From contig WRJO01000008.1 of NCBI GenBank assembly GCA_009778545.1, positions 1-36,149 of the forward strand: a stretch of 36,149 bases of DNA. The letters run 5' to 3'. Position numbers and translations under genes: made by a program. Numbering within the stretch: the first letter of the stretch is position 1; each line of letters begins with the position of its first letter. This DNA is from Treponema sp. (lineage in GTDB: Bacteria; Spirochaetota; Spirochaetia; Treponematales; Breznakiellaceae). Below, in pieces: positions 1-36,149 of the stretch. The notes beneath the pieces are model-generated. The model searched no databases. It saw only the letters and a program-made list of their open reading frames with translations, and was not told the origin of the DNA.

Positions 1-1
1 C

Positions 2-1570
2 CAGTCCCCGATCCCCAGTCCCCAGTCCCCATTTCCCATGTACTACCTTTACGGCATTACCGGCTCGGGCAAGACCGAGGTGTTTCTGCGCGCCGCCGAA
101 CATATGCTCAAAGCGGGCAAGTCGGTGATCTACCTGGTGCCGGAAATTTCACTGACGCACCAGACGGCGCGGCTAATCGGCAAACGGTTCGGGTCCGCCG
201 CTGCGACGCTGCACTCGGCGATGAGTCCCAGCGCGAGGCTTGCCGAATGGTCGCGGATACGGCGGGGAGATGCGCCCATCGTCGTCGGGCCGAGGAGCGC
301 GGTGTTCGCGCCGGTGCGTAACCTGGGAATGATCATCATCGACGAGGAACACGACGGCTCGTACAAATCGGGCAATACCCCGCGCTACCACGCGCGTCAG
401 ACGGCAATTCGGCGCTGCTCGGTTGAGGGTGCAAAGCTCGTGATGGGATCGGCGACGCCTTCCGCCGAAGCCTGGAAGCTCATGGCGGAGGGGACGATCA
501 GGCGGCTCGACCTTTCGCAGCGCCTTTCCGGCGGAAGCCTGCCGGAGATAAAGGCGGTAAACCTTGCAAATGCCGAAGGCTGCCTGACCGAAGAACTCAA
601 AGAAGAAATTCGCATAACGGCCCGCATGGGGCGGCAGACGATACTGTTCCTCAACCGGCGGGGCTTTGCTCATTTTTTCCACTGCCCTTCCTGCGGCTGG
701 GAGCAGACCTGCCGCCGCTGCTCCGTGTCGCTGACGTGGCATAAAAGCAGGGGCAAAGCCCTCTGCCACTACTGCGGCTATTCCGAACCGCCGCCTACCG
801 CCTGCCCCAACTGCGGCTCCCTGGAAGCCGGATACCGGGGCTTCGGCACGGAAATGATCGAGGAAGAGGTGCGGCGGACGTTTCCTGATCTGCATATTCG
901 CCGCATCGACGCGGACGCCGCCGGCAAAAAAGGCATGCTCGAAGAAACCCTTGCCATGTTTAAGGGCGGCGCCATCGACGTGCTGCTGGGAACGCAGATG
1001 GTGGCAAAGGGGCTGAACTTTCCCGGCGTCCGGCTGGTGGGGGTGGTGCTCGCCGACACCGGCCTGCACCTGCCCGATTTCCGCGCCGCCGAGCGCACCT
1101 TCTCGCTGATCGTGCAGGTGGCGGGCAGGGCCGGGCGCTATTTTCCCGACGGTAAAGTTATCGTGCAGACGCTGCGCCTTGGCGACCCGGTTATCACCCG
1201 ATCCTGCGCCGTCGACGTTGAAGGCTTTTTTAAGGCGGAACTGGCGCAGCGGGAAGCGCTGCAGTTCCCCCCCTACACCCGCCTTATACGCCTGAGCGCC
1301 CGCAGCAAAGATTCCAAGCGCGTCGACGCGGCGATGAAGCGTCTCGCATCCCTCGCCGCCCCGCTGATCCCCCCCGGCGCAGACATGCTCGGACCGGCGG
1401 AATGTCCCATCGGTATAATAAACGGAAACCACCGCCGCCACCTGATCCTCCGGGGAACATCAATGGGAACGCTGCATGGAGCGGCGCGGCTTCTTCTGGA
1501 ACGCTACGAACAGGGGCGCGACGGGCGGGTGTACCTTGAAGTTGATGTTGACCCGGTTAGTTTATTATAG
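2..1570 (+). CDS. priA: Primosomal protein N' (PriA helicase), 5'-truncated by window edge
   Basis: PriA is the superfamily 2 3'-5' DNA helicase that reloads the replisome at stalled forks. Numbering from the ATG at 38, I see the Walker A GITGSGKTE at residues 6-14, the Walker B DEEH at 102-105, and the eight zinc cysteines at 216, 219, 225, 228, 243, 246, 256 and 259, followed by helicase motifs up to the ARAGR-type GRAGR region. Full PriA is about 650-750 residues; the ~150-residue N-terminal DNA-binding domain is missing here. The frame stays open from base 2 to the ATG at 38, no ribosome site precedes that ATG, and the Met lies directly at the start of the helicase core, so the gene very probably continues upstream. 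Odd point: the codons just before the core are made of a CCCCAGT-type heptamer repeat, so the linker reads Ser/Pro/Gln-rich. Whether the upstream half is intact cannot be seen. Confidence 0.93.
   Translation, partial: QSPIPSPQSPFPMYYLYGITGSGKTEVFLRAAEHMLKAGKSVIYLVPEISLTHQTARLIGKRFGSAAATLHSAMSPSARLAEWSRIRRGDAPIVVGPRSAVFAPVRNLGMIIIDEEHDGSYKSGNTPRYHARQTAIRRCSVEGAKLVMGSATPSAEAWKLMAEGTIRRLDLSQRLSGGSLPEIKAVNLANAEGCLTEELKEEIRITARMGRQTILFLNRRGFAHFFHCPSCGWEQTCRRCSVSLTWHKSRGKALCHYCGYSEPPPTACPNCGSLEAGYRGFGTEMIEEEVRRTFPDLHIRRIDADAAGKKGMLEETLAMFKGGAIDVLLGTQMVAKGLNFPGVRLVGVVLADTGLHLPDFRAAERTFSLIVQVAGRAGRYFPDGKVIVQTLRLGDPVITRSCAVDVEGFFKAELAQREALQFPPYTRLIRLSARSKDSKRVDAAMKRLASLAAPLIPPGADMLGPAECPIGIINGNHRRHLILRGTSMGTLHGAARLLLERYEQGRDGRVYLEVDVDPVSLL
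3..30. repeat. CCCCAGT-type heptamer tandem repeat, inside priA frame
   Basis: Four consecutive seven-base units fill bases 3-30 as AGTCCCC, GATCCCC, AGTCCCC, AGTCCCC, with a decayed ATTTCCC following. The same heptamer in the other orientation occurs at 33432-33463 and 35153-35184. Because seven is not a multiple of three, gain or loss of one unit would shift the priA frame. Confidence 0.85.
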
Positions 1571-1619
1571 AACGGTAATAAATTAACTTTTATTCACTAA
1601 TAATATATTAAATAGCTCA

Positions 1620-1647
1620 TTGAAATAATTTTTGATTTTGATATAAT
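1620..1647 (+). promoter_or_regulatory. Sigma-70 promoter abutting the TPR gene start
   Basis: TTGAAA at 1620-1625, a 16-base spacer and a perfect TATAAT at 1642-1647. The ATG at 1656 follows after only eight bases and no Shine-Dalgarno is present, so the transcript would begin at or within a base or two of the start codon. The surrounding 1571-1655 gap is strongly A+T-rich and otherwise empty. Confidence 0.7.
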
Positions 1648-1655
1648 AAAAACAA

Positions 1656-2366
1656 ATGAATAGGCTTGCATTTATTATTTTTCTTGTAATGGGTATGGGG
1701 TTATGGGCTGATAACATCCCTGAATGGCTGGTACCGCTCAGGGAAGCGGTGTACGAACAGCAGCTCCGCGCGGACGAGATCGCGCCGCTGTATGAAAACG
1801 CGAAGGCCGCATCGCTTACGCGCAGCAGCGGCATCGCCCAGGACCTGGCGCTTTCGCGCTGCGAGTTCTTTATGGGCAGGGCGCTGCACTTCGATGAGCG
1901 GAAGCAGGAAGCGGTCGTTCATTATAACGAAGGAATGCGGCTTGCGGAAAAAGCGCTGGAAGCGTCTCCGAGTTCCCAGGCATGGGTTTTAAGGGCGGAG
2001 AATCTTTCCCAGGCCTGCTCAATTGGGCCATGGACATACACTGCGGCAAACGGCCTTAACGTAGAAAAATTTGCCAAAAACGCGCTTGCATTTGACAGCC
2101 GCAATGCGGCAGCGCAGTTTCTCATCGCTGCGCGCTGGGTCTTTGCCCCCGCCCCCTTCCACAACCACCGCAGGGGAATCGAGATGATGAAAGAAATTCT
2201 CGACAACGGCGATCTGGAAAAAGACGATTACTTTAACGTATACTCCGCCATCGGCTACGGATACCTGCAGCAAAAAAAATACGACGACGCCCGTCCATGG
2301 CTGGAAAAATCACTCGAGGTTTATCCGACCAATAAATTTGCAGCCGGATTGCTCGAAAAAAAATAG
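1656..2366 (+). CDS. Exported TPR-like protein of unknown function
   Basis: A 236-residue protein whose first ~18 residues form a short signal peptide (Asn-Arg, then a hydrophobic stretch, then a likely cleavage after LWA). The rest is helical and looks like degenerate tetratricopeptide repeats; the clearest unit is near 197-230, with the GYGYLQQKKYDDARPWLEKS pattern. I do not recognise a named family. It is the first gene of a probable operon with the glycosyltransferase 8 bases on, so an envelope role as a scaffold or adaptor is plausible but inferred. The start is supported by the signal peptide: starting at the later Met would cut it off. The message is probably leaderless. Confidence 0.8.
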   Translation: MNRLAFIIFLVMGMGLWADNIPEWLVPLREAVYEQQLRADEIAPLYENAKAASLTRSSGIAQDLALSRCEFFMGRALHFDERKQEAVVHYNEGMRLAEKALEASPSSQAWVLRAENLSQACSIGPWTYTAANGLNVEKFAKNALAFDSRNAAAQFLIAARWVFAPAPFHNHRRGIEMMKEILDNGDLEKDDYFNVYSAIGYGYLQQKKYDDARPWLEKSLEVYPTNKFAAGLLEKK

Positions 2367-2374
2367 GGGTTTTG

Positions 2375-3523
2375 ATGCTTGAACTTCTCTATACGACACT
2401 AAGCCCCTATTATTATCCGACCCTTATTGTGGTAGCTTCGTACTTTTTTGTCCTGTCTCTGGCAAATCATTATGAAATGTGGCGCTTTACCCTGGCATCT
2501 GAAATTTTTGACGGGCCCAAGGTTTCCGTGCTTGTGCCGGCGAGGAACGAGGAGCAGAACATCGAACGCTGCGTCAATTCGCTGCGTAACCAGGTATACA
2601 AAAACTACGAGATCCTTGTGCTGGACGACAATTCCACCGACAACACCCTGGGCATTATTAACCGCATCGCCGCTTCCGACAGCCGCGTGCGGGTTTTTAG
2701 CGGCAAGACGCTTCCCGAAGACTGGTACGGCAAGCCCTTTGCCCTGCACCAGCTTACCCAGCAGGCGCAGGGGGAGATTTTTGTTTTTACCGACGCGGAC
2801 ACGATCCACACGCCTACCAGCATCGCCTGGGCGGTAACGAATTTGGAAGGGCTCAAAGCGGACCTGGTATCCGGATACATCGGACAGATTTTTCTGACAT
2901 TCGGCGAAGTAGTAACGGTTCCGCTGATGTTCTTTCTTACCGGTTTTGCCATCCCCCTGTTCATGAACCGCTTTTCAAAAGCAAACTGGTTTTCGGCGGC
3001 GATAGGCCAGTTCATCGTTGTCAGGCGAAGCGTGTTCGAAGCAATCGGAGGATGCGAGGCGTTTAAGAAAAAAACCAGCGAAGATATTTACATGAGCCGA
3101 TATATCAAAAGCAAAGGTTACAACACGCGGTTCCTCAACATCACCGAGCATGTAAAATGCCGCATGTACAAGGGTTACCGTCAGGCAGTAGAAGGCATCG
3201 GGAAAAACATTTTTGACTTTTTGGGAAAAAGTTCCATTTTGCTGTTCTTTTTGATGATCGTCGTGTTTTTCTTCCTGTTTTTCCCCTTCCCCCTTTTGTT
3301 TCTCAACATCGCTACATCCAGCCCCTGGATGATTCACATATTGATAGTCGTCGTACTGTACACCCTTTGCTGGCTGTTCATGTTCCTCGGCCAGCGGCTT
3401 AACTGGTGGTACGGGTTTCTCTGGCCGCTGATGTTTCTCAACCTTATTTACATGGCGGCGTGGTCGTGGTTCAGAACCATTTCGGGCAGGGGCTTTCTCT
3501 GGAAGGAACGGAAGGTAGGCTGA
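2375..3523 (+). CDS. Membrane-bound family 2 glycosyltransferase
   Basis: A 382-residue GT-A fold transferase. After an N-terminal membrane segment (about 11-30) comes the nucleotide-sugar domain: VSVLVPARNEE at 50-60, DDNSTD at 84-89 and the metal-binding TDAD at 139-142, with a later SEDIYMSRY that matches the ED acceptor motif. Two to three more membrane segments fill residues ~280-370. The arrangement resembles glycosyltransferases that decorate lipid carriers or carotenoids; the substrate cannot be read from sequence. I chose the ATG at 2375 over the TTG at 2372 because AGGGG at 2365-2369 is only two bases from the TTG and five from the ATG. The stop overlaps the next gene's start as TGATG, so translation of the two is probably coupled and they may act on the same lipid. 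Confidence 0.85.
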   Translation: MLELLYTTLSPYYYPTLIVVASYFFVLSLANHYEMWRFTLASEIFDGPKVSVLVPARNEEQNIERCVNSLRNQVYKNYEILVLDDNSTDNTLGIINRIAASDSRVRVFSGKTLPEDWYGKPFALHQLTQQAQGEIFVFTDADTIHTPTSIAWAVTNLEGLKADLVSGYIGQIFLTFGEVVTVPLMFFLTGFAIPLFMNRFSKANWFSAAIGQFIVVRRSVFEAIGGCEAFKKKTSEDIYMSRYIKSKGYNTRFLNITEHVKCRMYKGYRQAVEGIGKNIFDFLGKSSILLFFLMIVVFFFLFFPFPLLFLNIATSSPWMIHILIVVVLYTLCWLFMFLGQRLNWWYGFLWPLMFLNLIYMAAWSWFRTISGRGFLWKERKVG

Positions 3524-4311
3524 TGCCGTACAAGCACGGTCGGCCCGTCATCGATCTGTCGTTTTGGTTCAGGAAGGCGACGGCATGGACTTTTTACATG
3601 ACCATACCTATCGCCATGCTGATCAATTTTATGCAGCATTCAACGCGGTATAAGCACCGCTGGCGTATTTATGGCATCCGCCGCGCCATAACCGTTTCAA
3701 ACCACACTACCTTTTTTGATCCGGTAAAGATCGCCTGGCTGCCCCTGCCCCGCCTGATATATCAGACATTGATGGAGGCAACCGTAGAATTTCCCGTTTT
3801 GGGCACCTTTACGCGGCTTTTGGGCGGCGTCCCCATTCCCAGGGGCAAAACCAGCTACCGCAAGATCGCAGAAATATGCGGCAGGGCTTTCAAATACCGC
3901 CGCTACCTGCATTTTTATCCCGAAGGGGAATGTTTTTTGTACAACCAAAAGATACGGGAATTCCAGTCCGGCGCTTTCAGGCTCGCCGCCGATTTAGACA
4001 TCCCCGTCATCCCGATGGTGACGGTTTTTTCCGAGGGCCTTTTCAAACCGTGGTCGGCTTTGGGCCGTTCCCTGCCTGTAGAAACGCTGGTAATTCTCGA
4101 CCCGGTTCATCCCGCAGAATTTGTCAAGCGCGACGAAAAAGGCGAAATAACGACGGAATCGATCAGGGAATTTGCCGAGGCGGTGCGGCAAAAAATGCAG
4201 GCAGAAATCGATCGCCGAGGCGGGTCATCTGCGTTTTACCGGGGCCGCATGGATAGAATACAGGGGCTAAACGACGATAAAACCGTCGCAAAAACATTGA
4301 AATCCGATTAG
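3523..4311 (+). CDS. 1-acyl-glycerol-3-phosphate acyltransferase family protein (PlsC-like)
   Basis: A 262-residue acyltransferase that would transfer a fatty acyl chain to a lysophospholipid or glycolipid at the inner membrane. The catalytic HX4D is NHTTFFD (H61, D66), and the acceptor-binding FYPEG lies at 131-135, with the usual VPIPRGK block between them. One hydrophobic segment near 22-36 would anchor it. The frame extends upstream to 3406, but the ATG at 3523 overlaps the glycosyltransferase stop and follows GAAGG at a proper distance, so it is the likely start. It could be the true PlsC for phosphatidic acid or a paralogue that acylates the glycosyltransferase product; the overlap favours a joint pathway. 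Confidence 0.86.
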   Translation: MPYKHGRPVIDLSFWFRKATAWTFYMTIPIAMLINFMQHSTRYKHRWRIYGIRRAITVSNHTTFFDPVKIAWLPLPRLIYQTLMEATVEFPVLGTFTRLLGGVPIPRGKTSYRKIAEICGRAFKYRRYLHFYPEGECFLYNQKIREFQSGAFRLAADLDIPVIPMVTVFSEGLFKPWSALGRSLPVETLVILDPVHPAEFVKRDEKGEITTESIREFAEAVRQKMQAEIDRRGGSSAFYRGRMDRIQGLNDDKTVAKTLKSD

Positions 4312-4347
4312 ATACGCGGTATATTAATTACAGGCAGAGGAGAATCC

Positions 4348-4938
4348 ATGAAGAAAATAATTTTTATCTGTATTGTTCTTTTAACACTAACCCACAGTGT
4401 CTTCAGCCAGAGTGAAAATAAAAGCGTTACCATACAATCAAGCCCCTTTTTGTTTTTCAGCGACATTTTTTATGACAGCGACACAACGGTGTTTACCATG
4501 GACATGGAATGCCAGGTTAAAATAACCGGCTATGTGAACGTTGGGCTGGTAACGTCGATCCTTGTTGATAACCGGACATACAGCGATTCTCCGGATAAAA
4601 ATAAAATTCAGATGAATTTCCAGCCGATGTTTATCCACCGTCCGTTCGGGACGGGTATCGGCGGTTTTTATCTGGGTTTCTATCCCAATATCGGATTCCA
4701 AAGCATCACGAACAACGACGATAACCCGACTTTTTTTGAAATTGGATTTGGATTTAATTTGGGGTACAAGTGGGTTTTTGGCAGCGGCTTTACCATGCAG
4801 CTCGGCAGCGGGATTGGCAGGACATTCAGCTTCCCGGAAAACAATGCTCAAACGGTCTTTATGAATTCCGACGGAAGGATAACTTTTGGAAATACCGATA
4901 TCCATTTTGTGGATTTCAAACTGGGTTATTCATTTTAG
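4348..4938 (+). CDS. Small predicted outer-membrane beta-barrel protein
   Basis: A 196-residue exported protein with a clean signal peptide (MKKIIF..., cleavage near SVFS-QSE, residue ~20). The mature part alternates polar and hydrophobic residues in strands rich in Gly and aromatics, and ends in Phe (...LGYSF), as barrel proteins do. No family is recognised. AGAGGAGA just upstream is a strong ribosome site. It follows plsC by 36 bases and is probably cotranscribed. Its last nine bases overlap the convergent nuclease gene on the other strand. Confidence 0.78.
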   Translation: MKKIIFICIVLLTLTHSVFSQSENKSVTIQSSPFLFFSDIFYDSDTTVFTMDMECQVKITGYVNVGLVTSILVDNRTYSDSPDKNKIQMNFQPMFIHRPFGTGIGGFYLGFYPNIGFQSITNNDDNPTFFEIGFGFNLGYKWVFGSGFTMQLGSGIGRTFSFPENNAQTVFMNSDGRITFGNTDIHFVDFKLGYSF

Positions 4939-6078
4939 GCGGCATTTTAGCCGTTGGATGCGGCGTTCAAATTCGTTCCTTGCTGACGAATTGAGCGGCA
5001 ATAATTCAATACCCCGTTCCGCAAAATCAAGGGCCTGAGCCGGGTCTTTAATTAGCCGCTCGGAGTCTATCGCCAGAACGCGCAGGGCCGCCGCCCGCAC
5101 GGAAGGCGGGCCGTTTTCGCCAGCCGCTGTATGCAGCCACCCCCTGCCCTCGCCGAATTTCCCCTCCTTCATGAGCTTGGTTCCAAAGCGCAGGGAAAGC
5201 GCCTCCAGATCGAAACTGATATTTTTGGCAGCGGCTACGGGATTCCCGGCAATGCGGATCATCGCGGCAAAAATAGCGGCGAGGCCGCATATGTCCCTGC
5301 GGTTATGCTCGCAGATACCCAACAGCGGCCCTGCGTCGCCGTTTCTGAGGAACGAAAACCAGATGTCGGGAGCCATGGCGCCTGGTATGTCGCCGGTTCT
5401 GTCTATGCCCAATATGTGCGATTCGACGGTTCCCTGCGAACAGCCGGGGAGCAGCCGTTTCCAAAGCCTGCGCGCCGGGTACAAAAGGTCGGCATGGCGG
5501 TACTCCGGCGGCGCGATGCCGTTCATCAGGCAGCGGGTTGCAAGTATCTGCGAATCGAAGCTCTTGCCATTATAGCTGACCATGATACAGCCAGCGTCGC
5601 GCAAGAATTCATTTGCCAGCGCGGCGATAAAATCGTTTTCGCCGGGATAGTCCAGGAGGAGGTACTGCGTTATGTGCAAGTTGTATGGCGCGTTTTTTGA
5701 TTTGCCGCCGCCGGCTACGGCCAGCCTGCCGAAGGCCGCCAGGAAGGCAACCGTCCCCGCGCCGCCGGAAAGCCCGGTGGTTTCCAGATCAAAAAAAAGC
5801 AGATCTTCATACGCCGCCATCCCGCCGATGCCGGAAATTACGACTCCCGCGTCTTCAGGCATTGTCCGGGGCAGTTCAACGCACCTGTTATGAACAACCT
5901 CCCGGCGAAGGATCATATATCCGGCGCTTGCCCAGCCATGTTCTTTTAATGAATTACAATCCCCGGTTTCCCCTGCGGCATTGGCCGGCGCGGCGGCTTT
6001 CGGCTTTGACGGCGCTTCGGCGGCTTCCTGCCGGACAAGCTGAATCCTCCTCAATCTGTCGCGCAAATTCCCGCCCAA
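4930..6078 (-). CDS. YprB-like RNase H-fold 3'-5' exonuclease
   Basis: A 382-residue protein with a DEDD exonuclease core. FFDLETTGLSGG gives D97 and E99; NGKSFD at 170-175, D197 in HADLLY and D262 in HNRRDI supply the remaining metal ligands. This is the order seen in the Bacillus YprB ribonuclease H-like family. The C-terminal ~80 residues are helical and could form a TPR-like pair. Start: TTG at 6078 with GAGGGGG just upstream; no in-frame ATG would retain the whole N-terminus. It is the last gene of the long minus-strand run, 26 bases after comF. A TATAAT at 6092-6097 could give extra local transcription. The substrate is unknown; a role in DNA or RNA end trimming is inferred from the fold. 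Confidence 0.82.
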   Translation of the reverse strand: MGGNLRDRLRRIQLVRQEAAEAPSKPKAAAPANAAGETGDCNSLKEHGWASAGYMILRREVVHNRCVELPRTMPEDAGVVISGIGGMAAYEDLLFFDLETTGLSGGAGTVAFLAAFGRLAVAGGGKSKNAPYNLHITQYLLLDYPGENDFIAALANEFLRDAGCIMVSYNGKSFDSQILATRCLMNGIAPPEYRHADLLYPARRLWKRLLPGCSQGTVESHILGIDRTGDIPGAMAPDIWFSFLRNGDAGPLLGICEHNRRDICGLAAIFAAMIRIAGNPVAAAKNISFDLEALSLRFGTKLMKEGKFGEGRGWLHTAAGENGPPSVRAAALRVLAIDSERLIKDPAQALDFAERGIELLPLNSSARNEFERRIQRLKCRLK

Positions 6079-6104
6079 GGTGCCCCCTCTATAATTATAC
6101 CATG

Positions 6105-6869
6105 CTAATCATAAAACAGGCACAGGCCGAATACCGTTTCCGTACCGGCTTTTTTAAGGGCGGCGGCGCAAGCGTCCAGAGTGGAACCGGTGGTCATCAC
6201 ATCGTCAAGGAGAACGGCAAATTTCGGCACGTTCCGTACTGGCACGATGCGGCCCTTCAGATTGGTGCGGCGGTTTTCCAGTCCAAGCTCCTTCTGGCTC
6301 TGCGACGGCAGCCGCTTAAGGCAGCGGATCACGGGGAGGCAGCCGGATGTTTTTCCGGCCCTTTCCAGCAGCCGCGCCAAAAATTCAACCTGGTCCCATC
6401 CGTTTTCGCGCATCTTTCCCGGACGCGGCGGAACGGGCACAATGCGTGCTTCCTCAGGAATTTGCCAGCTTTCGATCTCTTCACGGATTTTTCCGGCAAA
6501 GTAATTTCCCAATGCGATGTTTTTTCTGAATTTGTACGACGTTAATAGCTTTCGGTATTTTCCCGAATAGGGAAAAAGGACTGCCGCCCTGTCATACATC
6601 CGCCCCTCCCCGTTTCTGCATGAAAGACATTGATCCTGTTCTGAAATAAGGGGCTTGCCGCAGCAGCCGCAGCACGAGCCGCTATTTCTTTCGGCAAGCA
6701 TTTGATCAATTCCGGCCATGCAGGAAACGCATAGGCCAAACCGCGATTCATCCGCGCCGGAAAGAACCGTGCCGCAGACAGAACATCCGCACGGGAAAAA
6801 ATATTCCCGAAGATAAAAAACAGTGCGCCAGACTCTGCCCGGCAGCGTATCATCAAACTTTCTCCGCAT
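6105..6869 (-). CDS. comF: ComF family phosphoribosyltransferase-like protein
   Basis: A 254-residue protein with the ComFC layout: two cysteine clusters (CGCSVCG from residue 27 with CVSC at 47-50, then CCGCCG with CLSC at 81-84) followed by a type I phosphoribosyltransferase fold with the PRPP loop LLDDVMTTGST at 220-230. In competent bacteria ComF helps bring single-stranded DNA into the cytoplasm, but the family is much wider than competence and the reaction is unproven. No other competence gene is in the window. It lies 32 bases after the Wzi-like gene and 26 before the nuclease, so a DNA-processing link with the nuclease is possible. No convincing Shine-Dalgarno is seen. Confidence 0.85.
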   Translation of the reverse strand: MRRKFDDTLPGRVWRTVFYLREYFFPCGCSVCGTVLSGADESRFGLCVSCMAGIDQMLAERNSGSCCGCCGKPLISEQDQCLSCRNGEGRMYDRAAVLFPYSGKYRKLLTSYKFRKNIALGNYFAGKIREEIESWQIPEEARIVPVPPRPGKMRENGWDQVEFLARLLERAGKTSGCLPVIRCLKRLPSQSQKELGLENRRTNLKGRIVPVRNVPKFAVLLDDVMTTGSTLDACAAALKKAGTETVFGLCLFYD

Positions 6870-6901
6870 GCACTATATATGGCGGGAAAGTGCGTTTTGC
6901 T

Positions 6902-8773
6902 TTATCGGGAAAACACTTTTACGCCGAATTTTGCGATAAAAGCGGTAGATTTTGGATACATTTCGGTGTCGATCACCGAATATGGATGCGCTTTGCCGGT
7001 AACGTTTGCATCCTCCGCTATATTGGTGAAAAATGAAACCACCAGTCCGGCTTCGCCAAACAGGGTGATGGGCAGACCGTTAAGGCTCCACTCCGCGCCA
7101 ACCTTGACAATGTTCATCCACTGGTAAGCGCCGTCCTGCAGAAAGAAGCGTTTCAGAACAAGATTGTTATCCCTGTTTTCGGGATCAAGCTCGGAGAGCA
7201 GGTTGCTTCCGTCTACGGCGCTTGGACCAAAATCGGCGCCATGCCTGATGAGCTGGTATTGCAAATGAGCGTTAATATTATTAATGGGCATTGTTTTTAG
7301 CCGGATAAGAATTTCGTCGGAATTGGGAGGCAGATAATGCCCTAAACTAACCCCGTTGTTGGTATATGCCTTTTCCATCCTGTTATCGCCATACCAGGGC
7401 AAATAATTGCGGTGGTGGGTATAGTTATACGGATTGATTCTGGTATAGCTCAACTGCAATGAAGAAAAAGACAGGAAAGGCAGCGACACATGCGCCCCCC
7501 CCTGCATCGCAAACATCTGGCGATCCAGCGTCAGGAGATCGCTGGTCAAATTCATCTCATCCACAAAAAGCGAAAACCAGATGTTTCCCAGTCCGGGATA
7601 TTGCGCTTTTAGATTTATGGTAATGGCCATGTTGTCAAATTTGCCGGTGTTGTTCTGATAAAAGAAATTATTGGTAATGGGTGAAATGTATCCCAGATCA
7701 AAACGTTTCGGCCAGATAACCGCATCAATAAAATCCAAAAAGAAATAGTTCTTGTATCTGAATTCCAGCATGGTTATTGAAAATGCATTCTGGCTGGTCC
7801 AGGGCGAAACGTAAATTCCTTCTTTATTGTAATATTCGAGCACTCCGGTAAGCGAAGCAAATCCGAACCAGGAAACGGGATTGAATTCCAATTCAATTCC
7901 CAAAAAAGGACGGGCCATTTGATTAAAAGCCAGGCTTGAGCCAAACGGCATAGAACCCCATTCGTGCGTAATCCGGCCAAGCCGCGCTATCACTTTGTTT
8001 TCCAGAAAAGAACCGGTTAATTCGGCGGGCAAATTATACCCCCCCGCAAAACTGTCCGGCCAATCTTCAAAATGGGACAGCTTGCTGAAAAAGTAAACAG
8101 ATCCGTCCCACCGTTTTTGATAGGTATAGGGAAAATGGGTCAGCGGTTCGCTAAGGATATCTATGACCCTGTTTGCATATTCAGAATCTGTTTCATCCTC
8201 TTTTGGAAAGCCTTCATAGTAGGTGTTATAGGTGCCAAGGAATCTGCGCGGGGCCTTCATCAGGCCGCCTTCGAAAATAAAATTGTACGAAACATTATGT
8301 CCCAGGTCGCCTTTCATATGGGCGCCCACCCATATTTCCGCGCCGCTGTAATTATCGCCGGAAGAATACATACCGGCAGAAACAGAGACGTCTGCGGCAA
8401 TGCCTATATCCACCGACAGCGGAGCGTCGTTTTTGCCAATGGACGTTTCATTGTAGTAGGCGCCCCTCATCCAGTCGATACCCTGTTTGGGCGCAGAAAA
8501 ATCATCGGCATATTGCTGTAAAATTTCACGCTCCGCCGCGTTTAGTTTTTTGCCGTTTTCGGCAGCAAGTATTTCGCTGATCTTTGCCAATACGGCAGAG
8601 CGCGTATAGGGCCTGATCCCCGACAGCGGCGAACACAGGCCTCTCATTTCCGCCTGTTCAAGAATATAGTACACCTGGTTTTCCAGATGCACAGAGCTGT
8701 GGTTTTGCGCAAGAAGGTTAGTGCTCAGAATTGATAATAGACAAATCAGCGTTATTGTAACTTTTGAAGACAT
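6902..8773 (-). CDS. Wzi-like outer-membrane beta-barrel protein
   Basis: A 623-residue exported protein: signal peptide at 1-22 (ending LLAQ), an N-terminal helical segment with the pattern YYILEQAEMRGLCSPLSGIR that resembles the start of capsule-assembly Wzi proteins, then ~500 residues of amphipathic strands rich in Tyr, Phe, Trp and Asn. Wzi proteins are 18-strand barrels that bind surface polysaccharide; treponemes lack a classical capsule, so the substrate here is open. The C-terminus is VFSR rather than the usual terminal Phe. GAGGGG just upstream is a good ribosome site. It follows mutS by 60 bases in the run that also encodes BamA, Skp and TamB, the machinery a barrel needs. Family assignment is moderate; outer-membrane barrel is firm. 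Confidence 0.66.
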   Translation of the reverse strand: MSSKVTITLICLLSILSTNLLAQNHSSVHLENQVYYILEQAEMRGLCSPLSGIRPYTRSAVLAKISEILAAENGKKLNAAEREILQQYADDFSAPKQGIDWMRGAYYNETSIGKNDAPLSVDIGIAADVSVSAGMYSSGDNYSGAEIWVGAHMKGDLGHNVSYNFIFEGGLMKAPRRFLGTYNTYYEGFPKEDETDSEYANRVIDILSEPLTHFPYTYQKRWDGSVYFFSKLSHFEDWPDSFAGGYNLPAELTGSFLENKVIARLGRITHEWGSMPFGSSLAFNQMARPFLGIELEFNPVSWFGFASLTGVLEYYNKEGIYVSPWTSQNAFSITMLEFRYKNYFFLDFIDAVIWPKRFDLGYISPITNNFFYQNNTGKFDNMAITINLKAQYPGLGNIWFSLFVDEMNLTSDLLTLDRQMFAMQGGAHVSLPFLSFSSLQLSYTRINPYNYTHHRNYLPWYGDNRMEKAYTNNGVSLGHYLPPNSDEILIRLKTMPINNINAHLQYQLIRHGADFGPSAVDGSNLLSELDPENRDNNLVLKRFFLQDGAYQWMNIVKVGAEWSLNGLPITLFGEAGLVVSFFTNIAEDANVTGKAHPYSVIDTEMYPKSTAFIAKFGVKVFSR

Positions 8774-8833
8774 TTTCCCCTCACATTCTTTTATATCACC
8801 GTTACCATATAAAAAAATCCCGCAAGTGTCAAT

Positions 8834-11557
8834 CTATCGCATTTCTGAAGGTTCCGCGAAAAGCGGCAGGGTTATATCGTTTTTCTTTTTATCGTTACGC
8901 TTTGGATTCGCGCAAGCTTCATTATCCGTTTTTTCATTTGCGAGTCGTTCCTTCCATTTGGCAATCCTCGCCAGGGCGTTTAGCGGTGTGATGTCATCGG
9001 TATTTATTGAGCGTAACTCTTCCAGAACAGAATCACCGGCAGCGCCGCGTCTGCCCGCTGCGGGCTGTTCCGCCAAAGGCAGCGCTTCCCGCAAATGCAC
9101 GTCCCGCCCGCGAAGCTGATCCATTATTTGCTGCGCCCGCTCCAGCACGGCTGGGGAGAGTCCGGCAAGGCGGGCGACGTGTATGCCGTAGGATTCCGCC
9201 GTAGGGCCTTCCTGAAGCCGCCGCATAAAAATGATCCCGCCGTCTTTTTCCGCTACTTCCATCGAGCGGTTGGCGATACGCTGGTGTGCCAGCAGCGACA
9301 GTTCGTGGTAGTGAGTGGCGAAAAAAGTGCGGCACTTAACCCTGCCGAGCAGCTCCTCGCTGACCGCCCATGCGATGGAAAGCCCGTCGTTGGTTCCCGT
9401 TCCCCTGCCCACTTCGTCCATGATAACCAGGCTTTTTTCGCTTGCCGTGTTGAGGATGTAGGCGGTCTCGTTCATCTCGACGAGGAAGGTCGATTCCCCC
9501 CGTGCGAGGTTGTCCGACGCGCCCACGCGGCAGTAGATTCTGTCGCAAATCCCGATGCGGCCTTCCCGCGCCGGGATAAAGCTGCCCATCTGCGCCATCA
9601 GGGCAATGAGCGCGGCGGAACGGAGATATGTCGACTTTCCCGCCATGTTGGGACCGGTTATGAGGGCGAATGTCGGGCTGTCAGCCCCGTTGTTCAGAAC
9701 GATGTCGTTGGGAATGAATTCGCCCTTGCCAAGGTGCGCCTCCACAACGGGATGCCGTCCTTCGTAAATTTCGATGGTATTGGAATCGTCAACGGCGGGG
9801 CGCACCCAGCCGCGGATAGAAGCCGCCCTTGCCAGCGACTGGGCGGCATCCAGTTCGGCGACGCGGCGGGCTTCGGCGGCAAGCTCGGCGAGGAACTCCT
9901 TTGCCTGTTCCCGTACCTCCAAAAAAAGCTTTCGCTCAAGTTCGACGATCCTGTCCGACGCGCCGTTTATTTCCGACTCGAGCGCGGCGAGCCGTTCGGT
10001 GGAAAAACGTTCCCCGCCGACAATTCCCTGCCGCCGGATAAAATGGCCGGGAACCTTTGCCGCGTGTACCTTGGTCACCTCGAAAAAATAGCCGATAAGC
10101 CGGTTGTAGCGGATCTTAAGGCTGGAAATCCCCGTCGCAATTTTTTCTTCCTCAAGGTACTCTTCCAGAAGCTGCCGGCCCGAATCCCGCAGTTTGTGCA
10201 GGCGGTCCAAGTCGGAGCTGTAGCCGCTGCGGATAAGGTTCCCCTCGGTCAGCAGAATTGACGGATCGTCGCAGATGCTCCGCTCGAGCAGGTCCTTCAG
10301 CCGCATGATGCCTGCAAAGCCTTCGCCAGAGGGCGCGTCGGCAGGGGAGGCTTGCGCGTCGGCCTCGAAGCGAATGCCCAGCGCGTCGCGCAATTCTCTG
10401 AGCGCCTTGCAGCTAACAAGGGCGTTCTTTATCGACAGCATGTCCTTGCCGTGGGCCTTGTCCATCGCCAGCCGCGAGGACAGCCGTTCCAGGTCGGGGG
10501 TTTTTCCCAATAGCTCGCGCAGGGCGCTGAGGCTGCCCTGATCGCGGTACAGCGTTTCCACCATGTCAAGGCGCGCCCGTATCCTGTCAATGTCGCGTAA
10601 CGGATGCAGCAGCCTCCGCTGCAGCAGGCGCTTGCCCATCGAACAGCGCGTTTCATCCATCACCTCCAGCAGGGTAAAATGCCCGTCGCCGTCGCGGAGG
10701 TTCCGCACTAGTTCAAGGTTCCGCTGGCTCGATTCGTCGATGCCGACAAATTCGCAGTCCTGGTACAGGATTATCGAACGGACGTGGGGCAGAAGGCTTT
10801 TGGCGGTGTCGTCCAGGTAGTCGAGCAGTGCCCCGGCGGAAAGCAGCTCCGGGCTGACGGCATCCAGGCCGAAGCTTTTCAGGCTGGAAACGCCGAACTG
10901 CCGCAGGAGGCGTTTATGCGACCTGTCCCCGTCAAAGAGCCAGTCCGCCCAGCGGTTAAGCACGATGCCGGGGCGATCGCGCAGGGCGCGGGCGACGCCG
11001 GTATTTTCCTCCAGCAGGGATTCCTGGACGAGCATTTCCCGCACCTGCAGCCGTTCCAGTTCCTGCCGCAGCCGCTCGGCAGAATCGGCCGCCGGAAACG
11101 ATGCCGCGAAAAAGCCGCCGGTAGACAGATCGATGTAGGCGAACGAAAAAATGCCGCCATTGGAAGGAGATGCGGCCAGGGCGGCGAGGTAGTTGGAACT
11201 GCCCCGGTCCAGGTAGTCTTCGTCCACGGTGGTGCCCGGGGTGATAACCTCTACCACCTGCCGGTCCATCAGCTTCTGGCCCTTGCCGGATTCGGACTGC
11301 TGTTCGCAGACGGCTATTTTTTTTCCGTGTTTCAAAAGCCGCGCAATGTAGGATCGCGCCGCATGGTAGGGAATGCCGCACATGGGAAGCCCGTTGCGGC
11401 TGGTGAGGGTCAGGTTCAGCAGGGCGGAAACTTCAAGGGCGTCTTCCGCGAACATCTCGTAAAAGTCGCCCAGCCGGAAAAACAGCACGTCTCCCTGATG
11501 ATCCCGCTTAATCCGCCGGTATTGATCCAGCATGGGGCTGGAGCGGGTTTCGCCCAT
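8834..11557 (-). CDS. mutS: DNA mismatch repair protein MutS
   Basis: A full-length 907-residue MutS, the ATPase that recognises mismatches. The mismatch-wedge motif FYE is at 32-34 within FRLGDFYEMF. The connector, lever and clamp domains follow. The ABC-type ATPase has Walker A GPNMAGKS at 635-642 (K641), Walker B with the signature DEVGRGT, and the ATHYHEL switch. The C-terminal tail ends with LPLF, which may serve as a sliding-clamp contact. It starts 10 bases after skp, preceded by AAAGG. Placement among outer-membrane assembly genes is not functionally explained; shared transcription seems to be a matter of operon packing. Confidence 0.97.
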   Translation of the reverse strand: MGETRSSPMLDQYRRIKRDHQGDVLFFRLGDFYEMFAEDALEVSALLNLTLTSRNGLPMCGIPYHAARSYIARLLKHGKKIAVCEQQSESGKGQKLMDRQVVEVITPGTTVDEDYLDRGSSNYLAALAASPSNGGIFSFAYIDLSTGGFFAASFPAADSAERLRQELERLQVREMLVQESLLEENTGVARALRDRPGIVLNRWADWLFDGDRSHKRLLRQFGVSSLKSFGLDAVSPELLSAGALLDYLDDTAKSLLPHVRSIILYQDCEFVGIDESSQRNLELVRNLRDGDGHFTLLEVMDETRCSMGKRLLQRRLLHPLRDIDRIRARLDMVETLYRDQGSLSALRELLGKTPDLERLSSRLAMDKAHGKDMLSIKNALVSCKALRELRDALGIRFEADAQASPADAPSGEGFAGIMRLKDLLERSICDDPSILLTEGNLIRSGYSSDLDRLHKLRDSGRQLLEEYLEEEKIATGISSLKIRYNRLIGYFFEVTKVHAAKVPGHFIRRQGIVGGERFSTERLAALESEINGASDRIVELERKLFLEVREQAKEFLAELAAEARRVAELDAAQSLARAASIRGWVRPAVDDSNTIEIYEGRHPVVEAHLGKGEFIPNDIVLNNGADSPTFALITGPNMAGKSTYLRSAALIALMAQMGSFIPAREGRIGICDRIYCRVGASDNLARGESTFLVEMNETAYILNTASEKSLVIMDEVGRGTGTNDGLSIAWAVSEELLGRVKCRTFFATHYHELSLLAHQRIANRSMEVAEKDGGIIFMRRLQEGPTAESYGIHVARLAGLSPAVLERAQQIMDQLRGRDVHLREALPLAEQPAAGRRGAAGDSVLEELRSINTDDITPLNALARIAKWKERLANEKTDNEACANPKRNDKKKNDITLPLFAEPSEMR

Positions 11558-11567
11558 TATCGGACCT

Positions 11568-12095
11568 TTAACGCCTGTTTTTATCCAGCAGGTTCTGAAT
11601 AACCTTGTCGGTGATGTCTACGGTCGGGCTGTACCAGAGTATACCCGTGTTTTCCTTGAGGTTAAGCACCATGCTGTACCCTTCGCTTTCGGCGATGTTG
11701 CGTATCTCGCTGTACACCTGTTCCAGAAAAGCGCCCGACTGCGAAAGCCTTCTGCGCTGATCCTCCAATTCGGCGGTTTTCAGCGTGTAGTATTCCCGTA
11801 GAAATTCCGATTTGCGGTATACCTCGCTTTCGAGCCGCACTGCCTGCGTCTGATCGCCCTGCAAAACCGCATCCGCCTGCTTGGACTTGAGTTCCTGTAT
11901 TTCCCTGGTCATCTTGTCGATCTCGGACTGAACCCTGGCACTCCGTTCCTCAAATTCGCGCACCGGCCGCGAGTCGCGGAAAAACGCCGAGTAAACCTTG
12001 GGAAGGTCCACCACGGCAAAACGGGTAAGCTGCTGCGCAGCTGCCGAAACGGCAATACAGAGCGTTAAAAACATTAACAAAATTGTTCGTTTCAT
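11568..12095 (-). CDS. skp: Periplasmic chaperone Skp/OmpH family
   Basis: A 175-residue exported protein. The signal peptide runs to about residue 20 (SAAA-QQ), followed by the short beta start FAVVDLPKVYSAF and a long charged coiled coil (about 45-125) and a C-terminal strand pair (GYSMVLNLKENTGILWYS). This is the jellyfish-like trimer architecture of Skp, which carries unfolded barrel proteins through the periplasm to BamA. It sits directly behind bamA (13 bases), the arrangement common in diderm bacteria. AAGGGGG lies eight bases before the ATG. Confidence 0.9.
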   Translation of the reverse strand: MKRTILLMFLTLCIAVSAAAQQLTRFAVVDLPKVYSAFFRDSRPVREFEERSARVQSEIDKMTREIQELKSKQADAVLQGDQTQAVRLESEVYRKSEFLREYYTLKTAELEDQRRRLSQSGAFLEQVYSEIRNIAESEGYSMVLNLKENTGILWYSPTVDITDKVIQNLLDKNRR

Positions 12096-12108
12096 TCCTG
12101 GTACCCCC

Positions 12109-14628
12109 TTAAAAAGAGATGGCGAATGATATTACCGGATCAAGACCGGAACCCGAATTGTTGGTGCGGAAAATGCTTCCCGGTTCCCATTGTACCATCC
12201 CGTCCACTACCCTGAAGCGTTTTGCAAGGCTGAAACGGAACGGAAACTGCGGCATGGTAAAGCGAAAACCGCCGCCAAAACTGAACCGCATGTTTTCAAC
12301 GGTAAAGTTCTTCTTCCCCTCGTCGTTTGTCCCGAAATAATAACCCGGTTTTTCCTCTACGCCGGCGGCATCAAAGAAAAAGTCCCAGGCCAAAAGCCCC
12401 TGCACGATGGGGATGCGCAGCTCTGCCCAGTTTTCCCACAGGGCAAGCCCCTTGTTCCGGTATTCGCTGCTCCATCCCCTTCCCGTAAACATTCCGTCGA
12501 CAGAGAGTTTGTTGGTATCCTCAACCATAAAAATGCCTTCTCTGCCCGGCTGTTTGAAGATAAACGACAGCCCCGAGTGAAAGCCAAGCACGCCCTTGAA
12601 ATTCCATTTATCGTTAACGGGGACGTTGAACAGGGTAAAATACACCTCCGCCTTGCTGTCGCTCCGCAGATAATGCTCCCGCTCAACGGTGCCCAAAAGG
12701 CCGTAGATGCCGAACCGCTCGTATAGGTAGTACCCGCTTGACGGATCGTAGTATATGTCCCGCCTGTCCAGAGAGACCGTAGACCAAATCGAATTCCTCG
12801 GGGTAAATACCTGGTTGCCCTCCCTGAGCGCCGGATCAAATGGACGGTAAATTTCGTCGTCGTAGTCGTTCCGAATAAGGCCAACCCTGATTCCGCCGCC
12901 AAGGGAAAATCCTCCCAGCGGGGTAGCCCAGCGGTAGCCCGTGGAAAAACCAAGCGAGAAGTACAGCTGCTGGTAGTCCATGAGGAATTCCCTGGGGGGA
13001 AGCTTCTGGGCAATCTCATATTCCTCCCGCGAGACAAAGCCGTCGGGGAAGGCGTATGTTTCGTCGCCGTTGAAAAATGGAGGGCTGTTGTTCATCGCGG
13101 CGAGGCGCTTGGTCCATTGCGTCGTAAAATCAAATCCGCCGGAAAAGGGAAGGCCGAACATCCAGCGCTGGTTGTAGTTAATCGAAAGGCTCATCGTGTC
13201 GAACGTGGCGTTCGCCTCGGCGCCGAGCATGTTGCCCGTGCCGCGAAAATTCCGGTCGCTCCATTTTACCAGCCCCGAAACGGGGAAAGATTCCGGATCG
13301 GCGCTGCCGGAAAAGGTAATGCCGAACTGCAGGTCCATCGTCGGCTGCTCTTCCACGACAAACACCAGGTCCATAAGGTTGTCCGCGCTGCCCAGCGGAG
13401 TATCGGGGACTACATTTGAAAAATACTGGAGGTTCATTAAATTGCGCCAGGCTTCCATGAGCTTGGTTTTGGAAAACACGTCCCCGGGCTCCAACGGTAT
13501 CTCCCGCAGTATCACTTCGGTTTTGGTCTTTTCGTTGCCCCGGATAATGATGTTTTCGATGTGGGCCCTGCCCCGTTCCACGATGGGGATGTGGTACGAA
13601 ACGACTCCTGTGGCAGGGTCTTTTCTTTCCAGCCGGTTGATGGTGTTGAAAATATAGCCGTTTTCAAAATAGAGGTCGGCGACCCGCTGGAGGTCGGCTT
13701 CTACCCTGCGGGCGTTCATCGTCTCGCCGGGCTTCGACCGTACCAGCGCCGAAAGCTGCTCCGTGGAAAAAATCTCGTTTCCTTCAAACGTTACTCCGCC
13801 GAACGTGTACATCCTGCCTTCATAGATCCTGAACGTAAGGATCAGGTTGTTGATCCCCTTGGGATCCCTCACAATTTCCCTGGTAACGTCGATAACTTCG
13901 GCATCGATGTAGCCGCGGTCATGGTAGTATTGGGCGATGGCGATCCGGTCGGCAACGAGCTTGGCTTCCTGAAACGCGCCGTCGTTGATAAGGTTCCTTG
14001 CTTTTAGGGAGAGCTGCCCCTTGAGCGTTCTGGGAGAAAAAACGGCATTGCCTTCAAAAAGAAATTCAGAAATGGAAATTTTTTCGCCCTCGTTAATATA
14101 AAACGTTAGGCTGATGGCGCCTTCGCCGGAAGGCTGGGTTTCCGATCGCACTTTGATGTCGGGAAAACCTTTTTCAAGGTACTTGTTAACGATTGCCTGT
14201 TCGTCGATGGTTATCTTTGCCTGGTTGATCACATCGTTAACCTTGATGGAAATCGTCTCCAGAAGATCGTTTCTTTTTAACCCGGAATTGCCGGCAAAGA
14301 TAATCCTGCTAACAATGGAACGCTCGGTAACGGCAAAACGGAGGATTACGTCGCTGCGCGAAGCGTCGGAAGGCACGGCGCTCGGGCTGATCATCTCAAA
14401 GTACTCAAGGGCGTAGAGCTTGCCCTGTATTTCCCAGAATATGGAATCGTCGAATATCCGCCCCTTGTAGGGCGCCATCAAATCCTGAAGTTCCGAAGCG
14501 CTAACATGGCGCAGGCCGGTAAAGACAATTTCCCTGATTGGCTTTCCCTGATACCATTCTTCCCCCTGCTGGGCAAAACCGCTTATCGCCAGAAACAGCA
14601 GGATTGCAGGAATTATCGTCTTGCGCAT
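12109..14628 (-). CDS. bamA: Outer-membrane protein assembly factor BamA
   Basis: An 839-residue Omp85 protein that folds barrels into the outer membrane. Signal peptide at 1-19 (ending GFA). Five POTRA domains cover roughly 25-420, each with the V-F-x-G-N-x-x pattern (IVFTGLRHV, IIFAGNSGL, FLFEGNAVF, VTFEGNEIF, IIIRGNEKT). The 16-strand barrel takes up the rest, with a GRGWSSEYRNKG segment that fits the L6 VRGF/Y position and a terminal Phe (SFAISF). AGGAG sits six bases before the ATG. It overlaps functionally with the flanking genes: tamB 8 bases upstream and skp 13 bases downstream. Confidence 0.96.
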   Translation of the reverse strand: MRKTIIPAILLFLAISGFAQQGEEWYQGKPIREIVFTGLRHVSASELQDLMAPYKGRIFDDSIFWEIQGKLYALEYFEMISPSAVPSDASRSDVILRFAVTERSIVSRIIFAGNSGLKRNDLLETISIKVNDVINQAKITIDEQAIVNKYLEKGFPDIKVRSETQPSGEGAISLTFYINEGEKISISEFLFEGNAVFSPRTLKGQLSLKARNLINDGAFQEAKLVADRIAIAQYYHDRGYIDAEVIDVTREIVRDPKGINNLILTFRIYEGRMYTFGGVTFEGNEIFSTEQLSALVRSKPGETMNARRVEADLQRVADLYFENGYIFNTINRLERKDPATGVVSYHIPIVERGRAHIENIIIRGNEKTKTEVILREIPLEPGDVFSKTKLMEAWRNLMNLQYFSNVVPDTPLGSADNLMDLVFVVEEQPTMDLQFGITFSGSADPESFPVSGLVKWSDRNFRGTGNMLGAEANATFDTMSLSINYNQRWMFGLPFSGGFDFTTQWTKRLAAMNNSPPFFNGDETYAFPDGFVSREEYEIAQKLPPREFLMDYQQLYFSLGFSTGYRWATPLGGFSLGGGIRVGLIRNDYDDEIYRPFDPALREGNQVFTPRNSIWSTVSLDRRDIYYDPSSGYYLYERFGIYGLLGTVEREHYLRSDSKAEVYFTLFNVPVNDKWNFKGVLGFHSGLSFIFKQPGREGIFMVEDTNKLSVDGMFTGRGWSSEYRNKGLALWENWAELRIPIVQGLLAWDFFFDAAGVEEKPGYYFGTNDEGKKNFTVENMRFSFGGGFRFTMPQFPFRFSLAKRFRVVDGMVQWEPGSIFRTNNSGSGLDPVISFAISF

Positions 14629-14636
14629 TAAAACTC

Positions 14637-17600
14637 CTAAAATGACCAGCCCCAGTTAATGGTTATGGATGTGTCGTTTACATACCAGTTTTCAGGGTGC
14701 TCCGGCGTAAAATCCCACCGGATACTGAACAGGGGATTTCTGAGCTCTACCCCGATATCGGGCCGTAAAGTCAAACCGCCCCAATCGGTTCTGTTCGCGT
14801 CATAATTCATGGTCAGCATGCCCTGGACAAACATATCCTGTCCGATGTACTTGCCGCCAAAAATGGTCGTGTTATCAAAATAGTTGCCTACGCCGATTCT
14901 GTCAACCGGTGTATCAATAAGCCCAGTCGCCAGAAAAATGGTATTCTGCAGAACCTGCGTCCTTACGCTGAACATATCCAGACGCATGTAGTTCCTTACC
15001 ATCTGTTCAAGCTGGCGGATAAAGATGAACTGGGCGAAAAAATCGACCGTCGAGCTGACAAAAGCCCTCTGGTACACCCCGGCATCGTCGACCTGCGAAC
15101 CGGTTATGCCCTGCCCCATGAGGGCGAAAATCTCCATCTGGGAAAGCGAAGGGGTCGATTCAAAACGGGCGGTAAAGTCGAACAGGGGGGCGTTGTCGAC
15201 GATCATGGATATGGTCACCGGCCCCTCGTCGGTGCGGTCGCGTACCTCGGCGCGCGCCGTCAGCCTCGGCTCAAAATAGCGTTCGTTTTCCCTGAAAATC
15301 ATGGTGCCCGACCGGATGTAAAAGCTCCGTTCAAAATAAAATATTTCTCCGCTGCGTATCCGCACATCGCTTGTCAGGCTGAACTGCTGCGCCATCGAAT
15401 CGGCGGTGACATACATCTTTGTTCCGATGTCCGGCGTCGCCCTGATAATGGGAAACATGGAACTCGGGTAGAGGAATTCCACCACAGGCCCCGTGGTGAT
15501 CGCCAGGTCGACGGTAAAGGGAATCTTTATATCCTGATAAAAATCCGCCCCCTCCTCCATTATGAGTTCGTCGGAGTTGATGCCAAGTTCCGAGTTGTTG
15601 ACAACCAGTTCGCCGGAAACGTCTATGTGCAAATTTTCCATCGAAATTTTCATCCTTCCCGTCGCGTCGCCCTTCGCGGTAAAGCCGCCCTGCGCGAACT
15701 GATAGGGAATGGGGTTTTCGCGCCCAACCCGTATGTCCAGGCTGAAAATGTTCGGTATCCAGCGGTCGAAGCGGAACCAGCCTTCCGCCGTCCCTGCGCC
15801 GCTTCCCACCGCAACGGACACCGGGCCAAAGCGGGCTTCGTTCCCTTCAATCGCCACATTAAACGGTATTGGGCGCAGGTCGTGCGGCAGGAACTGGGGG
15901 ATCCTCATGCGGAGGCTGGTTCCCCTCATGTGTCCGTAAAATTCCGGATCGGCAAGCGAGCCTCGGACGTCGACCGAGCCGTTCGCATACCCGCCGATCA
16001 GGAAAATGTCGGGGCTTTCCGGCAGCACTTCAAACAGCCCCCCCAAATCGACGTACAGATCGCCGCAGCGGGCGTTTATCGTGTTGTGCCGGACGCTGCC
16101 GACAACCGTCCCCCGCACGGGGAACGGGCTGGAAAGGCCCGCATAAAAATTGCCGTCGTCGTTCATCTGCAGACGGAGCATGTTCCGGGGCCCGCCGGAA
16201 AGGGAAAGTTCCCCGCCGCTGCGGGAGAAAGCAAAGCCGAACGACTGCGCCTCCTGCATGCTGCCGTATTTGAATCCGTTAAAATTGACCGCGCCGGAAA
16301 ACGACCGCAGCATATCGCCTATCTGCAGCCAGGATCGGATCGGCCTGAAGTCAGCCGAAAGCGCCAGGCTGCCTTCGAGCTTTCTGCCGCCAATTTCGCC
16401 TTTCAATTCCGCGCCGGCGCGGGCGGTTCCACCGGCGCCGCTGACGCTGAACTCGGGAATTGTTCCCTTTATCCCCGCAACAGCATAGTCCAGCCCGGTG
16501 ATGACAAATTCGTCCGCATCCAGCGTCGCCCGCGCGCTTGCCGTAAATTCCTGGTCGAGCACCCTCCCGCTGACCGACGAAAGGTTAAATTCGACGCGGA
16601 AGGAATCGATCGAATCCCAGCCAACATGGATATCCCCGTCGGCAACGGTGTTGTTCAAATTGCCGAACAGCCTGTCCAGCCGCATGGACGATCCGGATAC
16701 GGAAAGCTCCATGTGGCGGTTCTCATACGACGCTTCGGCGCGGTACGTCTCGCCTCCCTCGTTGATGGAGAACGCCCCGATGATGCTGGAATAATCGCCT
16801 GTCCAGGATACGTCCGCCATGCCTCCAAGCGTTCCCAGGCTGTCCCGGTAATTCAGCACTGGAAAACTAATTCCGTTCTGGTTGGCGCTGCCCGCTATCC
16901 TGAGCTGCGCCAGCCCTACCCTGCTTGCGATATTCACCAGCTCAAACCGTTCGAGGTTCATCGACCACGACGAAGCCGAATCGTAGCGGATGGGCGCCGA
17001 ACAAGAAAGCAGCGCCGGCCGCCCGATGAAAGGCACGGGAAAGTTGTCCGCGCGGATAAAGCCGGAATAGCTGCCGCCTGCCCCCGATGAGGCAAGCGCT
17101 ACGCTAAGGCCGTAAGACCCGCTTATGTCCACCGATTTTCCTTCATGGATGCTGCCCCTGATCAAATACCCCAGATCCCGGTAGTTGGCGTTTACGGAAA
17201 AGTTAATGTCGTTGTTGTCGGGAAATTCCGCCGTGCACGCAATCAGCAGGGCCTCTTCCCCCCAAATAAAGCGGCCTTCGCTCAGGTCCAGGCGGTTGTC
17301 CGTTCCCGACAGGGAGACCAGCCCCATAAACGGCCTGCTGGTCCCGCTGGCGAAAACAAAGCGGGGTGCGTTGTACAGGATATGGACAAAATCCGTTGAA
17401 AAGAACAATTCCGTGGTGATAGAGGTATCCCTGAACATCGCGTCGAAGATAACCGGGAGGGACGGAATGGCCGTAAACGGAAGCGCCATATCGGCAAGGT
17501 CGCCCGCCGAAAATGAATCCAGCATAAGGCTCGCTTCCAGGCGGCGGTTTGCCGAATCCAGCGATCCTTCCATCGAGAGCCTGCCCAGCCGGACGCTGTC

Positions 17601-18998
17601 ATACGATTCAACGTCGGTAAACCGGTAAGCGGAAACCGCTATGCCAAGGTCGTTTTCGGCGGGCTGCAGCAGCGCGCTGAACGCGGTAAGCTCAACTTTT
17701 CCCATGTTCATCGTCGCGCAGAAAAAAGAAATCTCTCCATTGCCGGAACTGACGGCAATGTCGGCGTTGACATTCTCAATGCCGGAGAGGCTGAAATCGG
17801 CGAATGAAAGGATCCCGGACGGGGCGATGGGAGACAGCCCGACGGCTCCCGAAAAGCCTACGTCGCCGTAAAAAAAGGACAGGGTGTTGGCGAAGCCGGG
17901 CATGGACAGGCGGAAGGTGTCAATTTGAATTTTTTTTTCGTCTCCGGCTGCCCGAATCTCGAAAGACGACGAACTGTCGGCAAGGGCCGCTCCAGCCATG
18001 CTGACCGAATAGCCGAGATCGCCGTCGGCGTTCCTCATCAGTGAGGCGGTGCCCGAACCGGCAATGTCCAAAACAGGCCGCGCTTTTTCCAGCCCGCCGT
18101 GGAAGGACAGGTATTCGCGGAGCATGAAATTTCTGATGTTAACCTGCGCGTCGACTGTTCGTTCCTGCATTCCGTACTGGACGGTAATGTCCAAAGGAAG
18201 CGCGTCGGGCATTTTCCATAAATTGATGCGCTCATCCTGCATTAAAAAACCAAAGGAAATCGGGCTAACGCTGATTGCGTCGCCGGTAATCGCCGGTACG
18301 CTGAAAATGCCTTCGCCGTCATGAAAGTCAATCCCGCAGGAGCCGGTTATCCTCATGCCAAGCTGGATGTTTACCGGCGTGCCGATTAGCCTGGCAACCG
18401 TTATTCCCCCGGTCCACCTGCCGTCAAGGATGATCCGCTTCCCCGTAATCTCCGCGTTGATGTTGACCGCATCAAGCTCAAACTGATCATCGCTTGTCTG
18501 AATGATGAACTTGCCGTTCCGGACGCGCACAAGGAGTTTTTCAGGAAGCATCTCGGCGATAGGAGGCAGCGAATCTTCCCGCCCGCTGCCGCCGGTTTCA
18601 AACAGTTCCAGCAGGTCATTGTCCCGTTCAAAAACAAAGTCGATTACGGGGGATTCCACCTGCACGGAACGGATCGAACTGGTCCGGCCGCGCACAAGAT
18701 CGAGCAGGGAGTAGACGACTCGAAAACGGGACATGGCAAGCACGGGAAGTTCGTCCTCGCCCACAATGCGGACGTTCCGCACGTCGAAAGAACCCAAAAA
18801 CGACGGGCTTATCGACGAATAGCGTATTTTTCTGCCGATTTGGCCTTCCACCCTGCTGAGCAGGTCGTCGCGGATATTGATCAGCCCGCCGTAAACCGCC
18901 TGCTGCACCGGCCAGAGAATCAGCGCCCCCAGCGCAACAAGGCCGGAAAAAATGAGAATCTGGGCGTATAGTCGAAAAGGAATCGTCTTTCCCGGCAC
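14637..18998 (-). CDS. tamB: Translocation and assembly module protein TamB
   Basis: A very large (1453-residue) protein with one N-terminal membrane anchor, a long repetitive beta-helix-like body and a C-terminal DUF490/TamB domain (the PSLSQMEIFALMGQG block matches the conserved PLS..EI..L..G motif). TamB bridges inner and outer membranes and works with an Omp85 partner in barrel insertion and lipid transport. Here BamA follows 8 bases on, and no separate TamA is visible, so BamA may be the partner. Start choice: the open frame reaches a TTG at 19103, but that codon lies in the promoter. The GTG at 18998 has AAGGA six bases upstream and starts just before the anchor (LYAQILIFSGLVALGALILW), so I prefer it. 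The ATG at 19020 with GGAGG nearby is in another frame. Confidence 0.92.
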   Translation of the reverse strand: MPGKTIPFRLYAQILIFSGLVALGALILWPVQQAVYGGLINIRDDLLSRVEGQIGRKIRYSSISPSFLGSFDVRNVRIVGEDELPVLAMSRFRVVYSLLDLVRGRTSSIRSVQVESPVIDFVFERDNDLLELFETGGSGREDSLPPIAEMLPEKLLVRVRNGKFIIQTSDDQFELDAVNINAEITGKRIILDGRWTGGITVARLIGTPVNIQLGMRITGSCGIDFHDGEGIFSVPAITGDAISVSPISFGFLMQDERINLWKMPDALPLDITVQYGMQERTVDAQVNIRNFMLREYLSFHGGLEKARPVLDIAGSGTASLMRNADGDLGYSVSMAGAALADSSSSFEIRAAGDEKKIQIDTFRLSMPGFANTLSFFYGDVGFSGAVGLSPIAPSGILSFADFSLSGIENVNADIAVSSGNGEISFFCATMNMGKVELTAFSALLQPAENDLGIAVSAYRFTDVESYDSVRLGRLSMEGSLDSANRRLEASLMLDSFSAGDLADMALPFTAIPSLPVIFDAMFRDTSITTELFFSTDFVHILYNAPRFVFASGTSRPFMGLVSLSGTDNRLDLSEGRFIWGEEALLIACTAEFPDNNDINFSVNANYRDLGYLIRGSIHEGKSVDISGSYGLSVALASSGAGGSYSGFIRADNFPVPFIGRPALLSCSAPIRYDSASSWSMNLERFELVNIASRVGLAQLRIAGSANQNGISFPVLNYRDSLGTLGGMADVSWTGDYSSIIGAFSINEGGETYRAEASYENRHMELSVSGSSMRLDRLFGNLNNTVADGDIHVGWDSIDSFRVEFNLSSVSGRVLDQEFTASARATLDADEFVITGLDYAVAGIKGTIPEFSVSGAGGTARAGAELKGEIGGRKLEGSLALSADFRPIRSWLQIGDMLRSFSGAVNFNGFKYGSMQEAQSFGFAFSRSGGELSLSGGPRNMLRLQMNDDGNFYAGLSSPFPVRGTVVGSVRHNTINARCGDLYVDLGGLFEVLPESPDIFLIGGYANGSVDVRGSLADPEFYGHMRGTSLRMRIPQFLPHDLRPIPFNVAIEGNEARFGPVSVAVGSGAGTAEGWFRFDRWIPNIFSLDIRVGRENPIPYQFAQGGFTAKGDATGRMKISMENLHIDVSGELVVNNSELGINSDELIMEEGADFYQDIKIPFTVDLAITTGPVVEFLYPSSMFPIIRATPDIGTKMYVTADSMAQQFSLTSDVRIRSGEIFYFERSFYIRSGTMIFRENERYFEPRLTARAEVRDRTDEGPVTISMIVDNAPLFDFTARFESTPSLSQMEIFALMGQGITGSQVDDAGVYQRAFVSSTVDFFAQFIFIRQLEQMVRNYMRLDMFSVRTQVLQNTIFLATGLIDTPVDRIGVGNYFDNTTIFGGKYIGQDMFVQGMLTMNYDANRTDWGGLTLRPDIGVELRNPLFSIRWDFTPEHPENWYVNDTSITINWGWSF

Positions 18999-19041
18999 AA
19001 ATTTTCCTTGAAAGAGCCATTCCGCCTGCCTCCACGGCGTT

Positions 19042-19103
19042 ATAGTATCAGGCTCTCTGCTTACTACACTAAGTATAACAAATTTACTCAGGTTTTGTAT
19101 CAA
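19042..19103 (-). promoter_or_regulatory. Putative promoter region of the tamB-bamA-skp-mutS run
   Basis: On the minus strand TTGATA (19103-19098) is followed 20 bases on by TATACT (19077-19072), a slightly long spacer. An alternative is the extended -10 TGaTACTAT at 19050-19042. Either would give a leader of a few tens of bases before the GTG at 18998. The region is shared with tmk on the opposite strand. Confidence 0.4.
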
Positions 19104-19121
19104 TAAAACCTTAAAACTCTA

Positions 19122-19150
19122 TTGAATTTTCCGATGTATTCCGGTAACGT
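19122..19150 (+). promoter_or_regulatory. Weak candidate promoter of tmk
   Basis: TTGAAT at 19122-19127, 17 bases, then TAACGT at 19145-19150, only three of six matches to TATAAT. The ATG at 19160 follows after nine bases with no ribosome site (the preceding bases are AACCCTGCG). The -35 is fair; the -10 is poor. Confidence 0.3.
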
Positions 19151-19159
19151 AACCCTGCG

Positions 19160-19804
19160 ATGGAAATACTTCGGAATTTCGCCGTTTTTGAAGGCGGAGA
19201 CGGCAGCGGGACCAGCACCCAGCTTTCCATTTTAGAGCAAAAATTTGCCAAAAATATTAAAAATTCCCCTGTTTTTTACCCAACATACGAGCCAACCGGG
19301 GGGAAAATCGGCCAGCTAATCCGTTCGGCGCTTAAAAAAGAGCTTGTTTTGCAGCCCGATGCCCTTGCAATGCTCTTTGCCGCCGACCGCAGCGAACACC
19401 TTTTCGCTGCTGGCGGTGTATATTCACGCTGTCGGCATGGAGAGCTGGTCGTTTGCGACCGCTACATCCCTTCATCGCTGGTTTACCAGGGCATTGAATG
19501 CGGCGAAGCACTCCCACGCAGCCTGAATTCGTCTTTCCCCGCACCCGAGCTGCTGTTTTTTTTCGATGTTGACCCGGAAACCGCCATGGACCGCCTCAAG
19601 CAGCGCCCTTCCCTGGAGATGTACGAACGAATCGACTTTCAAAAGAAAGTCCGGGAGCGATACCAAAACCTGCTCGGAGAATACCGGAGCGCCGGCATCC
19701 GCGTAGAAATCATCGACGCGTCGCAAGATGTGGAAAAAGTCGCCGAAGACGTATGGAGCGCCCTGCTAAAAATGCCGATATTCAAAGAAGTGAGTAGTGG
19801 ATAG
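19160..19804 (+). CDS. tmk: Thymidylate kinase
   Basis: A 214-residue dTMP kinase that makes dTDP. FEGGDGSGTSTQ at 10-21 is the P-loop, the DRYIPSSLVYQG block is the DRY/dTMP-binding region, and FFFDVDPETAMDRL is the strand before the LID; a short RPSLEMYERIDF fits the LID and following helix. Odd point: the P-loop lysine (expected at position 18 of G-x4-GK-S/T) is threonine, giving GSGTST. I have the impression that GTST variants occur in some treponemal homologues but cannot verify it. The last codons (VSSG, then stop) lie in a degenerate heptamer-like run (AGTGAGT, AGTGGAT, AGGGAAT), so the tail may be repeat-derived. Confidence 0.9.
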   Translation: MEILRNFAVFEGGDGSGTSTQLSILEQKFAKNIKNSPVFYPTYEPTGGKIGQLIRSALKKELVLQPDALAMLFAADRSEHLFAAGGVYSRCRHGELVVCDRYIPSSLVYQGIECGEALPRSLNSSFPAPELLFFFDVDPETAMDRLKQRPSLEMYERIDFQKKVRERYQNLLGEYRSAGIRVEIIDASQDVEKVAEDVWSALLKMPIFKEVSSG

Positions 19805-19837
19805 GGAATATCACTAACCACTATTCGAGGGGTTATT

Positions 19838-20449
19838 TTGAAGGCAATAAAATTCTTCGTTCTGGGGATAGTATTTTTCTCATTGGCAAATCCCACCCAC
19901 GCTTATTTTGTTACCTACAAGGAGCAGTATTACCGGCTGTACCATCTGCATCACATCCAGTATCCCGACGACACGATAGAAAACATATATTGGCTGGAGA
20001 AGGCGCTGCAGGCCGATTTTTGCAACCCTCTGTACGCACTCGCCCTGATTGAAAACGAAACCGAGTGGGAAAAATACCGCTACCTGTTTAACATGCACAT
20101 CAACCTCAAGATGATCGAGCAGTACCTCTTTCTGGGAAACAAGTGGAACAAGCGCCGCGCCTATTTTTACAACGCCCCGTGGAAAGAGCAAAACCTGGAA
20201 AGCCTTGAAACGGCAGAAACCTGCTACCGCACCGCCCTGTACTACTGGAACGCCGCGCTTGAATGGGCGGCCAAAGCCGAGGAACGGCGCTTTTACTTTA
20301 TCAATCTGCAGAAGGTGCAGTTCTGGGAAGACGAAGCCCGGCGGATAGGCACCGGCCAGCTTGATTACGAAAAGATCATCAGCCGCGAACTTGCCATGCT
20401 GCAAGCCGTCCGCGAACGCTTCCAGGCCATGGACGAAAATACCTATTAG
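19838..20449 (+). CDS. Exported helical-repeat protein of unknown function
   Basis: A 203-residue protein with a signal peptide (1-22, THA before YFV). The mature part is helical, unusually rich in Tyr, Trp, Leu and Glu, with a TPR-like segment at ~125-150 (SLETAETCYRTALYYWNAAL). I do not recognise a named family. The start is TTG at 19838, chosen because GAGGGG ends five bases upstream and the signal peptide begins there. It follows tmk by 33 bases and is probably cotranscribed. Function cannot be inferred beyond an envelope location. Confidence 0.76.
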   Translation: MKAIKFFVLGIVFFSLANPTHAYFVTYKEQYYRLYHLHHIQYPDDTIENIYWLEKALQADFCNPLYALALIENETEWEKYRYLFNMHINLKMIEQYLFLGNKWNKRRAYFYNAPWKEQNLESLETAETCYRTALYYWNAALEWAAKAEERRFYFINLQKVQFWEDEARRIGTGQLDYEKIISRELAMLQAVRERFQAMDENTY

Positions 20450-20470
20450 GGAAATACTTCCCTTCTTATC

Positions 20471-20613
20471 TCACGGAGGCACTGAGGCACAGAGGAATGC
20501 TAGTTGTTTCAAAATGGCGCGCATCCTTCCATGAATCCTGGTATCTCTGAAATCTCGATAGAGGGATTAGGCCCATCGGACGAATACCCCGTGCCTCTGT
20601 GCCTCTGTGTGAG
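20471..20613. repeat. Inverted pair of octamer repeats between convergent genes
   Basis: The left arm (20471-20496) holds CTCAC then GGAGGCAC/TGAGGCACAGAGG; the right arm (20589-20613) holds TGCCTCTG twice and ends TGTGAG. They are opposed with about 90 bases between them, so they could pair imperfectly. Related octamers are at 23669-23700, 23853-23906 and 26541-26562. The centre (20497-20588) holds nothing I recognise. The pair fills the gap between two converging genes and may act as a two-way terminator or as the ends of a small mobile sequence. Confidence 0.65.
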
Positions 20614-20623
20614 GCATTCCGTA

Positions 20624-21787
20624 TCATGTCAGCCATGATCTGCTGCGGCGGAGGGCGGCGTCGGGATGTTTTTTGTTGATGTCGAGGATTGCCTTTTCAA
20701 GCTGGCGCTCTTTTTCCGGGGCGCCGCCGAATAAATCCGCCTGCATCGCGCCTGAGTTTTCCAGGTTCATCAAACCGGCGCCGATGAGCCTGAGTCCCCT
20801 GCCCTTTTGATACTTTTTGCGGAACAGGGCCAGCAGCCGATCGTAGAGTTCATTCAGGGTGGTAATGTAGCCTTGCGAAGTCTGCCGCGCCCCGATGGTC
20901 GTAAAATCGCCGTAGCGGATTTTTACCGAAACGGTGCGGCTCTGCCAGGGGCTGTCCAACAGCCGCCAGATCAAGGTCTGGCACAGATCGAAAAGGGCGG
21001 TTTCCATGGCGAATTCGTCGTGCAGGTCGACGGGGAACGTCCGCTCGGCGCTGATCGAATGGCTGCCCCGCTCCTCGTCAAAAGCCGCCGCTTCCTCACC
21101 CCGCACCGCCCGGTACAGAAACAGGCCAAAGGCTTTGCCAAACAGCGAAGTGAGCGCGCCGAGTGAAAGCCGGTAAATGTCATCGCCTGTTTTAAGGCCG
21201 TGTTTCGCAAAGACCTCCTGGGTCTTTTTTCCCGCTCCCCAGATTTTTTCTGCCGGCAGGGCGCGCATAAAGCCCTCCTCCCCGCCCGGCGGTATTACAA
21301 ACAAGCCGTCGGGCTTGGACATCCCCGAGGCGATTTTGGCAAGGTATTTGTTCGTTGAAACGCCGATCGAAACGGTCAGTCCAGCCTCTTGTGAAACGCG
21401 CTGCTTTATTTTCTTGGCTATCACTTCAGGCGGGCCGAGCAGCCCTTCCATGCCGGTAATATCGATAAAGGCCTCGTCGATGGAAAGCTGCTGGACGACG
21501 GGCGAAAAATCGGCAAATATCGCCATTATCTCGCCGGACTTTTCCAGGTAGCGGCCCATATTCCCCCGTAAATAAACCCCCTGCGGGCAGAGCTTTACCG
21601 CCTGGACAATGGGCATCGCCGAATGTACCCCAAATGCCCGTGCCTCGTATGAAGCCGTCGAAACCACGCTCCGCAAATCGCCGGGCAAGCCCCCCACAAT
21701 TACCGGCTTTCCCCGCAGTTCCGGCCGGTCAAGCTGTTCTACCGAGGCGTAAAAAGCGTCAAGGTCCGCATGGATATAGGAATGCAT
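20624..21787 (-). CDS. dinB: DNA polymerase IV (DinB)
   Basis: A 387-residue Y-family translesion polymerase. D8 in HADLDAFYASVEQ and D104-E105 in SIDEAF are the metal ligands; STASYEARAFGVHSAMP is the conserved finger segment, and the little-finger domain fills ~230-340. QADLF near the C-terminus matches the sliding-clamp binding motif. The open frame runs upstream to a TTG at 21832, but that would pass through the tRNA terminator, and the family begins at MHSYIHADLDAF, so the ATG at 21787 is right. The start follows the terminator's U tract by seven bases with only a weak GGGG as ribosome site. No LexA-type operator is visible. Confidence 0.95.
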   Translation of the reverse strand: MHSYIHADLDAFYASVEQLDRPELRGKPVIVGGLPGDLRSVVSTASYEARAFGVHSAMPIVQAVKLCPQGVYLRGNMGRYLEKSGEIMAIFADFSPVVQQLSIDEAFIDITGMEGLLGPPEVIAKKIKQRVSQEAGLTVSIGVSTNKYLAKIASGMSKPDGLFVIPPGGEEGFMRALPAEKIWGAGKKTQEVFAKHGLKTGDDIYRLSLGALTSLFGKAFGLFLYRAVRGEEAAAFDEERGSHSISAERTFPVDLHDEFAMETALFDLCQTLIWRLLDSPWQSRTVSVKIRYGDFTTIGARQTSQGYITTLNELYDRLLALFRKKYQKGRGLRLIGAGLMNLENSGAMQADLFGGAPEKERQLEKAILDINKKHPDAALRRSRSWLT

Positions 21788-21794
21788 ACACCCC

Positions 21795-21828
21795 AAAATA
21801 AAAACAGCCCTGTCAAAAGACAAGGCTG
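21795..21828 (-). terminator. Intrinsic terminator after tRNA-Lys, just before dinB
   Basis: On the minus strand CAGCCTTGTC, a TTTT loop and GACAGGGCTG form a ten-base stem (one T-G pair), followed by TTTTTATTTT. The tRNA 3' end is 11 bases upstream and the dinB ATG seven bases downstream. Confidence 0.85.
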
Positions 21829-21839
21829 CCAAAACCGAT

Positions 21840-21912
21840 TGAGCCGTGCAGGATTCGAACCTCCGACCACCGCCTTAAAAGGGCGATGCTCTACCGACTG
21901 AGCTAACGGCCC
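21840..21912 (-). tRNA. tRNA-Lys (anticodon UUU)
   Basis: 73 bases fold as a cloverleaf: acceptor GGGCCGT with ACGGCTC (one G-U), D arm AGCTCAGTCGGTAGAGC, anticodon stem TCGCC/GGCGG with loop CTTTTAA (anticodon TTT), and the T arm GGTTCGAATCC. The discriminator is A and CCA is not encoded. Confidence 0.97.
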
Positions 21913-21975
21913 AATATTGAGCCAGTTTTGTTTGCAAGCAAGGCACCGCTCGCTAAAAAGGCATCTATTTTCCAT

Positions 21976-22004
21976 ACCATATAAAAACCGGAAAAAAAAG
22001 TCAA
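21976..22004 (-). promoter_or_regulatory. Promoter of tRNA-Lys
   Basis: On the minus strand TTGACT (22004-21999), 17 bases, TATGGT (21981-21976). The start would fall near 21969, about 57 bases ahead of the mature tRNA, so a 5' leader must be removed by RNase P. Confidence 0.6.
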
Positions 22005-22081
22005 GAGTGATTTTATTCATATTATGACAGAATAATCATTTTACCGTGACAATACTAAGGAGAGAAGGCCACACGGGCAAC

Positions 22082-22229
22082 GCAAGGTATCCTCCACCGC
22101 TATTGGTGCCTTGCCTAACCCCCAACTTTCAAATACATTGTCCCTAATGTCCAAGCTTGACCCGCCTTTATCGAGTAAGGCCCCGGCTGGGCGGGCAGCG
22201 CGGGGATTTAGCGGCACATAGCGGGTCAA
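22082..22229. other. Hairpin-rich block upstream of hisS (structured RNA or dispersed element)
   Basis: Three separate stems stand in ~150 bases. First, GCAAGG (22082-22087) with CCTTGC (22109-22114), extended by CACC/GGTG. Second, ACATT (22135-22139) with AATGT (22146-22150). Third, the outer TTGACCCGC (22157-22165) pairs perfectly with GCGGGTCAA (22221-22229); inside it CCCCGGCTG and CAGCGCGGGG pair with one bulged G. It ends 22 bases before the hisS ATG. No T-box sequence or known riboswitch motif is recognised. It could be a hisS leader, an independent small RNA on either strand, or a copy of a repeat family. The remaining 22013-22081 stretch shows no clear signal apart from A+T-rich possible promoter bases. 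Confidence 0.55.
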
Positions 22230-22251
22230 ATTTTGTAATAAGTGAGGATAT

Positions 22252-23625
22252 ATGTTTATTGAACCGAAAGTCCTGAAAGGTTTCAGGGATTTTTTGCCAC
22301 CGGCAGAGATGATTCGCCGCAGCTTAACCGAGAAAATCGAAGGATCGTTTCGATCTTTCGGCTTTGTCCCCATCGACACCCCCGCTCTTGAGTATGCGGA
22401 AATCCTCCTGGGCAAGGGCGGCGGCGAAACGGAAAAGCAGATCTATCGCTTCAAGGACAACGGAGATCGGGACGTGGCGCTGCGATTTGACCTTACCGTC
22501 CCATTCGCCCGCTTTACCGCCCTGCACCAGGATGAACTCAGCTTCCCATTCAAGCGCTACCATATCGGCAAGGTCTGGCGCGGCGAAAATACCCAGCGCG
22601 GGCGCTACCGTGAATTTACCCAGTGCGATTTTGACATCATCGGCAGCGACAGCGCGGCGGCAGATTTTGAAATTATCCTAATGATCCGCGCAACGCTTTT
22701 AAGCCTGGGAACCGACGTAAGCATCCGCGTAAACCACCGCGGGCTGTTTAACCGCTTTCTGTCGCACATCGGGCTGAGTGAAAAATCTGCCGAAGTGCTG
22801 CGTGTAGTGGACAAGATCGCCAAGGTCGGCATTGACGAGACGCGGCAGACGCTTGCAGGGCTTGCCGGCGATTCAAACGCGCAGAAGCTGCTTGCCTTTA
22901 TTGGCGCGGACGGTACGGATAAAAAAGAAACCTTTGAACAGACGCTTAATCGCATAACGGAACTGTCCGGCGGCCCTTCGCCCGAATCGGAACGGCTTGC
23001 GCTGCTACGCCGTTTTATGCTGGACGCGGCAGGCACAGACGCGCCGGACGATGATTCCTTTATTCTCGATCCGTCCATTACACGGGGGCTGGATTACTAT
23101 ACCGGCGTTGTCTTTGAAACTTTTTTGCGGGAACTCCCCGGCATCGGCTCGATCTGTTCCGGCGGCCGCTACGACAACCTTGCCGGCCTGTACTCCAAAA
23201 GCCACGGCTCAAAGGCCGCAATTAGCGGGGTCGGCTCATCAATCGGCCTTGACCGGATGATAGCCGCCCTGGAAAGCCTGGGCAAAATCCCCGCCGCCGT
23301 CGGTTTCTGCAGCGCGGCGATTGCATGCGTCCGGGAAGAACATTCCGGCATGTACCAGGCCCTTGCCGATCGTTTCCGCCGGGCGGGGATCCCCTGCGAG
23401 GTGTTTCCCGACGAAGCAGGTTCGCCAGACAGCAAGCAGCTGGTCAAACAATACATCCTTGCCGAAAAAAAAGGCCTGCGCTGGCTTGTCATTCCCGGCG
23501 GCGATCCCCTGCACGATCCCCTGACCCTGCGCGATCTTGGCGCCCGTCAAAACCGCGAAGGGCTATCAGTTGAAGAAACGATGAAAATAATGGACAGTAT
23601 TACGCATCAAGGCGCAGGGATGTAG
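22252..23625 (+). CDS. hisS: Histidyl-tRNA synthetase
   Basis: A 457-residue class II synthetase. Motif 1 region is GFRDFLPP near residue 10; motif 2 spans KVWRGENTQRGRYREFTQCDFDIIG; the histidine loop is RGLDYYTGVVFE and the SGGRYDNL block follows; motif 3 is GVGSSIGLDRM. The anticodon-binding domain is C-terminal and somewhat diverged. GAGGA at 22244-22248 is only three bases from the ATG, so the ribosome site is closer than usual. The last codons and stop run into a repeat zone (ITHQGAGM). The hairpin-rich block upstream suggests possible control of expression. Confidence 0.97.
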   Translation: MFIEPKVLKGFRDFLPPAEMIRRSLTEKIEGSFRSFGFVPIDTPALEYAEILLGKGGGETEKQIYRFKDNGDRDVALRFDLTVPFARFTALHQDELSFPFKRYHIGKVWRGENTQRGRYREFTQCDFDIIGSDSAAADFEIILMIRATLLSLGTDVSIRVNHRGLFNRFLSHIGLSEKSAEVLRVVDKIAKVGIDETRQTLAGLAGDSNAQKLLAFIGADGTDKKETFEQTLNRITELSGGPSPESERLALLRRFMLDAAGTDAPDDDSFILDPSITRGLDYYTGVVFETFLRELPGIGSICSGGRYDNLAGLYSKSHGSKAAISGVGSSIGLDRMIAALESLGKIPAAVGFCSAAIACVREEHSGMYQALADRFRRAGIPCEVFPDEAGSPDSKQLVKQYILAEKKGLRWLVIPGGDPLHDPLTLRDLGARQNREGLSVEETMKIMDSITHQGAGM

Positions 23626-23675
23626 CTCGAAAATACATCACGCAGAGATTTTACTCGAAAATACATCACGCAGAG
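23626..23675. repeat. Two 22-base direct repeats, period 28
   Basis: A 22-base sequence beginning CTCGAAAATACATCACGCAG occurs at 23626-23647 and again at 23654-23675, starting directly after the hisS stop. The second copy runs into the octamer array. Confidence 0.85.
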
Positions 23676-23700
23676 GCGCAGAGGCGCAGAGGCGCAGAGG
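23669..23700. repeat. Octamer array CGCAGAGG x4
   Basis: Four perfect tandem units of CGCAGAGG. The complement, CCTCTGCGCCTCTGCGTG, is at 23853-23870, with a shorter copy at 23892-23906, so the arms face each other across ~150 bases, as at 20471-20613. Between them 23701-23773 shows nothing recognisable. Confidence 0.85.
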
Positions 23701-23773
23701 AAGAATTAGGGTTATTTGTTCGAACTCTCAGAGTGTTTTTCGTAAGGACTCTTATTATCCGAACTACAACCAC

Positions 23774-23808
23774 ACTCCCTATTCCCTATTCCCTACTCCC
23801 TAACTCCT
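23774..23808. repeat. ATTCCCT-type heptamer tandem repeat
   Basis: Five seven-base units: ACTCCCT, ATTCCCT, ATTCCCT, ACTCCCT, AACTCCT. The pattern AxTCCCY makes it a relative of the AGTCCCC repeat found at 3-30 and behind thiI. Confidence 0.75.
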
Positions 23809-23852
23809 ACTTCTTCTCGCGCCGTTCGCAGGCAACGCGCCCTTCTCCGCGT

Positions 23853-23906
23853 CCTCTGCGCCTCTGCGTGAAATATTAGGGAAAAAAACCTCCGCGCCTC
23901 TGCGTG
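23853..23906. repeat. Inverted octamer copies facing the 23669 array
   Basis: Two copies of the CCTCTGCG-type octamer in the opposite orientation to the array at 23669-23700: CCTCTGCGCCTCTGCGTG at 23853-23870 and GCGCCTCTGCGTG ending at 23906. They lie 17 bases from the end of the aminotransferase gene. Confidence 0.7.
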
Positions 23907-23923
23907 TAAATATTGCAAAAAAA

Positions 23924-25123
23924 TTACCAGCTTTCCATTGCTTTGCTAAAGGCGGCGGCGGATGCTCTGATTATTTTTTCGTCAACGCAATAGGCAAATC
24001 GCAGCCAGCCGGGTTTGCCGAAACCGGAACCGGGAACGCCGAGAATCAAATGCTGTTTAAGGTGGTTAACGAAAGCTAAATCGTTCGATTCCGCTTCGTT
24101 TTTTATTTTCCGTTCAGGTATTTTGCAGAAAAGGTAAAACGCACCTTCAGGCGCGGCATATTCTATTTCCGCTTCGTCAAGAATCGCCGTAAACGCGTCC
24201 CGGCGGCGGGCATAAACGCTTACGTCTATCCGCGCTTCGGTAAGCTCGGCGACAATCCGCTGCATTAGCGCCGGAGCGTTTACATAGCCAAGGGTGCGGG
24301 TGGCAAAGATAAGCCCGTCCATCAAAGCATCCTTGCAGGAAATTTCCGGACTTAGCGCTATATACCCGATCCGTTCGCCGGGCAGGGAAAGGCTTTTTGA
24401 ATATGAGCTGACGACAATCGCTTCGTCGTAGGCACAGAGAAGCGGCGGCACTTCAATGCCGTATGCGATCTCCCGGTACGGCTCGTCGGATACCAGGCAG
24501 GGCGGCCTTCCCGTTTTGCCGCCGTGCCGCCTGAGGGCATCGGCAAGGGCGGCGATTGTCGTTGCGGGGTACACCTTTCCCGTGGGGTTGTTGGGCGAGT
24601 TGATCAGCACGGCGGCGGTTTTCGGGGAAAGGGCCGCTTCAATGGCGCCGATGTCGAGGTCAAAGCCGGGAAGCGAATCCGCTTCGACGAGCTTTGCCCC
24701 GTGGTTTGCGGCGTAGTACCGGTACTCCATAAAGTACGGCCGGGAAACGATCACCTCGTCTCCAGGATTGCAGACAGTTTTCAACACTGTGTTAAGCCCT
24801 CCCGCCGCACCGACCGACATGACGATGTGCGAGGCGTCCGCCGCAACCTGATGTTCCCGCGAAACTTTTTTCGCAATCGCCTCCCGCACATCGGTAAAAC
24901 CGGCGTTTGACATATATCCGTGTACGCCTTTTTTGTTTTCCCCGGCAAATTGCAGCAGGATGCGGTAAAAGTCGGGCGGCGGATCGACATCGGGGTTCCC
25001 CAGTGAAAAATCAAACACATTATCCGCCCCATGCTGCTTTTTCAGCCGGTTTCCCTCTTCAAACATCTTCCTAATCATGGATGCGGAAGCAAGCGCGTTC
25101 TGAATTCCTTCTGCTATCGGCAT
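23924..25123 (-). CDS. Class I/II pyridoxal-phosphate aminotransferase
   Basis: A 399-residue fold type I aminotransferase. The SPNNPTGK block is at 176-183, SDEPY at 212-216 with the cofactor aspartate D213, the Schiff-base lysine K243 in SSYSKSLSLPGERIGY with R251 for phosphate, and the C-terminal substrate-binding arginine region is GWLRFAYC. The amino-acid specificity is not fixed by motifs. The open frame goes upstream to a GTG at 25141, but the ATG at 25123 has AGGAG eight bases before it. It follows the MOSC gene by 35 bases and may be cotranscribed. Confidence 0.9.
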   Translation of the reverse strand: MPIAEGIQNALASASMIRKMFEEGNRLKKQHGADNVFDFSLGNPDVDPPPDFYRILLQFAGENKKGVHGYMSNAGFTDVREAIAKKVSREHQVAADASHIVMSVGAAGGLNTVLKTVCNPGDEVIVSRPYFMEYRYYAANHGAKLVEADSLPGFDLDIGAIEAALSPKTAAVLINSPNNPTGKVYPATTIAALADALRRHGGKTGRPPCLVSDEPYREIAYGIEVPPLLCAYDEAIVVSSYSKSLSLPGERIGYIALSPEISCKDALMDGLIFATRTLGYVNAPALMQRIVAELTEARIDVSVYARRRDAFTAILDEAEIEYAAPEGAFYLFCKIPERKIKNEAESNDLAFVNHLKQHLILGVPGSGFGKPGWLRFAYCVDEKIIRASAAAFSKAMESW

Positions 25124-25158
25124 TGTTGTTCTCCTGTACACCTGAAAATAATATTATA

Positions 25159-25602
25159 TCACCATTCTTCTTCAATGTGATCGCCAATATGTATATTGCC
25201 GCCGCGAAGGACTCTAGCGAACAGGCTGCGCCCGGCCAGAAAACAGCCCTGTCCGCCGCTGAACAACGGACATTCCTCAAAACAGCGCTTGCGAGCATCG
25301 CCAATTTCCAGTACGGCTTCGCCAGCTTTCAGCCTTGTTCCCGGCACAAGGGCTGCGGGCGGTATTCCGCCAAGAAGGATGTTTTCCCGGTACCTGCCAA
25401 AACATAAACCCTGCACATCGCTTGAGTCTATCTGCTTCCGCTCCTCTTCTGTTAATAGGCTTATCTGGCGCAGGCCGCCGTCAGCATGGAAATCGCCTTC
25501 CATCCCATGCCCTTCAATTAACAGCGCCTGATCCGCCGCCTCGCCGCCTGAGCCTTTGGCAGCATAGCGTACAAGCCTGATAACCGTTCCGTGCAAAGCC
25601 AT
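25159..25602 (-). CDS. MOSC domain protein
   Basis: A 147-residue stand-alone MOSC domain, the C-terminal domain of molybdenum cofactor sulfurases and of YiiM-like enzymes. The GHGMEGDFHA block near 31-40 and QISLL match the domain, and the cysteine in the RKRCFEECPLF region (the ligand-carrying loop) is followed by the GCFLAGR block. It would bind or transfer molybdenum cofactor or sulfur; the partner is unknown. A moeA gene lies 1 kb away on the same strand. The start has no Shine-Dalgarno; a TAAATT ends six bases before the ATG but has no convincing -35. Confidence 0.82.
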   Translation of the reverse strand: MALHGTVIRLVRYAAKGSGGEAADQALLIEGHGMEGDFHADGGLRQISLLTEEERKQIDSSDVQGLCFGRYRENILLGGIPPAALVPGTRLKAGEAVLEIGDARKRCFEECPLFSGGQGCFLAGRSLFARVLRGGNIHIGDHIEEEW

Positions 25603-25655
25603 GCAATGAATTTACAGAAATTTGTATTCTGTTTCTATACAACCATTCCGAAATC

Positions 25656-25683
25656 TTGATTATATCTATGATTTACGTATATT
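25656..25683 (+). promoter_or_regulatory. Sigma-70 promoter abutting the OmpA-like gene
   Basis: TTGATT at 25656-25661, 16 bases, TATATT at 25678-25683. The ATG at 25690 follows after six bases with no ribosome site, so the start codon coincides with the expected transcription start. Confidence 0.65.
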
Positions 25684-25689
25684 ATTGAT

Positions 25690-26526
25690 ATGAAACACAT
25701 TAAAAAATGGTATCTGGTCCTGGTTTTACTTGCTTTCTTTGGGTCTTTTGCTTTCGGCGAAGACGAAAATCATCAAGAAATTGATTATCTGCTGTTTTTG
25801 CCTGACAGCGGCAGCCGTTTTGCAAACGAAGCGCAAGCGATGATTCAGCTTGATAATGCGGCAAAATACCTGGCAGACAGGAATCCTTCGCCCGGACAAA
25901 TATGCGTTTACGGGTATGCCGCAGATTTTGCAAACGGCATCGACCCTGCGGTTCTGTCAAGACAGAGGGCTCTTTTTGTAATAAGCGAATTGCAAAAACG
26001 CGGCCTTTCAAACGACCTGTTTGCCGATCCTGTCGGCAGCAGTTCGGTGGATCTATGGGGCAGCAACTCAGATGAAAGCGGCAGAAGCGGCAACAGGCGT
26101 GTCAGAATAACGCTGGATGGCGATGTTCTTACTCCGGCAATAGCGGAGGTATGCGATTTCGTGATGGAGACTCCGGCTGCCGTTCTGCCAGTTCAGGAAA
26201 AAAACCCATCTGATGAATCACGCTCTTCATTTCCATGGTGGATAATTCTTCTTGCGCTGATAGCTCTTGCGGCAATTCTTTTGCTGGCGCTAAAACGCAG
26301 AAAAAAACCGCTGCCGCCGGAACCTATCGCCATCGTTCCGGTTAAGCCAAACGGAAAAGTTAAAGTTTTGGAGGAAGAAGAAATTCGCCGTTATGCTTAC
26401 GGATTATATGAAAAACGATTCGGTCTAAACGGCGATGAATCCGGAGATTGGTACAACTCGATATTCGAACTCACCGCCTACTATGAAGCCCAGGGCTACC
26501 GTGTTTTGCTATATTGGGAAGTATAA
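25690..26526 (+). CDS. OmpA-like periplasmic domain with inner-membrane anchor and cytoplasmic tail
   Basis: A 278-residue protein with a signal peptide (1-23), an OmpA/peptidoglycan-binding domain (about 30-142: D85 in DPAVLSRQRA and R137 in GNRRVRITL are the diaminopimelate-contact positions), a single membrane helix at 183-201, and a cytoplasmic tail. Residues ~230-272 (EIRRYAYGLYEKRFG ... DWYNSIFELTAYYEA) resemble DUF2934, a small helical domain of unknown role. The order is unusual: OmpA domains normally hang from an outer-membrane barrel, while here it is followed by an inner-membrane helix, so it could report on peptidoglycan to the cytoplasm. The function is inferred; domain limits are approximate. 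Confidence 0.75.
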   Translation: MKHIKKWYLVLVLLAFFGSFAFGEDENHQEIDYLLFLPDSGSRFANEAQAMIQLDNAAKYLADRNPSPGQICVYGYAADFANGIDPAVLSRQRALFVISELQKRGLSNDLFADPVGSSSVDLWGSNSDESGRSGNRRVRITLDGDVLTPAIAEVCDFVMETPAAVLPVQEKNPSDESRSSFPWWIILLALIALAAILLLALKRRKKPLPPEPIAIVPVKPNGKVKVLEEEEIRRYAYGLYEKRFGLNGDESGDWYNSIFELTAYYEAQGYRVLLYWEV

Positions 26527-26540
26527 CCCCTTATTACCAC

Positions 26541-26562
26541 CGTGCCTTTGTGCCTCTGTGCG
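26541..26562. repeat. Single octamer-repeat remnant
   Basis: GTGCCTTTGTGCCTCTGTGCG fills most of the 44-base gap between two converging genes. It is the same TGCCTCTG unit as at 20589-20613, without a facing partner. Confidence 0.6.
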
Positions 26563-26570
26563 ATAAAATT

Positions 26571-28475
26571 TCAAAAAACATCTTTTACATCACCAGAGGC
26601 ATCCCATGTATAGCCGCCGATTTCTTCCAGGCGTTTGTGGAAGGCGGGGTTTTTCAGTGTGTCGATGAACTGCCTGATCTGGGGCAGTTCCAAAAAGCGC
26701 GGGGGCAGGGCGAAATCGTACTCCTCGTTTCCCAGGGGGATAAAGCCCAAATCCAGAGCCGCCGCCGCCGAGGCGATGCCCATTCCCGCATCCGCGTCGC
26801 CGCCCGCCACCGCCGCCGCTACCGTCATGTGCGTTACCGCTTCCCTGTCGTAGCCGGAAATGTCGTGCGGTGCAATGCCCGCTTCTTTCAGCTTGTAGTC
26901 CAGAAAAAGCCTGGTCCCCGCGCCGCGCTGCCGGTTGATGAAACGGCGGCCGGGAAGGTCCGCCACGGAACGAATGTCGAGCGGGTTTCCCTTTTGAACG
27001 ATCAGTCCCTGAACCCTGCCTAGTCCCTTTATCAGGCTGATGGGCGTTTCGGGGAAAAGCCTCCGCAGATACGCGGTGTTGTAGCCGCCGGTTTCTTCGT
27101 CTAAAAGGTGGATGGGAGCTATGTGGCACTCTCCCCGTTTCAGCGCCGCAAGGCCCGCCGTGCTGCCCACATGGGTTCCCGCGAGAAAAAACCCCTGAGC
27201 GCTCATCATGTCGGCGATAATGTCAAGGATGATGTCGTGGCTGCCGATGGAAACCAAGCTGCGATCCAGGTCGGCCAGAGGACGGATAAGTTCGATTGAC
27301 GCGGTCTCTCCTGCCTCAATGCCTTCGCTGTTCTGGGGAATGACGCAGAAGCCGTCGGCGCGTACCAGCGACATTGCCGCCCCCGCGCCCCGCGCAAGCG
27401 GCGACGCGATAAGTTTTCCGTCAACGCTGCCGGCTTTGACGCGCACATATTCCCGGTGCTTCAGCGAGGAAACCAGCCGCCTTGCGATCACCGCTTCGAC
27501 CACGGCATAGTCGGCGGCCCTTCTGCCGGCAAGCATCGCAAGCACCGGTGCGGCAAAATTCCGGTAGGCAAGGTATGCCGACACCGGATAGCCGGGCAGG
27601 CCAATCACCGGTTTGCCCTCAACTGCCGCAAGGATCACTGGCTTGCCGGGCTTCATTGCCACGCCGTGAACGATAACTTCGCCAAGCTGCCGCAGCACGG
27701 CGGCGGTATAGTCCTCCGTCCCGGCGCTGGAACCGGCGCTTACCAGAACCATGTCGTATTGGTCGATTGCGGTTTTTACTGCTTCGGCAAGCAGCGCCGG
27801 ATCATCGGGAATGGTATCAAAGCGCGTTCCCTCGCCTCCCCCTTCTCGCACCAGCGCTTCAAACATCCTCGTGTTGGATTCGATTATCTCTCCTTCTTTG
27901 GGAATCTCCGACGGTTCGATGATCTCGTTCCCCGTCGGAAAGATCGCCACGCGGGGTTTTTGCAGAACTTCTGCTTCGGTTATCCCCGCCGACAGCAGTA
28001 CGCCGATGTCGATAGGACGAAGTACGTGCCTTGAAGGAATGATCATTTCACCGGTAACGATATCCTCGCCGATGGGCCTGATGTGCTGCCAGGGAGAAGC
28101 CGCCTCGCGTATCCGCACGGCGTCATCGTCAACTTCCTGTACGTCTTCCGCCATGATCACCGCGTCATAAGGCCGGTGTACGGGATCGCCGGTGTCCACT
28201 ACCGTAAAGTCCCTGCCCCTGACCAGCGTAACCGGATTGGTCTCGCTTGCACCGGCTGTAGAACAGGCGGCGACAGCGATGCCGTCCATTGCTGCGGCAT
28301 TATACAGCGGCGAATTTAACCGCGCATAGATCGCCCGCGCCGTCACGCGATCAAGCGCGTCCGTAACCGTGATCCTTTCGCTGCGGCATTCGCTTTTACC
28401 TTCAATCGCCGCCATAAACCGTGCAAGGGCTTCATCCACCGGCACATTGGTCAAGTATAAATTCCGTTTCGCCAT
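26571..28475 (-). CDS. moeA: MoeA fused to a periplasmic-binding-protein-like domain
   Basis: A 634-residue fusion. Residues ~1-400 are molybdopterin molybdenumtransferase, which inserts molybdate into adenylated molybdopterin: NSPLYNAAAMDGIA, IFPTGNEI, VSAGSSAGTEDYT and GLPGYPVSAYL are the conserved blocks. Residues ~403-620 look like a PBP-type ligand-binding domain (SIGSHDIILDIIADMM..., then FINRQRGAGTRLFLD and AGMGIASAA), as in the known MoeA-PBP_like fusions of some anaerobes. It begins 19 bases after thrA with only a weak GAGAG ribosome site. The extra domain may sense molybdate, tungstate or another ligand; this is inferred. Confidence 0.9.
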   Translation of the reverse strand: MAKRNLYLTNVPVDEALARFMAAIEGKSECRSERITVTDALDRVTARAIYARLNSPLYNAAAMDGIAVAACSTAGASETNPVTLVRGRDFTVVDTGDPVHRPYDAVIMAEDVQEVDDDAVRIREAASPWQHIRPIGEDIVTGEMIIPSRHVLRPIDIGVLLSAGITEAEVLQKPRVAIFPTGNEIIEPSEIPKEGEIIESNTRMFEALVREGGGEGTRFDTIPDDPALLAEAVKTAIDQYDMVLVSAGSSAGTEDYTAAVLRQLGEVIVHGVAMKPGKPVILAAVEGKPVIGLPGYPVSAYLAYRNFAAPVLAMLAGRRAADYAVVEAVIARRLVSSLKHREYVRVKAGSVDGKLIASPLARGAGAAMSLVRADGFCVIPQNSEGIEAGETASIELIRPLADLDRSLVSIGSHDIILDIIADMMSAQGFFLAGTHVGSTAGLAALKRGECHIAPIHLLDEETGGYNTAYLRRLFPETPISLIKGLGRVQGLIVQKGNPLDIRSVADLPGRRFINRQRGAGTRLFLDYKLKEAGIAPHDISGYDREAVTHMTVAAAVAGGDADAGMGIASAAAALDLGFIPLGNEEYDFALPPRFLELPQIRQFIDTLKNPAFHKRLEEIGGYTWDASGDVKDVF

Positions 28476-28494
28476 ATAGCTTTTCTCTCAAAAA

Positions 28495-31041
28495 TTAAAC
28501 CAGCGTCCTTGCTATACGCACTATGTCGGCGAAAACGCCGCCTGCGGTTACCTGCGCGCCGGCGCCAGGCCCCTTTATCACCATCGGCAGTTTCGAATAA
28601 CGGTCGGTGGTTATTACCACGATGTTGTCGCTGTCTACCAGCGTGCGGAAGGGGCTGTTTGCCGGTTCAGGGCGGATGGCGAGTTTTGCCGCGCCTTCTT
28701 CCACAACGGCGACATAGCGCAGGGACATTCCTTTCGCGGCGGCGGCTGCGCGGCGCTTTTCAAAAGCGGCGTCGGTTTTTTCCAGTTCGGTAAAGAATGC
28801 GTCGACGGTTTTCGCCTTGAAGCAGGCCGGCGGAAGGATTGGCTCGATGTCGACGTTGGCAAACTCAAGCGACATGCCGCACTCGCGGGCGAGGATCAGG
28901 GCCTTGCGCGCCGCGTCCATGGCGTTAAGGTCGTCTCTGGGGTCCGGCTCGGTGTAGCCCTTCGCCTTGGCCTCGCGGACCAGGGCGGAGAATGTCTTTT
29001 TTCCGTCAAAATTGTTGAAAATAAAACTCAACGTTCCGGAAAGTACCGCTTCGATGCGGCGCACCCGATCGCCGGAAAGGTTCAGGTCGCGCAGGGTAGA
29101 AATTACCGGCAGTCCGGCGCAGACGGTCGTTTCGTACAGGTAGGGAATCCTCCGCTCTTTTGAATAGCCGGTTAACTGCCGGTAATATTCCAGCGATCCC
29201 GAATTGGCACGCTTGTTTGGTGTAACAACGGGAATAGAGGCGGCAAGGATTTTTCCGTACGCGGCGGCAATGGATTCGTTTGCAGTGCAGTCGCAGAAGC
29301 AGGCGTTGGGCAGATTAAAGGAAATCATCTTGTCGACAAATCCGTTTAGGCTTAACGGTTCTGCCGTTACCTCGGCACCGGCTTTACCCCGGTTTTGGTC
29401 TTCGGCCTTTTCCTCGCCGTTGAGCAGCGCTTTTGCCTTTTTGGGATCAAAGCCTTCGCGGCAGAAAACCATGCGATCCACATTTGCCGCCCCGATCAGG
29501 TTGATCCTTATCTTGTCCTTGTCGGCAAGCGTCTTGCGGTGGCTCGCTATCTGTTCGAGCAGAGTCCCGCCGATAAGGCCCGTCCCCATGAGGAACAGGT
29601 TAACCGACCGGACGGTGGCATGGAAAAATGCTTCGTGCACGGCGTTGAGCGCCTTTGCCTCGTCCTGTTTTGGAATGACTGCGGAGATGTTGATCTCCGA
29701 AGAGCCTTGCGCGATAGCGACGACGTTGATGCCGTTTCTTCCCAGCGATTGGAAAAATTTGCCGGATATCCCCGAAGTGCTTTTCATCTTCGAGCCGACA
29801 ACCGCAATGATCGAAAGATCGTTTTCCACAACCGGCTTGTCGATGTTGCCCGAGCGAATCTCCTGTTCAAATTCTTCCTCAAGGGCGGTTTTTGCCATGC
29901 CCGACTCATGGGGCATTACGGCAAAGCAGATCGAATATTCGCTGGAACTCTGGGTGATGAGGATCACGCTGATCCCGCGCCTTGCCAGAGCGCCGAATAC
30001 CCGCGCAGAGAATCCGGCGACGCCGACCATGCCCGGCCCTTGTATCCGCAGCAGGGAAATTTTGCTTATGGAGCTGATACCCCGTATCGGGAATTCCCCC
30101 TCCTCTGCCTTACTGACGACGCGGGTTCCGCCGCCGGCCGGGTTAAAGGTATTGCGGATTGAAATGGGAATGCCCTTTTCCAGCGCGGGCTTGATCGTCA
30201 GCGGAAAGAGAACCTTCGCGCCGAAATGGGAAATTTCCATTGCCTCGGTATACAGCATCTCGTCGATCTTGAAAGCGTTTTTTACCAGTTTGGGATCAGC
30301 CGTGTGAATGCCGTCCACATCGGTCCAGATTTCCACCTCGTCTGCCCCAAGCGCCGCGCCGAAAATCGCAGCGGTCAAATCGGAACCGCCCCGCCCAAGG
30401 GTAACGGTTTGCCCGCCCACGGTGGACGCTATAAAACCGGTGGCAAGCTGCAGGGGCATTTTCTTTTTCTTTTCAAAAAATGAAACGATGTTCGCGTAGG
30501 TTTCTTTCTGGATGCACTGGGCGTTTCCATATCGATCCGTCGCCTTAATCAACGTTCTGGTATCGAGATAATCGGTATCAATGCCGTTCGCCCTGAATAT
30601 GCGGGCTACAAGCCTCGCCGAAAGCCGTTCGCCAAAACTCATTACCAGGTCCAGCGTGCGGCTGGAAAGTTCGCCAAGCAGGTTAAGCCCTTCCAGTATC
30701 CGCTTTAGTTCGTCGGTAAGGCCGTTAATTTCATCTAACGCGGCCTTGCGATCTGCGCCTTTCAAAAAACGGGCGGCGGTTTTTTTGTGCTGGCCTTCCA
30801 GCAGGGCAAGCAGTTCGTGATACGATACGCCGCCGGTGGATGCGGCGTTGCGGTACGCTGCCGCTCCCGTTACCGCCGCGCTGCGGGCAAGGCCGATAAG
30901 GGTGTCCGTCACGCCGGAAAACGCCGAAATCACGACCACCGGTGTTTTTCCCGCGTGATCCTTGTCTTTGAGAATCCTGATGATCGCCGAAATCGCCTCA
31001 GGACTGCCAACCGATGTACCGCCAAATTTAGCTATTTTCAT
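28495..31041 (-). CDS. thrA: Bifunctional aspartokinase/homoserine dehydrogenase
   Basis: An 848-residue ThrA-type fusion. The kinase domain (about 1-300) starts MKIAKFGGTSVG and includes the aspartate-binding GRGGSDLTAA; two ACT domains follow (~320-460), usually the site of threonine feedback. The dehydrogenase (~475-848) starts with the NAD-binding GTGLIGGT and holds the conserved NKRANSG and catalytic-region blocks. It catalyses the first and third steps from aspartate to threonine and methionine. TGGAG lies six bases before the ATG. moeA follows in the same transcript, an unrelated pathway. Confidence 0.96.
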   Translation of the reverse strand: MKIAKFGGTSVGSPEAISAIIRILKDKDHAGKTPVVVISAFSGVTDTLIGLARSAAVTGAAAYRNAASTGGVSYHELLALLEGQHKKTAARFLKGADRKAALDEINGLTDELKRILEGLNLLGELSSRTLDLVMSFGERLSARLVARIFRANGIDTDYLDTRTLIKATDRYGNAQCIQKETYANIVSFFEKKKKMPLQLATGFIASTVGGQTVTLGRGGSDLTAAIFGAALGADEVEIWTDVDGIHTADPKLVKNAFKIDEMLYTEAMEISHFGAKVLFPLTIKPALEKGIPISIRNTFNPAGGGTRVVSKAEEGEFPIRGISSISKISLLRIQGPGMVGVAGFSARVFGALARRGISVILITQSSSEYSICFAVMPHESGMAKTALEEEFEQEIRSGNIDKPVVENDLSIIAVVGSKMKSTSGISGKFFQSLGRNGINVVAIAQGSSEINISAVIPKQDEAKALNAVHEAFFHATVRSVNLFLMGTGLIGGTLLEQIASHRKTLADKDKIRINLIGAANVDRMVFCREGFDPKKAKALLNGEEKAEDQNRGKAGAEVTAEPLSLNGFVDKMISFNLPNACFCDCTANESIAAAYGKILAASIPVVTPNKRANSGSLEYYRQLTGYSKERRIPYLYETTVCAGLPVISTLRDLNLSGDRVRRIEAVLSGTLSFIFNNFDGKKTFSALVREAKAKGYTEPDPRDDLNAMDAARKALILARECGMSLEFANVDIEPILPPACFKAKTVDAFFTELEKTDAAFEKRRAAAAAKGMSLRYVAVVEEGAAKLAIRPEPANSPFRTLVDSDNIVVITTDRYSKLPMVIKGPGAGAQVTAGGVFADIVRIARTLV

Positions 31042-31087
31042 ATTTTCTCCATAACGCCTGCAATAATACTGTACTTTAACAAGTTTT

Positions 31088-31093
31088 TATAGT
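31088..31093 (+). promoter_or_regulatory. Candidate -10 of the cysteine desulfurase gene
   Basis: TATAGT at 31088-31093 ends six bases before the ATG at 31100, with no Shine-Dalgarno. No good -35 lies at the proper distance, so the call is weak; it is reported because the spacing repeats that at 1656, 25690 and 33905. Confidence 0.3.
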
Positions 31094-31099
31094 AGATAC

Positions 31100-32263
31100 A
31101 TGATAATGGGCAGTAACGATTCGGCGGAACGGCGCTGTTATTTTGACTGGGCGGCGACTGCCGTTCCCGATGCTTCTCTCTTTGATGCCGCGATCCCCTA
31201 TGGCAATCCGTCTTCCCCGCACATGGAAGGCCGCGCCGCCCGCGACGCGCTGGAAAACGCCCGGGAACGCTGCGCCGCCGTTCTGCGCGTCCCGCCGGAA
31301 ACCCTGTACTTTACCTCGGGCGGAACCGAGTCTAACTGCATCCCCCTGTACTCCTTTGCCGCACGGCAAGGCGGCGGGCGGATAATCGCCTCCGCCGGAG
31401 AACATTCATCTGTCGCCGAAAACCTGCAAACCCTGGAACGGATGGGAAGGCCGACAGGCCGCATTCCCATCGATTTTAACGGCAGGGTAACGCCTGAATC
31501 GCTGTCAAAAACGCTGGAAAAGCACGGCGACACGCGATTTGCCGCCATCATGGCCGTTAACAACGAAATTGGGGCGGTTAACGACATGGCAGCGCTGCGG
31601 GATGTCTTGCGCCGCAAAAGCGGGCCGCCTGTCCATTTCCATTGCGACGCGGTACAGGCTGCCGGAAAGATTGCGCTTGACCTTGGCGGTTGGGACATCG
31701 ATTCCGCTTCGATAAGCGCGCACAAACTCGGCGGGCCGAGGGGAATCGGCCTTTTATACCTGCGCTTGCCCCTTGAAGTGCTGTATTCCGGCGGCGGCCA
31801 GGAAAAAAACATCCGGCCAGGCACGGAAAATGTCTCCGGCGCGCTTGCCCTGGCGCAATGCCTTGAGAACCACGGCCTGCCGGAAAAAATTGACGCAGAG
31901 CTTGCCGATGCCCGCCGCCGCTGGAAACGGCTGCTCGGCGCGTTTATGGGGATGGATCGATGCAGGCTTATCCCCGCAGGCAGGGAACCCGGCGACAGGG
32001 GTTTTTCGCCCTACATCGTGCAGGCTGCTTTTAAAGACATCCCCGGCGAGGTAATGACCCGGGCGTTAGACGATCTGGGCTTTGCCGTTTCCACCGGGTC
32101 TGCCTGTTCCTCCGCCTCGCCGGAGCGGCCCGTGCTCGCCGCGATGGGCGTCAGCGACAGCCTGAGCCTTGAGGGGATACGTATATCCCAGGGCTGGACC
32201 ACTACCGACGAAGAAATCGACCTGCTGCTTGCCGCGATCACGGAGGTGCTTTCATTTCTGTAA
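31100..32263 (+). CDS. Cysteine desulfurase (NifS/IscS family)
   Basis: A 387-residue PLP enzyme that takes sulfur from cysteine as an enzyme-bound persulfide. The cofactor lysine is K209 in SAHKLGGPRG, HCDAVQAAGK is the phosphate-site block, and the catalytic C336 lies in STGSACSSA, a short loop as in NifS/IscS rather than SufS. Its end overlaps thiI, so its likely partner is ThiI, which receives the persulfide. A second in-frame ATG at 31106 could also serve as start; either lacks a Shine-Dalgarno. I leave the symbol open because nifS, iscS and nifZ-type paralogues cannot be separated here. Confidence 0.92.
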   Translation: MIMGSNDSAERRCYFDWAATAVPDASLFDAAIPYGNPSSPHMEGRAARDALENARERCAAVLRVPPETLYFTSGGTESNCIPLYSFAARQGGGRIIASAGEHSSVAENLQTLERMGRPTGRIPIDFNGRVTPESLSKTLEKHGDTRFAAIMAVNNEIGAVNDMAALRDVLRRKSGPPVHFHCDAVQAAGKIALDLGGWDIDSASISAHKLGGPRGIGLLYLRLPLEVLYSGGGQEKNIRPGTENVSGALALAQCLENHGLPEKIDAELADARRRWKRLLGAFMGMDRCRLIPAGREPGDRGFSPYIVQAAFKDIPGEVMTRALDDLGFAVSTGSACSSASPERPVLAAMGVSDSLSLEGIRISQGWTTTDEEIDLLLAAITEVLSFL

Positions 32264-33447
32264 CCGAGTCCGGCCCCGCCCGCCTCCTCTGGCTTTTAAA
32301 GCCCGGCGAGCTGGCCCTGAAAGGGGAGAACCGCAGGGCCTTTGAGATAGTCCTGAAACGCAACCTCCAGACGATACTTGCGGGGCATGACGTACAGATC
32401 GTTATGCGAAACGGCCGCTTCTACGTGCACGGCCTGGAAGAGGATTCTGCCGCGATAGAAAACGCCCTGGATCGCCTGTTTGGAATTTCCGGCTGGGCGC
32501 AGACCAGGGGGATTCCCAAAACAATCGAAGCGGTGCTTGCCGAATGTGCAGCCGAAGCGAAAAAAATCCACGCGCGGGGCATCGCGTCATTCAAGATTGA
32601 GGCGCGGAGGACCGACAAAAGCTTCCCCTTCGATTCGTATGCCCTCAGGTGCAGGGGCGGGGACGCGGTGACGGACGCCGTTCCCGGTTTGCGGGTCGAC
32701 GTTCAAAATCCCGGCGCGATTATCACCATCGAGATACGCGAAAAGGCCTATGTCTACAGCGACGCCCGCAAAGCCCTTGGCGGCCTGCCCGTCGGAACCG
32801 CCGGCAGGGGACTTTTGCTCCTGTCCGGCGGCATCGATTCCCCGGTCGCCGGTTTCCTCATGGCTTCGCGCGGCATGGGGATCGACGCGGTACATTTTCA
32901 CGCCTACCCCTACACCTCGGCGGAGGCGAAACAAAAGACAATCCGGCTCGCCGGAATCCTCGGCGGCTACTGCATGGGTGTGCGTCTGTACATACTGGGT
33001 TTTACTAAAATACAGATGCGGATAAAAGAAGCATCCCCCCTCCCCTGGTCTACGGTGCTGCTCCGCATGGCGATGATGCGCTGCGCCGAAACAATCGCCA
33101 AAAGAAACGGCAACAAATGCATTATTACCGGCGAAAGCCTTTCCCAGGTGGCGAGCCAGACCATAGAAAACATCAGTTGCACCCAAAACGGAATCTCGAT
33201 CCCCGTGCTGCGTCCCCTCATCGGCACAGACAAGGAATCCATCATCAGAAAAGCTGAACAGATCGGCACATACAAAATTTCCATCGAACCGTATGAAGAC
33301 TGCTGCGTCCTATTCAGCCCGCCGCGTCCCATCCTGCGCGGCACTGTTGCCGAAGCCGCAGAACTCTACCGCTCGCTTGAACTAGAGCCGCTCATTGAAG
33401 AAGCAATCAGGAATTATGAAACGGTAAAATTGGGGACTGGGGGTTAG
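32254..33447 (+). CDS. thiI: tRNA 4-thiouridine synthase ThiI, probable ATT start
   Basis: A 397-residue ThiI, which adenylates uridine 8 of tRNA and takes sulfur from a desulfurase; also used for thiamine thiazole. The N-terminal LWLLKPGELALKGENRRAFE, a THUMP domain (~60-165), the PP-loop LLLSGGIDSPVAG (S191-S196) and the C-terminal GESLSQVASQT and DCCVLFSPPRP blocks are all present; there is no rhodanese domain. No ATG, GTG or TTG exists in frame before residue 51, yet the conserved N-terminus is encoded. GGAGG at 32242-32246 stands seven bases before an ATT at 32254, the probable start, overlapping the desulfurase end by 10 bases. The tail LGTGG and the stop come from the heptamer repeat. 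Its last ~480 bases recur at 34691. Confidence 0.9.
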   Translation: MSVTESGPARLLWLLKPGELALKGENRRAFEIVLKRNLQTILAGHDVQIVMRNGRFYVHGLEEDSAAIENALDRLFGISGWAQTRGIPKTIEAVLAECAAEAKKIHARGIASFKIEARRTDKSFPFDSYALRCRGGDAVTDAVPGLRVDVQNPGAIITIEIREKAYVYSDARKALGGLPVGTAGRGLLLLSGGIDSPVAGFLMASRGMGIDAVHFHAYPYTSAEAKQKTIRLAGILGGYCMGVRLYILGFTKIQMRIKEASPLPWSTVLLRMAMMRCAETIAKRNGNKCIITGESLSQVASQTIENISCTQNGISIPVLRPLIGTDKESIIRKAEQIGTYKISIEPYEDCCVLFSPPRPILRGTVAEAAELYRSLELEPLIEEAIRNYETVKLGTGG

Positions 33448-33463
33448 GGACTGGGGACTGGGG
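33432..33463. repeat. CCCCAGT-type heptamer repeat at the thiI stop
   Basis: GGGGACT-type units with a GGGGGTTAG insert. The TTAG provides the TAG of thiI on the plus strand and the TAA of the 33444-33641 fragment on the minus strand. An identical copy is at 35153-35184. Confidence 0.85.
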
Positions 33464-33641
33464 TGTTGGGCTCAAAGTACTCATGCAGGGCTAGACTGCC
33501 CGGGTCATCGCCGGCAATCTTGATTTTATGGCCCAGGATTTCGAACTGGTCGCCCGGTATAAAGATCGTGTTTACCGAATTTTCATCAAAGTCGATGAAT
33601 TCGTCGATATAGACAAAATTTAATCGTAACAAAATTTTCAA
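33444..33641 (-). pseudogene. Fragment resembling a DUF4469-type C-terminus
   Basis: A 65-codon minus-strand stretch whose middle (FIPGDQFEILGHKIKIAGDD) resembles the end domain seen in some HU-like DNA-binding proteins (DUF4469). The N-terminal half is missing and the first ~20 residues do not match. The tail NTPVPSP and its stop are encoded by the heptamer repeat. No ribosome site or promoter is seen. It is most likely the tail of a broken gene. The family match is from memory of the pattern and is moderate at best. Confidence 0.4.
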
Positions 33642-33812
33642 ATGTCGGGCTTTGTTGACTATGACGCTTTTTTTTCAATCGGTAAATTCATCGGTGTAAA
33701 TGTTGTTATAACTGGAAACATTACAGGAACGGGATCGCAGAAAAGACTGGTCATAAAGTCTATTGATATGCTGACTTCCACAATACTGTCAATGGAACAG
33801 ATCAATCTGTAA
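33630..33812 (+). pseudogene. C-terminal remnant of a CsgG/LpoB-like lipoprotein family gene
   Basis: An open frame with QNFQMSGFVDYDAFFSIGKF, then GVNVVITGNITGTGSQKR and a closing LVIKSIDMLTSTILSM. Families related to CsgG, FlgO and LpoB end with the pattern nFQxSG..., a SIG-G block and a V-I-x-G-x-I strand pair, so this is the last ~60 residues of one. A TAA closes the frame just upstream (33627-33629) and no start with ribosome site is present, so the rest of the gene is gone. Confidence 0.5.
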
Positions 33813-33869
33813 AGGATATGGACTAACGTAAAAGTCAAAAACTGGAAAAAAAACTGGCAAAAAATGCAC

Positions 33870-33898
33870 TTGACAAATCATATTTTTCCGTATATAAA
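33870..33898 (+). promoter_or_regulatory. Strong sigma-70 promoter of the MNT-HEPN pair
   Basis: A perfect TTGACA at 33870-33875, a 17-base spacer and TATAAA at 33893-33898. The ATG follows after six bases (TAAGTT), with no ribosome site. The 57 bases before it hold two AAACTGG direct repeats of unclear meaning. Confidence 0.8.
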
Positions 33899-33904
33899 TA
33901 AGTT

Positions 33905-34225
33905 ATGGAGAATATTTCTGAAAGACTAGATACAATCAAAGAATCTGTCCTCAAGAATGTACCGGCAAAATATATATATTTATTCGGTTCTTATGCTTAT
34001 GGTGAGCCGACTGAAAAAAGCGACATAGATATTTACATTGTTATTCCCGATAATAGTATCAATATTTCAGAAATTTATGGGAAAATAATGGTAGATTTGA
34101 GCATAAAGAAAATATTTTTTGTGGACTTATTGTTGAACAGGGAAAGCGTGTTTAATACAAGGAAAAATAGAAATATCCTTGAAAGAACAATTTGTCAAAA
34201 AGGTAAAATATTATATGAACATTGA
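33905..34225 (+). CDS. Minimal nucleotidyltransferase (MNT), probable antitoxin
   Basis: A 106-residue Pol-beta-fold protein with GSYAYG at 28-33, the metal-binding S39-D40-I41-D42 and a third acidic residue D74 in FFVDLLL. MNT proteins paired with HEPN ribonucleases neutralise the toxin, in the studied HepT-MntA pair by adding AMP to it. The companion HEPN gene overlaps its last 11 bases, the usual order. The A+T content is visibly higher than that of thiI and the other housekeeping genes, a sign of separate origin. All catalytic residues are present, so it looks active. The message is probably leaderless. Confidence 0.88.
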   Translation: MENISERLDTIKESVLKNVPAKYIYLFGSYAYGEPTEKSDIDIYIVIPDNSINISEIYGKIMVDLSIKKIFFVDLLLNRESVFNTRKNRNILERTICQKGKILYEH

Positions 34226-34655
34226 CGATGTAACAGAATGGATACAGATCGCCGATGATGATTTGTATTCCGCCCAAATGCTTGATAAACTTGTTCGTAA
34301 ACCTTATGAAATAATTTGCTATCATTGTGCCCAAGCAGTGGAAAAATACCTGAAAGGCTATTTGACGTATTATGACATTATACCACAGAAAACGCATAAT
34401 TTGCTTATTCTGCTTGAACTCTGTGTGGAAAAAGATAGTTTTTTTGAAAATATTAAAACTGGATGTGGAATATTGAATAGATACGCTAATGAAATACGTT
34501 ATCCGCACAGAATAGAAATAGAGATAGAAGATGTGAATTATGCCATTAAAGTAACGGAAAAGATTAGAGATATAGAACCACTAAGAAAAATAAAAGAAAT
34601 CATTAATGAGGCAAATATTAATAATAATTATATTGATGAAGAACATAAAGAATAG
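34215..34655 (+). CDS. HEPN domain protein, probable toxin
   Basis: A 146-residue HEPN protein (PF05168-like): WIQIADDDLYSAQML at the first helix, CAQAVEKYLKGYL at ~38-50 and the RYPHR signature at 95-99. HEPN toxins cut RNA with an R-x4-6-H motif; here the basic pair is R95 and H98 (R-x2-H), with R89 also near, so the canonical spacing is not clear. I chose the ATG at 34215 over a TTG at 34179 because family members start just before the W-x-x-A-x-x-D-L helix and AAGGT stands upstream. It overlaps the MNT end. The strong A+T bias matches its partner. Confidence 0.85.
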   Translation: MNIDDVTEWIQIADDDLYSAQMLDKLVRKPYEIICYHCAQAVEKYLKGYLTYYDIIPQKTHNLLILLELCVEKDSFFENIKTGCGILNRYANEIRYPHRIEIEIEDVNYAIKVTEKIRDIEPLRKIKEIINEANINNNYIDEEHKE

Positions 34656-34690
34656 TATTGAACGGCGCGTGGGTGACTGACATCGAAAAG

Positions 34691-35168
34691 CTGCATGGGA
34701 GTACGCCTGTACATCGCCGGTTTTACTAAAATACAGATGCGGATAAAAGAAGCATCCCCCCTCCCCTGGTCTACGGTGCTGCTCCGCATGGCGATGATGC
34801 GCTGCGCCGAAACAATCGCCAAAAGAAACGGCAACAAATGCCTTGTTACCGGCGAAAGCCTTTCCCAGGTGGCGAGCCAGACCATAGAAAACATCAGCTG
34901 CACCCAGAGCGGAATCTCGATCCCCGTGCTGCGTCCCCTCATCGGCACGGACAAGGAAACCATCATCAGAAAAGCCGAACAGATCGGCACATACAAAATT
35001 TCCATCGAACCGCATGAAGACTGCTGCGTCCTATTCAGCCCGCCGCGTCCCATCCTGCGCGGCACTGTTGCCGAAGCCGCCGATCTCTACCGCGCGCTTG
35101 AACTAGAGCCGCTCATTGAAGAAGCAATCAGGAATTGTGAAACGGTAAAATTGGGGACTGGGGGTTAG
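34691..35168 (+). pseudogene. Duplicated 3' end of thiI
   Basis: From 34691 the sequence matches thiI from base 32970 onward, for 494 bases including the heptamer repeat, with no indel and about 20 substitutions (~96%). The frame is intact for 157 codons from the internal ATG at 34695, but the THUMP domain and PP-loop are absent, so it cannot be a working enzyme. Nine of the ~20 differences are silent and most of the rest are mild (I to L or V, S to T, E to D), so the two copies seem to have diverged while both were coding. The left breakpoint is at CTGCATGGG; the preceding 34656-34690 is not recognised. Confidence 0.88.
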
Positions 35169-35184
35169 GGACTGGGGACTGGGG
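35153..35184. repeat. CCCCAGT-type heptamer repeat, second thiI copy
   Basis: Identical to 33432-33463 and again supplies the TAG of the upstream frame. After it the two copies differ, though faint similarity (a GGCTC/ACTCA pattern) continues for ~20 bases. Confidence 0.85.
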
Positions 35185-35220
35185 TATCAGGCTCCAGGCA
35201 CTCACCTTGTACAGAACAAT

Positions 35221-35237
35221 GGTACAAGTCTTGTACC
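35221..35237. promoter_or_regulatory. Perfect 17-base palindrome GGTACAAG-T-CTTGTACC
   Basis: Two eight-base arms around one base, with a third half-site CTTGTAC 15 bases upstream (35205-35211). This is the shape of a binding site for a dimeric regulator, but no target gene starts close by. The flanking 35185-35501 gap also holds a GCCCAAA/TTTGGGC hairpin at 35273-35305; no gene is supported in it except the tiny frame at 35435. Confidence 0.35.
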
Positions 35238-35434
35238 GATTTTTGAGTTAAACAGGTTGAATTCGCCAAATAGCCCAAATATTGCCAAAAAATCCGATTT
35301 TGGGCGAATATTGCGTAACTTACAGGTTTACAGAGTCGTTTTTATGGTGTACTATGCTGTTACGGAAGCATTGTTTGGCATCCGTGGTTAAATTGAGGTA
35401 TCTAAGCAAAACTGGTTATGAAGAGGAGCATATT

Positions 35435-35485
35435 ATGAAAATTGGCATAGGCAGAAATGTAGAATTAATATTTTTTGATAAATGA
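35435..35485 (+). CDS. 16-codon open frame behind a strong ribosome site
   Basis: AGAGGAG at 35422-35428 lies six bases before an ATG, and the frame MKIGIGRNVELIFFDK ends at TGA 35483-35485. It is too short to assign. It could be a leader peptide, or the 5' stump of a gene broken when the downstream cassette was inserted at 35502. Confidence 0.25.
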   Translation: MKIGIGRNVELIFFDK

Positions 35486-35502
35486 AATTCAGATATAAGA
35501 CG

Positions 35503-36149
35503 TTATGCGAAATATGGGCTAAACTGGTTGTAAAATATAAGAATATAAAAATTAAGGTATTGTAATAATATAAATATTGGAATATTATGGTTTTATAAAA
35601 TTTTTTGGAGGGTTAAATCATGGAAAATAATATATTTTTTGAAACATTAAAAAAAGAAGATATAAATCAATATTCAAATATGATTAATAATGTATTTGAC
35701 GAATTTGTTGGAAAGGATTATTCTGAAGAAGGAAATAATATTTTTAAGAATTTTATTAAACCGAATAACATATTAGATAGATTTAAAAATGAACTAAATA
35801 AATTTTTTGTTGCAAAATATAATAATGAAATAATTGGTGTATTGGAAATAAAAAATAATGATCATATTTCATTGTTTTTTGTGAAAACTGAATTTCATGG
35901 GCAAGGAATAGGAAAGAAATTATTTCAAAATTATATGGAAACAATAAAAGACAATAATAGTATAAAAATTATATCTGTAAATTCTTCAATATACGCAGAA
36001 AAAATATATTCAAAATTAGGATTTAATAAAACCAGTGAAATACATGAAAAATGTGGAATGAAAATTGTTACAATGGAATATAGAATATAAAAAATGGTGT
36101 ACGCCCATACTTCGCATAACGAAGTTGCTGAAAAAGTTGCAACTGCGCA
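35503..36149 (+). mobile_element. Probable integron gene cassette (attC cut by window end)
   Basis: The left edge is G|TTATGC at 35502-35508; the right side has GCATAAC at 36114-36120. They belong to a longer inverted match: CGTTATGCGAAATATGGGC (35501-35519) against GCCCATACTTCGCATAACG (36103-36121), 18 of 19 paired. This is the geometry of a cassette whose attC begins with RYYYAAC-like GCATAAC and whose first bases are TTATGC after the crossover G. After 36121 the sequence continues with a possible L arm (GAAGTTGC ... GTTGCAAC). The left side has no attC from an earlier cassette, so it is either first in an array or inserted at a secondary site. No integrase is in the window. Confidence 0.5.
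35620..36090 (+). CDS. GNAT family N-acetyltransferase
   Basis: A 156-residue acetyltransferase. The acetyl-CoA loop is HGQGIGKKL near 98-106, preceded by the beta-4 strand HISLFFVKTEF and followed by the YAEKIYSKLGF block near 130-140. The acceptor is not predictable; cassette-borne GNATs modify antibiotics, polyamines or proteins. GGAGGG seven bases before the ATG is a strong ribosome site. Base use is extremely A+T-rich with Asn and Lys codons AAT/AAA dominating, quite unlike the rest of the window. It lies inside the putative integron cassette. The A+T-rich stretch 35520-35606 contains several TATAAA-like blocks but no clear promoter pair. Confidence 0.9.
   Translation: MENNIFFETLKKEDINQYSNMINNVFDEFVGKDYSEEGNNIFKNFIKPNNILDRFKNELNKFFVAKYNNEIIGVLEIKNNDHISLFFVKTEFHGQGIGKKLFQNYMETIKDNNSIKIISVNSSIYAEKIYSKLGFNKTSEIHEKCGMKIVTMEYRI

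Follow-up and report, generated by a model that had tools for sequence, protein, structure and literature searches.

The closest described relatives of the system analysed here are the chromosomal integrons of the Treponema denticola type, the XerA/XerC-like recombinases and the Vibrio superintegron (VCR). In the view of Escudero et al., the I2 element of the integron integrase occurs in IntI alone and is the innovation that enabled recombination of folded single strands (PMC7790495, PMC4792948), and for the authors of IntegronFinder the extra domain is what distinguishes IntI from other integrases (PMC9024848). Because recognition of IntI relies on this extra domain, cassette systems whose integrase lacks I2 would probably be missed. 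Smyshlyaev et al. (2021) noted incomplete conservation of the insertion in their integron-like subgroup (PMC8138268), and Wu et al. (2013) reported termite-gut treponemes in which no integrons were found (PMC3607928). We found no paper describing cassette arrays with I2-less integrases in the literature searched, preprints and subscription journals being outside our reach.

We analysed a stretch of 36,149 nucleotides from Treponema sp., here called the window, which is the entire contig C8 of the source genome (G000). The window shows cassette ends, cargo and an attI-like flank (Table 1), and relatives carry complete arrays with attC-like junctions beside a XerA-like recombinase that lacks I2. 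We infer recombination, and consider it likely that the last part of the window is the first cassette of an integron-like array, in which a XerA-like, I2-less integrase captures cassettes through an extended stem formed by each cassette's own ends.

Table 1. Features of the window, and the candidate recombinase on another contig of the same genome
Feature	Position	Strand	Remarks
attI-like site, left flank of the putative first cassette (GATAAATGAAATTCAGATATAAGAC / GTT)	35477..35501 (approx.)	+	similar sequence stands between the integrase and the first cassette of relatives, one example being AAATGAAATTCATCTACAAGGA/GTTAAG (G032:C30)
Cassette left end: R'-like core GTTATGC plus 11-nt extension	35502..35519	+	pairs with its own right end except at position 11 (A35512); same architecture in relatives
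GNAT acetyltransferase gene, 156 aa, cassette cargo, oriented as the cassette	35620..36090	+	PF13673, 118.9 bits (cut-off 23.6)
Cassette right end: extension plus R''-like core GCATAAC	36103..36120	+	in relatives the L'' and L' arms come after it, then the next GTT
Probable insertion sequence/MITE end within the AAC of R'' (GAAGTTGCTGAAAAA...)	36121..36149 (29 nt)	+	exact match to AACGARGTTGCWGAAAAA; remaining attC past the contig end
Candidate recombinase of G000 itself, 391 aa	G000:C35:332-1504	-	near the contig end; then an attI-like sequence and GTTAAGCGCAAG

The inverted arms lie at 35501-35519 and 36103-36121, with 18 of 19 nt complementary and a spacing of 583 nt; the core GTTATGC starts at 35502 and GCATAAC occupies 36114-36120. 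The whole window holds no second pair of 19-mers with at most one mismatch at a spacing of 200-1500 nt, and dinucleotide shuffles yielded such an inverted pair in 0 of 60 trials on the whole window and 0 of 500 on its last 2 kb. An earlier note on this DNA, made from the letters alone, had reported the 18/19 inverted match, a GNAT gene between the arms, and pairing that continues beyond the seven-base core, and all three observations hold. The GNAT protein has no specific NCBIfam equivalog match at or above cut-off. The first cassette of G032:C30 (L077:674-1147-) also encodes a GNAT protein, with 27% identity over 88 aa to that of the window. A search against Rfam returned tRNA only.

Taken by themselves, inverted ends matching at 18 of 19 positions resemble terminal repeats, and the unit might be read as a small transposon or MITE whose 18-bp terminal inverted repeats enclose the GNAT gene. 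We regard this as very improbable. The flanks (AAGAC and GAAGT) show no target duplication, and the left one is attI-like. In relatives, moreover, the units follow one another head to tail, conserved inner arms lie between them, and they always join at GTT/AAC; their ends are private to each unit, not common to a family.

With the cassette DNA as query, its ends were found in many MAGs of the same genus. Four of these genomes (G011, G007, G030 and G010) carry complete arrays of head-to-tail cassettes that have the same ends and inner arms of 155-172 nt. The integron-like cassette proposed in the earlier note is supported. The arrays of relatives contain the attC boxes R'', L'', L' and R', and the attC in this genus measures about 170 bp. 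On G011:C3 the recombinase gene is followed by a first cassette that runs from GTTATGTGCAATACGGGCTAAACTGGTTGG to GGGGTACGCCCGTACTGCACATAAC, after which come 155 nt of inner sequence and then the following GTTATGC; contig G011:C86 has nine to ten consecutive junctions. The left and right ends of the window cassette (GTTATGCGAAATATGGGCTAAACTGGTTG and GGTGTACGCCCATACTTCGCATAAC) are those of G011 cassettes. The window itself holds a single cassette, and of the attC boxes it has no more than R'' and the 5' end of the cassette itself; the contig stops at 36149 within the attC, which an insertion sequence seemingly interrupts. No further cassettes were found in G000, a fragmentary MAG of 1.99 Mb in 135 contigs with a completeness of 68%, by the conserved left-end or attC patterns tried. 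The sequence GTTATGCGAA, with 25 copies in the genome (control 3), was considered as a cassette marker and rejected, as nearly all copies look coding.

After GCATAAC the window reads GAAGTTGCTGAAAAAGTTGCAACTGCGCA, which the earlier note took for the beginning of an arm-like sequence. An attC arm was set aside here in favour of the end of an insertion sequence. Outside the window genome, AACGARGTTGCWGAAAAA occurs only in G025 among 40 genomes of the genus, with 30 copies there and none of a reversed control pattern. Most of the copies read out sit after the AAC of R'', several of them exactly there, and are followed by a second AAC and a normal attC arm, the arrangement that an insertion with a 3-bp duplication would be expected to give. 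A longer copy of the G025 element begins a transposase ORF, with a sub-threshold match to HTH_Tnp_4. The tail of the window is thus most likely such an insertion element, which would also account for the contig stopping at this point; the element would have entered the attC after the cassette was placed. In G025 the short IS/MITE, with ends GA[AG]GTTGCAGAAAAACTG, lies in the R'' AAC of attC sites at about 30 places (e.g. L121, L122, L133, L156 and L157), with AAC repeated on the far side, and it seems to target this cassette system.

The pairing of cassette ends was examined in 15 cassettes and 22 junctions, all defined by their inner arms alone. Within a cassette, the left and right ends agree in 147 of 150 comparisons at positions 8-10 and 12-18, the best of 20000 end permutations reaching 117, and the ends of neighbouring cassettes match much more poorly. 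Position 11 matches in none of the 15 cassettes: on the top strand it is A on the left and C on the right, which on the bottom strand becomes T against G, a G.T wobble. Own-end pairing ceases beyond position 18. Since R pairing has been described as extending to 9-11 nt (Bouvier et al. 2009, PMC2727003), pairing over 18 nt lies well beyond the published range. In another family (L116, on G057:C12) nearly one end sequence (TGATTTTTCTTG) is common to all cassettes, as in the Vibrio superintegron, whereas cassettes of the window's genus have private ends.

With DNA parameters, and as predictions for naked single strands, not for folding in cells, the mean fold of the 15 cassettes is -63.7 kcal/mol for the bottom strand of the circle, -56.3 kcal/mol for its top strand and -52.2 kcal/mol for the bottom strand of the array junction. 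As in known attC sites, the predicted folds have an R stem and an asymmetric spacer; the L'' arm bears one extrahelical base, and the terminal structure is branched. They share with VCR attC sites, as defined in PMC2727003, the great length, the branched terminal structure, the unpaired central spacer and the extrahelical base. They differ from them in that the published R pairing totals 9-11 nt, compared with the 18 nt seen here, where the paired sequence is different in each cassette.

The recombinase on contig C35 scores 204.4 against TIGR02249 (cut-off 265) and 214.5 against XerA_Arch (cut-off 220). The distance from KGxKDR to HxLRH is 59 residues, compared with 100 in IntI; the alignment has a gap at I2, and in the comparison with IntI4, nothing matches its residues 173-250. 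This recombinase therefore lacks the IntI-specific additional domain (I2), a criterion of the canonical integron. Its best structural relatives by sequence are the XerA/XerC-like recombinases (NF040815; PDB 4a8e and 5hxy), with which it shares an I2-less domain layout. Unlike them, the enzyme of this system adjoins an attI and cassette arrays, falls below the XerA_Arch cut-off and, in most spirochaete loci, has an N-terminal extension of about 110-120 residues. The extension was considered as a reader of the longer stem, an idea weakened by a Bacillota integrase of 290 aa (L177) that lacks it and still has cassettes with extended pairing. A tree of 116 proteins (IQ-TREE) separates an IntI clade (100/99), a XerC/XerD clade (100/100) and a clade of I2-less spirochaete recombinases (100/97), the branching order among the three being poorly supported. 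With its cassettes, attC-like junctions, attI-like site and dedicated tyrosine recombinase the system resembles an integron, but its integrase sets it apart from the IntI integrons.

The earlier note had pointed to the chromosomal integrons of T. denticola, and the window might indeed belong to an ordinary integron of that type, with intI missing from the assembly and the extended pairing incidental. Both kinds of system have a G^TT/AAC core, a 3' attC, an attI, covariation of the R boxes within a cassette and, in most loci here, an integrase pointing toward attI; core and orientation are those of Treponema integrons (PMC3607928). Canonical IntI also occurs in the same order, where 10 of 60 genomes have a protein over the curated cut-off. 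None of these, however, belongs to the same genus, although many genomes of the genus are more than 90% complete, and the recombinases adjoining the arrays lack I2. The canonical arrays of the order differ as well. In G041 and G038, where attC sites were located by their known arms, the attC is 63-68 bp long and a cassette's own ends match through position 8 only; from position 9 to 18 there are 51 matches in 198 comparisons, 48.7 being expected by chance. The fixed mismatch at position 11 is likewise peculiar to the present system. We therefore judge an ordinary T. denticola-type integron to be quite improbable, and the link drawn in the earlier note is not supported.

In relatives, as on contig C35, the gene for the I2-less integrase is followed by an attI-like sequence and GTT. 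The 25 nt 5' of the GTT in the window resemble these first-cassette flanks (GAAATTC..., then GTT), and on this account the window cassette looks like the first of its array, a possibility the earlier note had raised. Crossover at the attI-like site is expected after G35502. No integrase gene or remnant was detected in the window by tblastn. Because some relatives have two or three I2-less integrases each, the site may be a platform that lost its integrase or a second attI at which the enzyme of C35 acted; the cassette was probably placed by the C35 integrase or by a lost copy.

Farther to the left in the window, the 3' half of thiI is duplicated (32970-33483 and 34691-35204; 514 bp, 95% identical), and an MNT nucleotidyltransferase gene (33905-34225) and a HEPN gene (34179-34655) lie between the copies. 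In most relatives thiI gives a single match, with neither the duplication nor the MNT/HEPN insert. In L105 (G023:C76), thiI and a shortened gene for an I2-less integrase are no more than 2 kb apart, suggesting that the region around thiI in the window may be the old site of an integron.

The association of paired ends with I2-less recombinases was surveyed under one fixed rule, by which ends of 18 nt had to pair with no more than 3 mismatches at a distance of 250-3000 nt. The loci were taken from the 80 best hits of a single scan, so that the frequencies are not population estimates. Loci of the same order with an I2-less gene yielded 23 end pairs in 15 of 28 loci, often with the gene directly before the attI-like site, and those of other phyla (Bacillota, Bacteroidota, Patescibacteria and others) 16 pairs in 12 of 56. 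By the same rule, none of 23 loci with an I2-bearing IntI (247 kb) had such a pair, and block-shuffled controls gave 2 pairs in total. The A/G signature at position 11, for which there was no selection, appears in 17 of the 23 same-order pairs and 14 of the 16 others, and is thus not universal. In about 10 of the 28 same-order loci no cassette could be detected close by, although some of these loci have several kb of contig left. In the Bacillota MAG HGW-Firmicutes-8 (L177), four such cassettes stand in tandem and the 290-aa recombinase is divergent from them. The integrase is divergent from the cassettes in L100 and L108 also, while in most spirochaete loci it points toward them; the orientation of the gene is flipped within the I2-less family.

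These cassettes could in principle be moved by the host XerC/XerD or by the IntI of other cells, the adjoining I2-less recombinase having some other role. XerC and XerD occur in the genus and could be the real catalysts, and Escudero et al. 2016 (PMC4792948) point out that the CTX phage integrates by means of XerCD, on a folded stem that has no extrahelical bases. We nevertheless think this unlikely, given that the I2-less gene and a cassette share one short locus in more than half of the same-order loci, and that the I2-less clade is separate from XerC/XerD.

Returning to capture by the I2-less integrase, the recombinase would cut at G^TT/AAC and take up circular cassettes at attI. In the circular form a cassette's own ends flank its own inner arms and would pair over 18 bp, giving a long, nearly perfect stem on the bottom strand. 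The mismatch at position 11, A.C on the top strand and a G.T wobble on the bottom, may help in the choice of strand. After insertion the right end would meet a foreign left end, only the core would pair, and the fold would be weaker, which would favour capture over loss. Covariation and predicted folding point to this scheme of an extended bottom-strand stem that weakens once the cassette is inserted; pairing that served the linear cassette, with the cassette as a loop, would produce the same covariation.

We suggest tentatively, and with somewhat less than even confidence, that these loci represent a second widespread class of integron, spread over several phyla, with long self-complementary ends and integrases that never had the I2 helix, and that IntI arose once within this radiation. 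If so, I2 is not needed for cassette capture, and intermediates in the transition from Xer to IntI are still living. If I2-less recombinases do move cassettes, the origin of integrons would be directly testable with living relatives, and the private pairing of ends over 18 bp would be a simple and testable way of favouring capture over loss. The pool of mobile cassettes in these spirochaetes, and in Bacteroidota, Bacillota and Patescibacteria, would then be larger than is now counted.
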